Shown here: positions 1-57,429 of the stretch, piece after piece
Layout: the number at the start of each line of letters is the position of its first letter
Position numbering within the stretch: position 1 is the first letter of the stretch
DNA from: a virus
IMG/VR virus record: IMGVR_UViG_3300023184_000150
Location: 1-57,429 of that record
Strand: one strand, 5' to 3'
Length of the DNA: 57,429 nucleotides
Program-made: the position numbers and the translations under genes
Notes under the pieces: generated by a model
Database searches by the model: none
What the model was told of the DNA's origin: nothing
Seen by the model: only the letters and a program-made list of their open reading frames with translations

Positions 1-241
1 ATCCAGCGGCGGCTTATGTATATACACTAACATATACATAAACGTAGGGTGTCTCTATCCCTTCATTTTGCTTATTCTTTATCTTCAAACATCTAAACCG
101 CAAGCAATTATGCGATCTTCATCCTTTAGGGTAGTAGATGAGCACTCTTATCGGCAAGAGATTTCCCTCCCTGTGATCCAAAATCCAGGTTTCCGGGCGC
201 ACGAACTTAGCCTGCGCTAGCTTTTAACCGATTAACTGAGC
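1..241. other. Non-coding, hairpin-rich segment downstream of the homing endonuclease gene
   Basis: No convincing gene is seen. The segment looks more GC-rich than its surroundings. It contains a perfect 10-bp inverted repeat at 14-41 with an 8-nt loop, a CTCTT/AAGAG hairpin with a 6-nt loop near 145-160, and a GCGCA/TGCGC pair near 197-222. Read on the minus strand it lies directly after a GIY-YIG endonuclease gene, so it could be a structured RNA or part of a mobile intron. I could not identify the group I P7 pairing or a tRNA cloverleaf. The segment may continue beyond the left edge. Confidence 0.35.
14..41. repeat. Perfect 10-bp inverted repeat, 8-nt loop
   Basis: TTATGTATAT at 14-23 pairs with ATATACATAA at 32-41. 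The stem is AT-rich and has no adjacent T-tract, so it is not an obvious rho-independent terminator. Confidence 0.7.
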
Positions 242-670
242 CTAAATTTTATTTTTTATGTGGGAGCCATGGACACGGACAGATATTTGTCCGTTATAAT
301 ATTCGTTTGATTCTAATACTTTGCGGTCGAATTGTTCGCGGGCCTCAACGTACGATGTTTCTGCTTTGCTTTTACAATAATGTAATATTTCTCTTGTGAA
401 GTTTTCTTTACCAAATAACTCAACATCTTTGTTAAGTTCTAAGTTTGAGCCATAATAATCTTGCCAGTCGCTGTTTATCTTGCTTCTGATCTTCTTTTTC
501 TTCTTTGTGCCGTTCTTCAACTTTACAGTCTTGTAGGTCGTTTTACTAAATTTTGCTAATTTTTTGCCAATATAAAGTCTGCCTGAAGTATTGCATGAGA
601 TAAGATAAACAAATCCTACGCAATCTTCAGGCAGTTCTGTTACTATAGCACCTTTATGGTACCAAGTCAT
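242..670 (-). CDS. GIY-YIG (Seg-like) homing endonuclease
   Basis: A 142-residue protein with a compact GIY-YIG nuclease domain. The GIY-equivalent (FVYLI) is near residues 20-24 and the YIG motif (LYIGKK) near 33-38. A Lys/Arg-rich strip, a DWQDYYGS segment and a conserved Glu-containing helix (EAREQF) follow. Such free-standing or intron-borne enzymes make a double-strand cut and spread by copying themselves into uncut alleles. The gene follows the methyltransferase stop in a TAAATG arrangement and precedes a structured non-coding segment. It is probably a selfish element rather than a phage function. The exact family (Seg versus intron-encoded) is uncertain. Confidence 0.72.
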   Translation of the reverse strand: MTWYHKGAIVTELPEDCVGFVYLISCNTSGRLYIGKKLAKFSKTTYKTVKLKNGTKKKKKIRSKINSDWQDYYGSNLELNKDVELFGKENFTREILHYCKSKAETSYVEAREQFDRKVLESNEYYNGQISVRVHGSHIKNKI

Positions 671-1198
671 TTATTTTTTAACTCCAACAAAATATAAATC
701 GCAGTGGGCATTAGTATATTCAAATCTATATTGTTTAAAAATTTCTTCAAAATTCCATTTATCGGTGAAATCTTTAATTGATAAATTTTTATAATAATCA
801 GTGTCGCAAGTAAATGGGCTATCATACGGAGTAGTTCTTTTAGTACCGTGTTCTCCTCGCCCAATACTTGCACTTGTAACTATAATTAGACCATTGGATG
901 CTGTTAGATTTAACATGTTTTCAAACGTTTTATCCCATTTTGGATTATGTTCAAAACATTCTGTACTAATAGTGACTCCAAATGGTAGTTCTGATCTATA
1001 GTCCTCACCAGAACACACCACATCAACGCCTGGTCCATTTCCTAGATCGATACCGATATAAGCACAATTTTTAAAAAAATCTCGAACGGTGCCGTTGATA
1101 TTCAAACTTCCAATTTCTAAAACACGTTGGCTAGCAAAGTAATTTGGAAATTGAGAAGCAACCCTACTAAAAAAATCAACCTGTAATGGATGTGCCAT
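671..1198 (-). CDS. SAM-dependent class I methyltransferase
   Basis: A 175-residue Rossmann-fold methyltransferase. The SAM-binding motif I is VLEIGSLNINGT (near residue 26), motif II ends in IGIDLG (the ribose-binding acidic residue), and a later acidic/aromatic stretch STECFEHNP resembles the FEH motif of type-11 methyltransferases. There is no target-recognition domain, and no DNA-methylase DPPY or PC motif is visible, so a DNA substrate is not indicated. It sits between the Hc1-like gene and the homing endonuclease, last but one of a leftward operon that includes gp46, gp47 and possibly gp55. The substrate is unknown; a small molecule, sugar or protein target is as likely as nucleic acid. 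Confidence 0.65.
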   Translation of the reverse strand: MAHPLQVDFFSRVASQFPNYFASQRVLEIGSLNINGTVRDFFKNCAYIGIDLGNGPGVDVVCSGEDYRSELPFGVTISTECFEHNPKWDKTFENMLNLTASNGLIIVTSASIGRGEHGTKRTTPYDSPFTCDTDYYKNLSIKDFTDKWNFEEIFKQYRFEYTNAHCDLYFVGVKK

Positions 1199-1204
1199 TA
1201 TCTT

Positions 1205-1402
1205 TTATGCCTTGGCTGTTTTTGCTTCCTTACGAGCATTCTTTTCAGCAGTAATTTCATTGCGGCGGGCTTTAACAGCCTTGGCTAATTCACCTAATGC
1301 TTTACGGGCACGGGTTCCAGCAGCAGCATTACCTGCTTCAAATTTTGCATCTTCTGATAAGAATGCATCCATTTGATCTTTAATTTGTTGTGTTGATGAC
1401 AT
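1205..1402 (-). CDS. Small basic Hc1/H1-like nucleoid protein
   Basis: A 65-residue protein rich in Ala, Lys and Arg. The GNAAAGTRARKALGEL segment resembles the core of Hc1-type bacterial histone-like proteins, and the C-terminus is Lys/Ala-rich. I chose the start at 1402 because an AAAGGA ribosome-binding site lies at the right distance; a longer in-frame start at 1432 would sit deeper inside the upstream gene. The start lies inside the end of the AT-hook gene (about 23 nt overlap). The likely role is DNA binding in the infected cell or in the head, but this is inferred from composition and remembered family similarity only. Confidence 0.65.
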   Translation of the reverse strand: MSSTQQIKDQMDAFLSEDAKFEAGNAAAGTRARKALGELAKAVKARRNEITAEKNARKEAKTAKA

Positions 1403-1706
1403 TTTGTTTTCCTTTTGTTGGTGGTCTTCCACGTTTCTTTGGCAATGATTTTACTCTTGCCAGTTCTCTTTTTTCTGCTCTAATACCGTCTTTAACATTT
1501 TTTCGATGTTCTCGACTAACTGTAGCAGATAATCTTCTCATCTTTTTTTCTATATCTATCATGCTTTTGATACTTTTTCGAGTATCAACACCGTTTTTAC
1601 TACTAGGGCTATTGATAAATGCATGATGATAGTTATGTAAATCTACAAAGTGAGATACTAATTGTGAGTATAACTCCTTATATTTGTTTAATTGTTCATT
1701 CGACAT
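1380..1706 (-). CDS. AT-hook-containing small basic protein
   Basis: A 108-residue protein of no family I recognise. The C-terminal region has a KKRGRPP AT-hook (around residues 89-95), a minor-groove DNA-binding motif. The middle is strongly basic (SATVSREHRKNVKDG). Its ATG lies inside the end of gp46, and its own last 23 nt overlap the Hc1-like gene. It is therefore translationally nested between a recombination nuclease and a histone-like protein. A DNA-binding or nucleoid-remodelling role is plausible but unproven. Confidence 0.65.
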   Translation of the reverse strand: MSNEQLNKYKELYSQLVSHFVDLHNYHHAFINSPSSKNGVDTRKSIKSMIDIEKKMRRLSATVSREHRKNVKDGIRAEKRELARVKSLPKKRGRPPTKGKQNVINTTN

Positions 1707-3474
1707 AATCTACATCATTACTGTAAGAGGTAAAACCGTTTTCTTTGATTACTCTTAAAACATTATTCACCCTGCCCACTAGCTCATCCTTATGCGATAT
1801 TAAGTATATATTCTTACTTCGTTCTCTAGCCATCTTTTTTAGGACCGCTAGGGCACTTTCTACACCTGCTGAGTCCATTCCGGCATCTACAAGTTCATCG
1901 ATAAACAGTAAATTAATGCTTTGATACAATCCTTCCCAAACATCTCGGAAAGCAAAGCTCATACTTAGAATTAATCGATTACGTTCTCCTCTACTTAGAT
2001 TATCAAAATCTAAATCTTGCCCTAACTGAGTTATCTCAACATTTAGGTCATTTTGAAAAATAACACGATGCGGTAATCCAAGTTTATCAATATAATAACT
2101 CAACCGTTTGTTTAGATAACTTAAATTTTGATCAATAATCTTTTTACGGATAAAACTATCCTTGTTAGTTAATAGTTTGTGTAAAAATTCTTGATGATCT
2201 TTAAGTTTAGTTAATGCATTTATAATATCCCAGTTAATTTCTTGAATAGCAGTCTTTTTCAATTCTTCTATTTGTTCTTCGTAAGGATTTAATTCAGCCG
2301 CCCTTGTAGTTAAACTTTTTTCAAGACTATCTAAATTGTTTTTATGTCCTAATGCTTCTGCTTCTGTGTCGTAGAATGTTGCGGGCATACGTGGAGCAGC
2401 GCCATCACCGATCTCATCTGTAATCTTTTTTAAGTCTTGCGATACTTTATCAAAGTATTTCATTGCTTCGCTTAAATGATGTGTAGCACTAGCGGTCATT
2501 TCTTCATGTTTATGATCGTGAAGTTCCTGTTCGCAAGCATGACAAGTTTTATTTGCTAGGCTTTTTAATTCTTGTTCATACTTCTTAACTGTTTTTTCAG
2601 CCTGTCCTAGAGCAGATTGTAGTGTTGCTGATTGCTTATTAAGATTTTTTATCTTGGTATTATGTTCGTTCCACAATTTAAGTTGAGAATGTGCTAGTAA
2701 TTCTGCTTCGATATCAACATTTTCAAGACGCATCATTGCACGACCGATGTTTTCTATATCAGCAGTCTTTTTGGTTTCCCACGCACTGCTCTTGATACCT
2801 AAACTATCAATGCTTTTTTGTACATTTTCGTTAGCACCCTTAATGCCTTCTATCTTATATTGTTCAGCAGTGATAAGTTCTTTACTTTCTTTTACCTGTA
2901 ATTTAAGAACTTCTGCTTTTTCTGACAATAAAGTAATGCCTAACAGTTGTTCAATGATCTCACGCTGGTCTGCAGCCTTCATTGACAGGAACGGTTCAGT
3001 ATAAGTGTTAAGAGCAACCAAATGTTTAAACATAGTATGCGACATTTCTAGCATCTGTTCAATGGCTTTTTGTGTTTCTCTACTATCGCCCTGACTATCA
3101 TCTTCTGATTCTTCAGTTTTTAGTTGATTATCATTAACAAATAGCTTGAGTATATTAGGTTTGCGGCCACGTTCAATACGATATTTTGTGTTATTTTTCT
3201 CAAATTCAACAGTAACAAGCATAGCCTTACCGTTAGTTTTGTTAATTAGGTTTTCTTTTTTAATGTTTGTTAATGCTTGCCCATACAATGCGTAAGATAA
3301 TGCATTAACAATCGTAGTTTTACCTGTGCCATTACGTGATCCAGTATCGTCTCCACCGAGATCGAGGTTAGATCCTAGTACTAGTGTCAAGGCTTGCTTG
3401 TCAAAGTCTACGGCTTGTGTTTGATTCCCTACACTGAGGAAGTTTTTTACTGTTATATTTTTAAGATGGAACAT
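1696..3474 (-). CDS. 46: Recombination endonuclease subunit gp46 (Rad50-like ATPase)
   Basis: A 592-residue SMC/Rad50-type ATPase, partner of the gp47 nuclease in DNA end resection and recombination-dependent replication. The Walker A motif GSRNGTGKTT is at residues 45-54. Two long coiled-coil arms flank a zinc-hook CHAC at 311-314. The ABC signature LSRGERNR is near residue 500 and the Walker B LLFIDEL near 525-530. The length matches T4 gp46 (about 560). The gene starts at the stop of gp47, so the two are coupled and coexpressed. Confidence 0.95.
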   Translation of the reverse strand: MFHLKNITVKNFLSVGNQTQAVDFDKQALTLVLGSNLDLGGDDTGSRNGTGKTTIVNALSYALYGQALTNIKKENLINKTNGKAMLVTVEFEKNNTKYRIERGRKPNILKLFVNDNQLKTEESEDDSQGDSRETQKAIEQMLEMSHTMFKHLVALNTYTEPFLSMKAADQREIIEQLLGITLLSEKAEVLKLQVKESKELITAEQYKIEGIKGANENVQKSIDSLGIKSSAWETKKTADIENIGRAMMRLENVDIEAELLAHSQLKLWNEHNTKIKNLNKQSATLQSALGQAEKTVKKYEQELKSLANKTCHACEQELHDHKHEEMTASATHHLSEAMKYFDKVSQDLKKITDEIGDGAAPRMPATFYDTEAEALGHKNNLDSLEKSLTTRAAELNPYEEQIEELKKTAIQEINWDIINALTKLKDHQEFLHKLLTNKDSFIRKKIIDQNLSYLNKRLSYYIDKLGLPHRVIFQNDLNVEITQLGQDLDFDNLSRGERNRLILSMSFAFRDVWEGLYQSINLLFIDELVDAGMDSAGVESALAVLKKMARERSKNIYLISHKDELVGRVNNVLRVIKENGFTSYSNDVDYVE

Positions 3475-4487
3475 TAAAGATTATTATAAATTTCTAGTAA
3501 AGTTGTTTTGTCGAATTGATCGCTATCAATATTAATCAGTTGTTCTGTTACAATTTGATCAACACTTTCAAACTGTGCATCTGGGTTGTCATCGATAGTA
3601 CCTTCCATATTAGTTTTATCTTGAATAAGACTAATTTCACGTATATCATATTTGTCAATGAACGTTTCTTTAATGAAGTTTGCTTCTTCGTAACTGATAT
3701 CGATATCGAGATTTACTTTGATATGCATTTTAGACTTCATAATATCATCGGCTTTATCAATTAAGTCACTAAGTTTTACAGTTCTATACTTAGGACAGTT
3801 AGGCCAATCAATAAAATTAGGCTCACCGCCCCATTCTAAAGTCATCATACCACGTTTGTCGTCCCATGTATCTGAGAAGTTATGTGGAAATGCATTACCA
3901 ATATAGATCACTCGGTTATTTTCTTGACGTTTATGGAAGTGTCCGCTGAATATATAGTCAGGACCGTTAAAATCTTCTGCTCTAAGTTCTCCGTGATCTG
4001 GCATTTGTACCATAGCATTCATAAAAAACTTAGGCAATTCAAAGTGGCCAAAGACATATTTGCTTTTTATATCCTTCATAGCCTTCCATTCATCACCTAC
4101 TAGCCAAGGCACAAGTGTGACATCACCCCGGGTTGTAACACTATCTACAATAGTAACGCCTGGAACGTGCCGACCAAAAGCACTCGAGTGAATATCACGC
4201 TTGTCTTTATAGAACAGATCATGGTTACCTGGGAACCAATAGAACTGTTCAAATGCTGCGCCTAGTTTTTCTAGGCAGCGCAAACTGCTATCTAATGTGA
4301 ATAAGTTTAGACTGTTACGGTTATGACTCCAATCGCCTAGGAAGATTGCTGTTTCACACCCAGCAGTTTGTGCTTCTTGAATAAACCAATCAACAAATTC
4401 TTCACAATCTCTTAGATGTGTTGTACTATTTGATTTTAGTCCAAAATGTATGTCAGTAAAACACGCAACTTTCTTAAACAAAGCCAT
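3474..4487 (-). CDS. 47: Recombination endonuclease subunit gp47 (Mre11-like)
   Basis: A 337-residue calcineurin-type phosphoesterase. Metal-binding motifs are seen in order: D12-I-H14, GDWSHN at 51-56, GNHD at 87-90, and GHFHKRQ at 182-188. It forms the nuclease half of the gp46/gp47 complex. The ATG overlaps a good AGGAG ribosome-binding site region and follows a sigma70-type promoter at 4508-4536. Its stop overlaps the gp46 start. Confidence 0.95.
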   Translation of the reverse strand: MALFKKVACFTDIHFGLKSNSTTHLRDCEEFVDWFIQEAQTAGCETAIFLGDWSHNRNSLNLFTLDSSLRCLEKLGAAFEQFYWFPGNHDLFYKDKRDIHSSAFGRHVPGVTIVDSVTTRGDVTLVPWLVGDEWKAMKDIKSKYVFGHFELPKFFMNAMVQMPDHGELRAEDFNGPDYIFSGHFHKRQENNRVIYIGNAFPHNFSDTWDDKRGMMTLEWGGEPNFIDWPNCPKYRTVKLSDLIDKADDIMKSKMHIKVNLDIDISYEEANFIKETFIDKYDIREISLIQDKTNMEGTIDDNPDAQFESVDQIVTEQLINIDSDQFDKTTLLEIYNNL

Positions 4488-4507
4488 TAATTATTCTCCT
4501 AATTGTA

Positions 4508-4536
4508 AGTTTAGCAGATGTAATGGATAATGTCAA
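4508..4536 (-). promoter_or_regulatory. Sigma70-type promoter for gp47-gp46
   Basis: TTGACA (4531-4536) and TAAACT (4508-4513) on the minus strand, 17 bp apart. The -35 overlaps the gp55 stop codon. This would allow expression of gp47/gp46 separately from gp55. Confidence 0.6.
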
Positions 4537-5444
4537 ATCTCAGTTTGCTCATCTTCTTCAATACTAGTTTCTTCTGATTTAGGTTGTCTAAAGTGTTTAT
4601 ATAGTTCTGCTTGTCGAGCAGTTTCTTCTGCATATTCTTGTTGATATTGACGAGTCATACTTGGAGTTAATCCAGCTTCTTCTAACATATCATCACGAAT
4701 ATTTTGATTTTTCTTCTCAATGTTTAACACACGAGTAAATGAATTAGTAACTGCTGCTGTATAATAAGCAAATGGGTTCTCTGATTTACTTTCATCAAAC
4801 TGTAATCCAATTTGACTTAGCTGTAAAATAGCCTGCCCTCGCATTTCTTCATTATAAGTATAGCCCCGCCAGTTAGATCGTTGAGCATACCGCTCACTTA
4901 GTTTAATAAACATCTTACCTAAATTTTCAGTAATACGTCCATGCTCTTTGCTAAACTTACCAGTATCAATTGGTCCTTTCCAATGACTTTTACCCACACA
5001 AATTAATTCATCTTGATCATTGAACTTCCAATGTTGGAAAGGAGGGAAATTAACTTTTTCGTGACTGTCTGCGGTATTCTTTAAAGTTTTTTTACGTCCC
5101 GGCGCCATGGGAACATGCTCAAATGTCATAATACGTATAACAATATCAGTTTTAGCAATAGTTTTATAGTCTGCGGTGCATTCGGATAATTTAATTTTCT
5201 TATCTCCTGCAATTCTTGCTGCACCAAACGCTAGAATTCCTTGTCTTTTTGCACGGTTACGCTTGGCTTCTGCTATGGTCCTTATATTAACTTTGTCTAG
5301 ATTTGTTAATATTATGTCATGTTGTTGATATTCAGGTGATGTGTAACTGCTAAATGAGCATTTACTCTTATGTATCTCTGCTAATAAATCTCGATTGTTT
5401 AGGTATTTTACCTTTTTTCCTGTTGGGGATATATGGGTTGTCAT
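4533..5444 (-). CDS. 55: Late-transcription sigma factor gp55
   Basis: A 303-residue homologue of T4 gp55, the phage sigma factor that with the gp45 clamp directs host RNA polymerase to late promoters. The N-terminal VKYLNNRDLLAEI block matches the T4 gp55 start. The sigma-region-2-like part (SNWRGYTYNEEMRGQAI, then NPFAYYTAAVTNSFTR) is near residues 190-235. T4 gp55 is only about 185 residues. Here an extra segment of roughly 120 residues, containing FEHVPMAPGRKK and NFPPFQHW, lies between the two blocks. I recall a similar insert in cyanophage gp55, so it is probably a lineage feature. The C-terminus is acidic. The gene is divergent from the late structural operon. Confidence 0.88.
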   Translation of the reverse strand: MTTHISPTGKKVKYLNNRDLLAEIHKSKCSFSSYTSPEYQQHDIILTNLDKVNIRTIAEAKRNRAKRQGILAFGAARIAGDKKIKLSECTADYKTIAKTDIVIRIMTFEHVPMAPGRKKTLKNTADSHEKVNFPPFQHWKFNDQDELICVGKSHWKGPIDTGKFSKEHGRITENLGKMFIKLSERYAQRSNWRGYTYNEEMRGQAILQLSQIGLQFDESKSENPFAYYTAAVTNSFTRVLNIEKKNQNIRDDMLEEAGLTPSMTRQYQQEYAEETARQAELYKHFRQPKSEETSIEEDEQTEI

Positions 5445-5464
5445 TATTATTATTGATCTCCGTT

Positions 5465-5500
5465 GTTATAACATTATAACATTGATTATTCAAAGGTCAA
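5465..5500 (-). promoter_or_regulatory. Sigma70-type promoter of gp55 with inverted repeat over the -10
   Basis: TTGACC (-35, 5495-5500) and TATAAT (-10, 5473-5478) on the minus strand with 16 bp spacing. A 7-bp inverted repeat (GTTATAA, 2-nt centre, TTATAAC) at 5465-5480 covers the -10 and could be an operator. The ribosome-binding site CGGAG lies just downstream. Confidence 0.6.
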
Positions 5501-5531
5501 TGATAATGTTTATAAGAGCATATTATTTATG

Positions 5532-5539
5532 GGTAAATA
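5532..5539 (+). promoter_or_regulatory. Late-type promoter box before the structural operon
   Basis: GGTAAATA, close to the T4-type late box TATAAATA, lies 23 bp before the first baseplate gene. It is followed by a GAGGA ribosome-binding site at about 5549-5553. It deviates from consensus in its first bases. Confidence 0.4.
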
Positions 5540-5562
5540 TACTATACGAGGAATTATAGATT

Positions 5563-6396
5563 ATGCCAACTTCTTATACAGTAAATGGACAACCAGCAAC
5601 CGAAGCTGAATACAATGCTGCCACTTCTGAAATGAATTTTGATATTCCTGAGCCCACAGTAACTAATAATGAAATGGGATTTGATACAGAAATTCCATTT
5701 GGAGAAAGAGAAGTTCCGGGTGTGCCGCGTGGCGCAATCCCGACCAGATCTCCAAATACTGTTGTAAATTACACTGATGCTAATGGAATAACTCTTTCAG
5801 AATTTTCAAGAGTAAGAATTAGGGTACCACTTAACTATCTTAATAACTATACCATGGGTAGAAATTCAGAGTTAGGAAAATTAGGTGGAATAATTTTTCC
5901 ATATACTCCTAGTATTAGCTATGATGTTAAGGCAGACTATACAGCATCTAATCCATTACATTCAAATTTTCCTATTAATTTTTATCAAAGAAGTAGCGTG
6001 GGACCAATTAGTATTAGTGGAAAATTTACTGTAGAGAGCGCAGAAGATGCCAGAGTTTATTTGGCTACTATTCATTTGATAAAAGCATTAACAAAGATGC
6101 GATCTGGTGGTAGTACAGGCGATGAGGATAGTGGAGCACCACCGCCTATTTGCAGACTCGATGCTTACGGAGAGATGCTTAAAAATGTTCCAGTAGTTAT
6201 TACTAGTCTTAGAGTAGAATTGCCAGATAGTGTTGATTATTACACTACAAAAGATGATGTAACTGGACAAACAAGTGTTCCGGTTATATCTACAATAGCA
6301 ATTACTTGCTTACCAATGTACAGCAGAGCGGAGATGCAAAGTTTTTCAGTGGATAATTATGTTAATAATAGATATGCTGGTGGAGGATTCATTTAA
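5563..6396 (+). CDS. Baseplate tail-tube initiator/cap protein (gp48/gp54-like)
   Basis: A 277-residue virion protein, first gene of the rightward late block. The N-terminus (to about residue 75) is low-complexity and acidic. A folded core follows, with GIIFPYTPSISYDVKADY and a C-terminal block ending in SVDNYVN. Its position directly before gp53 and the hub genes, and the pattern of the core, fit the baseplate-tail tube initiator family of T4-like marine phages (gp48/gp54). I cannot decide between gp48 and gp54. It has a good GAGGA ribosome-binding site. The stop overlaps the next ATG by one base. Confidence 0.6.
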   Translation: MPTSYTVNGQPATEAEYNAATSEMNFDIPEPTVTNNEMGFDTEIPFGEREVPGVPRGAIPTRSPNTVVNYTDANGITLSEFSRVRIRVPLNYLNNYTMGRNSELGKLGGIIFPYTPSISYDVKADYTASNPLHSNFPINFYQRSSVGPISISGKFTVESAEDARVYLATIHLIKALTKMRSGGSTGDEDSGAPPPICRLDAYGEMLKNVPVVITSLRVELPDSVDYYTTKDDVTGQTSVPVISTIAITCLPMYSRAEMQSFSVDNYVNNRYAGGGFI

Positions 6397-6689
6397 TGTA
6401 TAGTAAAACTAGCCCTTATTATAAAACTCAAATAGTTAATGGGTATCTTGATGTTATAGATTTTAGAGACTTACCTATTCAGAGAGATGATATATTGTTT
6501 GAAGTAACCGCCACCTACGAAAATAGACCAGACTTACTAGCTTATGACTTATATAAAGATCCTAGCCTATGGTGGGTATTTGCAGTACGCAATAAAAAAA
6601 TACTTAAAGATCCTGTTTATGATCTAGTAGCAGGTGTAAAAATATATCTTCCTAAAATGAGTACTCTTAAATCAGTGTTAGGAATTTAA
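6396..6689 (+). CDS. 53: Baseplate wedge subunit gp53
   Basis: A 97-residue protein with the gp53 hallmark YENRPDLLAYDLYKDPSLWW in the middle, followed by VFAVRNKK. The wedge protein gp53 helps join wedges into the baseplate ring. T4 gp53 is about 196 residues; short forms are usual in T4-like marine phages. The ATG overlaps the upstream stop, and the downstream gene begins 2 nt after its stop. Confidence 0.85.
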   Translation: MYSKTSPYYKTQIVNGYLDVIDFRDLPIQRDDILFEVTATYENRPDLLAYDLYKDPSLWWVFAVRNKKILKDPVYDLVAGVKIYLPKMSTLKSVLGI

Positions 6690-6690
6690 T

Positions 6691-9600
6691 ATGGGGTATA
6701 CGGCAAATGGAGATTACGATGGTGTAGGTGATGATAAGCTACAGTCGGAAAATGTTGAGAATAAAACAAAGAAAGCTAGTAAAACTCCCGAAGAACAATT
6801 TGCCGCTGACTCTAAACAAAAAGTAGTTCAGTTAGGCGAAAATAATATTTTAAACAATTATAGGTCAGTTACCTATAACTTTACATTAGCTGCACTTGAT
6901 AACAGTAATCTTAAAGATCCCGAAACTTATAGAAATAGTGAATTAAAATTAATTATACTAAAGTCCGGCGGTAAGGGTAATCAAGGTATGGGAATTGGTG
7001 CTAAAATTAATACCGCTGCCTTTGCTCAAGAAGCTAGAGCAGACTTTGCTGCTAGAGATCCTAGAAGAACAGACTTAGCTGAAGAAACAAAAGTTGAAAG
7101 AAGTTTTGCGGCAGAATTAGTTGGCGGATTTAACAAAGATAGTCCGGGACGCTTTGACATGTTTATTGAAAATGTTGAAATTGAAACTTTAATGGCGCCC
7201 AGCGAACAAACAAATACTAGCATGGCCACTAAGATAACTTTTGATGTTATTGAGCCATATAGTATTAATGGATTTATAGAAGCATTACATATATCAGCAC
7301 TTTCTGCAGGATATCCTAGTTACCTGCAAGCCAGCTTTCTTTTAAAAATGGAATTTTGGGGATATCCTGATAATGAAGATTTACCATCTCCTGTAAAAAT
7401 TAAAGATGCCGAGCGTTATTTTCCATTTGGTTTAACTGCAATGGAAGTTGAAGTAACTGAAAGAGGAATGAAATATAAATGTTCAGCGGTGCCCTATAAT
7501 GAAAGAGCATTTGGGCAACCAAATAAAGTTAAAAAACCTATCAAGATGCAAGGTACTACTGTTGCAGAAATTCTTTTTGATTTTTTTAAAAATATAAATG
7601 CTCAGGTTGTTGAATCTGATAAAGAAAGTAAAGACTCTAAAGGCGCAAATGCAGGCCATGATGTATATGCAATGAAATTTCAAGAATGGGATCCTGAAAA
7701 AGGTTTTGTAGATAGTCTTCTTGGCGGCCAAATCGGTTACGCAAAATTTAATGAGATAATGAAAGACAATGCATTATATGCAATGAATGATCCTGGTGAT
7801 ACTAGCAAACCTAATGCATATCAAGCAGATGGCGCTAAACAACCTAGCACAGAACAACAAATAAGTCATCCTGAGAGTATAAAATATAACGCCAAAGATA
7901 GTGCGATACATTTTGGTGAAGGTATGGCTATTTCTGATGCTATTGCTTCAGTAATTAGAGATAGTGAATATGTTAAAGATATTTTAAAAAATATCGGAAC
8001 TAAACCAGGTGTTCCGGACGAGTTCGGAATGTTAGATTATTTTCTTATAAAAATTGAAGTAACTAATTTAGATGCAATTGATCAAAGTTCTCAAAAACCA
8101 TTTCAAAAATATACTTACGTAGTAAGCCCGTATAGAATACATATTAGTCGTATTCCTAATTATGGTCATGATAAAATAAAAGAAGAAACTTTAAAAAAGT
8201 TAAGTCTAAGAGAATATAATTATATCTATACAGGAAAAAATATAGATGTATTAGGATTTAAACTTAATTTTAACACTTTGTTTTTTGAAGCAATTCCTGC
8301 TTCTATGGCCAATAAAGATGTTGTTCCTTCTTCCAAAGCTGCTGCTCCTAATAATTCTCCAGATGTTAAAATAAAATCTAAAAGTGATGCAGATTATAAA
8401 GAAGCATCTGAAAAAGATCAAATACCTTCATCCCCGGTAAAAACTGACTCTACTCCGGTACAATCACCGACTGGTGGTAATGCAAGCCAACCTAAAGATG
8501 CTTATAGTTTATTAGCAAGAAACATGCATGAAGCAGTGGTTAATTCTAAAGCCAGTATGCTAACGGGAGAACTTGAAATATTAGGTGACCCTATGTTTTT
8601 AGTCACAGGCGGCGCAGGCAATTATAAACCTAAACCCGGCGGCAGAGGCAAAACTAGCATGGGAGAAGCTAATCACAATTATAGTGAAGTATTAATCACT
8701 GTTAATTTTAGAAATCCTATTGATTTTCAAAGTCTTGAAAACGGTGGAACAATGTATTTTGATCCAAATCGAGTACCGTTCAGTGGAGTATATAGAGTAC
8801 TAAAAGCAGTCAATACTTTTAAAGATGGTATTTTTAAACAACGGTTAGACATATTAAGATTACCTGGACAAATATTAGATACTAATCTAAAACCTGATAA
8901 TCCAAAAGACAGATTAGAACTATCTCCAAATCCTGATGATACAATAATACCAGATGAAACATTGGCCAATAGTCCTGAACAGCGTATGGACTCTGAAACT
9001 GTAATGGATCAATTGAACAGAGGATTGCCTAGTCAGGGATTACCCGGCGAGTTAAGCAATTTTACTGATGCCACAGGCGGTTTAGGCGGATCAGAACCAT
9101 CTATGTTAAATCAAACAGCTGGGTTTGTCTCTAATTTAGATGAGTTCTCGCAATCTTCAGTTATGGGTCAATCGTTGCCTGACGATGCATTATCTAATAT
9201 AAGATTACGCTCATCAGGGTTAGTAAGTTTAAGTCAAGATTCTTTAGGATCAGCAGCTACAGTTCAATCTGCTAGTGACACTTTAAATGGAGATAAATCA
9301 TTTACAAATTCTATATCAAATGCTCTACACAATAATAAAATTAATTCTGCATATAACATATCCAATATTGGATCTGGTATAGGTAAAGGCGCCAGTGTTT
9401 TAATCAATACCAACGAATATGTATCTTCATCACCCACAGCTAATGAAATTAAACAGGGATTAAATATTAATCCTGTAGCGTTAGCACCAGGCAGTATTAG
9501 TAATGTGGCAGGATCATCTAATGGAATAACTCCGAGTTCTATTTCAGCAATACAAGGAATGAGCGGCGGCTATGGAAAACTAATAGGAGGTTTAGGAAAT

Positions 9601-10170
9601 AAGATAACATCTTTAACTTCATTATCTTCAGACCCACAGGGAATTGCTGCTAGAGTAGGATTAAATCCTGGAAGACTATCTGGACTTACCGGTGGCGGCC
9701 TGCAAAGTAAATTGGCAAGTCAAATTACAAACATAGTTGATAGCACACCTGAAAATGTAAATTTATCACAAGCTGCATCTGCAGGACTTGCATTAGATTA
9801 TCTACCAGCTAGTAAAATGTCAAATATTCCAGCAACTCCACAATTTGCAACTGCACCTATTCCACAAGCAGATCCGGGGTATTCTAAACAAGTTGCTGGT
9901 AGAGGACTTCCTGCATTGCAGAATCTATATGGTGTTAATAGCCCAACTAAACTATCTACTAATTTAGTTCCACAAGAATTGATTGCTGAAGCTAAATCAG
10001 CAGCTCCGGCAATATCTACAAATCCTTATTCAAATTTAACCGGGTCATCTAACTCAGTTGATATAAATTCAATGAAGGATAAATTAGCATCTGCTAAAAC
10101 TCAATTAGCGGGTGTGTCTAATATTTCAGGTAATAGTCCTTTAGATAAGTTAATTAATAAATTTGGATAA
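6691..10170 (+). CDS. Large baseplate hub-region structural protein
   Basis: A 1159-residue virion protein of uncertain fold. The N-terminal 550 residues look globular, with NYRSVTYNFTLAALDNSNL, then SYLQASFLLKMEFWGYP. A conserved block near residues 620-735 includes FRNPIDFQSL, then PFSGVYRVL and LDILRLPGQ. The last 400 residues are Ser/Asn/Gly-rich, low-complexity and repeat-poor. Its position between gp53 and the gp5-like hub suggests it occupies the gp27/hub slot; I recall similar large structural proteins there in cyanophages. The T4 name is not assigned. Confidence 0.65.
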   Translation: MGYTANGDYDGVGDDKLQSENVENKTKKASKTPEEQFAADSKQKVVQLGENNILNNYRSVTYNFTLAALDNSNLKDPETYRNSELKLIILKSGGKGNQGMGIGAKINTAAFAQEARADFAARDPRRTDLAEETKVERSFAAELVGGFNKDSPGRFDMFIENVEIETLMAPSEQTNTSMATKITFDVIEPYSINGFIEALHISALSAGYPSYLQASFLLKMEFWGYPDNEDLPSPVKIKDAERYFPFGLTAMEVEVTERGMKYKCSAVPYNERAFGQPNKVKKPIKMQGTTVAEILFDFFKNINAQVVESDKESKDSKGANAGHDVYAMKFQEWDPEKGFVDSLLGGQIGYAKFNEIMKDNALYAMNDPGDTSKPNAYQADGAKQPSTEQQISHPESIKYNAKDSAIHFGEGMAISDAIASVIRDSEYVKDILKNIGTKPGVPDEFGMLDYFLIKIEVTNLDAIDQSSQKPFQKYTYVVSPYRIHISRIPNYGHDKIKEETLKKLSLREYNYIYTGKNIDVLGFKLNFNTLFFEAIPASMANKDVVPSSKAAAPNNSPDVKIKSKSDADYKEASEKDQIPSSPVKTDSTPVQSPTGGNASQPKDAYSLLARNMHEAVVNSKASMLTGELEILGDPMFLVTGGAGNYKPKPGGRGKTSMGEANHNYSEVLITVNFRNPIDFQSLENGGTMYFDPNRVPFSGVYRVLKAVNTFKDGIFKQRLDILRLPGQILDTNLKPDNPKDRLELSPNPDDTIIPDETLANSPEQRMDSETVMDQLNRGLPSQGLPGELSNFTDATGGLGGSEPSMLNQTAGFVSNLDEFSQSSVMGQSLPDDALSNIRLRSSGLVSLSQDSLGSAATVQSASDTLNGDKSFTNSISNALHNNKINSAYNISNIGSGIGKGASVLINTNEYVSSSPTANEIKQGLNINPVALAPGSISNVAGSSNGITPSSISAIQGMSGGYGKLIGGLGNKITSLTSLSSDPQGIAARVGLNPGRLSGLTGGGLQSKLASQITNIVDSTPENVNLSQAASAGLALDYLPASKMSNIPATPQFATAPIPQADPGYSKQVAGRGLPALQNLYGVNSPTKLSTNLVPQELIAEAKSAAPAISTNPYSNLTGSSNSVDINSMKDKLASAKTQLAGVSNISGNSPLDKLINKFG

Positions 10171-10175
10171 AAAAT

Positions 10176-12461
10176 ATGGGTTTTGAAAAACGATCACGCT
10201 CTCCGCTAGCCACACCAGGACCGTTCCTTGCTGAAGTAACCAGCCATCTTGATCCTACATACATGGGTGGATTAGAAGTTGCTCTGCTCAAAGGAATGCC
10301 TAGCATATCCAAAGAGCAAGGAGAAACTTATGTAGTTAGATATCTAAGTCCATTTAGTGGAGTTACATCAATAAGATTTGAAGGAACAAATAGTAGCGAC
10401 TTTAATGATGTACAAAAAAGTTATGGTATGTGGATGGTTCCTCCTGACATCGGCGCCACTGTTATGGTAATATTCATTGACGGAGATCCTAATCAAGGTT
10501 ATTGGATGGGGTGTGTTAGTGATGTTTTTCAAAATCATATGATACCCGGTATTGCTGCAAGTAGGCAAACTGAAATGACTGATGAGCAGCGTAGAAAATA
10601 TGGTACAGATTATCTACCAGTTGCTGAGTTCCATAAAAAATCAAAAGATTTACAAAATCCAAATCCTGAAAGATTTAAAAAACCTATACATCCGTTCGCT
10701 GACAGATTAGTACAGCAAGGACTGTTATTAGATCCAATTAGAGGAGTTACATCAAGTAGTGCTAGACGTGAAACTCCTAGTGGAGTATTTGGTATTTCTA
10801 CACCAGGCCCATTAGATACAAGCGCAGGGGCAAAACGTGGTAATATAGGATATGGAGCAGGAAAAGCCGCACCTGTAAGTAGGCTAGGCGGCTCAACATT
10901 TGTTATGGATGATGGTGACGTTAATGGTCAAAATGAATTAATAAGATTGCGTACCAGAACAGGACATCAGATATTAATGCATAATACTTATGATTTAATT
11001 TACATAGCAAATAGTCAAGGTACTGCTTGGATTGAATTAACTTCTAATGGTAAAATTGATATATATTCACATGATAGTGTAAGCATACATACGGAACATG
11101 ATTTTAACTTTCTTGCCGATAGAGATATTAATATTGAAGCAGGCCGCAATATTCATGTCAAAGCAGGTAAGAATATGGAAACCAATATTACAGGTTATAA
11201 TTACCTTACTGTAGATGAAAATCAAAAGATTGCTATTAGAGGAACACATGACGAGACTATCGGCGATACAGTTAAAATAACAGTAGGCAATAGTTACAAT
11301 TTAAATGTTTCACAAGATATTAAACAATCTGCAGCGGGAACTATTAATCTTAAATCGAACGGAAATATTAATTTAGATACACAGTCACAACTAAATTTGG
11401 GTGCTGTTGGAAATATGATCGGTACCGCAGCAAATATTCATTGGAATGGTCCAGCTGCGGGACCTGCTACCGCCGCTGATAACGCAGAAGTACCACCAGA
11501 TTTACCATTGTTTAGTTTGCCTCAACGATTAGTAAGTTGGGGATGGAGTGACGGAAAGTTTTATAATACAGGAACAATTAAAACTATCATGCAACGTGCT
11601 CCGACACACGAACCTTGGCCACAACATGAATCGATTAACCCATTGCAATTTACTCCACCGGCAACTGATGTTACATTAGCAAATAGAACAGCATCAGGAA
11701 TTCCACCAAACCCAGCAGCAGACAAACAACCTCCTGCAAATCCACCTGATGTAACTCCGGGAACATGCACTCCTGAATATTCTAAAGACATTAATGCTGG
11801 TTCTTCTCAAGAAGGCATTAGTGCTATTAAAGCCGCATGTGCAAAATATGGATTAACTACTCCGATTGCAGTAGCATCTTTATTAGGTATAGCAGGCGGA
11901 GAATGTCGATGGAAGCTAGTTGAAGAAGGATTTAACTATAAAGCAGATAGATTATTACAAGTATTTCCTAGCGTGTTTAAAGGTGATGCTGCCCTAGCAC
12001 AACAGTATGCAGGCAATCCTAATAACTCCTTACCTGAATTCTTATATGGATATACTACAAATAAAGGAAAAGGCCTAGGAAATACACAATCCGGAGATGG
12101 TGGAAAATATATAGGTAGAGGGTATATTCAATTAACTGGTAGAAGTAATTATGCTAGGTATGGAACAATGATTGGACAAGATTTAATTGGAAATCCTCAA
12201 CTATTAAATACTCCAACTATTGCTGCTGAAGTTGCTGTTAAGTATATGTTAGATAGATGTAAAGTTGCTCAGTCAGATCCTGGTTATTTTGAAGCAGCAT
12301 GTAAAGCAATTGGATTTAACACTCCTGATATTCATACTCGTAAAAAAGGATATTATGAATGTTTCTTGGGTCAATTACAAGGCAAAATGCTAAGTTCTGG
12401 CAATAATGGTATTGTTACAGATAGTAGTGGTAACCCAATTAAGACCGGGTCTGGTAGTTAA
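10176..12461 (+). CDS. 5: Baseplate hub/spike protein with C-terminal GH19-type hydrolase (gp5-like)
   Basis: A 761-residue equivalent of T4 gp5, the central membrane-puncturing spike. Residues about 50-115 form the gp5-type OB-fold (YGMWMVPPDIGATVMVIFID). Residues about 290-415 have the repeated short strands of the triple-stranded beta-helix (DINIEAGRNIHVKAGKN). A Pro-rich linker follows. The C-terminal 200 residues match a GH19 chitinase/endolysin domain: a catalytic-Glu region GIAGGEC near residue 575, NYKADRLLQVFPS, and GRGYIQLTGRSNY. T4 gp5 instead carries a T4-lysozyme-type domain in the middle of the chain. The enzyme would open the peptidoglycan during DNA injection. Confidence 0.85.
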   Translation: MGFEKRSRSPLATPGPFLAEVTSHLDPTYMGGLEVALLKGMPSISKEQGETYVVRYLSPFSGVTSIRFEGTNSSDFNDVQKSYGMWMVPPDIGATVMVIFIDGDPNQGYWMGCVSDVFQNHMIPGIAASRQTEMTDEQRRKYGTDYLPVAEFHKKSKDLQNPNPERFKKPIHPFADRLVQQGLLLDPIRGVTSSSARRETPSGVFGISTPGPLDTSAGAKRGNIGYGAGKAAPVSRLGGSTFVMDDGDVNGQNELIRLRTRTGHQILMHNTYDLIYIANSQGTAWIELTSNGKIDIYSHDSVSIHTEHDFNFLADRDINIEAGRNIHVKAGKNMETNITGYNYLTVDENQKIAIRGTHDETIGDTVKITVGNSYNLNVSQDIKQSAAGTINLKSNGNINLDTQSQLNLGAVGNMIGTAANIHWNGPAAGPATAADNAEVPPDLPLFSLPQRLVSWGWSDGKFYNTGTIKTIMQRAPTHEPWPQHESINPLQFTPPATDVTLANRTASGIPPNPAADKQPPANPPDVTPGTCTPEYSKDINAGSSQEGISAIKAACAKYGLTTPIAVASLLGIAGGECRWKLVEEGFNYKADRLLQVFPSVFKGDAALAQQYAGNPNNSLPEFLYGYTTNKGKGLGNTQSGDGGKYIGRGYIQLTGRSNYARYGTMIGQDLIGNPQLLNTPTIAAEVAVKYMLDRCKVAQSDPGYFEAACKAIGFNTPDIHTRKKGYYECFLGQLQGKMLSSGNNGIVTDSSGNPIKTGSGS

Positions 12462-12471
12462 TAAATATAAT

Positions 12472-12909
12472 ATGCCTTACAAGAATCTTGAAATTAATCC
12501 TGTACAATATAACCCTCAACATACTGATCAATTAAGTCAGTTTTATAAAGGATTTAGTACAGTTAATCCTAGTAACAGGGGATCTAAACTTTATGATTTT
12601 GATTTAATTAAACAAGATATACTTAATCAATTTAATACTCGTAAAGGCCAACGAGTTATGAATCCTAAATTTGGAACTATAATTTGGGATTTATTAATGG
12701 AACCACTAACCCCACGAACAAAAGAATTACTTACAGGTGATATTACCACAATTTGTAAATATGATCCTAGAGTGTATCCGTCTCAAATATCAATAAATGA
12801 ATATCCAGAAGGGTATATAGTAGAAATTGTTTTATCAATGAAAAATACTAATCAGTCTAGTGTTTTAAAACTAGCGTTTGATCAAAAGATTGGATTAAAA
12901 TTACAATAA
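12472..12909 (+). CDS. 25: Baseplate wedge subunit gp25
   Basis: A 145-residue gpW/gp25-family wedge component (fold related to T4 lysozyme but inactive). It shows KQDILNQFNTRKGQRVMNPK, then FGTIIWDLLMEPL, diagnostic of the family. The start at 12472 (MPYKNLEINP) is preferred. A longer in-frame start at 12406 lies inside the gp5-like gene and adds residues that do not look like gp25. It is followed by a late box and gp6, the conserved T4 order. Confidence 0.92.
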   Translation: MPYKNLEINPVQYNPQHTDQLSQFYKGFSTVNPSNRGSKLYDFDLIKQDILNQFNTRKGQRVMNPKFGTIIWDLLMEPLTPRTKELLTGDITTICKYDPRVYPSQISINEYPEGYIVEIVLSMKNTNQSSVLKLAFDQKIGLKLQ

Positions 12910-12929
12910 TCTGCCCACTTAATTACTAC

Positions 12930-12937
12930 AATAAATA
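12930..12937 (+). promoter_or_regulatory. Late-type promoter box before gp6
   Basis: AATAAATA, one mismatch from the T4 late box TATAAATA, lies 14 bp before the gp6 ATG in the 42-bp gap between gp25 and gp6. Confidence 0.5.
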
Positions 12938-12951
12938 CGGTATAAACTATT

Positions 12952-15900
12952 ATGATACCATCAACAAACACAAAATTATTAGTCAGCGAAGATTGGAAAA
13001 AGATTTATCAATCTTTCCGTAATGCTGACTTTAAAAGTTACGACTTTGAAACACTTCGTCGTACAATGATTCAATATCTTCAGGAAAAATATCCTGAAGA
13101 ATTCAACGATTATATTGATAGTAGTGAGTATATTGCACTTATTGATGTTATTGCCTATCTAGGTCAAAATTTAAGTTTTCGTATTGATTTAAATGCTCGT
13201 GAAAACTTTTTAGAAACTGCTCAACGCCGTGACAGTATTTTAAGACTTGCTCAACTAATTAGTTATAATCCTGATAGAAACACTCCGGCTAGCGGCCTTT
13301 TAAAAATTACAGCAATTGCTACTACTGATAATGTGTATGATTCAAATGGTTCAAATTTATCCAATACAACAATAGGATGGAATGATCCCACAAATCCAGA
13401 CTGGTATCAACAATTCATTAATATTATGAATTCTGCTATGTCAAGTAATTTTGGTAATTCTGTTGATAGAAAAACTATCGATGGTATAATTACTGAAAAA
13501 TATCAGATTAATAGTTCAAATGCTGACGTTCCAATTTTTAATTTTTCTAAAAGTATAAATGGTACGGCGATGAATTTTGAAATTGTACCTGCTACATTTT
13601 CAAATAAAGACTACATTTATGAAGAAGCACCTGCCCCAGCAACTCCGTTTAGCATTATTTACAAAAATGATAATCAAGGAAGTGCTAGTGCTAACACAGG
13701 ATTCTTTGCACATTTTAAACAAGGTAGTTTAAGTGTTTCTAGATTTAATGTTGATTCTCCTGTACCAAATGAAATTATAGGAATTAATACACCCGATATC
13801 AATAATACCGATACATGGTTATGGCAATTAGATAAAAATGGAAATTTTTCTACATTATGGTCACAAGTTCCTTCTTTATTGGGAAACAATGTTATATATA
13901 ACAGTCTTAATAAAAGTATTAGATCTGTATATGCTGTAAGTACAAGAGACTTAGATCAAATAGATTTAAATTTTGCTGATGGTATTTTTGGAGATCTTCC
14001 TAAAGGGGAGTTTAGATTTTTCTATAGGCAAAGTAACGGATCTACATATATTATAAAACCTGAGCAAATGCGTGGAATTATAATTTCAATTCCATATACA
14101 AATGCATTAGGACAAAATCATTCCTTGCAAATTACCTTTAGCTTACAATACACTGTAACTAATAGTGCTGGTCCCGAATCTAATTCGAGCATACAAACTA
14201 AAGCACCTCAGGTTTATTACACTCAAAATAGAATGATTACAGGGGAAGATTATAATATTGCCCCGTTAAAAGCAGGATCAGACATTTTAAAAATTAAGAG
14301 TACTAATAGAATATCTAGCGGACTTAGCAAATATTTTGACTTGTCTGATGTTAGTGGAAAATATAGTAAAACAAATATATTTGCCACTGACGGAATTCTT
14401 TATAAAGAAGAAAAAGAAAATATAGTTGAATTTGAATTTATAGGAACACCGAATCGGAATCAAGCAGCAGCATTTATTAAAAACACATTAAATCCTATTG
14501 TATCATCTACTCAATTGCGATCTTTTTACTTTGACAATTATGATAGAATTGATTTACTAACAGTTTCAGCATTTTGGAATCTAGTAAATTCAATTCCAAA
14601 CGAAAGTCGTGGATATTTTAATCGAGGTATTGTTCCTACCCCAATTGGAACATTCTCTTCAACAGCATTGCAATATGTAGTTCCTGGATCTATTATAAAG
14701 TTTGTATCACCATATGGAAATTATTTTGATAAAAATAATAAACTTAGAACTATTCCTAGTGCAGGAATCCCCACTGGTGGTCGTTCATATATTTGGGCTA
14801 CAGTTAAGCAGGTAATAGGCGACGGTGCTAACTATGGTCAAGGTAAATTATCTGACGGGACAGGTCCGGTGGTATTATCAACATTTGTTCCGCAAGGCGC
14901 TATTCCTCAAGAAGTTATTTACAAATATAGTAATATCTTAAATTATTCTATAGAAACAGAAATTGCAAATATATGTATAACCAAAAGAAATTTTGGATTA
15001 ACAATTAATTCTTATACAAGACAGTGGAATATTATTCTTAATTCTAATTTAAACCCAACTGGTTCTTTTAGTATATCTAATCAAAATAATGTAGAAGATG
15101 CGGGGCTTGATGCTAGTTGGTTAATTGCATTTATTTGGACTGGAAAAAAATACAAAATCAAATATAGAACTTTAAATTATATTTTTGAAAGTAATAAAGA
15201 AACTGCATTTTTTAATAATAATTCTTCTGTAAATTATGATTATACAACCAATGCAGTAATTAAAGATAAAATTATTGTTCTTTCAATAAATCCTACAATA
15301 GAAAACTCGGGCGGCCTCGGGTATGATCATATATGGCAAATAGATGACTCTATTATAGAATCTGATGGATATGTTAATCCTTCAAAAATAAAAGTCAGTT
15401 TTTATGATGACACAAATACAGGACAAATTTTAGATCCTAATTCGTTTGATGAAATAGTAGGCACACAATATGTTTATTTTAAGCAAATAAATTCAAGCAC
15501 ACGATATAGTCTAACATCAGATGACATAATTCCTCATTATAATGAATATTCTGTACCAAATACGGAAAAAACTGACGGACAATTGTTTTATTTTTATTCA
15601 AAAGATGTAGATGTTGTTAAGTATTGGTCATCTACCTATCAACGATTTGTATATACTGATCAATATTTTGGAAGAATTGGTAGATCTGATATTAAATTTC
15701 AATACGAACATAATAGCGGGGAAGAACGAAGGATTGATCCTAGTAAATCAAATATTATAGATATATATGTTTTAACTACAACGTATGATAATGATGTAAG
15801 AAGTTGGTTACTTGGAAATGCATCATCAGAACCTATGCCTCCTACAAGTCAAAGTTTAGGACAAAATTATAATTCAACATTATTACCTATTAAAGCAATT

Positions 15901-16329
15901 AGTGATGAAATTATTTTTCACCCTGCTTCTTATAAAATATTATTTGGTACAAAAGCTAATGTTAATTTACAGGCAAAATTTAAAGCAGTTAAAAATCCTG
16001 ATAAAATATTAACCGACAATGATTTAAAAACAAAAATACTTTTAGCAATTAATGACTTTTTTGCTTTAGAAAATTGGGATTTTGGACAATCATTTCACTT
16101 TGGCGAATTATCAACTTATATAATGAATTTATTGACTCCGTATATCACTAACTTTGTTATAGTTCCAATTTCAGATAGTAATAGTTTTGGAAGTTTATAT
16201 GAAGTAACCTGTTTATCAAATGAAATATTTGTTAGTGGAGCACAAATAACCGATATTGAGATCATCGACGCTATTACAGCATCACAATTAAAGTCTTCTT
16301 CATCAATCATAACAACGAGCGGAACATAA
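12952..16329 (+). CDS. 6: Baseplate wedge subunit gp6
   Basis: A 1125-residue protein. The N-terminal 130 residues carry the gp6/baseplate-J pattern (DFETLRRTMIQYLQEKYPEE, then EYIALIDVIAYLGQNLSFRI, then RDSILRLAQLISYNP). gp6 forms the inner iris ring of the wedge that drives baseplate opening. It is much longer than T4 gp6 (660), with an enlarged middle. The C-terminal GELSTYIMNLLTP region resembles the conserved end of the family. It directly follows gp25 and ends one base before the giant gene. Confidence 0.9.
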   Translation: MIPSTNTKLLVSEDWKKIYQSFRNADFKSYDFETLRRTMIQYLQEKYPEEFNDYIDSSEYIALIDVIAYLGQNLSFRIDLNARENFLETAQRRDSILRLAQLISYNPDRNTPASGLLKITAIATTDNVYDSNGSNLSNTTIGWNDPTNPDWYQQFINIMNSAMSSNFGNSVDRKTIDGIITEKYQINSSNADVPIFNFSKSINGTAMNFEIVPATFSNKDYIYEEAPAPATPFSIIYKNDNQGSASANTGFFAHFKQGSLSVSRFNVDSPVPNEIIGINTPDINNTDTWLWQLDKNGNFSTLWSQVPSLLGNNVIYNSLNKSIRSVYAVSTRDLDQIDLNFADGIFGDLPKGEFRFFYRQSNGSTYIIKPEQMRGIIISIPYTNALGQNHSLQITFSLQYTVTNSAGPESNSSIQTKAPQVYYTQNRMITGEDYNIAPLKAGSDILKIKSTNRISSGLSKYFDLSDVSGKYSKTNIFATDGILYKEEKENIVEFEFIGTPNRNQAAAFIKNTLNPIVSSTQLRSFYFDNYDRIDLLTVSAFWNLVNSIPNESRGYFNRGIVPTPIGTFSSTALQYVVPGSIIKFVSPYGNYFDKNNKLRTIPSAGIPTGGRSYIWATVKQVIGDGANYGQGKLSDGTGPVVLSTFVPQGAIPQEVIYKYSNILNYSIETEIANICITKRNFGLTINSYTRQWNIILNSNLNPTGSFSISNQNNVEDAGLDASWLIAFIWTGKKYKIKYRTLNYIFESNKETAFFNNNSSVNYDYTTNAVIKDKIIVLSINPTIENSGGLGYDHIWQIDDSIIESDGYVNPSKIKVSFYDDTNTGQILDPNSFDEIVGTQYVYFKQINSSTRYSLTSDDIIPHYNEYSVPNTEKTDGQLFYFYSKDVDVVKYWSSTYQRFVYTDQYFGRIGRSDIKFQYEHNSGEERRIDPSKSNIIDIYVLTTTYDNDVRSWLLGNASSEPMPPTSQSLGQNYNSTLLPIKAISDEIIFHPASYKILFGTKANVNLQAKFKAVKNPDKILTDNDLKTKILLAINDFFALENWDFGQSFHFGELSTYIMNLLTPYITNFVIVPISDSNSFGSLYEVTCLSNEIFVSGAQITDIEIIDAITASQLKSSSSIITTSGT

Positions 16330-16330
16330 A

Positions 16331-19300
16331 ATGGCGTCTTCTAATAAACAATCAGCAAACTTACTTCCTGAATATTTAAAGACAGATAAAAATTCAAAAT
16401 TTTTATCAGGTACAATAGATCCGCTAATTCAAACGCCTCAGTTAGAAAGGGTAGATGGATTTGTAGGATCAAAAATAACTCCTAATTATAATCCTTCAAC
16501 TGATTATTACCTTAAAGAGAATCTACCATTACGTTCTGAATATTCATTAGAACCTGCATTAGTGTTCAAAGATAAATCATCTAATATAACCGATGTAGTT
16601 GCATTTGATGATATTATAAATGAAATTAAAATACAGGGCGGAAAAACTGATGATTTAGATACGCTATTTAAAAATAAGTTTTATTCATACGATCCTTACA
16701 TTGATTGGGATAAACTTGTAAATTATAATCAATATTATTGGCTTACAACCGGTCCGGATACTATTGTAATAACACCTACTGAAAATATCTTTGTAGATAT
16801 GATAGGACACCCTTCATATACCATGCCTAATGGATATCCATTAAGTAATGGAATGAAAATAGTTTTTACAATTAGTTTTACTAATACATCAGAAACAACT
16901 ACTACTGTAATAACTTCAGGTACTTCATACATAGTCGAAGGAGTAGGCAGCAGCATACAGTTAATTGATTTTACATTATTGGAAGTTAATAGTTCAGTTG
17001 CAACTGTATATAATGAAACATTTGACGGCGACGCATTTGATTCTTATCCATTTGATGGCGATTCAAAATTGCCAGTTACTCCTGAATATATTACTATTAA
17101 TAGAGCAAGCAATGATTTAAATCCATGGTCACGGTACAATAGATGGTTCCATGCGGATGTTATCAAAGTTACTTCTGAAATTAACAATCATTCTTCAGTA
17201 ATATATCCTTTAGATAAAAGAGCTAAAAGACCAATTATTGAGTTTAAACCAAATATTCAACTTTATAATTTTGGTAATAAAGGTATTAGGAATGTTGATT
17301 TAATTGACGTAGATACAACTAGTACAAGTTTAGTAGATGGCACCTTAGGATACTATGTCGATGGTGTATTGTTAGAAAAAGGCAATCGTGTAATTTTTAA
17401 TGCTTCTACTTCTACAATATTCACTGTAAATTATGATGTTACAACAAATCCACCCACACTTAGATTAATTGCAAATACTTCTACTAAGTTATTAAACTCT
17501 ATAGAAGTAAATTATGGTTATGTAAATAGCGGAACTACATGGCATTATACAACTAAGGTTGTTAATAATGTAGAAATTACAAAATGGTGGAAATCACAAC
17601 AACATACAAAAATAAATCAAGCACCGTTGTTTGATTTGTATGATCAGTACGGAATTAGTTATACTGAAAAAAATTCTAATTTTACCGGAAATAAAATTTT
17701 TGGTTATGATGTAGGAACAGGAAAAAATGATAGTGTATTAGGTTTTCCTTTAAAATATCAAAATAGTGTAGGTGTAGGAAGTTACCTATTTAAAAATTAT
17801 TTCATGTCAGATGCTATTTCTCTTACCAATAATGAAAATGTAAGTTATAGTATATCTGCAGGAATTACATATTTTAAAGTTGCTGGTGAATTAAAAAATG
17901 TATGGAAAATAGCATCTAATTATAAAACTCCTATAGTTGAAATACAAACGGTTCCAACTTCTACTAGTTCTGTAATTATAACTTCTATAACCAATTCAGC
18001 CACTTCGGTTGTTTCTTTTGTTAATGGAAGTTTGGTTAAATCGTCATTAGGGGATGATGGATTATCTGTAATTTTTGATAATAAGTTATCTGTTAATGAT
18101 ACTGTATCTTTAGAAATTACTGCCAGCGATATCCCTAATTCAAACGGGTATTTTAAAACTCCGATAAGTTTAACAAATAATCCGTTAAATGGTAACATTG
18201 AAACAATGACATTAAGTGGATTGAGCGATCACTTATCAACCATGATAACTAGTGACTCAAACTTTAGTGGAGTATTTCCGGGAGTCAGCAATTTAAGAGA
18301 TATAACAGGATATTCTACATATGGCAAAAGACTAATAATTAATGCCAATCCTATTGCATTCTCTCAAATATTTTTAGGAAAAAAAGAACATAATGTAATT
18401 GATGCTATTCGATATGCAGCAGATCAATATAATCAATTTAAAATGAATCTGTTTAAGGCAATTTCTAATGTTGATAGTCAATTAACTCCTGCTGATGCAC
18501 TCGATGTTGCATTAAAAGAAATCAATGCTAATAGAGATACTCGTTCTCCTTATTACAATTCGGACATGCTAGGATATGGTCCGAATAAAAAAATATCGAC
18601 TAAAGTAGCTACAGTAGCAGGACCTAATCAGATAGTTTATATATCTGAGTTTTTTGACTTAACAACTCTTAGTACTCGGGCATTTTTTGTATATGTAAAT
18701 GATATACAATTAATTCATGGAACAGAATATATTTTTGATAATACAGATTCTAATACAATAAAAATTGTAAAATCGATCAGTGTGGGTGATATCATCACGG
18801 TAAATTACTACAGTAATACTAATGGATCATTCATTCCTGCAACTCCTAGTAAATTAGGTCTATATCCAAAATATAAACCTTTCAAATATACAGATACTTC
18901 GTTTTTATCAACTGATGCAACAGTTATTCAATGCCATGACGGTAGTATAATAAAATCATACGATGATTATCGAGATGATATTATTTTAGAATATGAAAAA
19001 AGAGTTTATAACAATATCAAAATAAACTACAATAAAAATATTTTTGATGTGTTAGCATCAATGCCTGGAGCATTTAGAAATAATGACTATTCGTTAGACG
19101 ATGCCACAGACATACTTTCTAAAGATTTTGTCAAATGGACCGGTATATATAATATTGATGTTACTACTAACAATGTATTTGACGAAGCTAATCAATTTAC
19201 ATGGAACTACGTAGAATCTTTTGATACCTTATTTAATAGTCCTGTGCCTGGCTATTGGAGAAGTATATACAAATATTTCTACGACACTGATCGTCCTCAT

Positions 19301-22300
19301 ACACATCCTTGGGAAATGTTAGGACATACAGACAAGCCAAGTTGGTGGGATACACATTATAATTGGGTTGATCCTCTTAAAAGAACCGCATTGATTATAG
19401 CTATTTTATATGGTTATACCAATGAGCCACCCGATACTACTATTAATAGTAACTATGCTCGTAGTAGATTTATATTCATTGTTCCAGTTTCTCTTTCAGG
19501 TGAGTTATTATCTCCTGCAGAGTTTTTAGTATCTGAAAATAGTTATTATAATAAAAAGTCAGAATGGAAATTTGGTGATGGCGGCCCCGCCGAAACTGCA
19601 TGGAAGCGGAGTAGTTATTGGCCGTTTGTTTCTAATATATTAGCCGCAACACTATACCCATCGTCTTATACTGCTAGTATGTATGATGTTAGTCGTACTA
19701 CTTTTAATATGTTAGGACAACTAATCTATAATAATGATTTGTATTTAAATCCATCAAAATTATTAATAGACGGAGATGTACAAACTGCTGGATATGGAGT
19801 GTATGTTGTTGAAAAAGGAAAACAAAAAGATCTACAGTATGTTGCATCTTTAAAACAAGACTTAACATATATTAATTTTAACCTATTTCATAAACTTGGA
19901 GGATTCGCTAGTAAAGATAAGCTACAAATTATTATTGATTCAATTGATCCAGTTTCTCAAGCACCTGGTGCTATTTTGCCGCTCGAAGATTATTCGTTAA
20001 TTTTAAATGTAAGTAATCCAATTAAATCAGCTAGTATTTCTGGAATTATTATTCAACGTTCGAACGGCAAATTTATCATCAAAGGATATGATAAAAATAA
20101 TCCATATTTTAATATTCTCAAACCTAATAAACAATCTCAAGCTAAAAGAATTACTGTAGGAGGAGTTTCTTCTGCATTCACAGATTGGACAGGAATTGTT
20201 AATAATGGAAATAGTGGTCTTAGTTCAATTGATATTACTTCAGCAGCTCCCAATACAACACATTATTATAAAACAGGTCAAATTGTAAGATATAACGGTG
20301 CTTATTATATAGTTAAAGTTGGACATACTTCACAATCTGTATTTGATCCTACATTGTTTCAAAAATTACCAGAACTGCCAATGACAGGTGGAGCAACGGT
20401 AGCATCTTATGCTAAATTTGAAAATGAAACAACTAAAGTTATATATGGAACTAGTTTTAACAATATACAAGATGTTTATGATTTGTTAGTGGGATACGGT
20501 GCATATCTTGAAAGTCAAGGATTTATATTTGATGAATACAATGCTGATTTAAATGATATTGTAAATTGGAAATTTACAGGTAAAGAATTCTTGTATTGGA
20601 CCACACAAAATTGGGCAGAAGGTAATTTAATTACATTAAGTCCATTCTCTGATTATCTAAAATATTCATTTGCAGACTCTATAGTTGATGATATTGCATA
20701 TAGCCGATATGAATATAGTTTGCTAAAAGCCGATGGTAAGTCATTTCCAATAGATAAATTCCGATTGAGTCGTGAAGATGGTGTTTGTATTATTAATACT
20801 ATAGATACATTAGATGGTATATTCTTTGCAACATTAAATTCTGTACAAAAAGAACACGGAATGGTATTCAATAATTCTACAATTTTCAATGACACTATAT
20901 ATGATATTGAAACAGGATACAAACAACAAAGAATTAAACTTTCGGGATTTAGAACTTTAGGATGGAACGGCGATTTATCAAGTCCTGGTTTTGTGTATGA
21001 CAATGTTAAGATTACTGATTGGAATTCTTATGGAATATATCTACCAGGAAATATTGTAAGATATAATGGTTCATATTACGAAGCAAATGTTAAAATTAGT
21101 AGTGATGCTACTTTTGATTTTAATAAATGGACAAAATTAAATAGTAAGCCTGAATCTAATTTGTTACCTAATTTTGATTATAAAATTAATCAGTTTGAAG
21201 ATTTTTATAGTTTAGATATTGATAACTTTGATGCCACTCAACAGCAATTGGCACAGCATCTTGTTGGTTATACACCAAGAACATATTTTAATAATATCTT
21301 TACAAATCCTATAACTCAATATAAATTCTATCAAGGATTTATTAAAGAAAAAGGAACAAAAAATGCTATCGATAAATTAGATAAAGTTGGTAAATTTACT
21401 CGTCAAGGAAATATAAAATTTAATGAAGATTGGGCTTTTAGAATTGGTGAGTATGGAAGTTTTAATACTTATAATGAACTTGAATTTACATTAGATGAAG
21501 GTGGAACATTAGAAAATCCTTACATTGTTAAATTAGTTGATGAATTGCCTTCTGATAAAAATCCGTTAATCAATTATATAGTTACTTCGGACCTATTGTT
21601 AGTTTCAGAAAATAATATTACTACATCGACATTTGTTACAAATCCATCGACATTTTTTGACAATAATCTAACATTGATTACTGCGGGTTATGTTAGAATG
21701 GATGATGTTACTGCTACGGCTTATAACAAAAATAGTTTATTAGATATTGCAAATAATTCTGTTTTATCAAATGGCGATACAATATGGCTGGGTTTCTTAG
21801 AAAATGGTGATTGGGGAGTTAGTAGGTATTCAAAACAATCAGCTAAAATTGCAGGAGTATATGTAAGTGCGCCAGCAACTTCAATCACTTTCACTACTGA
21901 TAGAAATCATGAATTATCAGTAGGAGAAATTATATCCGTGGTAAGATTTAATAATCAAGTTAATGGCATACATATTATTACAGATATTCCTAGACTAGAT
22001 CAATTCACAGTTGCATCAGCATTAACAACAATCGTTAATGCTGATTTATTAAGCTATGGTGAATTATTTAAATTTGAAAATGCAAGATATGCAAATGTTG
22101 AAGAACTTTCTAATATAAAAACTTTATTACGTTATAAAGAAGGGGAGAAATTTTGGATAGATGAAAACGCTGATGGAAAATGGCAAGTTTATGAAAAGAC
22201 AAAAAATTATTCCACCGCTACTAATTTTGTAGGCCCGGCAACGCCATTAAATCAACACCTCGGACAATCTATATATTCATCAGATAATAGTGATGTTGTG

Positions 22301-25300
22301 ATGGTGTCTGCACCTGGATATACAATACCAAATTCTAATAGTATAGGTACAGTAAAATTATTTAAAAAGAATAACACCACAAAATTATTAAACGAATATT
22401 TTGATTATACATTAGGTGCAGGATATTGTACATCTAGTGCTGATACTCAGTTTGGTTATTCAATAGCGTACGATAGTAACAAAAAATTGTTTTTTACAGG
22501 AGCGCCTGGTGCATCCAACGTTGTTATTAACACTTCAGACATAGGTGTTAGATATATTTCAGTTTTTAGTACATCAACATTAGGAACTGCAAAAGGTTTT
22601 AATTCAGAGGGAGTAGTTAAGGTCCATGGTATTGATTCTAATAAAGAAATATATACTAAAGTTTTGGTAAGTCCAGTTTCAACTACTACATATACAGCAT
22701 CACATCTTCGTTTCGGACATTCCTTATACATTACTCAACCTAATGCTAATTCTAACACAACCTTGCTAGTAGGTGCTCCGGGCGATTCCACAACAAGTAC
22801 TACTGGTTTTGTTTATACTTACAGCGTAACACCAACTGCTGATATCATGATTCAAACTCCCATCTGGATTCGTCCTAATGGATCATTAACACCCGGCAGT
22901 CAATTTGGACATAAAATTGCAGGTGATACATCAGGAACAATTATTGCTATTAGTGCTCTGAAACATATTGAAGGCGATAACGTTGGAATGGTTCAATTAT
23001 TTGATAAAACGTTATCTTGGTTCCAAACTATATATTCACCGTTTGGAACATCTGCTGAATTTGGTAATGATGTAACGGTGTCCTCTGATGGTTCTTTGAT
23101 GTTTATATCATCAACTAATTCAAAAGCATTGGGAGAATCATCAGGTAAAGTTGCTGTTTATAAAAAAACAGGAACAGGAGTTGTATTCCAATACAAAACA
23201 TCTCGTGCTCGAGTGATACTTTTGCTTGCTGCTAATATTAATGCTCCACTTTATTATGGAGAAGAGACAATTCTAAATTGGATGATGCAAGATTTATATA
23301 CTCAGGCAGACATAGATGCATTTAATCAATTTTGGATTGACTATAGATTAGCAAATCCAATCGACGCAGCAATATATGATGCACAACGAGTAGCAGACTC
23401 TGTTAATGCGGTAAGCACTAGATTTTATGTAATTGGAGCATATCAAGACAATGCCGATGCACCTTTGTATCCAACTGAGGAAAATATTAGATACTGGATG
23501 TTGAACGGAATAGATAATAACCGCGCTAATTTTAACGCAGCAATTGCAGCAAATAATATAGCCAATCCTAAAGAATATCGAAGGATACTTGAAGAACGAG
23601 CATTGGCAACATCTCAATCAGGGTACATATTTACGTTGAATCAAATTATTGACAATCCTCTACAAAATAATAATTTAAATTTTGGACAATCAATAGTTAT
23701 TAGTAAAGATAATAATATATTAGCGATAAGTTCTCTTGGTATAAACAAATCCGAATTTGTAAAATTTGATGAAAAGTCTAAAAAAGGTGAGACAACATTT
23801 GATGGTGATACAACTAAGTTTATTAATTCTATACCAGATGCAGGCACAGTATTGGTTTATAATAACCTAAATGGGTATTTCATAATAGCAGAAGAAATTA
23901 TAAACGAATCAATATTAGAAAATAGTAGATACGGAGCATCTTTGTCTATTACAAATGATGATTTATTTGTAGGCTATCCAACTGGTACAGAATATAGCGG
24001 AACAGATAAATCTGGTTTTTCTCAATTTTCCAAAATTTCAGATACTGGAAGCTGGAAATTACTTAGAGAACAAGATCGTTCTGTAGATATTACCACAGTT
24101 GATAGAGTAGCATTAATTGATTCTATTAAAGAAGAAGTTGTAGAATATTTAGATATAATTGATCCCTTGAAGGGAAAAATTGCAGGAATGGCTGAACAAG
24201 AATTAAAATATAAATCAGTATTTGATCCTGCAATTTATACAATAGGTATCGCTTCTTCAATAGTTGATACTGAGTCAAGCTGGATAGATGATCATATAGG
24301 AGAACTATGGTGGGATTTAAGTACAGCAAAATATCAATGGTATGAGCAAGGTGATGATATATTCAGAAAAAATAATTGGGGTAAATTGTTTCCTGGAGCA
24401 AGCATAGATGTCTATGAATGGGTTAGATCTGAGTTAATGCCCAGTGAATGGGCTGCTCAAGCTGATACTAATGTAGGACTAACTAAAGGAATTAGTGGCC
24501 AACCTAAATATCCAGACAACAGCATTGTTTCTATTAAACAAAAATTTAATAACGTAACAAACTCTTTTGAAAATGTATATTTTTTCTGGGTTAAAAATAA
24601 AGTAACAGTTCCTGATGCTAAAAATAGAAGAATAAGTAGTTATCAAGTAGCTAGTATTATTGCAGATCCTGTATCTAATGGATTAAAATTTATTGAAATT
24701 TTATCAGCAAATAGTTTAGCATTTGCAAATATTCAATCAATGCTTATTGGAAATAGAATAAATGCAAATATTTCAATTGACACTACAAGTAATGAAATAC
24801 CAAAACACACAGAATGGGTATTATTATCAGAAGGTGATCCTAACGGAATTCCGCCTGCTTCAATTGAGAAAAAATTATTCGATAGCACCTTAGGACATGA
24901 TCCAGATGGAAATAAAGTTCCTGCAACTGGTTTAACTTATAGAAACAAATATGGAATTGGAATAAGACCTCAGCAATCTCTGTTTAAAGATAGGATAGAA
25001 GCTTTACGAAATATTGTTGAATTTGCTAATTCAATTTTAATTAAAAATAAAATAACAGGTAATTATAGCTTTGATAATTTAACTAAGATTGATCCAATAC
25101 CTGATATCTTTTATAGAGAATTTGATGCAAAAGTTGAAAGTTTATCAGATTTGGATAATATATCGACTACTAATTTTTCCCAAGCAATAATAGAATGTCA
25201 AGTAGATAATGGTAAAATAATTTCAGCAGATGTAATATCTTCCGGTTATGGATATATGTATCCTCCTAAGGTAACTATACTATCAGACAATGTATCCGAT

Positions 25301-28300
25301 GCTGAAATTTTAACAGAAATTGATGACGACGGTAAAGTAATAAATCTAACAATTTCAAATTCTGGAGATGGATTTGCTTCAGCACCGACATTAATTGTTC
25401 GTCCTCAAACTATTATTGTTGAAATAAATTCAGAATATGGTAATAGATGGACTAAACATCAATATGATTATAATTCATTATCATGGGTAAGAATTAAAAA
25501 TCAAACATATAATACTCCGTTATATTGGGAATATGTTGATTGGAGTAGTGAATCATTTAATTCTTTTAAAGCATACTCATATGTATTAGATGGAGTATAT
25601 GAATTAGATTCTGCTAAAAATTTACTTCCAGGTGCATATGTAAAAGTTAATAATGTAGTTGAGGGAAATTACATTATTCTTGAAAGAATGTCTAACAATA
25701 TAATAGGTAATTTTTCTGAAAATTATGATATTGTATTTGTAAAAAATGGAACAATACAAATTTTAGATACATTATGGAATTATTCTGAATCAAATTATGC
25801 ATATGATATTGCAACATTAGATGAAACGTTGTATGATCAAATTCCAGACTTAGAAGTATTCAATATATTATACGCATTAAAACATGATATTTTTATTAAT
25901 GATTTAAGAGTAAATTGGAATTTATTATTCTTTGTAGCAGTTAAATATGCGCTAACTGAACAGAAATTATTAGATTGGGCATTTAAAACATCTTTTATAA
26001 ACATTACTAATTTTATAGGAACATTAGATCAACGTCCTGTTTATAAATTAGATAATGAACAATATTTTGAAGATTATATTAATGAAGTTAAACCATATCA
26101 TAGTCAAATTAGAAAATACACATCTAATTACGCATATTTAGATAACACTGATGAAAATTCTCCATTAAGTGCAACAGATTTTGATTTGCCACCTTACTAT
26201 AATACTGTAACTGATAAATTTGAAGTTGTAGGATTATCAAATTCACTAATAAATTCTCAACCGTGGAAATCTTGGGCAGATAATTATACTTCTGAAATTG
26301 GTGAAATTGTAGTTTCAAATAACGGAACACTTTATACCCAACGTCCAATAGTACGTGTTACTGGAGGAGGAATCCATGTTACTTCTACAGCCACTGCTGA
26401 AGCTTACATAAGAAATGGCGGAATTTACAAAATAGTTGTAACTAATCCAGGTGCCGGATATACCGAAAATCCTGTAATAACAATCTCCGGTGGCGGCCCA
26501 ATGGTATATAGCACTGCTACTGCATCGGCACGTTTATTAAATTTAAAAACAAGGAAAAATTTAATAGGTATTAAATTTGATAGAGTAAATGCAAACTCCG
26601 AAATAGGAATTACATCAGTAACTGATACATTTACATGTACCGGTGATACTGATAAATTTGTGCTTACATGGTTAGCAGATCCTAATAAAGAAAACATTCT
26701 ACCTACTTTAGATAAGCAATTAATACTATCTACTGATTATACAATTGAGTATTACACTGAAGAATATAATGGATATACAAAAAAATATTCTAGATTTGTA
26801 TTTTTAAATGTTGTACCTTCTGTAAATCAAATATTCAGAATTACATATAATAAAAATATTAATTTATATACTGCGGTTGATAGAATTGAAAATTTATATA
26901 CTTCAACCGCAGTGCTATCAACGTTGATGACAGGAACAGTTTATCCTGGATCAATCATTCAAGGATTACCATTTGATTATTCAGTACCATGGGATACCGT
27001 TCAAGGTAACGGAAATTTTGGAGTTGATAATTCAACATGGAGTGAGCTTGTAAATTATTATACAACTGCAAAATTAATTAGTACTGCTACATTTGGTGCT
27101 TCTACATTATATCTTAACACCACCACGGGTATTGTTCCTGGACAAGTTATTAATATTTTAAACTCATCAACAATTCGTATTAGACCTGATACAATTGTTA
27201 AATCTGTTAATGCTTCTACAAGATCTATAACAATTAGTAAACCGTCATATAGAATAATAAATGCTAGCTCTACTGCTACCGCAGTCGGATCTTCTATAAT
27301 TATCAGAACTACTCCGCCGTTTAATGGAGGTATAGTTAAAGATGATAATGTTATTATTACTGGAATTACTTCTGGCGGTTATAACGGAACTTATAAAGTT
27401 TTTTCTGTACTAGACGCTGATCAATTTTATATTAAATCAACATCGGTATTATCAACAACAAAACCAATTATTAGTTTAATTGCTTCTGCAACTATTGCGA
27501 CTATACTTACTACAATTGATTCTAACAATGTATTAATAGATAGATATGAGGGAATTTATAAATCTGCATCATCTATGATTGTTGTTAATTTAGATACATT
27601 ATATGATGATATAATTAAAATATCTGTATTTTTAGATGAATCTCCTACAGAGTTAGAAACTGGAATTCCTATTGTAGGACCATATCCTGGTGCAGAATAT
27701 TATTATATGGCCAAGGGTAGTAACGGTAAAGCCATTGCATCTTTTTATCATATGTCTTCTCCTAGTTATAGTATTCGACTATTAGTTTATGGTTGTCCTA
27801 CTATTGAATTCTGGAAACCTGATACATTAGTTTCTAAATTAGATACATCTATATCCGGCGGCACCTTAGCAGCAGGAGTATCAGGAGCAATCATTGACGG
27901 GGATGCATTTTTAAATGTAAGAAACGGATACGCTCCTGAAGAATTAGTTGCAGGACATTCTCTTGATAGTGTTGGTATTAATGTATATACAAAAGCAGAT
28001 AGTTCATATGCTACAGTAGTTTCTGGATCGTTTCCTGTTATAGCAGGAGAAATAACAACTGCCACTATAAGCATGAATGCATTTGCAGGATTAATGGTTC
28101 ATTATAATGGCAAAAACTTTAACAGATTGACATCTGCTGACACAAATTCAGGCCCATATTTTAGTAATATAATAGGAACGCCAGTAGGAAGTGGATCATT
28201 AACTCAATTACAAACACCTTTATTGGATGACTATTCTCAAGGACCGTTTAATCTAGGATTTACATGGAATATGTTTGGTGTTAATTATACGGACGTACAT

Positions 28301-31300
28301 GTAGGAACAAACGGATATTTAACATTTGGCGGCGGTTCTGATTTATGGACTCCATTAACAATAAATGCGCTTCCGTACCCTGCTATTTTTGTAGAATATT
28401 GCGATCTTTGGCAAAAATATGGAATTATTAATAGTGCACCTTTAGTAAGCGGTGAGCCTCCGGGATTATTTTATAATAATGGAACAATTGGAGATTTTGC
28501 ATTTTGGAGATTACGTTTTCAAGGATCACATTACATTTATAGAAACAATCCATTAGCTATGCCTACATTTAATTATGAAGTTACATTATATACTAATGGA
28601 GCAGATCAATATATTGAAATAATATATGAGAATGTATGGAAAGGAACAAATGTTAACGGAGACGTTGGATTTGTAGCCGGTGTTGCAAGTGCTAATGGAA
28701 ATTCTAATATTAATATACCTTATACTTCTATCGATAATGAGTCTAGTCATGTATTTTATAGTACTTCCAACGGCGGTAATTGGCAGTATGCAGGTAAAGG
28801 TAAATTTAACGCTTTTAGAAATCCTTTTGCATTTACTACTTCTACTCAATATTATACATTAGGTGATACTATATATCTAGCACCTCAAACAGTATCAGGT
28901 CGTGCAGGATATACAGCAATAGACGTCGGCGGGTCTAGATCTGTAATTGATAGCAATATGATTTTAGTTAGTAATACAAATTCTGCTATAGTAGAAAGTC
29001 TTGCAATTATTGATGATATTCGTAGTGTGTATGTTCTTGTAGATGGAATTGAAAGATCTGATTATATTTTAACTTCTGTAGGAAATAATAATAATAGGGC
29101 TTGCGTCAAAGTTAATAATCTTAGTTCAATTCCTCATACAATAACTGCTTGGTTCTTTGAATCTAAATACACAACCTTTAACAGGGTAAATGAAGAGTTT
29201 ATTACAGTTGGTAGTACTTCAACTTCGGTATTTATTTTATCTACAATACCGGGAGTAATTGAACCAGTAAGTGAAGAAGTAATTATTGAATTGGGTCAAT
29301 TTTCTACACCTTCAATAAGAAAACGATTATTGCCTCCTAAAACAAGTTATTACAAAGTTAGAAGTAATCAACGAGTATTTGATATTGATAATCAATCCCA
29401 GCATCCACAAAATACATACAATGATGAATTGGTAAAAGTTTATGCAAATGGCGTAGAACTTAGACATGGGTTTGATTACACCGTTGATGTTATATTCAGC
29501 ACCATAACACTAGCAGATGGTTTGTTGCATGATGGCGATGTGTTGGCTATAGTTGCATTAAACAATCAAGATTTTATTATTACTGATAATATATTAAAAT
29601 TAACTAACTCCGTAAATAGCGGCACAACTTTAAAAATTACCTCTTTCACTGATCATGATAACATGTTGCTTAGAACTGAGAGATTTAAAGGAAACGGTAC
29701 TGGGAAATTTAAATTGGCATTCCCTGTAATATACGATAGTTATGTCTGGGTATATCAAAATGGCATTCCACTTACTTCTAAATATGATTTTGAAATTTTA
29801 GATAATTCAACAACCATTCAAATTAATAGTCAAATTATTGTTAAAACAACAGACGATATATTAATAACAACAGTAAATCCACCCTCATATGGTAGTCAAA
29901 TTTTAGGGTATAGAGTTTTTAATGACATGTTTAATAGACAACATTTTAAACGTATGTCTACTTTTTATAGCACAACATTATCTAGAAATTTAGCATTTGA
30001 CGATACTGAAATTTATGTAACTGATGCCACTAAATTAATTCCTCCAAATCCATTAACTAATAAACCGGGTGTTGTATTAATTGATGGAGAGCGTATAGAA
30101 TTTATGGTTAAAGATGGAAATGTACTACGACAATTAAGAAGAAGCACATTAGGTACCGGACCAGCAAATATTTCAATTCCGGGCACTACTGTAATAGATC
30201 AAAGTCTTCAACAAACAATTCCATACAATGAAACTATATCTGTACAAACAACTTCTACAATTGCCTCAACTTATATAATCAATACATTGAGTAATCTTGT
30301 TACAGGAGATGGTATAACATTAACCTCTGGAATAGATGCAATACATCAACTTAGTATATATTATGGTGGAAGAGAACTTAGAAAACAATCTTTAACAGTA
30401 CATGATAATACCAAAGCATACGATACAACTTCTACAAGTATATTAATATTACCTCCGGAATTTACAATAACAACTTCTACACAGTTATTAACGTTAAATG
30501 TATTAGATCAACTTAGTATTGATACTAACATAACAATAGTTCAAAAGAAAGGATATGTTTGGTCAGGTACTGAAACATTATTAACTAGTGATGTAATAGA
30601 AGCACATTTCTTAAGAGAAAAAGAAGCAGCATTGCCTGATATATACTATTACGGCGGATTACAGAATTTAACAATAATTGCAGGATCCATCACTGGTGAA
30701 ATTCAAGCCGGTAATCCATTTTTTACTGCTTTTGATATAATATTATCTTTTGGAGGACCTGCAATTTATGTAGGTATAGGTCCTAGACTACCAAAAAATG
30801 GAATAGCAACAACCCTTAATAATAAAATATATTACAAACCTCAACCATCTTGGGAAGGTGTTGATATTTTTGATTATTATATAGTAGACAAGTTTGGTAA
30901 TAAATCTTATGCTCCTGTAACTATATCTACATGGAGACTGCTAGTACAACCGATTACCATAGATGTACCTTATGAAGCTATAGATTTTCCAATAGCCTTT
31001 AATGTAGTTAGAGGTGGTCCTATTTCATATGTAGTTCTTGATCAGAACAACGATCGAATAGGAAATCGAGGCCGCTGGGAGGTTAAAAATGATGGACAAT
31101 TATATTTCACCGCCACTCCTAAATATATATCTGTAGCAGATTTAATTTATATTGGATATACTGCATTTACTATATATGATAGTTTCTCATATTCATATAT
31201 TCTTGTTAGAGTATTACCGCCGGTAGTTCTGACAGCAGGCCCACTTGAAATATATGTTGTAACAAGTAGTACAAATTTCCAATTAGAAGCCTCTGTAATA

Positions 31301-32062
31301 GCCGGAGGTCCTGTTGTTGAAGTTGGTATTTTTTATCAGCCTATTGATGGAATAGCAACTGCTATAAACAATCATATGTATTATACTCCTACTCCTGGTT
31401 TTAAAGGTGAAGATAAATTTTCTTATTATATAAAAGATAATGAAAATAATATATCTACTGCTACTGTAATAGCAAAAGTATTACCTGTAGCAATCAATGA
31501 CAGAGGCAAAGATGTATATTATAATTCAGTTGAAAATTCAATCGAGGTGTTTCTTGCAATTAAGGGAATAATTAATAATTTGCCAGTTTCTTATCCAAAT
31601 CCTACACAAATTAATAGATCTAAATTTGTAATATCTATAATTATGTCACCTAAACACGGAATTGCAACAACTTCTACTTTAGATGTTTTATACACTCCAA
31701 CACCCGGATATTATGGAACCGACTCATTCAAAGTTAGTTTAATAGATGATTACGGAGATGCTACTGTAGCTGAGTATTCTGTAGATGTAGGATTAATTTT
31801 AGCCGGAGCAATTATTATTAATGTTCCAGCAAATAGTAATAATTATCCAATTAAACCAGTTGTTAATAAATTTGGACCAATTTATGGCGTGAGAGTTGAT
31901 ACTCCTCCCTCTCATGGTACTTTAACAGTTGATAATATCAATCTATTGTTATTCTATACGCCGGATCCAGGATGGACAGGAGCTGACACATTTACATATT
32001 CTATACAAGATCAGTATGGTTATTGGTCTCCATCTAAAGCTGGAACAATTACAACGGTTTAA
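16331..32062 (+). CDS. Giant mosaic baseplate/fibre structural protein (gp7 position)
   Basis: A single open frame of 5243 residues with no interruption. It sits where T4 has gp7/gp8. The N-terminus (LLPEYLKTDKNSKFLSGTID) and several internal blocks (for example NNWGKLFPGASIDVYEWV near residue 2690, and the GERIEFMVKDGN block near 4590) resemble the very large structural proteins of T4-like marine phages. Visible modules in order: two carbohydrate-binding-like repeats (about 1283-1610), an FG-GAP-like propeller (about 1967-2566) with an inserted helical tandem repeat, GxGY-type beta repeats (about 2955-3400), a nidogen-like domain (about 3940-4158), and five Ig/cadherin-like repeats (about 4784-5243). 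I infer a wedge-anchored N-terminus and an extended adhesin-like remainder. The function is structural; the receptor is unknown. Confidence 0.8.
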   Translation: MASSNKQSANLLPEYLKTDKNSKFLSGTIDPLIQTPQLERVDGFVGSKITPNYNPSTDYYLKENLPLRSEYSLEPALVFKDKSSNITDVVAFDDIINEIKIQGGKTDDLDTLFKNKFYSYDPYIDWDKLVNYNQYYWLTTGPDTIVITPTENIFVDMIGHPSYTMPNGYPLSNGMKIVFTISFTNTSETTTTVITSGTSYIVEGVGSSIQLIDFTLLEVNSSVATVYNETFDGDAFDSYPFDGDSKLPVTPEYITINRASNDLNPWSRYNRWFHADVIKVTSEINNHSSVIYPLDKRAKRPIIEFKPNIQLYNFGNKGIRNVDLIDVDTTSTSLVDGTLGYYVDGVLLEKGNRVIFNASTSTIFTVNYDVTTNPPTLRLIANTSTKLLNSIEVNYGYVNSGTTWHYTTKVVNNVEITKWWKSQQHTKINQAPLFDLYDQYGISYTEKNSNFTGNKIFGYDVGTGKNDSVLGFPLKYQNSVGVGSYLFKNYFMSDAISLTNNENVSYSISAGITYFKVAGELKNVWKIASNYKTPIVEIQTVPTSTSSVIITSITNSATSVVSFVNGSLVKSSLGDDGLSVIFDNKLSVNDTVSLEITASDIPNSNGYFKTPISLTNNPLNGNIETMTLSGLSDHLSTMITSDSNFSGVFPGVSNLRDITGYSTYGKRLIINANPIAFSQIFLGKKEHNVIDAIRYAADQYNQFKMNLFKAISNVDSQLTPADALDVALKEINANRDTRSPYYNSDMLGYGPNKKISTKVATVAGPNQIVYISEFFDLTTLSTRAFFVYVNDIQLIHGTEYIFDNTDSNTIKIVKSISVGDIITVNYYSNTNGSFIPATPSKLGLYPKYKPFKYTDTSFLSTDATVIQCHDGSIIKSYDDYRDDIILEYEKRVYNNIKINYNKNIFDVLASMPGAFRNNDYSLDDATDILSKDFVKWTGIYNIDVTTNNVFDEANQFTWNYVESFDTLFNSPVPGYWRSIYKYFYDTDRPHTHPWEMLGHTDKPSWWDTHYNWVDPLKRTALIIAILYGYTNEPPDTTINSNYARSRFIFIVPVSLSGELLSPAEFLVSENSYYNKKSEWKFGDGGPAETAWKRSSYWPFVSNILAATLYPSSYTASMYDVSRTTFNMLGQLIYNNDLYLNPSKLLIDGDVQTAGYGVYVVEKGKQKDLQYVASLKQDLTYINFNLFHKLGGFASKDKLQIIIDSIDPVSQAPGAILPLEDYSLILNVSNPIKSASISGIIIQRSNGKFIIKGYDKNNPYFNILKPNKQSQAKRITVGGVSSAFTDWTGIVNNGNSGLSSIDITSAAPNTTHYYKTGQIVRYNGAYYIVKVGHTSQSVFDPTLFQKLPELPMTGGATVASYAKFENETTKVIYGTSFNNIQDVYDLLVGYGAYLESQGFIFDEYNADLNDIVNWKFTGKEFLYWTTQNWAEGNLITLSPFSDYLKYSFADSIVDDIAYSRYEYSLLKADGKSFPIDKFRLSREDGVCIINTIDTLDGIFFATLNSVQKEHGMVFNNSTIFNDTIYDIETGYKQQRIKLSGFRTLGWNGDLSSPGFVYDNVKITDWNSYGIYLPGNIVRYNGSYYEANVKISSDATFDFNKWTKLNSKPESNLLPNFDYKINQFEDFYSLDIDNFDATQQQLAQHLVGYTPRTYFNNIFTNPITQYKFYQGFIKEKGTKNAIDKLDKVGKFTRQGNIKFNEDWAFRIGEYGSFNTYNELEFTLDEGGTLENPYIVKLVDELPSDKNPLINYIVTSDLLLVSENNITTSTFVTNPSTFFDNNLTLITAGYVRMDDVTATAYNKNSLLDIANNSVLSNGDTIWLGFLENGDWGVSRYSKQSAKIAGVYVSAPATSITFTTDRNHELSVGEIISVVRFNNQVNGIHIITDIPRLDQFTVASALTTIVNADLLSYGELFKFENARYANVEELSNIKTLLRYKEGEKFWIDENADGKWQVYEKTKNYSTATNFVGPATPLNQHLGQSIYSSDNSDVVMVSAPGYTIPNSNSIGTVKLFKKNNTTKLLNEYFDYTLGAGYCTSSADTQFGYSIAYDSNKKLFFTGAPGASNVVINTSDIGVRYISVFSTSTLGTAKGFNSEGVVKVHGIDSNKEIYTKVLVSPVSTTTYTASHLRFGHSLYITQPNANSNTTLLVGAPGDSTTSTTGFVYTYSVTPTADIMIQTPIWIRPNGSLTPGSQFGHKIAGDTSGTIIAISALKHIEGDNVGMVQLFDKTLSWFQTIYSPFGTSAEFGNDVTVSSDGSLMFISSTNSKALGESSGKVAVYKKTGTGVVFQYKTSRARVILLLAANINAPLYYGEETILNWMMQDLYTQADIDAFNQFWIDYRLANPIDAAIYDAQRVADSVNAVSTRFYVIGAYQDNADAPLYPTEENIRYWMLNGIDNNRANFNAAIAANNIANPKEYRRILEERALATSQSGYIFTLNQIIDNPLQNNNLNFGQSIVISKDNNILAISSLGINKSEFVKFDEKSKKGETTFDGDTTKFINSIPDAGTVLVYNNLNGYFIIAEEIINESILENSRYGASLSITNDDLFVGYPTGTEYSGTDKSGFSQFSKISDTGSWKLLREQDRSVDITTVDRVALIDSIKEEVVEYLDIIDPLKGKIAGMAEQELKYKSVFDPAIYTIGIASSIVDTESSWIDDHIGELWWDLSTAKYQWYEQGDDIFRKNNWGKLFPGASIDVYEWVRSELMPSEWAAQADTNVGLTKGISGQPKYPDNSIVSIKQKFNNVTNSFENVYFFWVKNKVTVPDAKNRRISSYQVASIIADPVSNGLKFIEILSANSLAFANIQSMLIGNRINANISIDTTSNEIPKHTEWVLLSEGDPNGIPPASIEKKLFDSTLGHDPDGNKVPATGLTYRNKYGIGIRPQQSLFKDRIEALRNIVEFANSILIKNKITGNYSFDNLTKIDPIPDIFYREFDAKVESLSDLDNISTTNFSQAIIECQVDNGKIISADVISSGYGYMYPPKVTILSDNVSDAEILTEIDDDGKVINLTISNSGDGFASAPTLIVRPQTIIVEINSEYGNRWTKHQYDYNSLSWVRIKNQTYNTPLYWEYVDWSSESFNSFKAYSYVLDGVYELDSAKNLLPGAYVKVNNVVEGNYIILERMSNNIIGNFSENYDIVFVKNGTIQILDTLWNYSESNYAYDIATLDETLYDQIPDLEVFNILYALKHDIFINDLRVNWNLLFFVAVKYALTEQKLLDWAFKTSFINITNFIGTLDQRPVYKLDNEQYFEDYINEVKPYHSQIRKYTSNYAYLDNTDENSPLSATDFDLPPYYNTVTDKFEVVGLSNSLINSQPWKSWADNYTSEIGEIVVSNNGTLYTQRPIVRVTGGGIHVTSTATAEAYIRNGGIYKIVVTNPGAGYTENPVITISGGGPMVYSTATASARLLNLKTRKNLIGIKFDRVNANSEIGITSVTDTFTCTGDTDKFVLTWLADPNKENILPTLDKQLILSTDYTIEYYTEEYNGYTKKYSRFVFLNVVPSVNQIFRITYNKNINLYTAVDRIENLYTSTAVLSTLMTGTVYPGSIIQGLPFDYSVPWDTVQGNGNFGVDNSTWSELVNYYTTAKLISTATFGASTLYLNTTTGIVPGQVINILNSSTIRIRPDTIVKSVNASTRSITISKPSYRIINASSTATAVGSSIIIRTTPPFNGGIVKDDNVIITGITSGGYNGTYKVFSVLDADQFYIKSTSVLSTTKPIISLIASATIATILTTIDSNNVLIDRYEGIYKSASSMIVVNLDTLYDDIIKISVFLDESPTELETGIPIVGPYPGAEYYYMAKGSNGKAIASFYHMSSPSYSIRLLVYGCPTIEFWKPDTLVSKLDTSISGGTLAAGVSGAIIDGDAFLNVRNGYAPEELVAGHSLDSVGINVYTKADSSYATVVSGSFPVIAGEITTATISMNAFAGLMVHYNGKNFNRLTSADTNSGPYFSNIIGTPVGSGSLTQLQTPLLDDYSQGPFNLGFTWNMFGVNYTDVHVGTNGYLTFGGGSDLWTPLTINALPYPAIFVEYCDLWQKYGIINSAPLVSGEPPGLFYNNGTIGDFAFWRLRFQGSHYIYRNNPLAMPTFNYEVTLYTNGADQYIEIIYENVWKGTNVNGDVGFVAGVASANGNSNINIPYTSIDNESSHVFYSTSNGGNWQYAGKGKFNAFRNPFAFTTSTQYYTLGDTIYLAPQTVSGRAGYTAIDVGGSRSVIDSNMILVSNTNSAIVESLAIIDDIRSVYVLVDGIERSDYILTSVGNNNNRACVKVNNLSSIPHTITAWFFESKYTTFNRVNEEFITVGSTSTSVFILSTIPGVIEPVSEEVIIELGQFSTPSIRKRLLPPKTSYYKVRSNQRVFDIDNQSQHPQNTYNDELVKVYANGVELRHGFDYTVDVIFSTITLADGLLHDGDVLAIVALNNQDFIITDNILKLTNSVNSGTTLKITSFTDHDNMLLRTERFKGNGTGKFKLAFPVIYDSYVWVYQNGIPLTSKYDFEILDNSTTIQINSQIIVKTTDDILITTVNPPSYGSQILGYRVFNDMFNRQHFKRMSTFYSTTLSRNLAFDDTEIYVTDATKLIPPNPLTNKPGVVLIDGERIEFMVKDGNVLRQLRRSTLGTGPANISIPGTTVIDQSLQQTIPYNETISVQTTSTIASTYIINTLSNLVTGDGITLTSGIDAIHQLSIYYGGRELRKQSLTVHDNTKAYDTTSTSILILPPEFTITTSTQLLTLNVLDQLSIDTNITIVQKKGYVWSGTETLLTSDVIEAHFLREKEAALPDIYYYGGLQNLTIIAGSITGEIQAGNPFFTAFDIILSFGGPAIYVGIGPRLPKNGIATTLNNKIYYKPQPSWEGVDIFDYYIVDKFGNKSYAPVTISTWRLLVQPITIDVPYEAIDFPIAFNVVRGGPISYVVLDQNNDRIGNRGRWEVKNDGQLYFTATPKYISVADLIYIGYTAFTIYDSFSYSYILVRVLPPVVLTAGPLEIYVVTSSTNFQLEASVIAGGPVVEVGIFYQPIDGIATAINNHMYYTPTPGFKGEDKFSYYIKDNENNISTATVIAKVLPVAINDRGKDVYYNSVENSIEVFLAIKGIINNLPVSYPNPTQINRSKFVISIIMSPKHGIATTSTLDVLYTPTPGYYGTDSFKVSLIDDYGDATVAEYSVDVGLILAGAIIINVPANSNNYPIKPVVNKFGPIYGVRVDTPPSHGTLTVDNINLLLFYTPDPGWTGADTFTYSIQDQYGYWSPSKAGTITTV
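20179..20385 (+). other. CBM5/12-like module 1 in the giant protein
   Basis: The protein pattern is W...Y..G.IVRYNGAYY...VGHTS...F...LFQKL, similar to chitin/cellulose-binding CBM5/12 modules and to the second copy at 21012-21150. This is inference from pattern only. Confidence 0.4.
21012..21150 (+). other. CBM5/12-like module 2 in the giant protein
   Basis: WNSYGIYLPGNIVRYNGSYY followed by about 15 residues and FNKWTKL reproduces the compact aromatic pattern of CBM5/12 modules. It shares IVRYNGxYY with module 1. Confidence 0.45.
22230..24030 (+). other. FG-GAP-like beta-propeller region in the giant protein
   Basis: Seven blade-like units, each opening with a phrase of the type LGQSI, FGYSI, FGHSL, FGHKI, FGNDV, FGQSI or YGASL, followed by a strand such as LLVGAPGD or MVSAPGY and then a G.V..F/Y strand. 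This matches integrin-type FG-GAP propellers. Confidence 0.65.
23201..23620 (+). repeat. Two diverged protein repeats (about 65 residues each) inserted in the propeller
   Basis: The two units share APLY..EE.I..WM..........FN.......ANP.......R.A.S. They interrupt the propeller between blades five and six. The similarity is at protein level, not nucleotide level. Confidence 0.55.
28150..28805 (+). other. Nidogen/adhesin-like domain in the giant protein
   Basis: The sequence FNLGFTWNMFGVNYTDVHVG, then TNGYLTFGGG, then ALPYPAIFVEYCDLW, then a Y.VTLY..G.. strand set, follows the pattern of nidogen-like extracellular adhesin domains (F.F.WFG..Y....V..NG.L.FG). Confidence 0.45.
30680..32062 (+). 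repeat. Five C-terminal Ig/cadherin-like repeats
   Basis: Five units of roughly 90 residues end the giant protein. Four close with variants of YTPTPGF.GED.FSYYI.D (SWEGVDIFDYYIVD, GFKGEDKFSYYIKD, GYYGTDSFKVSLID, GWTGADTFTYSIQD); the second unit is diverged. This is the pattern of bacterial Ig/cadherin-like stalk repeats. Confidence 0.6.
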
Positions 32063-32088
32063 ACAATATTATTTTGATAAATTATAAA

Positions 32089-32096
32089 GATAAATA
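32089..32096 (+). promoter_or_regulatory. Late-type promoter box after the giant gene
   Basis: GATAAATA ends 5 bp before the ATG at 32102, in a 39-bp gap. With usual late-promoter geometry, transcription would start at or next to the ATG, giving a nearly leaderless message. Confidence 0.45.
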
Positions 32097-32101
32097 CCAT
32101 T

Positions 32102-32764
32102 ATGGATAATAAAGAAATGAACAATTTACCTAACGATAATAAGACAAATCAAGCGTCAAAACCTAATGAAACTAGTTCTGTTAGAATTCAAGGGCATATA
32201 AAGATATTTGACCCGGAAACTAAAGAAGTTTTCATTGATAAACGTAATGCAATTCATTACGAAAACTTTTCTATTGCCCTTGCACAAAGTATTTCTAATC
32301 AAGGTAATGGCCCAATTGGAGAAATGGTATTTGGTAATGGTGGATCGAGGGTTGATCCTACTGGTATTATTACATATCTAACACCTAATACTGTTGGTAG
32401 TAATGCATCATTATACAATGAAACGTATTTTAAAACAGTTGATGCAAAAAGAATATCTTCATTAGATCCTGCAAGAAATTTTATGGAATACAGACATTTA
32501 GCTGGAGTTCCATATTCTGATGTTTTAATAAGTTGTTTATTAGATTTTGGAGAACCTAGTGATCAACTGGCCTTTGATAATAGTACAAATCAAGACGGAA
32601 ATTATGTGTTTGATGAATTAGGATTAAAATCTTATAGCGAAGCCGGCCCTAATTTAGGGTCTTTATTAACTCATGTGATATTTCATCCCGTACAAAAATC
32701 TTTAAACAGAATGATTCAAATTGATTATACAATACGAATCCAAAGTATCAGCACTGGAATTTAA
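32102..32764 (+). CDS. Conserved baseplate/tail structural protein
   Basis: A 220-residue protein. A hydrophilic Asn/Lys-rich N-terminus (about 25 residues) is followed by a well-ordered domain: GHIKIFDPETKEVFIDKRNA, then EMVFGNGGSRVDPTG, then LLTHVIFHPVQKSLNR. I recall close relatives among T4-like cyanophage structural proteins located between the giant gene and the fibre genes. The biochemical role is unknown; an adaptor linking fibres to the baseplate fits the position. The stop overlaps the next ATG. Confidence 0.65.
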   Translation: MDNKEMNNLPNDNKTNQASKPNETSSVRIQGHIKIFDPETKEVFIDKRNAIHYENFSIALAQSISNQGNGPIGEMVFGNGGSRVDPTGIITYLTPNTVGSNASLYNETYFKTVDAKRISSLDPARNFMEYRHLAGVPYSDVLISCLLDFGEPSDQLAFDNSTNQDGNYVFDELGLKSYSEAGPNLGSLLTHVIFHPVQKSLNRMIQIDYTIRIQSISTGI

Positions 32765-34524
32765 TGATGACAGCTTCATATGTATTACATTTTTCAGATC
32801 CAAACAACCTAAATACAATTACTGTATTGCCGGTTCCACAAGGTCCCGGAGTTAATATTGATAGTACTAGTTTAACTTTAGTAGGACCCGGATATACTAA
32901 TTATGGTCTTCCTATGGCCCAAAACTTTCTAAAATTATTAGAAAATTTTGCAAGCCCTAATCAACCACAATATCCTATTAAAGGTCAGCTATGGTATGAT
33001 ACATCCAATCCAAAAAAACCTGTTTTAAGAATTAATAATGGAAAATTTACAAGCGGACGATGGCCTAGCGCAAGTGGAATTTATCAACAAACTGATGATC
33101 CAATACTTCGTTATACAACAAGTACAATAGCAGAAGGTGACATATGGGTTGATACAGCACATAATCAATTAAAAATTAGATACAGTAATGATTGGACAGT
33201 TGTTGGACCAAGTGTTCAATCGGGTACTAATAAATCTGGGCCAGAAGCAATAAGTATCGAATCTACCGCAGGTGAGTATTATCCAGTTATTAAGAATTGG
33301 GTAGACGGCCATATTGTAGAAATTATTTCATTTACTAGTTTTACCCCTCGCACAGTCATTGATGGATTTTCATCAATTAAAATTGGAACAAATTTAACAA
33401 CTAAAGTAGTAGCAAAATATAATGGTTTAGCTGAAAAGGCATCTGCACTTGAAGTGTCACCTGGCGTTCTAATAAATGCTAATCAAGTATTAAAAAATTC
33501 TGCATCACTTCAAATACATACAGGAACATTCTATGTTGAAACTTTAAACGGATTATATGTTAGACCTAATGCAACTAGTAGATCAATAAGAATTTATTCT
33601 AACTTGACTAATTCAGCGTTTGTTGATTTTTTAAATATTGATCCAGCAGCTACATTTAGAACAGGTATCGGAACTAGCTCCTTTATTACATTTAATTCAG
33701 GTTATGCAAGTGTAGGTATAAACAAATCCCCTGTATCTAATTCACCAACGTTGGATGTTAATGGTGGGGGTAGATTTTTAAATACACTAACTATTACAAC
33801 TGCATCAACAATTGCATTGTCTGTTGGAGGCGGCGCATCTTTTGGAAAAGATATTTCTACAACTGGATTACGAGTATCAGGGCAAACAACTAGTACAGGA
33901 AAATTAACTGTAGGTGCCTCTGGTAGTGGTATTATTATAGAGCCAGGGATAACAGATCAATATGATATTGGTTCATTGTCTAAAAAATTTAAAGCTATAT
34001 ATGCAAGTGATATATATGCAACTACATTTAATGGTAATGTAACTGGATCTGCGGTTTCATTAGCATCGGCTAGAGATTTTAAAATTCAAGGGCAAGTTAC
34101 AGCAACTGTTGTTACATTTAACGGTACAACCAATGCAATTTTTGCAACTAGTTTAACACGTGATTCAATAAATGCTCAAACTGTTACTGAAACACCTGTT
34201 GCAACACATACATTGTTAGTATTGAATACCGCTACAACAACTTCTAGTTTAGAGAAAATTTCTAAGAAAAGTTTCTTATCTGATGTATATCCTAATATAT
34301 TTCAAACTGGGATGATAATTCCATTTGGAACTTCTACAAATATACCTTCTGGATTTTTAGTATGTGATGGAGTTGCACAATTAATAGTAACATATCCAGA
34401 CTTGTATACATTAATAGGAACTACATATGGTGCTGGAGCATCAGGTACATTTAGAACTCCTAATATGTCTGCAACTACTCAGGTTTCTCCAAGCACATAT
34501 ATAACATATATTATAAAGACTTAA
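32764..34524 (+). CDS. Tail fibre protein with C-terminal collar domain
   Basis: A 586-residue protein. The N-terminal 100 residues (NYGLPMAQNFLKLLENFASP, then PIKGQLWYDTSNPKKP) are shared with the next two genes and probably form the attachment module. The middle is Thr/Ser-rich with beta repeats typical of trimeric fibres. The C-terminus (TGMIIPFGT, then PSGFLVCDG, then YGAGASGTFRTPNMS) is a phage tail collar domain, the tip fold of T4 gp12. Likely role: host adhesion. Confidence 0.82.
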   Translation: MMTASYVLHFSDPNNLNTITVLPVPQGPGVNIDSTSLTLVGPGYTNYGLPMAQNFLKLLENFASPNQPQYPIKGQLWYDTSNPKKPVLRINNGKFTSGRWPSASGIYQQTDDPILRYTTSTIAEGDIWVDTAHNQLKIRYSNDWTVVGPSVQSGTNKSGPEAISIESTAGEYYPVIKNWVDGHIVEIISFTSFTPRTVIDGFSSIKIGTNLTTKVVAKYNGLAEKASALEVSPGVLINANQVLKNSASLQIHTGTFYVETLNGLYVRPNATSRSIRIYSNLTNSAFVDFLNIDPAATFRTGIGTSSFITFNSGYASVGINKSPVSNSPTLDVNGGGRFLNTLTITTASTIALSVGGGASFGKDISTTGLRVSGQTTSTGKLTVGASGSGIIIEPGITDQYDIGSLSKKFKAIYASDIYATTFNGNVTGSAVSLASARDFKIQGQVTATVVTFNGTTNAIFATSLTRDSINAQTVTETPVATHTLLVLNTATTTSSLEKISKKSFLSDVYPNIFQTGMIIPFGTSTNIPSGFLVCDGVAQLIVTYPDLYTLIGTTYGAGASGTFRTPNMSATTQVSPSTYITYIIKT

Positions 34525-34527
34525 AAT

Positions 34528-35520
34528 ATGGCCTATATCATATACAATAATGACGGAACAATTTTAGCAAATATTGCTAATGGTGATATTGATAGTGTTA
34601 CTACTAGCTTAGACTTAATTGGAAAAAATGTTGATAATTACGGGCAATATTTTAATAATGATCTTGTTAAGTTATTAACAAATTTTTCATCTGATGTAAG
34701 TCCAAGAAGTCCTAAAATAGGGCAGTTATGGTTTAATTCTTCTTTAAAGAGATTAACAGTATTTGACGGAACATCATTCAAACCTACATATGGTGCCTAT
34801 GTAAGTGGTACTGAATCAATTACAACAAGTACTGGTGATTTATGGTACGACACTATTAACAGCCAATTAAAAATTTGGAATGGTAGTGTATATAAAACAG
34901 TCGGACCAGCAGTATCAGGATTATATGGAAAATTTGGTGTAGAACCCCCATATACTCCAATTAGAGATTATGATACAAATGTTACACAAAAAGTAGGAAT
35001 ATTGTATTCTAATGGTTCTTCTATTGCGTTATTATCTACATCGTCTTTTTTGATGTCTAGACAAGACGGATTGTCGTATTTGGATTACAATACTACAGCT
35101 ACTATATACCCTGGGATCACTATTAGTAAAAATGTAGATATTAAAGGACTCTTTCGAATCAGAGGAAACGAACAAATATCAGCTAATAGGACATTAACCT
35201 CATATTTTGATATAACATCTTATGGTGATCCAGATGATCCGGATGTTCCTACAGCAAAAACAAATATAGAAGCAGGTAATATTGCTATATCTCAACATTT
35301 GGCTTTGGTATTTACTACTGCAACAAATCAAACGTATTATGATCTAGCTTATCCATATGGCTCTGATGCAAGAGTTGTTTGCTATTATAGTGGCTCTCCG
35401 TCCGTTAGACGATTTGTACTAATACCGGATCCTTTACATCCATCTATTATGATGTGGCGTTGGTGGGATCTATATTATAATACCGCACTTTCAACACTTA
35501 CTAATGTGGTAGTTATCTAA
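34528..35520 (+). CDS. Short tail fibre paralogue
   Basis: A 330-residue second member of the fibre family. The first 100 residues (NYGQYFNNDLVKLLTNFSSD, then SPKIGQLWFNSSLKRLTVFD) align with the neighbours on both sides. The C-terminal half has no domain I recognise, and there is no collar. It begins 3 nt after the preceding stop. It may form a hetero-fibre with its neighbours or be a receptor-binding variant. Confidence 0.7.
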   Translation: MAYIIYNNDGTILANIANGDIDSVTTSLDLIGKNVDNYGQYFNNDLVKLLTNFSSDVSPRSPKIGQLWFNSSLKRLTVFDGTSFKPTYGAYVSGTESITTSTGDLWYDTINSQLKIWNGSVYKTVGPAVSGLYGKFGVEPPYTPIRDYDTNVTQKVGILYSNGSSIALLSTSSFLMSRQDGLSYLDYNTTATIYPGITISKNVDIKGLFRIRGNEQISANRTLTSYFDITSYGDPDDPDVPTAKTNIEAGNIAISQHLALVFTTATNQTYYDLAYPYGSDARVVCYYSGSPSVRRFVLIPDPLHPSIMMWRWWDLYYNTALSTLTNVVVI

Positions 35521-35532
35521 GGATTATATCAA

Positions 35533-36819
35533 ATGGCATATATTTTAAACAAAACAAATGGGTCAATAATTGCTACAGTGCAAGATGCCACTATCGATTT
35601 ATCTACTGATTTAATATTTCTTGGCAGAAATTATGCCGGCTATGGTGAGCCTCAAAATGAAAATTTTATTAGATTATTGGAAAATTTTGCAAATTCAACT
35701 CCGCCATCTAAACCAATTGAAGGTGAAATTTGGTATGACTCATCAAATAAAAGAATAAATTTTTATGATTCAAAAGAATGGAAAAGTGTTTCAAATTTAG
35801 TAGTTAGTGAAACTGATCCGTTCAATATTTCTAATCCACCTCCAATTGGTAATCTATGGTATAATTCTTTAGAAGATCAATTGTTTGCATCTAATGGAGA
35901 CGAATATATATTAATTGGACCTCCTACTGGAGCTGATACTCAGGCAGGTTGGAGAGGTTCATTTGAACAAGATCTCAATAGTACAGGTATAAACATTTAC
36001 AATATTAAAGCGATAATTGGTTCAGATGTTGTTGCAGTAGTTTCCAATCAAGAATATACTGTATATTCCGCACCATTTCCTGCAAGTCCTAAATATCCTA
36101 TATATAATGGTGAAAATGTTCCTAGGCTACACAAGGGCATTAATTTAATAGGAGCAAATGCAACTACTGGAGTATCTGCATACGTTAATTCATCAAATGT
36201 ATATAGTAGTGGTACTGTATTATGGGGAACTGCTGCTCATGCTATATCTGCAAATTCTGCAACTTCATCGGCTGGGTTTATATATGGAGAATATGCTTTA
36301 AATGCATATAAACCCATTTCTTTTTTAAATACATCTACTGGTAATAAAGCAACTGTTAATATAAATCATGGCTTTACCTACAATCCTTTTACTAACTATG
36401 TAAAAGCAACTAGGTTTGAAGGTACTGCTACTAGTGCGTTTTATGCAGATTTGGCAGAAAGATATGCAGCAGATGCAATTTATGAACCAGGCACGGTTTT
36501 AATTATAGGTGGTGAAAAAGAAGTTACAACAACTGCAATTTATGCTGATACAAGGGTAGCGGGCATAGTAAGTAAAAACCCAGCCTATATGATGAATTCC
36601 GAGGCCGGAACCGACGAAACTCACCCTTATATTGCCTTAAAAGGTCGCGTTCCTTGCAAAGTTTCAGGTCCTGTAATTAAAGGTGATCTACTAGTAACAA
36701 GCGGCACTCCGGGATATGCTCAAGTATGGTCTTCTCGAGCTCCTGAAGGATCTGTAATAGCAAAGGCCCTCGAAAATAATCTCGAAGGCCTTGGTATTAT
36801 TGAGGTACTAGTAGTTTAA
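35533..36819 (+). CDS. Tail fibre paralogue with G2-like C-terminal domain
   Basis: A 428-residue third member of the fibre family, with the same N-terminal module (GYGEPQNENFIRLLENFANS, then PIEGEIWYDSSNKRINFYD). The C-terminal 130 residues (ADLAERYAADAIYEPGTVLI, then DTRVAGIVSKNPAYMMNS, then GRVPCKVSGPVIKGDLLVTS) resemble the terminal domain seen on some phage tailspikes and fibres (peptidase-G2-like). Autocleavage is not established here. A strong imperfect hairpin lies in its last 60 nt. Its stop overlaps the stop of the convergent thyA gene. Confidence 0.72.
   Translation: MAYILNKTNGSIIATVQDATIDLSTDLIFLGRNYAGYGEPQNENFIRLLENFANSTPPSKPIEGEIWYDSSNKRINFYDSKEWKSVSNLVVSETDPFNISNPPPIGNLWYNSLEDQLFASNGDEYILIGPPTGADTQAGWRGSFEQDLNSTGINIYNIKAIIGSDVVAVVSNQEYTVYSAPFPASPKYPIYNGENVPRLHKGINLIGANATTGVSAYVNSSNVYSSGTVLWGTAAHAISANSATSSAGFIYGEYALNAYKPISFLNTSTGNKATVNINHGFTYNPFTNYVKATRFEGTATSAFYADLAERYAADAIYEPGTVLIIGGEKEVTTTAIYADTRVAGIVSKNPAYMMNSEAGTDETHPYIALKGRVPCKVSGPVIKGDLLVTSGTPGYAQVWSSRAPEGSVIAKALENNLEGLGIIEVLVV
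36763..36792. repeat. Imperfect 11-bp hairpin at the convergent gene end
   Basis: AAGGCCCTCGA and TCGAAGGCCTT flank an 8-nt AT-rich loop, with one mismatch. It lies within the last codons of the third fibre gene and just beyond the end of thyA. There is no T-tract on either strand. Confidence 0.55.
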
Positions 36820-37697
36820 ACTGCCATTGATGCTTTAATGGATGCATGGAAATTGTATCCAATTAATTTAACGTCTTCCATAGTAAATTTAGTTATATCG
36901 GTAATATCTGTATTAAGCTCTATTGTAGGTAATACTAATGGTACTCTACTCAATTGTTCTCTAACTTGCTCCAAGTGATTATCATATATGTGTGCATCAC
37001 CAAATGAAATAATCAATTCACCTACTGTAAGGCTGCACACTTGTGCAACCATATGTATCAATAATGCGTAACTTGCAATGTTAAAAGGCACCCCGAGAAA
37101 CATATCAGCACTACGCTGATACATATGGCAACTTAACTTACCACTACTACTTACATAAAATTGTGCCATCATGTGACAAGGAGGAAGCGCCATTAAATCA
37201 ATTTCACCGGGATTCCATGCACTGATGATATGCCTACGTCCATATGGATCTTTTTTAATACCATTAATCAATGTTTGTAATTGATCAACGTGTTTAACTG
37301 CCATGCGATTAGCGCCAAACACCGGAGCACGCCATGCTCTCCACTGAACTCCGTATATCCTACCAAGGTCTCCTTTGAATCTTGCCTTTGGTTTCCAGTA
37401 ATCTGCATTAGCATTACCAGACCAGATGGTACTTTCTGTACTAGTACGACTACCGTATAGAATCTCTTTTAAGCGATTCTCGTCCCCACTACCTTCAATA
37501 AACCATAGTAGTTCGCTAACAACAGCTTTCCAAGCTAACCGTTTTGTGGTAATAGCTGGAAATCCTTCTTGCAAATTAAACTTTAATTGCAGTCCAAATT
37601 TACTGATAGTACCAACACCTGTTCTATCAGGTCGATGCTCTCCAGTTTCTAAAATATCTGAAAGAGCATCGCGATAGGTGTGTTCGGAATCTGACAT
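36816..37697 (-). CDS. thyA: Thymidylate synthase ThyA
   Basis: A 293-residue enzyme converting dUMP to dTMP with methylene-tetrahydrofolate. The folate/dUMP site begins with HRPDRTGVGT. The catalytic Cys174 is in LPPCHMMAQF. CHMYQRSADMFLGVPFNIAS is the family signature. The length is normal. Phage ThyA supplies dTMP for an AT-rich genome. The ATG overlaps the stop of the upstream gene, and the stop overlaps that of the convergent fibre gene by 4 nt. Confidence 0.97.
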   Translation of the reverse strand: MSDSEHTYRDALSDILETGEHRPDRTGVGTISKFGLQLKFNLQEGFPAITTKRLAWKAVVSELLWFIEGSGDENRLKEILYGSRTSTESTIWSGNANADYWKPKARFKGDLGRIYGVQWRAWRAPVFGANRMAVKHVDQLQTLINGIKKDPYGRRHIISAWNPGEIDLMALPPCHMMAQFYVSSSGKLSCHMYQRSADMFLGVPFNIASYALLIHMVAQVCSLTVGELIISFGDAHIYDNHLEQVREQLSRVPLVLPTIELNTDITDITKFTMEDVKLIGYNFHASIKASMAV

Positions 37698-38335
37698 TAA
37701 GCAGCAACAGTTTTCTTAGCCTTAGATTCTTTAGCCTTTGGTGGATCAATAGCATCTGCCATTCTACGGAAATTAGCAGCATCCTTGGCTAACTTGTCAG
37801 CTTTGGAACGATATTGTTTTGCAACTAGTATAGGATCAGACACTTCTTCAGTAGATTCAATCACTACAGATTTTTTATGATCTACTACTACGACGTCTGG
37901 TACAATGATTTCTTCTTTAATTGCAGTTTCCTTAACGGTTCCTTCTTCACTAACCGCAAGATCCTCTACTCTGATTCCTTTTTGTTCAGCAATCATTTTG
38001 TTGAGTTCATCTAATTGTGTTGTTGATTGACTACTAGGAGTCATTAATACAAGATTAGTTGGGACTTTTTTAAGATGTCCGTTGGCGTGCAAGTATTGTA
38101 GCATGACAGTACCATCTGGAAATCTTCGAGAAGCAAGAATATCTGCTAGTTCATTAGCCTGTTGTCCTGAATCACTTTCAATAAGACTCATTAATGCATC
38201 ATGATATGAATCAGTTAGTCCGTTAGTACCTACTACTAATGCATTAGTGGGCTCGCCTGGAAGAGTACGATAAACTACTGCTACACGAGCAGAATTGTTT
38301 TTCATCTTTCCTACATGTTTGGTAAATTTAGCCAT
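37697..38335 (-). CDS. Conserved T4-like phage protein of unknown function
   Basis: A 212-residue protein. A conserved N-terminal domain (MAKFTKHVGKMKNNSARVAV, then DSYHDALMSLIESDSGQQ) is followed by an acidic/Val-rich linker and a Lys/Ala-rich C-terminal helix. I recall similar proteins in many T4-like cyanophages, always without a function. The ribosome-binding site AAGGAG is well placed. It is the second gene of a set running VWA to ThyA. Confidence 0.7.
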   Translation of the reverse strand: MAKFTKHVGKMKNNSARVAVVYRTLPGEPTNALVVGTNGLTDSYHDALMSLIESDSGQQANELADILASRRFPDGTVMLQYLHANGHLKKVPTNLVLMTPSSQSTTQLDELNKMIAEQKGIRVEDLAVSEEGTVKETAIKEEIIVPDVVVVDHKKSVVIESTEEVSDPILVAKQYRSKADKLAKDAANFRRMADAIDPPKAKESKAKKTVAA

Positions 38336-38350
38336 GCTACTCTCCTTGTA

Positions 38351-38566
38351 TTATTCTGCGGCTGCAGGCTGATCTTCAGTCTTCGGTGGTGCTACTGCAA
38401 CTAAAAATGCATTTAGTTTGTCATAGGTTGCACCGACTGCTGAAATTTCATTAGCAGCAAATACACCACGGCGAATTCCCACTTCTACAATTGATCGTAG
38501 ATTTGCTAGATCGGTAATTGTAAGTTCTGGTGTTGCGGCAGTTTCTTGAGGTTGATTTTCTTCCAT
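38351..38566 (-). CDS. Small conserved phage protein
   Basis: A 71-residue protein with a conserved helical centre, ITDLANLRSIVEVGIRRGVF, flanked by acidic Pro/Glu/Gln-rich tails. It resembles a small conserved protein of T4-like cyanophages, function unknown. A good AAGGAAA ribosome-binding site precedes it. The tails and predicted helix suggest a small partner protein, but no partner is indicated. Confidence 0.65.
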   Translation of the reverse strand: MEENQPQETAATPELTITDLANLRSIVEVGIRRGVFAANEISAVGATYDKLNAFLVAVAPPKTEDQPAAAE

Positions 38567-38567
38567 T

Positions 38568-38852
38568 TTATTTTTCCTTATGTAAATTATTGCATCCTAT
38601 TGCTAGCATGGTTAGTTCTTTCGGATCTTCCATTCCTATTTCAGTAGTAACTTTGATTTTCCTGTTTTGATCTAAACCATATCCTTCTAGAATGGCATAT
38701 CTACCATTCAAATTATATTCAATCCAATGTTCGATGTCTTTAACATTAAATCTATGCTCTATTTTTAAAATCGTAAAATGCTCTGGAATAAAGGATAGTT
38801 TCCTTAATCCTAATAATCCCAAAGCATTTATTGTTCCTCTATTTAGAGACAT
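38568..38852 (-). CDS. Small protein of unknown function
   Basis: A 94-residue protein I do not recognise. It has a mixed alpha/beta look (HFTILKIEHRFNVKDIEHWI, then NGRYAILEGYGLD). Its start follows a perfect late-promoter box, so it may be expressed late, unlike the early-looking neighbours. It ends one base before the next small gene. Confidence 0.55.
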   Translation of the reverse strand: MSLNRGTINALGLLGLRKLSFIPEHFTILKIEHRFNVKDIEHWIEYNLNGRYAILEGYGLDQNRKIKVTTEIGMEDPKELTMLAIGCNNLHKEK

Positions 38853-38864
38853 TATATACCTATT

Positions 38865-40133
38865 TTATTTATAATGTGCAGTCTGACCATAGGGTGCAAT
38901 TATGGTTTCGTTGCCGTGAATAATAAACAATGTATCACAGTAATCTTCATCACCCCAGCTGCCGCAAGGATATCCATCAGTGAACATAATGAATTTTTTA
39001 GGTTCAATATTTTGATTCTTCATAAATTCAAAATTCACATCAAAATCAGTACCACCGCCGCCCTTACATTCATAAGATGTAATGTCATCAGCAGAATCTC
39101 CTGAAAAACAAGCATAGTTATAAATCTCTGTGTCAAAGCACCAGAGATCTAATTTAAAATCTTTGTACTCGTCCATAATGCCTTTAACCTCACTGATGAA
39201 ATCTTTAGCCATTGCGTCTGAAATACTACCACTCATGTCAATTGCTACTGAAACATCTACGGTTTCGTCATTCATTAAGCCTGGAAGAATAGCACCGCAA
39301 TGTTGGCTCTTACGATTTGGGCGGTTGAAACTAAAATTGCTTTTTAGAATACTTTGAATATTCATACGCAACATCTGACGCCAATCCATTTTAGGCTCAG
39401 TAAAGTCACCGATCATACGTTGGATACCAGCAGGCACTCGTCCAGCACCTGCAGATTGTGCAGCCGCCACCATTGCCTCTTTGATCTCATCACGGATCTG
39501 TTTCTTTTCCTCAGCGGTTAGTTTAGGACGACCTTTGCCACTACCATCGACATCACCGTCATTCCCACCGCCTTCACTATTACCGTCATCACCGTCATCT
39601 AGATGTTCGTCTAGCAATTCACCTAGTGAAGCAATATCAATCTTATCTGCTTTTTCGTAAAGAATGTCGTAGATTTGTTCATAGCTCATGCCACGATATT
39701 TGTCGTCTTGATAAATTTTAATAAAGTTTGGAACAATGCCAATACGTTCATCTTTTAGAATTTGATTTGTTGCATAGTCTGCGGCAATATTTGACAATAC
39801 AGGATCACGATGATCACGACGACCCATATGATCAAATACATTATGTAGAACTTCATGTGCAAATCCAAACTCTGCTTCTTTAGGAGTTAGTTTATTAACA
39901 AAGCCGTTATTGTAATAAAAGTTACGACCGTCTGTAGCCAATGTACCGCACCAATCAGATGCATCTACCATTTTAAGACGTGTAGCTAAATTGCCAAAGA
40001 ATGGATGACGTAGCAATAGTCCAACACGAGCAGTAATAAGTTTATCTAAGATCTTATTCTTTTCTGTTGTGGTGAATTCTTTGCTGGCCCAATCTTGTTT
40101 TTTAACTTTCTCTGTTTTCATTACTGACGACAT
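38865..40133 (-). CDS. VWA-domain protein with N-terminal zinc-metallopeptidase motif
   Basis: A 422-residue protein. The N-terminal domain (about 1-170) has a HEVLH motif at 93-97, the HExxH zinc signature of the DUF2201-type putative metallopeptidase domain. An acidic Gly-rich linker follows (about 175-200). The C-terminal VWA-like domain has a MIDAS: DMSGS at 299-303, GGGGTDF at 358-364, and a Thr/Asp pair in FTDGYP. Such proteins pair with MoxR-type AAA+ ATPases, and one is encoded immediately upstream. The two genes are separated by a terminator and a promoter, so they can be expressed independently. The partner complex probably remodels or cleaves another protein; the target is unknown. 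Confidence 0.82.
   Translation of the reverse strand: MSSVMKTEKVKKQDWASKEFTTTEKNKILDKLITARVGLLLRHPFFGNLATRLKMVDASDWCGTLATDGRNFYYNNGFVNKLTPKEAEFGFAHEVLHNVFDHMGRRDHRDPVLSNIAADYATNQILKDERIGIVPNFIKIYQDDKYRGMSYEQIYDILYEKADKIDIASLGELLDEHLDDGDDGNSEGGGNDGDVDGSGKGRPKLTAEEKKQIRDEIKEAMVAAAQSAGAGRVPAGIQRMIGDFTEPKMDWRQMLRMNIQSILKSNFSFNRPNRKSQHCGAILPGLMNDETVDVSVAIDMSGSISDAMAKDFISEVKGIMDEYKDFKLDLWCFDTEIYNYACFSGDSADDITSYECKGGGGTDFDVNFEFMKNQNIEPKKFIMFTDGYPCGSWGDEDYCDTLFIIHGNETIIAPYGQTAHYK
38866..38873 (-). promoter_or_regulatory. Perfect T4-type late promoter box
   Basis: TATAAATA on the minus strand, 13 bp before the ATG at 38852. It overlaps the last codons of the VWA gene and would drive the 94-residue gene and the genes to thyA late in infection. 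Confidence 0.6.
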
Positions 40134-40161
40134 AGTGTATCCTTTTAGTGTTCGAGTGTAT

Positions 40162-40190
40162 ATTATACATTAAATTTATCAAAAGAGCAA
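40162..40190 (-). promoter_or_regulatory. Sigma70-type promoter for the VWA gene
   Basis: TTGCTC (40185-40190) and TATAAT (40162-40167) on the minus strand, 17 bp apart, 29 bp before the ATG. Confidence 0.6.
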
Positions 40191-40192
40191 GT

Positions 40193-40213
40193 AAAAAGGG
40201 TCCCTAAGGACCC
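40193..40213 (-). terminator. Rho-independent terminator after the MoxR-type gene
   Basis: On the minus strand GGGTCC, a 4-nt loop TTAG and GGACCC are followed directly by TTTTT. It ends the MoxR transcript just before the VWA promoter. Confidence 0.75.
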
Positions 40214-40217
40214 AATT

Positions 40218-41300
40218 TTAACCTTCCATTGCTTGGATAATGTATTTGCCATACTTCTCATGGAAGCGATCAAAGTTCTTCAACTTACTTGCATCAAACG
40301 GCAGTTCATAACTAGTTAATGCAACTTTGGCACCCATAACAATTAGCTCAGTTGGGAAGTTCTCCATTAAGAATTCGAAGAAGTTATCTGCCATTTCGTC
40401 CCAGCCTTTAACTTTCTTGCGATCTGCTTCTTGCAGTTCGTAACAAAGACTAATGCTCAACGAGTACATTGCAGAGATTTCTTTGATACTAGACTTCTTA
40501 ACCTTACCTGCCAAAATGTCTGAAGGGTTAGGCATCTGTTTAGCAACACGGCGATGAGCCATAAACTTAACAGCAAGACCTTCGCCGACTGCACCTGCAA
40601 TCAAATCAGTTAATGTAGAATCGGACACATCGTCATCTTCAAGCAATTCGCTAACAAAAGACCAAGAACGAGGAGTAGCAAACGCACGACTTGCGGACTT
40701 AGGATCAAAGTCGTATAGGTCTTGTTTAGCAAAGCCCAAGTAACCAACAACTTGTTCATGCAAGCGATTCTTAACAGCCCATTCTTGCCAATCTTCGTAG
40801 TCTGTACGCAATTCCAAATGCAAGAAACGATTAGCTAACGGAGCAGGCATGCGATATGTAACACCTTTGTCAGTTTCACGATTACCTGCTGCTACAATAG
40901 CAACACCTTTTGGTAGTTGATAAGTTCCAACACGACGATTAAGAACCAATTGGAAAGCCGCTGCCTGTGTAGCAGGTGCCGCCGAGTTCAACTCATCCAA
41001 GAAAAGGATAGCAGTTGATTCTGGATCAGTGGGCAATTCTGCAGGAGGAGCCCATGTCATAGTGTTTTCGTTACTATTGTAATATGGAATACCTTTAATG
41101 TCAGTAGGTTCCCAAAGGCTCAAACGTACATCAATTACTTCACGAGCTTGTTCGTCGCCCAGTTGTTTAATGATGTCCGATTTACCAATACCGGGAGGGC
41201 CCCACATGAACACAGGGCGCTGCTTTTTCAAGCATTTACGGATTGCTAGTTTAGCTTCGTTAGGGCTAACGGTACGATTTGCGGAAATTTTCTCTGCCAT
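40218..41300 (-). CDS. MoxR-type AAA+ ATPase
   Basis: A 360-residue AAA+ protein. The Walker A GPPGIGKS is at 34-41, the Walker B AILFLDELN at 97-105, a sensor-1 AAGNRE near 138-143, and arginine-finger-type residues in the PAPLANRF segment. MoxR ATPases act as chaperones for VWA-domain partners, and such a partner lies directly downstream. A consensus host promoter (TTGACA, 17 bp, TATAAT) precedes the gene and a rho-independent terminator follows it. It is therefore a single-gene unit likely to be expressed strongly and early. Confidence 0.9.
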   Translation of the reverse strand: MAEKISANRTVSPNEAKLAIRKCLKKQRPVFMWGPPGIGKSDIIKQLGDEQAREVIDVRLSLWEPTDIKGIPYYNSNENTMTWAPPAELPTDPESTAILFLDELNSAAPATQAAAFQLVLNRRVGTYQLPKGVAIVAAGNRETDKGVTYRMPAPLANRFLHLELRTDYEDWQEWAVKNRLHEQVVGYLGFAKQDLYDFDPKSASRAFATPRSWSFVSELLEDDDVSDSTLTDLIAGAVGEGLAVKFMAHRRVAKQMPNPSDILAGKVKKSSIKEISAMYSLSISLCYELQEADRKKVKGWDEMADNFFEFLMENFPTELIVMGAKVALTSYELPFDASKLKNFDRFHEKYGKYIIQAMEG

Positions 41301-41362
41301 AAAAAACTTTCAGTGGTTTAGTTAATTAAAAATACTATTGCTTCTTGCTGTAGTATGTATTA

Positions 41363-41391
41363 ATTATACTGCATTTTGCTTCTATTGTCAA
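41363..41391 (-). promoter_or_regulatory. Consensus sigma70 promoter for the MoxR-type gene
   Basis: TTGACA (41386-41391) and TATAAT (41363-41368) on the minus strand with 17 bp between. Both hexamers are perfect matches. The leader is about 60 nt. Confidence 0.8.
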
Positions 41392-41396
41392 GTACT

Positions 41397-41777
41397 TTAT
41401 TGTTTTTCAGCAAATCTCTTCTGTGCTCGTTGTAATTTTTGGAGATTTCCTGCAAATAGAACCAGTTGTACAGCCATCTTTTCTCCAAAAAGATATATTT
41501 CTTTGTGGGTTATATAAAATGGACAATCAATATTCCGATCTATCCAAAGCAAAAGTGAGTTATTAACATAAATGGACTCATCAAATTCTACTCTGTGATG
41601 TTTTATACCGGCATCAACCAAGCATTCAAACCCTTTTTCAGTGAGCCATAACCCGCCTTTTTCTTTAAGTCTGATGTTTTGCCAAAATACATGTACTAGT
41701 TTTCTTATAGATTTATCGTCAGTAGCAAGCCCGAGCTGTTCTGCTACATATTTGGTAATTTTAATTTTTGGATTCAT
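41397..41777 (-). CDS. Conserved phage protein of unknown function
   Basis: A 126-residue protein starting at 41777 (MNPKIKITKYV); an alternative ATG lies 15 nt upstream. It has KLVHVFWQNIRLKEKGGLWL, then TEKGFECLVDAGIK, then FGEKMAVQLVLFAGNLQKLQ. I recall similar proteins in T4-like marine phages, without a known role. The helix-rich N-terminus and mixed C-terminus do not match a DNA-binding fold I know. It overlaps the end of the upstream gene by 17 nt, so translation is probably coupled. Confidence 0.6.
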   Translation of the reverse strand: MNPKIKITKYVAEQLGLATDDKSIRKLVHVFWQNIRLKEKGGLWLTEKGFECLVDAGIKHHRVEFDESIYVNNSLLLWIDRNIDCPFYITHKEIYLFGEKMAVQLVLFAGNLQKLQRAQKRFAEKQ

Positions 41778-42060
41778 CGGTGATTTTCTCACCTGTAGTT
41801 AGTTTATACACAGAAAACTCAGTAGAATTGAACATTTTATTTAATTTTTCGGCTAGGTTAAATGCATGTCCGCTGTTAGCAAAGGATACTTTCTTATACT
41901 TTGGACCTACTTCCTGTGCAACCATACTACTGGTTTTTAGATTGATTGGTTTATCTTGATAAAACACAGACCAAACGGCGTCAGATTCCAAAACTTGATC
42001 TGTTTTATATGATTTTTTGTTTGTTATCTCTAACAATACATTAGGTTTAGGTCTTGACAT
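41761..42060 (-). CDS. Small protein of unknown function
   Basis: A 99-residue protein from ATG 42060 (MSRPKPNVLLEI). This start has a TGGAGAG ribosome-binding site and a late box 29 bp upstream; the longer frame to 42120 would overlap the neighbour. The protein is basic with mixed alpha/beta character (AVWSVFYQDKPINLKTSS, then NLAEKLNKMF). I do not recognise it. Confidence 0.55.
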   Translation of the reverse strand: MSRPKPNVLLEITNKKSYKTDQVLESDAVWSVFYQDKPINLKTSSMVAQEVGPKYKKVSFANSGHAFNLAEKLNKMFNSTEFSVYKLTTGEKITDESKN

Positions 42061-42089
42061 TATATACGACTCTCCAAAAAGTGCGTATA

Positions 42090-42097
42090 TATTTATC
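42090..42097 (-). promoter_or_regulatory. Late-type promoter box
   Basis: GATAAATA on the minus strand, 29 bp before the ATG at 42060, a typical late-promoter distance. One mismatch to TATAAATA. Confidence 0.5.
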
Positions 42098-42103
42098 GGA
42101 TTT

Positions 42104-42319
42104 TTAAAACTTTCCACCATCCATTTTTACTTCAATATTAGATGATGCAGCAACAATCTGATCTAATTGACCTGCTAATCGCGCCATAACTATTGATAAG
42201 CTATTTTGTAAATCAGTTGCTTCTTTTATTGTTAAAAGAACAGTTTGTTGATTGCTTTTTATAGCAATTCTAGTCTTATTTAAGAATTCTTCAATTGGAT
42301 ATGTGTTTAGTTGCATCAT
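42104..42319 (-). CDS. Small phage protein of unknown function
   Basis: A 71-residue, mostly helical protein (IEEFLNKTRIAIKSNQQTVL, then IKEATDLQNSLSIVMARL). The ATG overlaps the preceding stop as ATGA; a second ATG follows immediately. It looks like a small conserved protein of T4-like phages. A coiled-coil dimer is plausible. Confidence 0.55.
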   Translation of the reverse strand: MMQLNTYPIEEFLNKTRIAIKSNQQTVLLTIKEATDLQNSLSIVMARLAGQLDQIVAASSNIEVKMDGGKF

Positions 42320-42783
42320 AATTTGTTAATGGTATTTAAAACATTCTTCATTTCCTGCTCTGTTTTGTAGGGACCGTGAAATGGATAGCGTTCTAATGTA
42401 ATTAATTTAGGGCAAAAACTTTTAACCCATCCTTTACGAAATTGAATTACATAATATCCTGCACAATATTGACTTTTGCTCTTAGAACTTTTAGCATACA
42501 ACGGTAATTTTTTCTTTACATTATACACAGGTTCAAATGGTTTTGAGCTGCATGGGTAATTGTAAATAGTATATGTGAGCGGCTCTATTTCAAAAGTATG
42601 TTTAATACTGTTATTATCAAGAGTTTCGACTATGTCTTTATAATTTTTAATACTAATCATTTGACCTTTACGTAAGAATATATATCCTTTTTTGTTCTTA
42701 GCAATAGATCCAATCTTTTTACCTGAATCTTCAATGATCCATTCTTTATTGGGAATTAATACTTTTGAAATTACTGCATTCAT
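42316..42783 (-). CDS. Conserved phage protein of unknown function
   Basis: A 155-residue basic protein. Aromatic/basic segments such as KKKLPLYAKSSKSKSQYCAG and GWVKSFCPKLITLERYPFHG stand out; I recall related hypothetical proteins in cyanophages. Two to three Cys are present but no clear metal site. Its ATG overlaps the RNase H stop as ATGA, so it is coupled to the replication nuclease gene. Confidence 0.6.
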   Translation of the reverse strand: MNAVISKVLIPNKEWIIEDSGKKIGSIAKNKKGYIFLRKGQMISIKNYKDIVETLDNNSIKHTFEIEPLTYTIYNYPCSSKPFEPVYNVKKKLPLYAKSSKSKSQYCAGYYVIQFRKGWVKSFCPKLITLERYPFHGPYKTEQEMKNVLNTINKL

Positions 42784-43772
42784 GCTATATACCTCGCATT
42801 TAGTGGTTCTGCATAACTTTGCACCTGTTCGCTGATTTTGTTTAGATCATATTCAGAGCATAGTTTAAGCAATCTTACTCCAACTTGTGGAATATTTTTT
42901 TCTGCTTGTGTAGCAGTATCTATTGTTTCTTTAATTAACTCTTTAATGTTATCCGGTTGTGCTGTTAAATCGCACAGTTGTACATTACGAGTGTAATCAT
43001 CTAATACACGATGCTCGACACCTTCGTGGTCAGACCAACGTTGCAACATGAGATTGTTCCAATTATAGCCTTTGGATTCTCTGTCGGCAAAGGCATCACG
43101 GAGACCAACTTTATTCTTTGTGCCTTTCTCACGTACTCCCGGATAAGCACTAAAGATGTTGTCAGAGGTGTCTCCACGCATACACTTTTCAAAGAGTAAC
43201 CATGCTGGGTCTGGTGCGCCTTTTGGCAAATTAGTTTTTTTATCTTTAACAGGCTTACCTTTTTCATCAAAGTATCCCTCGTGTGTAGTTGTAATCTGCA
43301 TTACACCATTATATTGGCGAACATTTGGTGCAACAAGTTGTGCAAAATCTCCATCTGTTGAAATAATAATATGATTGTCAGCAGGATGACTTTGAATCCA
43401 TCCTGCAATTAAATCATCTGCTTCTAATTGCTGATGTTGTAATACTGTACAGTTAGTCTTGTTAGTAATATAATCTTTAAACTCGTCAAACGTTTCCCAA
43501 AATACACGATCTTCTTCTGCTTCTCTTGGACTTTGAGCAGCACGGGCTTCTGTACGTTGCCGTTTGTAAGGAGCATATATGTCCTTTCGCCATGATCGAC
43601 CTTCTAAAAAGAAGATAACATGATCACCTTTAAAGTCGCGCCATGCTTTACGAACACTACCCAATACAGTAGCAAGACTCATACCAATCTTATCATTTAG
43701 ATCACCGCGAGTAGCGTGTCTTGCACGGAAGAATGTATTTGCTGTATCTACTAAGATGTATGTTTTATTCAT
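42780..43772 (-). CDS. rnh: RNase H / 5'-3' exonuclease (T4 rnh-like, FEN family)
   Basis: A 330-residue flap-nuclease-family enzyme that removes RNA primers from lagging-strand fragments. Acidic metal ligands are visible in LVDTANTFFRA (N-terminus), LEADDLIAGWI, and ISTDGDFAQL. MRGDTSDNI precedes the helical clamp segment. The PYKRQR basic arch is near residue 70. The length fits T4 RNase H (305). It is coupled by TAATG to the upstream gene. Confidence 0.92.
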   Translation of the reverse strand: MNKTYILVDTANTFFRARHATRGDLNDKIGMSLATVLGSVRKAWRDFKGDHVIFFLEGRSWRKDIYAPYKRQRTEARAAQSPREAEEDRVFWETFDEFKDYITNKTNCTVLQHQQLEADDLIAGWIQSHPADNHIIISTDGDFAQLVAPNVRQYNGVMQITTTHEGYFDEKGKPVKDKKTNLPKGAPDPAWLLFEKCMRGDTSDNIFSAYPGVREKGTKNKVGLRDAFADRESKGYNWNNLMLQRWSDHEGVEHRVLDDYTRNVQLCDLTAQPDNIKELIKETIDTATQAEKNIPQVGVRLLKLCSEYDLNKISEQVQSYAEPLNARYIA

Positions 43773-44176
43773 TAAGAAATTTCCGATCTACCGTCACCTA
43801 AATTATTAACATTAATGTAACCACTTCCTCGGCGATCCATATTAATATCTGCCTCACTCCCGATATTCCTGCATAGATCCTGAAACCATTGATCAACAAT
43901 AGATTCCTCGGTATCACCCTGATAGCCGTTACTTTTTAATTGTAACACAAAATACTCGTTCCAGTCAAGTTCAAAAAAACCATTGCGAATATTATCTTTA
44001 TTGACATGTGTATCAAGAACTGCTACCCACGGTTCTTTCTTTTCTGTAGCAATCTCTTTGGCTGTTTTCTGTTTCTTTGCTTTTGGTACTACTTCTTTAA
44101 GTTCCGGTACTAAAGGCTCCTCTACCACCGACTGCTTGTCTTTAATGCCAAATAAATTTTTAATAAATTTTTTCAT
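43772..44176 (-). CDS. Conserved phage protein of unknown function
   Basis: A 134-residue protein. A hydrophobic/basic N-terminus MKKFIKNLFG is followed by a Lys/Glu linker and a conserved C-terminal domain (NGFFELDWNEYFVLQLKSNG, then DQWFQDLCRNIGSE, then RRGSGYINV). Relatives occur in T4-like cyanophages. The start is ambiguous: 44176 has an AAGAGA site, whereas an ATG at 44224 overlaps the QueE stop as TAATG and would add 16 residues. Function unknown. Confidence 0.62.
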   Translation of the reverse strand: MKKFIKNLFGIKDKQSVVEEPLVPELKEVVPKAKKQKTAKEIATEKKEPWVAVLDTHVNKDNIRNGFFELDWNEYFVLQLKSNGYQGDTEESIVDQWFQDLCRNIGSEADINMDRRGSGYINVNNLGDGRSEIS

Positions 44177-44223
44177 TCTATTTTCTCTTGGTATGTATAT
44201 AACGGCTTGATCTAGGATACCCA

Positions 44224-45078
44224 TTAAGTTCCCCACTCATTTTTAAAGAGTGGTACTTGTAGTCTATCACTATATCGTAGTCCATGTTTCATTGCTAGTA
44301 ATGCTACATTACGATTGTTCATGGCATACACACTTTCAACTCCGCCTACTGGCATTAGATAAACATGTCCTGTAAATCCTGCACTACGATATGCGGCAAT
44401 GGCACACTCGGCATCAGCAAAGTCTTGTTCTGTGGCAATAACAAACTTCAAATATGCTGTGCCATATTCTTCATACTCACATACACGGTCAGGTTTAATA
44501 GCATCTTCCCACGCTTCACCACTGCATGGTAATTTAGCACTTACGCTAAATGTAACGTCTCTATAGAAGTCAATATCATCAGAATGATATTTCCATGTAT
44601 GCAAATATTGTTTAAATTCTTTTGTTAGACGAAATGTACCATTTGTCTCAAATGTAATTTCTTTAAGACCTTTCATCTTAGGATGACTTAGTAAGTCTGG
44701 ATATTGTTTTTGCCAACCTAACAATGGCTCACCCCCAGTAATAACTAGATGCTCATCACGCCATTCACCGTGTGGAAGAATTTCCATAATGCGTTCTATA
44801 ATTGCATCTGTCGTAAGCAATGGACTTAGGTCTTTAAAACGTGGATCCCAACTTGCATAACTATCACATCCTGTGCTAACTAGTGGCAACATTTTATAAT
44901 CTGTATATTTGATTGGATCTATATTATTTGCTTCTTCGCTTAGTTCACCACGTGGCATACCAAACCCTGCACATTTAAAGTTACATCCGAATGTACGTAA
45001 GAAAACAGAAGGAACACCCATATAGCGTCCTTCACCTTGAATTGAATAGAATAGTTCTGCTATTTTGATTTTTGACAT
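44224..45078 (-). CDS. queE: 7-carboxy-7-deazaguanine synthase QueE
   Basis: A 284-residue radical-SAM enzyme converting 6-carboxy-tetrahydropterin to 7-carboxy-7-deazaguanine, the committed step to preQ0. The QueE signature FYSIQGEGRYMG is at the N-terminus, with C32xxxC36 and then CDSYASW (C71), ITGGEPLL, and an ETNGT block. The third cluster cysteine is 34 residues after the second instead of the usual two, so the cluster loop carries an insertion. A host-type promoter (TTGACT, 16 bp, TATAAT) lies just upstream. In phages this pathway feeds DNA modification, in line with the DpdA-like gene nearby. Confidence 0.88.
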   Translation of the reverse strand: MSKIKIAELFYSIQGEGRYMGVPSVFLRTFGCNFKCAGFGMPRGELSEEANNIDPIKYTDYKMLPLVSTGCDSYASWDPRFKDLSPLLTTDAIIERIMEILPHGEWRDEHLVITGGEPLLGWQKQYPDLLSHPKMKGLKEITFETNGTFRLTKEFKQYLHTWKYHSDDIDFYRDVTFSVSAKLPCSGEAWEDAIKPDRVCEYEEYGTAYLKFVIATEQDFADAECAIAAYRSAGFTGHVYLMPVGGVESVYAMNNRNVALLAMKHGLRYSDRLQVPLFKNEWGT

Positions 45079-45096
45079 ATTAAACCTCGATAAGTA

Positions 45097-45124
45097 ATTA
45101 TATACTTTTATTTAGAAAAGTCAA
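45097..45124 (-). promoter_or_regulatory. Sigma70-type promoter for queE
   Basis: TTGACT (45119-45124) and TATAAT (45097-45102) on the minus strand, 16 bp apart, in the 62-bp divergent gap with the radical-SAM gene. Confidence 0.65.
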
Positions 45125-45140
45125 CCCTATTGAATAAAAT

Positions 45141-46067
45141 ATGCGAACAGAAATAATATGGAATTTACACGATCATTGTAAATCACAATGCACATACTGC
45201 CCTACTAGATTTTGGGGAGGAGAAACCCCCCATCATATATCTGAATATTTAGAAATTACACAAAAAATAATAGATCATTATACATCGTTGGGTAGAAAAA
45301 TTGATTGGACATTTAACGGCGGCGAACCTTTAGACATGTTTGATTTTCCTATGCTATTAAAATTATGTAAAGAACATGATGGCACAATTAGTTTAAACTC
45401 CAACGGAGGTAGAATGTGGCTTGATTGGTGGGCCATTGAACCACACATTGATAATCTTAATCTTACATATCACTATTGGCAAAAACCTGCACTTATTAAA
45501 TTTATTTTAGATACATTTAAAAATAAGGACAAGCATGTGAATATAAATGTACCAATTCGTCCAGATTATTTTGAAGAAGATATGCAAAGAGCATTAGATG
45601 TAGAAGCCAACCATGAAATAACTGTTGGAAAATCAGTACTATATAACGAAGCAGATACAGCGGCTGGGATGTTTCAATACACCCCTAAACAATTAGCAAT
45701 AATATCAGGAGTTGAGTTTATTGAACCTTCTATCATTACAGAAATAGAAAAAGAAGAAGAAATTAAAAAGATAGAAATTATTCCGTTAGTAATTGAACAG
45801 AAACATTTTAAAACTACTACATTTAAAGAAAGATTTGAAGAAAAACTGGCCGCAAATTTAGGATATACAGGTATGCTATGTAACTCAGGAATTGAATATC
45901 TTAGTATATCTCATAATGGATGGGCAACCGGCAGTAATTGCAATAATAGACCACTAGGCAATATATGGGATGTTAATTTTTTATTACCTAGTAATGCTCA
46001 TACCTGCACAATGATGCATTGCATATCTCCGAGAGATCAACAAATTACTAAATTTAAATCTACTTAA
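45141..46067 (+). CDS. Radical-SAM/SPASM-type enzyme of unknown substrate
   Basis: A 308-residue protein. The radical-SAM cluster motif C13xxxC17xxC20 (CKSQCTYC) and a GGEP motif at 60-63 are near the N-terminus. The C-terminus has several further cysteines (LCNSGIEYLSI, then NGWATGSNC, then LGNIWDV and HTCTMMHC), the pattern of a SPASM/twitch auxiliary-cluster domain. It is the only rightward gene in a 20-kb leftward region. It starts divergently from queE, and its last 8 nt overlap the convergent glycosyltransferase gene. SPASM enzymes modify peptides or complex small molecules; here a DNA-base or peptide substrate is possible. I see no strong ribosome-binding site. Confidence 0.8.
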   Translation: MRTEIIWNLHDHCKSQCTYCPTRFWGGETPHHISEYLEITQKIIDHYTSLGRKIDWTFNGGEPLDMFDFPMLLKLCKEHDGTISLNSNGGRMWLDWWAIEPHIDNLNLTYHYWQKPALIKFILDTFKNKDKHVNINVPIRPDYFEEDMQRALDVEANHEITVGKSVLYNEADTAAGMFQYTPKQLAIISGVEFIEPSIITEIEKEEEIKKIEIIPLVIEQKHFKTTTFKERFEEKLAANLGYTGMLCNSGIEYLSISHNGWATGSNCNNRPLGNIWDVNFLLPSNAHTCTMMHCISPRDQQITKFKST

Positions 46068-47130
46068 AATTTTCTAGTAATTTATTTGCACTAAAAAAAT
46101 TAGTAGTCAAATCTCTAGTTTGTGCTAATAATTTAGGAAGACGTGTCTCATAGTGATCCATATGCTGACAAATAGCGAAACATAGATTAGGTCTATGATT
46201 CTTATACGCTTCAAAACTTTCAGTCCATTTGCTAGGATATTTAAATGTGTCATAATACATCTCAGTATAACTTAAACGATCGGGAACTAATGGAATAGCA
46301 CCTACTAATGCACCTTCATAACAACTGATGCCAAGTGTTTCTTGTAGATTGGCACTGAACACCATTTTTGCTTCACCTAACAAATTATGATATTCATTCT
46401 TTGTTAGTTCTTGATCTTGACAAACTACAAATTCGTATTGTGGCAACTGTTCTTTTAAATCACGGAAGATCTCGACTTGCTTCTCAGGTGCAATACGATG
46501 CGGGAACAAAATAAGATCACGCTTTTTCATGCCCTTGTATAAGTTTAAAGTATTATCCATATACTCCATCGGCCAACCAGTGCGTACAATTTTACCTTGT
46601 TCGATCATGGACATCTTCCATTCTTCATCTAATGTTTCGCTAAACGTTTTAGCAAACAGGTCAATATGAAAGTCTGTAGCAAAGTAGTTGTGATCGATGG
46701 CGTGGAAGTAACTTTGTTCAGCGTGTCTTACCCAGGGAGCATCACCAATGAGACGTCCTAAAAAGTCTTGAGGGTCATAACTACCAGCATGCCATAATCC
46801 ATGTATAGTTACAGGAATGCCGAGAAGTCTGGCCATGTACTTGAGATTGATGACACCAGGGTGCCAAGCATCAGTAAATACAAAATGATCACCTGGGCGA
46901 ACGGCTCCGTTGCAAAATAGCCGGCCCATCTGCTCAACCTGACTAGCCTTGTATATATTAGTTCCGCCAAAATTAAGAAAAGCACCAGGGGTAGTAGCAG
47001 CAGGGATATCAGTAGGTCCAGAAATAACTTGAACATTGTGTCCAGCCTTTCGTAAGAGATTAGGTACATGGTCTTTCCATTGACCAGTGTACCTTGTCGA
47101 GACTGCTTCAATATCGACTACGTAGATCAT
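46060..47130 (-). CDS. GT4-like glycosyltransferase
   Basis: A 356-residue protein with two-lobed GT-B character. The C-terminal lobe has ILFPHRIAPEKQ and the EX7E motif (ETLGISCYEG) typical of GT4 retaining transferases, followed by VPDRLSYTEM. The start at 47130 (MIYVVDIEAV) is chosen because it follows the upstream stop by one base. A longer frame to 47253 would overlap the upstream gene in another frame and is a shadow. The location between queE and the DpdA-like gene suggests a nucleobase or DNA acceptor, but a cell-surface sugar acceptor cannot be excluded. Confidence 0.75.
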   Translation of the reverse strand: MIYVVDIEAVSTRYTGQWKDHVPNLLRKAGHNVQVISGPTDIPAATTPGAFLNFGGTNIYKASQVEQMGRLFCNGAVRPGDHFVFTDAWHPGVINLKYMARLLGIPVTIHGLWHAGSYDPQDFLGRLIGDAPWVRHAEQSYFHAIDHNYFATDFHIDLFAKTFSETLDEEWKMSMIEQGKIVRTGWPMEYMDNTLNLYKGMKKRDLILFPHRIAPEKQVEIFRDLKEQLPQYEFVVCQDQELTKNEYHNLLGEAKMVFSANLQETLGISCYEGALVGAIPLVPDRLSYTEMYYDTFKYPSKWTESFEAYKNHRPNLCFAICQHMDHYETRLPKLLAQTRDLTTNFFSANKLLENFK

Positions 47131-47131
47131 A

Positions 47132-47368
47132 TCAACGTTGATTGTATGGACGAGGGTTATTCCCCTTGTACTCAGTACGTGGCCTACGTTCTCCACCGTT
47201 ACTCCAACGTTGGAAGTTACGGTATTCTTGACTACGATATAGATCGCCTTCATTAAATGGTAGAAGATTAAACCTGCAATGATCTAACCAAGCCTCAAGA
47301 TCATCAAAGATCTTAGATACTTCTGGTTTCATTTTAAGAGTTTTTTGAATGTAAGCGGGTTGCGCCAT
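47132..47368 (-). CDS. Small conserved phage protein
   Basis: A 78-residue protein. The N-terminal half (KPEVSKIFDDLEAWLDHCRF, then NLLPFNEGDLYRS) is a pattern I recall from T4-like cyanophage hypothetical proteins. The C-terminus is Arg/Asn-rich and looks disordered, suitable for nucleic-acid contact. It has an AGGAAA ribosome-binding site. It is tightly placed between the QueD-like and glycosyltransferase genes. Confidence 0.65.
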   Translation of the reverse strand: MAQPAYIQKTLKMKPEVSKIFDDLEAWLDHCRFNLLPFNEGDLYRSQEYRNFQRWSNGGERRPRTEYKGNNPRPYNQR

Positions 47369-47384
47369 TTTAAGTTTTTCCTAT

Positions 47385-47768
47385 TTAAAGGGAGTTGTTG
47401 AAAAGAAGTGAAGCGCCGTTTTCGCCGTCTTCACTTACATCGATAATGGTCTTACGACCGGGGTACCTTGTAGTAATTGTCGTGTTAAGATCACGAGCAA
47501 TCATTTCACAAGATTTGTGGTTGAGTTCAAGAATGCCATCATTGTAGCACTTCTCAAGCCAACGCTTAAACTGAATAAATTCAATATCGCGGTCATCTTG
47601 AAAGACCTCAATAAAAACTTTAAAGTGGAAAATATGTCGATGTGGTGTTCCAAGGAAACTAACATCATATTCATCGCCTGTGGCCAACTTAGGATCAGTT
47701 GCGGCTGCGGGATACATATGGATACCTTCTTTACGGAAGGTAACCCAAATCATTGATTGATCGTTCAT
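47385..47768 (-). CDS. QueD/PTPS-like T-fold protein
   Basis: A 127-residue protein whose middle and end follow the 6-pyruvoyl-tetrahydropterin synthase layout: H43-R-H45 followed by FHFKVFIEV (compare the HGH zinc strand), DIEFIQFKRWLEK (compare the DFGDLK strand), NHKSCEMIARDL (compare the PTxENLA helix), and a terminal SEDGENGASLLF. QueD makes the substrate of QueE, which is encoded nearby. The usual catalytic Cys before the HxH motif is not seen, so activity is uncertain. The ATG overlaps the upstream stop as ATGA. Confidence 0.5.
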   Translation of the reverse strand: MNDQSMIWVTFRKEGIHMYPAAATDPKLATGDEYDVSFLGTPHRHIFHFKVFIEVFQDDRDIEFIQFKRWLEKCYNDGILELNHKSCEMIARDLNTTITTRYPGRKTIIDVSEDGENGASLLFNNSL

Positions 47769-47947
47769 TCTGATGTTTTCTTAGCTACAGTTTTTAGAGG
47801 TTTAGGAGTCTTAGTCTTTTCAGGAAGATTATCTTTCATCATATTCATCATTTCCCAAAGTTTCCAATCCATGCTTTCAAGCAATTTGAATAGACGTTCT
47901 TCTGTAGTTTCTTGTTTTGCTTGTTTAGTTAGCTTTGCATTAATCAT
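47765..47947 (-). CDS. Small conserved phage protein
   Basis: A 60-residue protein with an amphipathic helical core (ERLFKLLESMDWKLWEMMNM) and a Lys/Pro-rich tail. Both ends are coupled by 4-nt ATGA overlaps, to the 170-residue gene upstream and to the QueD-like gene downstream, which argues that it is translated. I recall a similar core in T4-like marine phages. Function unknown. Confidence 0.65.
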   Translation of the reverse strand: MINAKLTKQAKQETTEERLFKLLESMDWKLWEMMNMMKDNLPEKTKTPKPLKTVAKKTSE

Positions 47948-48456
47948 TTTATTACCTCATCGTTTTTGTATTGATTCCAGTCTGTAAATTTACTACGATC
48001 CATAAGTGTATGCAGACTGTGGGACCATACACCGGGATTAGTTGCTTTAAAATCTTTATCATCAATTTTAATCATTGTGTTGTAATTCCACAATTTAATA
48101 TAAGGAAGTGGTATACGAATTTGTGGAATAAAATTGTTAAATTCATTACAACCGTTTTCTAGAAATTCTTCTGCTAAGTTGATTGGAATATCAAGACTGC
48201 ATATATATTCTTTTTTTAGAAAGAACTCAATCATTGAGTCCCAACTTCTCCACTCATCATAGTTTGTGGGATTAAAACTATGATTAGCACCAAAGAAGAT
48301 ATGCTCCGCACCATTTAAGTTTTTAGCAATATCTTCAAAAGATTGAAGACCTGTAACAAATAATGTTTTCATTCCAAATGCAGGAGTATGCTCAACCTCT
48401 GTTCCAATAAAAAATTGAGCAGTATCTGATTCGCCAGTTATATAATTACGTTTCAT
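47944..48456 (-). CDS. Conserved phage protein next to the 7-deazaguanine genes
   Basis: A 170-residue protein with a conserved alpha/beta look: FFIGTEVEHTPAFGMKTLFV, then IFFGANHSFNP, then IKIDDKDFKATNPGVWSHSL. I recall homologues in T4-like cyanophages with no assigned function. It is the first gene of a coupled set (170-residue, 60-residue and QueD-like genes) driven by a host-type promoter at 48463-48491. The company suggests a role in the modified-base pathway, but nothing in the sequence names an activity. Confidence 0.65.
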   Translation of the reverse strand: MKRNYITGESDTAQFFIGTEVEHTPAFGMKTLFVTGLQSFEDIAKNLNGAEHIFFGANHSFNPTNYDEWRSWDSMIEFFLKKEYICSLDIPINLAEEFLENGCNEFNNFIPQIRIPLPYIKLWNYNTMIKIDDKDFKATNPGVWSHSLHTLMDRSKFTDWNQYKNDEVIK

Positions 48457-48462
48457 AATATT

Positions 48463-48491
48463 AGTATAGCAGAATTATTATTCAAATGCAA
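48463..48491 (-). promoter_or_regulatory. Sigma70-type promoter of the QueD-like operon
   Basis: TTGCAT (48486-48491) and TATACT (48463-48468) on the minus strand, 17 bp apart, ending 6 bp before the ATG-containing region of the 170-residue gene. The leader is therefore very short. Confidence 0.55.
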
Positions 48492-48495
48492 TAGC

Positions 48496-50040
48496 TTATT
48501 CAGCCAATCTGTTTTCAAGTGCTCTATATTTTGGATCTTCAACATCTTCTGTATCTACTTCTAATGAAGTTGTAATATTTTCAATTTCAAACAAATTGTT
48601 AAATGTGTTTTGAGCAGGACCACCTTGCATTCTAGAACCTTCGAGACTTCTTAAGAAATTTAATCCTTCTTCGATCATTTTAAATGCTTCTACTTTTGAT
48701 TTAGTGTTAAACAATTCTTCAACAAATCGATCAAAGTAAAGAATATTACGTGGTACCCAATCGCTATATTGATCACCTGCAATATCTTTAGAACTAAGTT
48801 TATTCCAATGTCTCCAGTCTGGTTTAAATCTAGTAGTTTCAATATCTGCTAACTGATTAGCACGTTGTACAGCAACAATGTGGCATTCAACATTATGACC
48901 CATCATTAGGGCATAAGCAAAACTATCCCATGATGTTTTACCTTCTTTCTTAATCTTGTTCAACATGCCAGGAGCATAGTGACAAATATCGCCCATTGTT
49001 AATCTGCGACCGAATTCGCTTTCGAATGGGAATGGTATGTCTGATTCTGCAAGTGCTTTGTTGTCTGGGGCTTTGTCCATAATAACACTCCACCTTTTTG
49101 TGGTGTGTTGTGCATTGGTATAGACAAGTCCGTGCGCTGTTGCGATAAACGGTGAGGCGCAGTCAAAAGATACGGTAAAGTTTTCATTGATATGTTTTCT
49201 GATTTGTCGTTGTATTGAAGTCAAATATACAGCCCAATCTAATTGTGCTGTGCCTAGGAAGTGCATCCAGTCTTTACCATTAAGCAAACCTTCGTCTCTA
49301 AGAGTCATTAGTCGCTTTAAAGTAATATCCATCTTGCACATATTAGCGCCACCCATGGCCCAACCTTCTGCGGCTTTATCGCCCCATACTGCTGGATCGC
49401 TAAATTCTTTTACTCCATTATACCACTTCTCAGCAGTATCCCAATCGTTACCTTGGAGAACATTTAAAAACTTTGTAAGTCCTTGCCTATTATCTAGGAA
49501 GAACTTGTTGTTATATTTTGTTTTATTTAAACAGTCATCGAATGTTTTCAAGCCAGTCTTAGGACTGTGAATATGATCACATGCCCAAGTAGGAACGTCT
49601 AACATCATTGACCAATCGGCGGTTAGTTCAAGCCAATCTAAAATTTGTTTTCGAGTTTTAGTTGCGGCAGGACCTTCAAAGTTTAACCAATCAAATTTAA
49701 GAACACCTTTACCAATTTGATATCCACCTGAGTCACCTAAGATCATAGTGTTGTTTCGATCTCGTTGTTGTATCATTGATTCTTGAATAACACTTTTATT
49801 AAGATCTAATTGTGCATGACCTGCTGAATACAAACCATATTTGTATGTGAAATATCCATCTTCGGGATTTAAAAAATTCATACCTTCAATACCACGATCA
49901 AATCCTTTAGGAATACGATCATCAGGTATGAATTTTTCTAATCTTTGTTTAGCGATGTATGTACTATAAAAAGAACTAATTGCTGGCAAATATACTGCAT
50001 AGTCTTTTTGTAGTGGTGTTAGATTAAGGTGTCTTTTCAT
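48496..50040 (-). CDS. DpdA-like DNA transglycosylase (tRNA-guanine transglycosylase family)
   Basis: A 514-residue TIM-barrel protein of the TGT superfamily. The base-recognition Asp103 is in LGDSGGYQIG, an LDVPTW block near 148-152 corresponds to the TGT base-binding loop, GWAMGG at 226-231 matches the GG-loop, FLGTAQ near 261-266 corresponds to YLMGVG, and the nucleophile Asp293 is in SFDCASPF. Members acting on DNA (DpdA) swap guanine for 7-deazaguanines. The CxCxxC zinc site of bacterial TGT is not visible. QueE and a QueD-like gene lie within 5 kb, which supports the DNA-modification reading over a tRNA one. Confidence 0.75.
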   Translation of the reverse strand: MKRHLNLTPLQKDYAVYLPAISSFYSTYIAKQRLEKFIPDDRIPKGFDRGIEGMNFLNPEDGYFTYKYGLYSAGHAQLDLNKSVIQESMIQQRDRNNTMILGDSGGYQIGKGVLKFDWLNFEGPAATKTRKQILDWLELTADWSMMLDVPTWACDHIHSPKTGLKTFDDCLNKTKYNNKFFLDNRQGLTKFLNVLQGNDWDTAEKWYNGVKEFSDPAVWGDKAAEGWAMGGANMCKMDITLKRLMTLRDEGLLNGKDWMHFLGTAQLDWAVYLTSIQRQIRKHINENFTVSFDCASPFIATAHGLVYTNAQHTTKRWSVIMDKAPDNKALAESDIPFPFESEFGRRLTMGDICHYAPGMLNKIKKEGKTSWDSFAYALMMGHNVECHIVAVQRANQLADIETTRFKPDWRHWNKLSSKDIAGDQYSDWVPRNILYFDRFVEELFNTKSKVEAFKMIEEGLNFLRSLEGSRMQGGPAQNTFNNLFEIENITTSLEVDTEDVEDPKYRALENRLAE

Positions 50041-50043
50041 ATT

Positions 50044-51021
50044 TTATTTAATTTTGTCATACCAGTATTTTAGCATATCAGACAACGTTTGGTCTATATT
50101 AATGGTTGGTTTCCATTTTGTTAAATTAACTAAATCAAAAGAATCACCATGCTGATAATGAATATCAATAGGGCGATAAAAATTAGGATTTATTTCTTGC
50201 TTAACGTCTTTAACTCCACTTATTTCGATTAGTTTAGTTGTAAAATATTGCATTTTTTGTGGTTCATCTCCACACACATTAAAAATATTACCATTTACAT
50301 TTTCGTTAATCATTGAAAGATAGTATGCATTTACTGTATCTCTAACATCAAGGACAACTCTTACACTTTCTAAATTACCAACCTGCAATATAGGTTCTTG
50401 ATATCCTTTCATCATACGGGCAATTTGATATGCATCAGATGAGATTGAAAAATTCTTACCTCTTCTTGGGCCTGTATGAGAAAATGCACGGGTAATAAAA
50501 CCTTTAATTTTACCATTGACCATTCGTTCTTGCATATAAAGGTCAGTTGCTGCTTTTGATGCTCCGTAGGGATTTGAAGGTAAAATTGCATCATTAATTG
50601 TAATTTTACGTCCGTCTATCCCAATATTTCCATATACTTCTGACGTAGAACAAAACATTAATTTACAATCTGGTTGATAATCAGATATAACTTGTATTAA
50701 ATTAGCAGACCCTATAATGTTATCTTCAAAAGTACCAATTGGATCAATAAAACTTGATGGAGGATGCGACTGTGCCGCAAGATGAAATACACCATCGAAT
50801 TTATATTTTTTAAAAATTTGTTCTAAAACACGAAGATTATTTAGATTTGAATATAAAAATTTAATATCTTTATAAACATTATCCGGAACAATGTCTTGTA
50901 TGTCCGTCTCCATACCATTAGTACCTCGTATTAATCCATATACGTTATGTCCATTAGCATGTAATAAGTTTGCAAGATGAGGTCCTGCGAAGCCTGTTAT
51001 ACCTGTAATCAAAAAATTCAT
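50044..51021 (-). CDS. NDP-sugar dehydratase/reductase (GDP-mannose 4,6-dehydratase-like SDR)
   Basis: A 325-residue extended short-chain dehydrogenase. The NAD(P) motif GITGFAG is at 7-13, S125-T-S in the active-site strand, and the catalytic Y152xxxK156 in NPYGASKAATD. FITRAFSHTGPRRGKNF, then the VLDVRDTVNAYY block, are typical of GDP-mannose 4,6-dehydratase and GDP-4-keto-6-deoxymannose reductase. It would make a deoxyhexose donor, a possible partner for the glycosyltransferase at 46060-47130. The next gene downstream is the DpdA-like gene, after 3 nt. Confidence 0.85.
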   Translation of the reverse strand: MNFLITGITGFAGPHLANLLHANGHNVYGLIRGTNGMETDIQDIVPDNVYKDIKFLYSNLNNLRVLEQIFKKYKFDGVFHLAAQSHPPSSFIDPIGTFEDNIIGSANLIQVISDYQPDCKLMFCSTSEVYGNIGIDGRKITINDAILPSNPYGASKAATDLYMQERMVNGKIKGFITRAFSHTGPRRGKNFSISSDAYQIARMMKGYQEPILQVGNLESVRVVLDVRDTVNAYYLSMINENVNGNIFNVCGDEPQKMQYFTTKLIEISGVKDVKQEINPNFYRPIDIHYQHGDSFDLVNLTKWKPTINIDQTLSDMLKYWYDKIK

Positions 51022-51037
51022 ATTTTACCTCGTTAAA

Positions 51038-51421
51038 TTAATTTGTTTCATGTTCTTTGCTTAGTATCTCTGTTATTTTTAATTGTTCTTCAGCGCGGGC
51101 AAGTTCTTTTTTAGCACGATTTATATTTTCTCTAGCAAGTTTAACAGCGGGATTATCGTTGGGCAAGGATATTAGAACTTCTTCCTCTATCTTTTTCTTT
51201 CGTACCCAATCTAATAATCCTAAGGAGTATTCGTCTAATGTGACAGTTGCGTAACTAGATGGCAATGTCTTCCAACTAGTATGGTCAAATACTTGCAAAT
51301 CTGAACCCCATACACGAACCATTCCCTGTATGGGATTTTCATTAGTCATGCTAATGTAAGGTACAGACGTGTCGCCACCTGATACCCTAACACCGACGCC
51401 GCTGGCTAGACCTTTTATCAT
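51038..51421 (-). CDS. Conserved phage protein with C-terminal coiled coil
   Basis: A 127-residue protein. A Gly-rich N-terminus (GLASGVGVRVSGGDTSVPYI) and a VWGSDLQVFDHTSWKTL strand pair are reminiscent of virion surface proteins. The C-terminal 40 residues (NPAVKLARENINRAKKELAR, then AEEQLKI) form a clear coiled coil. It is coupled by ATGA to the clamp gene. I recall relatives in T4-like cyanophages near the clamp; function unknown. Confidence 0.62.
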   Translation of the reverse strand: MIKGLASGVGVRVSGGDTSVPYISMTNENPIQGMVRVWGSDLQVFDHTSWKTLPSSYATVTLDEYSLGLLDWVRKKKIEEEVLISLPNDNPAVKLARENINRAKKELARAEEQLKITEILSKEHETN

Positions 51422-52152
51422 GCGTTTGCTGGAATAATATATTTGTAAGTAGCCAAGCCGCTATCTAAAGTGATCTGCATAGCACCTTCATTACTAAAAC
51501 TAATTTTAGTATTGTTAGCATCTGCAACTTTCAAAATGCTCAACACACTGGTTACAGGCCATGTCCATGCTTTAGTAATCTTTCCAACAACACCTGTAGC
51601 AAATACAAATTCACCACCGTGACTGCTAACATCGCCGAATGTAAATGTTAATTTGTCGCCTTCTGTTTTAGCCAAGAAAGTTGTATGTTCTGTATTAGCA
51701 CCTGCCTGGAATTGAAAACGTTGAACAGAAGCAAGTGTTGGCTCAACTTCAACATCCCATTTAACACCACGGAATTTAACAGTTTTCAATTTTTCATTGA
51801 TAATGTCTTGATTCATAAAGCGATAATCATTTTTAAAATCGCCGTCTTTGTTTTCAAAGTGAAGACCAACTGGAATAGTTTCGCCATTACGTTCAGCAGT
51901 AACTACTTCAATTTTAGAATCTTCTTGATATTCTTTACCATCTAATAGATAGCGTAGTTTTTCAAGTTGTGGCATACCATATGTACCAATCATATCTGGA
52001 TATGGATTAGCAGTCTCGGCATACATAATAACTGTACGGTCATCTGCCATACTGTCAATTTGTGTTTTTTGATCTGTGCCTGTAATTTTAACAATGTTAA
52101 GAAAGCCTAATTTGTTAGTATGTGCAACAATGTCTTGTAGAATAGATTTCAT
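51418..52152 (-). CDS. 45: Sliding clamp gp45
   Basis: A 244-residue DNA polymerase processivity clamp; the trimer ring tethers gp43 and also activates late transcription through gp55. It shows the expected N-terminal helix, the clamp-domain strands, and a C-terminal YKYIIPAN segment. The length is close to T4 gp45 (228). It has a host-type promoter at 52171-52199 and an AAGGAAA ribosome-binding site. It lies beside the polymerase gene, as in T4-like phages. Confidence 0.9.
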   Translation of the reverse strand: MKSILQDIVAHTNKLGFLNIVKITGTDQKTQIDSMADDRTVIMYAETANPYPDMIGTYGMPQLEKLRYLLDGKEYQEDSKIEVVTAERNGETIPVGLHFENKDGDFKNDYRFMNQDIINEKLKTVKFRGVKWDVEVEPTLASVQRFQFQAGANTEHTTFLAKTEGDKLTFTFGDVSSHGGEFVFATGVVGKITKAWTWPVTSVLSILKVADANNTKISFSNEGAMQITLDSGLATYKYIIPANA

Positions 52153-52170
52153 AATAATTTCCTTTTAGTT

Positions 52171-52199
52171 AGTTTATTTAGATTTAGGGAGAAAGTCAA
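52171..52199 (-). promoter_or_regulatory. Sigma70-type promoter for the clamp gene
   Basis: TTGACT (52194-52199) and TAAACT (52171-52176) on the minus strand, 17 bp apart, 18 bp before the ATG. Confidence 0.55.
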
Positions 52200-52207
52200 G
52201 TAATATT

Positions 52208-54880
52208 TTAATCAAAACTGAATAAAGAATTAAATGTGTTTGTTTCGGTTGTTGATTCTAGATCCCACTCTAGAACTCCAATAAGATTATCAAGTTTGTT
52301 ATTAATAATAGTTGCTTCCATTTCAGCATGATCAAATGGCAAGTCTTGGAACCATTTAGGTAGTCTAAGTTCATCAACCGGATATGCAATACTTGTATAT
52401 CCTAGAGGATTAGCTTTTACCTTGCAAACAATAACTTTCATACCATCGACAATTTGTTGGCTGTATTTGTCACCGTTCATACGTTTAAGAGTATTCCAAT
52501 TGATACTGGCACGGACATGTCCTGGCATATTTGCCTTGCCCGCTTTCTTTTCTTTTTCTTGATACTCAGCAATATTGTTTGCACGTTTCGGACTACCTTT
52601 TTCCCAGCCGGGGCGGGCTTTAAACTCAGTTCGGAATTCAGAAATCATTTCTAAAATTTCATCTTCCTGACTGCCATTTAAAACTTTTGTTAGAACTTCT
52701 TCCAAGAACTTTTGCATAAATTCCGGAGTATCACTACGCTTCAAATCTAAGCCCATGGCTTTGATCTTGCCGGGTTTAGTTTCGCTATCATATCTCTTGC
52801 CATCCTTATCATAGTACAATACAGCATAACGCTTCTTGGTAATGAACAAGCCTTTAATAGCAACGATTTCACGTCCTGCCTTAATAACCTCTCCACGACT
52901 CTTTGGACAGTGGAAAGCATCTAACATGAACTGCGGAAATGTAGCATTAACATTATCTGCAATCGTGTTATACAATTGGATAGCAATATCTTTATCCCAG
53001 GGAATAAGTTTCTTTTGGATATCAATTTTCAATGTATTGTAAGCAGAAAAATAACATGAGTCTGTGTCACCGTAAATAATACTCTTACCAACGTGATCAA
53101 AATCACCTGTGATAACTTCATTAACCTTACCTGCCATATGACGAGCAATAGCACGACCTGTTAGTGTAGTACTTTGTCCAATACGCTTGTCAAAGAATCT
53201 GCAACCTGGATTAAGAATAGCACCATACAAACTATTCAAGTTAATCTTCTTAACCAGTTGTCGTTTGTCCCAATATTCTTCTTCAATCTTATTACCGGCA
53301 TCCATTGCTACTTTAAGTTTCTTCTGCATATCCTTACGCTCACTATACCAGCGAGCCAACAAGCCTGGGATAATACCTTCTTGTTCATAGGTAAAGATTG
53401 TACCATTGGCACTGAGCATCCACGGATTATTACTTTCATAAATTAATCTATAAGCTTCTGCTCCACTTATAATATCATGTTCTCCATTTTCCCAATCAAT
53501 AGTAAGTTCGTATGCACGATCTTGACGCATCACCGCTTCGTATTCTAAACTACCAAACATACCTTCCCATGCGGCAGCAAATGATTTTTTATGTAATGTA
53601 GTTTGCTCGTGAATAAATTCATCGGTATTAGTTTGACGTATTTGCCCAACAATAGTTTCTGGACCCATATTCAATGCTCGAATTACACTTGGATATAGAC
53701 TGTTAATGTCCATACTGCCAATATAGTCATGTAATCCTTTTTTAGGATATGCTACATACGCACCTGCTGCTTGATTGTTTTCTGTTTCGTCACGTTTGGC
53801 ACGACTTGGAACAATTAATCCTCTGTGATGTGCTTCATTAACAATAGCCTGTTCTGTAACGGCAACAGCACCCATTGTGGTTTGTAGCAATACAGTACAT
53901 TCATGTGCCAGTGTATTAGCAAGATCGATAAACTTTAGTTTCTTATCTAGCTTGTCAAGTAGTGCGGTATCCTGTCTATTATATTCAATGAACTTGCGGA
54001 AGTCATTGTTATATAACTGATCCAATGTACCTTCATAAACAGTTTTACTTTCACCTATCTCCATTTCTCCAATGGCATCGAGTCTGTAGGTGTGACGTTC
54101 TTCATAGGTATATTTCCTGTACAATTCGAGACTGTCCAGATGAACGCGACCAATAAGATCATAAGTAATAGCCTGTTTCCCATATTTCTCATATTCTCTT
54201 TTCTTTGGAAATTGATCCCACAAACAGAATCTGCGAGTATCTTCTTTACTTAGTACTTTTGTAACACGATTGACTGTGTAAGGAATATCAAACCCTTCAC
54301 TATTCCACCCACTTAGAATATCAGCATCTTCGATTAGATTTAAAAATGCATCCAACATTTCTGCTTCTGTTTCAAACAATATTGTGTTAGGAAAATCTTT
54401 AACTTGTTCCTGTGCTTGTTCCATGGTTAGTGTTTTAGGTGGAACAGCAAAACAAACTAATGTATCCATCCATTGTAAATGAACCGCAATACTTGTAATT
54501 GGCATGAAAGCATCTTCAGGAGTGCTATAGCCACGTTCTGGATCAAAATCAACTTCAATGTCAAAAAACGCTACATGAAGTTTTGGGGCATCAATACCGA
54601 GATAGTGATCTTCTAAACATCGGAAAGCCGGTTTAATATCACTTTCGTAAAGCCTACGTTCGCCGTGGATACGTAGTTCTTTTTGGAAGTCCTTGTTATT
54701 TCTACAAGATACTTTGCTTAGATTCTCACCGTAGATTGATTTGTACTTACCCTTTTGATCAGGATAATAAAAAATGAACTTGGCAGGATATTCTTGATAA
54801 ATTCTGCCCTTCTTTGCATCGCGCTCAACTACCTTAACGATATCTTTGTCGCGATCCCACCATGCATCAACATATGACAT
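52208..54880 (-). CDS. 43: Family B DNA polymerase gp43
   Basis: An 890-residue replicative polymerase with proofreading. The exonuclease I motif AFFDIEVDFD is near residue 105. Polymerase motif A DINSLYPSV is near 393, motif B KINLNSLYGAILN near 560, and motif C IYGDTDSCYF near 605. The last residues NTFNSLFSFD match the clamp-binding tail of T4 gp43. The length matches T4 gp43 (898). A GAGGAGG ribosome-binding site precedes the ATG. A 28-codon reading frame overlaps its first 14 nt. Confidence 0.97.
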   Translation of the reverse strand: MSYVDAWWDRDKDIVKVVERDAKKGRIYQEYPAKFIFYYPDQKGKYKSIYGENLSKVSCRNNKDFQKELRIHGERRLYESDIKPAFRCLEDHYLGIDAPKLHVAFFDIEVDFDPERGYSTPEDAFMPITSIAVHLQWMDTLVCFAVPPKTLTMEQAQEQVKDFPNTILFETEAEMLDAFLNLIEDADILSGWNSEGFDIPYTVNRVTKVLSKEDTRRFCLWDQFPKKREYEKYGKQAITYDLIGRVHLDSLELYRKYTYEERHTYRLDAIGEMEIGESKTVYEGTLDQLYNNDFRKFIEYNRQDTALLDKLDKKLKFIDLANTLAHECTVLLQTTMGAVAVTEQAIVNEAHHRGLIVPSRAKRDETENNQAAGAYVAYPKKGLHDYIGSMDINSLYPSVIRALNMGPETIVGQIRQTNTDEFIHEQTTLHKKSFAAAWEGMFGSLEYEAVMRQDRAYELTIDWENGEHDIISGAEAYRLIYESNNPWMLSANGTIFTYEQEGIIPGLLARWYSERKDMQKKLKVAMDAGNKIEEEYWDKRQLVKKINLNSLYGAILNPGCRFFDKRIGQSTTLTGRAIARHMAGKVNEVITGDFDHVGKSIIYGDTDSCYFSAYNTLKIDIQKKLIPWDKDIAIQLYNTIADNVNATFPQFMLDAFHCPKSRGEVIKAGREIVAIKGLFITKKRYAVLYYDKDGKRYDSETKPGKIKAMGLDLKRSDTPEFMQKFLEEVLTKVLNGSQEDEILEMISEFRTEFKARPGWEKGSPKRANNIAEYQEKEKKAGKANMPGHVRASINWNTLKRMNGDKYSQQIVDGMKVIVCKVKANPLGYTSIAYPVDELRLPKWFQDLPFDHAEMEATIINNKLDNLIGVLEWDLESTTETNTFNSLFSFD

Positions 54881-54953
54881 ATTTTTCCTCCTCGTGATTT
54901 AATGGCTCACTGACCGTCTTATAATCAATTATGGCTGATTCAACCTTACTCAT
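54867..54953 (-). CDS. Candidate 28-residue peptide upstream of gp43
   Basis: A short frame starting MSKVESAIIDYK and ending in EEEKYVIC. Its ATG overlaps the membrane-protein stop as ATGA, and its stop lies 14 nt inside gp43. The acidic peptide includes the ribosome-binding site of gp43 within its codons, so its translation could tune polymerase expression. Support is positional only. Confidence 0.4.
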   Translation of the reverse strand: MSKVESAIIDYKTVSEPLNHEEEKYVIC

Positions 54954-55243
54954 AAATTATTTAGCATCCTAAATAGACCAATGCTATCTATGGTGACCAA
55001 CAAACAGTAGTTTGCGAACATTCCAAAAGAACGTCTAGAAATACAAGCCCATCCATACATAATACACTGGCAAATAAAAATAGGATACAATATAATAAGA
55101 GGCGGAGTAGGAACAGTGAGCGCCATAGTAACACTACATCCGATACTAAGCGCCCAAGCCGTAACTTCAACGATAAAACGTAAAGGGTAAACTTTATAGT
55201 CATTACGTATCCAATTAATTATGTTTAATATAACTTTATTCAT
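54950..55243 (-). CDS. Small conserved membrane protein
   Basis: A 97-residue protein from ATG 55243, which overlaps the DsbA-like stop (GATGAATAA). Three hydrophobic helices are visible: about residues 18-37 (FIVEVTAWALSIGCSVTMAL), 42-60 (IILYPIFICQCIMYGWAC), and 68-85 (ANYCLLVTIDSIGLFRML). NWIRNDYKVYPLRF is probably cytoplasmic. I recall similar proteins in T4-like marine phages. Function unknown; possibly an inner-membrane protein acting in infection. Confidence 0.68.
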   Translation of the reverse strand: MNKVILNIINWIRNDYKVYPLRFIVEVTAWALSIGCSVTMALTVPTPPLIILYPIFICQCIMYGWACISRRSFGMFANYCLLVTIDSIGLFRMLNNL

Positions 55244-55508
55244 CAGTACGACGATGTGAATGCCCACTGATATCCACAATGGTTTCCAAATCATCAAACT
55301 CTTTCCATACGCTGTCCCATTGATCTTTTTGTGCAATACGGATTGCTTTTTTAATCACGCTGGGCTTAACCTCAAGTTCCTCTGCCACTGCTTTAATGGT
55401 ATCGTTAAGGCCTTCGGTAAGGTCTTGAATCTCTTGCATAACGGTCATGCCTTCTGCAACGATTTGTTTAATTTTGGCCTGTTCAGGCGCTCCAAATGCT
55501 TTACCCAT
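55236..55508 (-). CDS. dsbA: DsbA-like late transcription regulator
   Basis: A 90-residue protein from ATG 55508 (MGKAFGAPEQ), chosen because AAGGAG lies at the right distance; an upstream in-frame ATG at 55544 falls in the promoter. The helical TEGLNDTIKAVAEELEVKPS, then VIKKAIRIAQKD block resembles T4 DsbA-family dsDNA-binding proteins, which bind upstream of late promoters. It is driven by a near-consensus host promoter and coupled to the membrane-protein gene. Confidence 0.72.
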   Translation of the reverse strand: MGKAFGAPEQAKIKQIVAEGMTVMQEIQDLTEGLNDTIKAVAEELEVKPSVIKKAIRIAQKDQWDSVWKEFDDLETIVDISGHSHRRTDE

Positions 55509-55528
55509 AAAAAATCTCCTTGTAAGTA

Positions 55529-55557
55529 AGTATATACTCAACAAGGAGGTTTGTCAA
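55529..55557 (-). promoter_or_regulatory. Near-consensus sigma70 promoter for the DsbA-like gene
   Basis: TTGACA (55552-55557) and TATACT (55529-55534) on the minus strand, 17 bp apart, 20 bp before the ATG. Confidence 0.75.
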
Positions 55558-55565
55558 GGTTTATT

Positions 55566-56108
55566 TTATAAACGAGCGTCTATAATGTTCCAATTGATAA
55601 TTTTCCAATGATTAGTTAGATAACCTTTTTTGTCTGCAAGGTAATCAATGTTGAAGGCATGCTCCCACCAATCTATTAGCAGTATAATATCATTTTTAAT
55701 TTGGTGATTAGTGATAGTTTTGATCTCACCATTACGAGCAAGATAGACCCATCCACTGCCCTGTATTGCCATAGCAACTTTGGTAAATTCATCTTTGAAG
55801 TTTTCAAATGATTTAAAATGTTTGTCAATAAATTCTTTGGATGTACCAATTGGTGTATTGTCCTCATCTGGAATCTGTAATTGTGGAAAATACATGCTAT
55901 GTAAGTACGCACCTGCTTCATTGAAGTCTAAATCGCCTTCACCGGAATTGAAACGATTAACATAAGTTCTATATAGTTTGCCATAATGATAATCTATAGC
56001 ATCCTCACTTAGCACAGGTTCTAGAGCATCGCGGGCATAGGATAACTTCACTTGTTCAAGTGTTTTAATCTCCTTACCTTCTACTACATATTTTATAAAA
56101 TTAAACAT
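55566..56108 (-). CDS. Fe/Mn-type superoxide dismutase homologue
   Basis: A 180-residue protein following the Fe/Mn-SOD layout: an N-terminal LEPVLSEDAIDYHYGK with ligand-type H41, NEAGAYLHSMYF with H70, GSGWVYLA (compare GSGWTWL), and IDWWEHAF with D146 and H150, then DYxxxKxxYL. All four metal-ligand positions are present. SOD converts superoxide to oxygen and peroxide. The protein is shorter than host enzymes (about 200). It is coupled by TAATG to the metallopeptidase-like gene. It could protect the infected cell from oxidative stress, or be a repurposed structural fold. Confidence 0.75.
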   Translation of the reverse strand: MFNFIKYVVEGKEIKTLEQVKLSYARDALEPVLSEDAIDYHYGKLYRTYVNRFNSGEGDLDFNEAGAYLHSMYFPQLQIPDEDNTPIGTSKEFIDKHFKSFENFKDEFTKVAMAIQGSGWVYLARNGEIKTITNHQIKNDIILLIDWWEHAFNIDYLADKKGYLTNHWKIINWNIIDARL

Positions 56109-56797
56109 TATTTGTTTTTACCAGATCTCATATTAGCCATCCAATGTGCAAGTTGTCCCTTACGACCGCCTTGATGTGCTATCTTACGTAATGTACTTAT
56201 CTTTCCTTTGGTAGGAACATGATAACGCTTTGAGTCGCCTTTATCTTCAGGATGGCGGCCATCGGCAAAGTTTTCTTTTTGTGTAGGAATATGATTTGGA
56301 CCGTAACTTATCCTACTGCCTACAATTTGTTCTAATCCAACATGTAATGCAGGTCCTGATAAATGTTTTCGTAGCCATTTTTCTGCTAGATTGTTTATAA
56401 TTTTTTCGTTAGCATGAACAACGCCACCTTGACTTTTACTATGAACATACGCATGATATGCTTCGTGTGCCGCCTGTGCTACATCTTTTGCTGCTTTGCT
56501 GTCTAAGTTTGGTAAGTTGATACTGCCCACTCCGTCCCCTGTATCTCTAAACATAGGAGGCCCGCTGCTTTGATAAACATAATACATTCCGGGTCCTAAC
56601 TCGTCATCGTCATCAGTTACTCGATCTCTTCCTAAGATATTTTGAATTACGTCATATGCTGTCCATAGTGTAGGAGCAGGTGCGCCACCAACATGTGTTG
56701 TTGGAAGCATAGGTTTATCTTCTGGATCAAAATCACCGTAACGTGCTTTTAAATCTGCATCACTTGCAAGAGCCTCAAGTAATTCATTGATACGCAT
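56108..56797 (-). CDS. Zinc-metallopeptidase-like protein with capsid-targeting-like N-terminus
   Basis: A 229-residue protein. HEAYH at 111-115 is the HExxH zinc motif within a helix (AQAAHEAYHAYVH); the third ligand is not obvious, and NEKIINNLAEKWL with a conserved Glu follows. The N-terminus MRINELLEA resembles T4 capsid-targeting sequences and has a gp21-type cleavage pattern (LLE followed by Ala). The C-terminus is basic. I infer a protein packaged in the head and possibly injected. It starts immediately after the stop of the small basic gene. Confidence 0.65.
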   Translation of the reverse strand: MRINELLEALASDADLKARYGDFDPEDKPMLPTTHVGGAPAPTLWTAYDVIQNILGRDRVTDDDDELGPGMYYVYQSSGPPMFRDTGDGVGSINLPNLDSKAAKDVAQAAHEAYHAYVHSKSQGGVVHANEKIINNLAEKWLRKHLSGPALHVGLEQIVGSRISYGPNHIPTQKENFADGRHPEDKGDSKRYHVPTKGKISTLRKIAHQGGRKGQLAHWMANMRSGKNK

Positions 56798-57088
56798 TTA
56801 GCAATTCCATTTTCTTAATGATAATGCTTTGCGTGTAGGTTCGCCGTTAGGCTTTTTCATAGGACCATCAACCCCGCCCATCCTTGCACAGAATGATTTA
56901 CGGCGTTTAGCATCTTTACTACCTGCTTTCAATTTGCTTGGTTTAGTAGTAACTGCTGTTTGTAGTTTGCTACCAGGGTGCTCTCTACGATAACTAGCAA
57001 CACCTTTGGCATTTAGTCCGCCAGACTTGCTTTTGCCGGCCTTACGATGCCAAGCAGCAGATTCATTTATAAACTCGTATGCTCTCAT
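56798..57088 (-). CDS. Small basic conserved phage protein with capsid-targeting-like N-terminus
   Basis: A 96-residue, very basic protein. SFCARMGGVDGPMKKPNG, then EPTRKALSLRKWNC, is a C-terminal block I recall as widely conserved in marine phages (DUF6321-type), with no known function. Two or three Cys might bind metal. The N-terminus MRAYEFINES resembles the T4 capsid-targeting sequence (MKTYQEFIAE-type) with a possible INE|S cleavage site. The ATG overlaps the stop of the upstream 17-codon frame as ATGA. Confidence 0.7.
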   Translation of the reverse strand: MRAYEFINESAAWHRKAGKSKSGGLNAKGVASYRREHPGSKLQTAVTTKPSKLKAGSKDAKRRKSFCARMGGVDGPMKKPNGEPTRKALSLRKWNC

Positions 57089-57138
57089 TGTTTTTTCACC
57101 TTTGGCTGACGGGCTTTATACAAGGCCGCTGTGGCCAT
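57085..57138 (-). CDS. Candidate 17-residue peptide or frameshift extension
   Basis: The frame encodes MATAALYKARQPKVKKQ, linked to the upstream stop by TAATG and to the downstream gene by ATGA. It fills exactly the gap between two genes. It is also the -1 frame reached by slippage on the A10G run at 57141-57151. No ribosome-binding site other than the poly-A purine run is seen. Confidence 0.45.
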   Translation of the reverse strand: MATAALYKARQPKVKKQ

Positions 57139-57429
57139 TACTTTTTTTTTTCTGGGGTCTTATTTTTGAATTGGTGATACTTTTGTGGATCAGCATTTTG
57201 GAAATTATCAACCCAAGCATCTAAATCCATAGTAGGTTCCAATTGTCTTTCTAACATAGAGTTCAATGATTCAAAGTATGTATTATTACCTTCCGCCCTA
57301 CGTTGCTCTACTGGTTCCCAATCTAATTTTTTACCGTTGGGTAAAATTGCAAAACACGGTCCGTCGATCATTTTAGATTGTCTAATTTTTGCATCTGGAA
57401 AATTAGATTTAACTAATTGAAACCATTGC
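57138..57429 (-). CDS. Conserved phage protein, 5' end beyond the window
   Basis: An open frame entering from the right edge; an internal ATG at 57371 is not the start because the frame continues with protein-like sequence (QWFQLVKSNFPDAKIRQSKM). It then reads GPCFAILPNGKKLDWEPVEQ and has a C-terminal DLDAWVDNFQNADPQKYHQF. I do not recognise it. It ends in Glu-Lys-Lys-Lys-stop on an A10G run, a potential -1 frameshift site. Confidence 0.6.
   Translation of the reverse strand, partial: QWFQLVKSNFPDAKIRQSKMIDGPCFAILPNGKKLDWEPVEQRRAEGNNTYFESLNSMLERQLEPTMDLDAWVDNFQNADPQKYHQFKNKTPEKKK

What the first reader, a model, noticed from the sequence alone, without database searches (positions are those of the whole stretch)
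56108..57088. Capsid-targeting-like N-termini on a metallopeptidase and a small basic protein
MRINELLE|A and MRAYEFINE|S resemble the T4 targeting sequence (MKTYQEFIAE|A) and both show an I/L-x-E cleavage pattern suited to the gp21 prohead protease. Two adjacent genes carrying such tags suggests packaged, injectable effectors, one of them a putative protease.
Basis: partly seen in the sequence, partly recalled or inferred. Interest (0 to 1): 0.65.

Follow-up and report, generated by a model that had tools for sequence, protein, structure and literature searches.

The report
Head-packaging tags on jumbo-phage cargo proteins
Three neighbouring genes of a giant bacterial virus start with a short peptide "address label" like the one phage T4 uses to load helper proteins into its head, so the virus probably carries a small basic protein, a protease-like protein and a superoxide-destroying enzyme in its head and perhaps into the cell it infects.

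Summary
Both genes exist and begin MRAYEFINE|S and MRINELLE|A. Across IMG/VR relatives this N-terminal form marks 246 of 3,366 gene starts against 8 of 12,137 internal methionines. The terminal Glu is invariant while the rest of the tag varies. The prohead protease gp21 (S77) occurs in relatives, and their gp23 carries the same L-x-E|S/A site. DUF6321 copies from contigs with no detected S77 have Lys, not Glu, at that position, and 0 of 220 neighbouring genes are tagged. In the published virion proteome of cyanophage S-CREM2, 5 of 6 proteins with the T4-form tag were detected, P=0.003. The third gene of the cassette, an Fe-superoxide dismutase, has its own tag-like extension; 50 of 52 distinct N-termini of relatives carry an aliphatic-x-E site. 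The best reading is capsid-targeting propeptides like those of T4 internal proteins. Packaging and cleavage are well supported by inference; injection and effector function are not shown. "Metallopeptidase" rests on an HEA[YC]H motif only: no family match and no significant fold match. This is a new variant of a known kind.

The parts
57062..57088 (-). CTS-like N-terminal tag MRAYEFINE of the DUF6321 protein; predicted cut INE|S
   Evidence: Glu9 invariant in 19 homologues while residues 2-8 vary; residue before the module is Glu in 37/37 tag-adjacent copies
56798..57088 (-). 96-aa basic protein, DUF6321 (PF19846), phrog_4689
   Evidence: pI 10.8
56774..56797 (-). CTS-like N-terminal tag MRINELLE of the 229-aa protein; predicted cut LLE|A
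   Evidence: Glu8 invariant in 20 homologues
56108..56797 (-). 229-aa protein with HEAYH motif (putative zincin) plus C-terminal basic module
   Evidence: AlphaFold2 pLDDT 73; Foldseek without significant hit
56453..56467 (-). HEAYH motif (residues 111-115), HEA[YC]H in homologues, followed by invariant NEKI at residues 130-133
56111..56272 (-). C-terminal basic module NFADGRHPEDKGDSKR...KGQLAHWMANM, found on many other proteins and alone behind a tag
   Evidence: pI 10.8
55566..56108 (-). Fe/Mn superoxide dismutase (PF02777 E 6e-23) with the usual metal ligands
   Evidence: ligand positions read from the sequence
56079..56108 (-). CTS-like N-terminal extension MFNFIKYVVE of the SOD, predicted cut VVE|G (P3 is Val here; Leu/Ile in many relatives)

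Best explanation
The window ends in a three-gene cassette of a T4-like jumbo myovirus whose products carry short N-terminal capsid-targeting propeptides that work like those of the T4 internal proteins. Each precursor docks through its 8-10-residue tag on the scaffold core of the prohead. The prohead protease gp21 then cuts after the [I/L/V]-x-Glu at the end of the tag and frees the protein inside the head, where it is packed with the DNA and probably ejected at infection. Basic modules (DUF6321 and the ENFADG...LAHWMANM module) probably hold cargo on DNA; the enzyme-like parts (HEAYH protein, SOD) would act at the start of infection. Gene structure, tag conservation and its link to gp21-type head maturation are shown in relatives; packaging is inferred, with published virion proteomics of other phages in support; injection and function are inference.
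For: 1) Tag enrichment at gene starts. 2) The terminal Glu is invariant while tag sequence and length vary. When 45-115 residues are inserted, a new tag appears at the new N-terminus (L005, L012, L018, L020, L022, L028, L199). 3) S77 in 14 of 50 relative records, with gp23 sites YLAE|S, YLAE|A, YLSE|S at the place of T4 FLTE|A. Tagged small proteins in two of these genomes resemble the gp23 sequence after the cut (MKIQEIITE|TATAGSTSASN against gp23 YLAE|SATAGSTSAGN). 4) DUF6321 without a tag (MAK|TAAW) has Lys at the position; no S77 was found in 10 of 10 such records while 11 of 14 S77 records are tagged (Fisher P 1.5e-4), and 0/220 neighbours are tagged against 89/565. Pelagivirus copies are tagless in complete genomes without S77. 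5) S-CREM2 virion mass spectrometry: T4-form tags on SAM hydrolase, kinase, cytidylyltransferase and two unknown proteins, 5 of 6 detected (P 0.003; 2e-4 among proteins not annotated structural). The NMNAT/cytidylyltransferases of S-SCSM1, S-SZBM1 and S-SM1, reported in virions, also start with such tags. 6) SOD relatives: 50 of 52 distinct N-termini hold the site, some as plain tags (MKLNDFLIE|A, MKLHDFLTE|D). 7) T4 precedent: a 10-residue CTS suffices for packaging and gp21 cuts at L/I-x-E (PMC9026906).
Against: No proteome exists for this phage, and gp21, gp22 and gp23 are not in the window. Two of the tags are one or two residues shorter than the T4 CTS, so the T4 positions 4 and 7 do not map exactly. 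The SOD copy in the window has Val at P3. The internal junction of the 229-aa protein (TQKE|N) does not fit the rule. One of 6 tag matches in S-CREM2 and one of 2 in S-SCSM1 were not detected in virions. In S-SM1 and S-P4 DUF6321 sits at the C-terminus of a large protein without a tag. Most S77-negative records are fragments.
Confidence: 0.82

Rival explanations
1. The tags dock proteins into the prohead and are cut, but the products stay in the particle as core or DNA-condensing components and are not injected effectors.
For: DUF6321 is small and very basic; in Pelagivirus phages it lies between scaffold and capsid genes; cyanophage GC119 proteins that end in DUF6321 lie near the terminase small-subunit gene in S-SM1 and the S-P4 copy is annotated structural.
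Against: The companions are enzyme-like: an SOD with its metal ligands, a HEAYH protein, and in relatives a deaminase fold, cytidylyltransferase and zeta-toxin-like kinase, which have no obvious structural role. T4 precedent favours ejection.
Confidence: 0.35
2. The N-terminal motif is another kind of signal (membrane-binding helix, degradation tag or binding site for a phage chaperone) that only resembles a CTS.
For: Short amphipathic hydrophobic N-termini can serve several purposes; no direct cleavage data here.
Against: Glu at P1 and S/A at P1' match the gp23 site of relatives' genomes; absent where no gp21 was found; enriched in virion proteomics.
Confidence: 0.08
3. Chance or codon-level similarity of A/T-rich gene starts.
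For: The pattern is short and gene starts are compositionally biased.
Against: 8/12137 at internal Met against 246/3366 at starts; 0/220 starts in tagless DUF6321 contigs; conserved Glu across homologues.
Confidence: 0.03

Closest known systems
T4 internal proteins IPI, IPII, IPIII and Alt with the capsid targeting sequence
   Same: Short N-terminal propeptide ending in hydrophobic-x-Glu; diverse unrelated bodies behind a conserved tag; prohead protease gp21; T4 ipII and ipIII start MKTYQEFIAE.
   Different: Tags are mostly 8-9 residues (M[KR]xxE[FIL][IL]xE) instead of 10; they sit on many more protein kinds, including SOD, a HEAYH protein and basic modules also found as domains of larger proteins.
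Virion-associated non-structural proteins of cyanomyoviruses (NMNAT, kinase, SAM hydrolase)
   Same: Enzymes found in purified virions; here shown to carry T4-form tags.
   Different: Published work noted their presence but, in the passages read here, did not link it to a targeting sequence (PMC10665884, PMC9602691).
Ejection proteins of phiKZ/SPN3US-type giant phages
   Same: Cut after Glu by a gp21 relative and packed in the head.
   Different: Their propeptides are much longer (over 100 residues in several) (PMC5694885).
RaK2-like (group 2.2) jumbo phages such as Atu_ph07
   Same: Nearest cultured relatives by DNA polymerase include Atu_ph07 (45%); S77 present; arrays of genes with similar N-termini.
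   Different: No homologue of the 229-aa protein found in cultured phages.

Membership tests
T4-type capsid targeting sequence (CTS) | Short N-terminal propeptide of about 10 residues at the very N-terminus | tested here: met
   9, 8 and 10 residues in the three genes; the tag stays at the extreme N-terminus when inserts are present
T4-type capsid targeting sequence (CTS) | gp21 consensus L/I-x-E at the end of the tag | tested here: met
   INE|S and LLE|A in the two reported genes; SOD has VVE|G, with L/I at P3 in many relatives
T4-type capsid targeting sequence (CTS) | Targeting residues at positions 4 and 7 of the 10-residue T4 form | tested here: inconclusive
   Two of the window tags are shorter, with shifted spacing; the SOD tag has F4 and Y7 as in the 10-mer form
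T4-type capsid targeting sequence (CTS) | Prohead protease gp21 (S77) in the same phage | tested here: inconclusive
   Window is a fragment without head genes; 14 of 50 relative records hold S77, including large ones with tagged homologues
T4-type capsid targeting sequence (CTS) | Tagged protein found inside virions | not testable with these tools
   No proteome for this phage; supported by association in S-CREM2
T4-type capsid targeting sequence (CTS) | Tag removed in mature virions | not testable with these tools
   Needs N-terminal peptide mapping
HExxH zinc metallopeptidase (zincin) | Conserved HExxH with a candidate third ligand | tested here: met
   HEA[YC]H with His, Glu and His conserved in 20 homologues; invariant NEKI downstream could give a Glu ligand
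HExxH zinc metallopeptidase (zincin) | Significant match to a peptidase family or fold | tested here: not met
   Pfam and PHROGs none; Foldseek best E 0.12 with zinc peptidases among the weak hits
Fe/Mn superoxide dismutase | Sod_Fe domains and four metal ligands | tested here: met
   PF02777 E 6e-23 and PF00081 E 1e-11; ligands read by eye in YHYGK, YLHSM and DWWEH

The most novel reading that the evidence does not exclude
T4-like jumbo phages and cyanophages use a general, swappable head-loading code to ship a large cargo of enzymes and basic modules, including a superoxide dismutase and a putative protease. Some cargo is built as polyproteins whose modules are separated by prohead-protease sites and released inside the head. 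Support: Glu directly precedes internal DUF6321 copies in 22 of 26 and internal ENFADG modules in 21 of 21 cases, usually with an aliphatic residue two positions earlier.
Probability: 0.4. Interest if true: 0.8.

Novelty: new variant of a known kind. Interest (0 to 1): 0.6.

Why it matters
If right, the head-packaged and probably injected protein cargo of a large group of uncultured phages can be read directly from gene starts. That turns 'which phage proteins enter the cell with the DNA' into a testable list, offers an explanation for why enzymes such as NMNAT, kinases and SAM hydrolase appear in cyanophage virions, and points to an unexpected cargo, superoxide dismutase.

Tried and rejected
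Megablast of the window end against phage records and tblastn of the 229-aa protein (and its C-terminal half) against cultured phages: no match. A first strict pattern (M[KR]..E..) found nothing in S-CREM2; that lineage uses the T4 10-mer form. The 10-mer pattern used for the Fisher test was written after seeing those N-termini, so its P value is optimistic, though it follows the T4 consensus. S-SCSM1 alone is too small a test: two tagged starts, one in the virion. PA5oct 'ESI-MS/MS' notes include thymidylate synthase and FtsH, so the flag on its SOD is weak evidence for virion presence. RaK2 and Atu_ph07 proteome lists are in supplements that could not be read. The structure of DUF6321 was low confidence (pLDDT 61) and was not searched. 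Other kinds of N-terminal signal were considered and have no supporting feature here.

Full report
OBSERVATION. Two minus-strand genes at the end of the window, 57088-56798 and 56797-56108, encode proteins starting MRAYEFINE|SAAWHRK and MRINELLE|ALASD. The first is a DUF6321 protein (PF19846); the second has no Pfam or PHROG family. A third gene, 56108-55566, overlaps the second by one base and is a Fe/Mn superoxide dismutase. The window is a 57-kb virus fragment. Its DNA polymerase is nearest to jumbo phages: Sinorhizobium Phosso, Agrobacterium Atu_ph07 and Salicola SCTP-2, 42-51% identity. I saw tail, baseplate and replication genes in it but no head genes.

THE TAG IS REAL. I fetched relatives from IMG/VR. 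In the loci of the first two searches plus large relatives, 246 of 3,366 gene starts match the tag pattern against 8 of 12,137 internal methionines. The loci are biased towards relatives of these proteins; three large relatives read nearly whole give 19 of 942 genes against 2 of 3,818 internal Met. P1' was not constrained by the pattern and is Ser or Ala in half of the distinct tags. In alignments the terminal Glu is invariant (Glu8 of the 229-aa protein in 20 sequences, Glu9 of DUF6321 in 19) while the tag around it varies from MRAYEFINE to MKVHEIVSE to MKTYKEFLFE. In several relatives a 45-115-residue insert separates the body from the N-terminus and a fresh tag stands at the new start, MKSHEFVVE or MRAHEFITE.

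LINK TO GP21. Peptidase S77 was found in 14 of 50 relative records. gp23 of three of these genomes has YLAE|S, YLAE|A and YLSE|S at the place of the T4 FLTE|A site. Tagged small proteins in two of these genomes resemble gp23 after the cut as well (TATAGSTSASN, SATAGATSA). DUF6321 also occurs without a tag, as MAK|TAAW; the residue before the module is then Lys in 12 of 16 copies classed as N-terminal and untagged, including all of the MAK form. Ten such records have no detected S77, and none of 220 genes in such loci is tagged, against 89 of 565 in tagged loci. Many of these records are fragments, but complete Pelagivirus genomes behave alike: no S77 and a tagless DUF6321, lying between scaffold and capsid genes.

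LINK TO VIRIONS. For cyanophage S-CREM2, 52 virion proteins are listed by mass spectrometry (PMC10665884). Six of 219 genes start with a tag of the T4 10-mer form, and five are in the virion: SAM hydrolase, kinase, cytidylyltransferase and two unknown proteins (P 0.003, or 2e-4 among proteins not annotated structural). The pattern was settled after I had seen these N-termini, so P is optimistic. The cytidylyltransferases of S-SM1 and S-SZBM1 and the NMNAT of S-SCSM1, reported in virions, start with tags too. T4 work shows that ten such residues suffice for packaging and that gp21 cuts at L/I-x-E (PMC9026906).

THE SOD IS PART OF IT. The window SOD has a short extension before the usual start, MFNFIKYVVE|G, with Val at P3. 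Among 52 distinct N-termini of relatives, 50 hold an aliphatic-x-E site there, and some are plain tags (MKLNDFLIE|A, MKLHDFLTE|D). The four metal ligands are present by inspection.

THE 229-AA PROTEIN. HEA[YC]H is conserved in all 20 homologues and is followed by an invariant NEKI. AlphaFold2 gave pLDDT 73; Foldseek had no significant hit, but M32 carboxypeptidases, IrrE and other HExxH enzymes are common in the weak list. I call it a putative zincin and no more. Its last 54 residues are a separate basic module that occurs behind a tag alone or on other proteins.

MODULES AND OTHER CARGO. Bodies found behind tags include a deaminase fold, cytidylyltransferase-like, zeta-toxin-like kinase, GNAT-like (weak) and lysozyme domains. 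Internal DUF6321 copies are preceded by Glu in 22 of 26 cases and internal ENFADG modules in 21 of 21, often with Leu, Val or Ile two residues earlier. This suggests protease-released modules, but a conserved Glu could also belong to the domain, and the junction in the window protein (QKE|N) does not fit.

CONCLUSION. The N-termini most likely work like T4 capsid-targeting sequences. Shown: the genes, the tag and its conservation, and the association with gp21-type phages. Inferred: packaging and cleavage in this phage. Speculative: injection and what each cargo does. For the SOD, a likely role is to remove superoxide at the start of infection.

Noticed in passing
L373:19485-30593 (Agrobacterium phage Atu_ph07, record 39484-50592): A tandem array of about eleven minus-strand genes nearly all starting M[RK]W.QL.E or a close form (MRWEQLTE|S, MKWHQLTE|A), many with a YRG motif downstream; the first has a zeta-toxin-like kinase domain. 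By gene number it probably lies in the CDS 31-76 region that the authors found rich in virion proteins.
   Followed up: partly
L099:5574-5987, L180:12628-13014, L079:5012-5428: A second family of small tagged proteins; one member has a weak PHROG metallo-protease match.
   Followed up: partly
L226:1483-1728 and L227:783-1028: Pelagivirus DUF6321 genes lie between scaffold and capsid genes and have no tag.
   Followed up: partly
S-CREM2 gp12, L218:7704-10313: The virion Cas9-like protein has a tag-like LRFASFMAE|A about 17 residues after the annotated start; the start may be misannotated.
   Followed up: no
window:38865-41300: MoxR-like ATPase next to a vWA-like protein with an N-terminal HExxH motif (both by my reading), a pair described for group 2.2 jumbo phages (PMC7824862).
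   Followed up: no
window:48496-50040 and 44224-45078: A protein with a DSGGYQ motif (tRNA-guanine-transglycosylase-like by my reading) and a QueE-like radical SAM protein, which may point to 7-deazaguanine modification of phage DNA.
   Followed up: no
L112:2662-3309: A tagged LysM plus Phage_lysozyme2 protein (MKSFEFLSE|A), an unusual candidate for head cargo.
   Followed up: no
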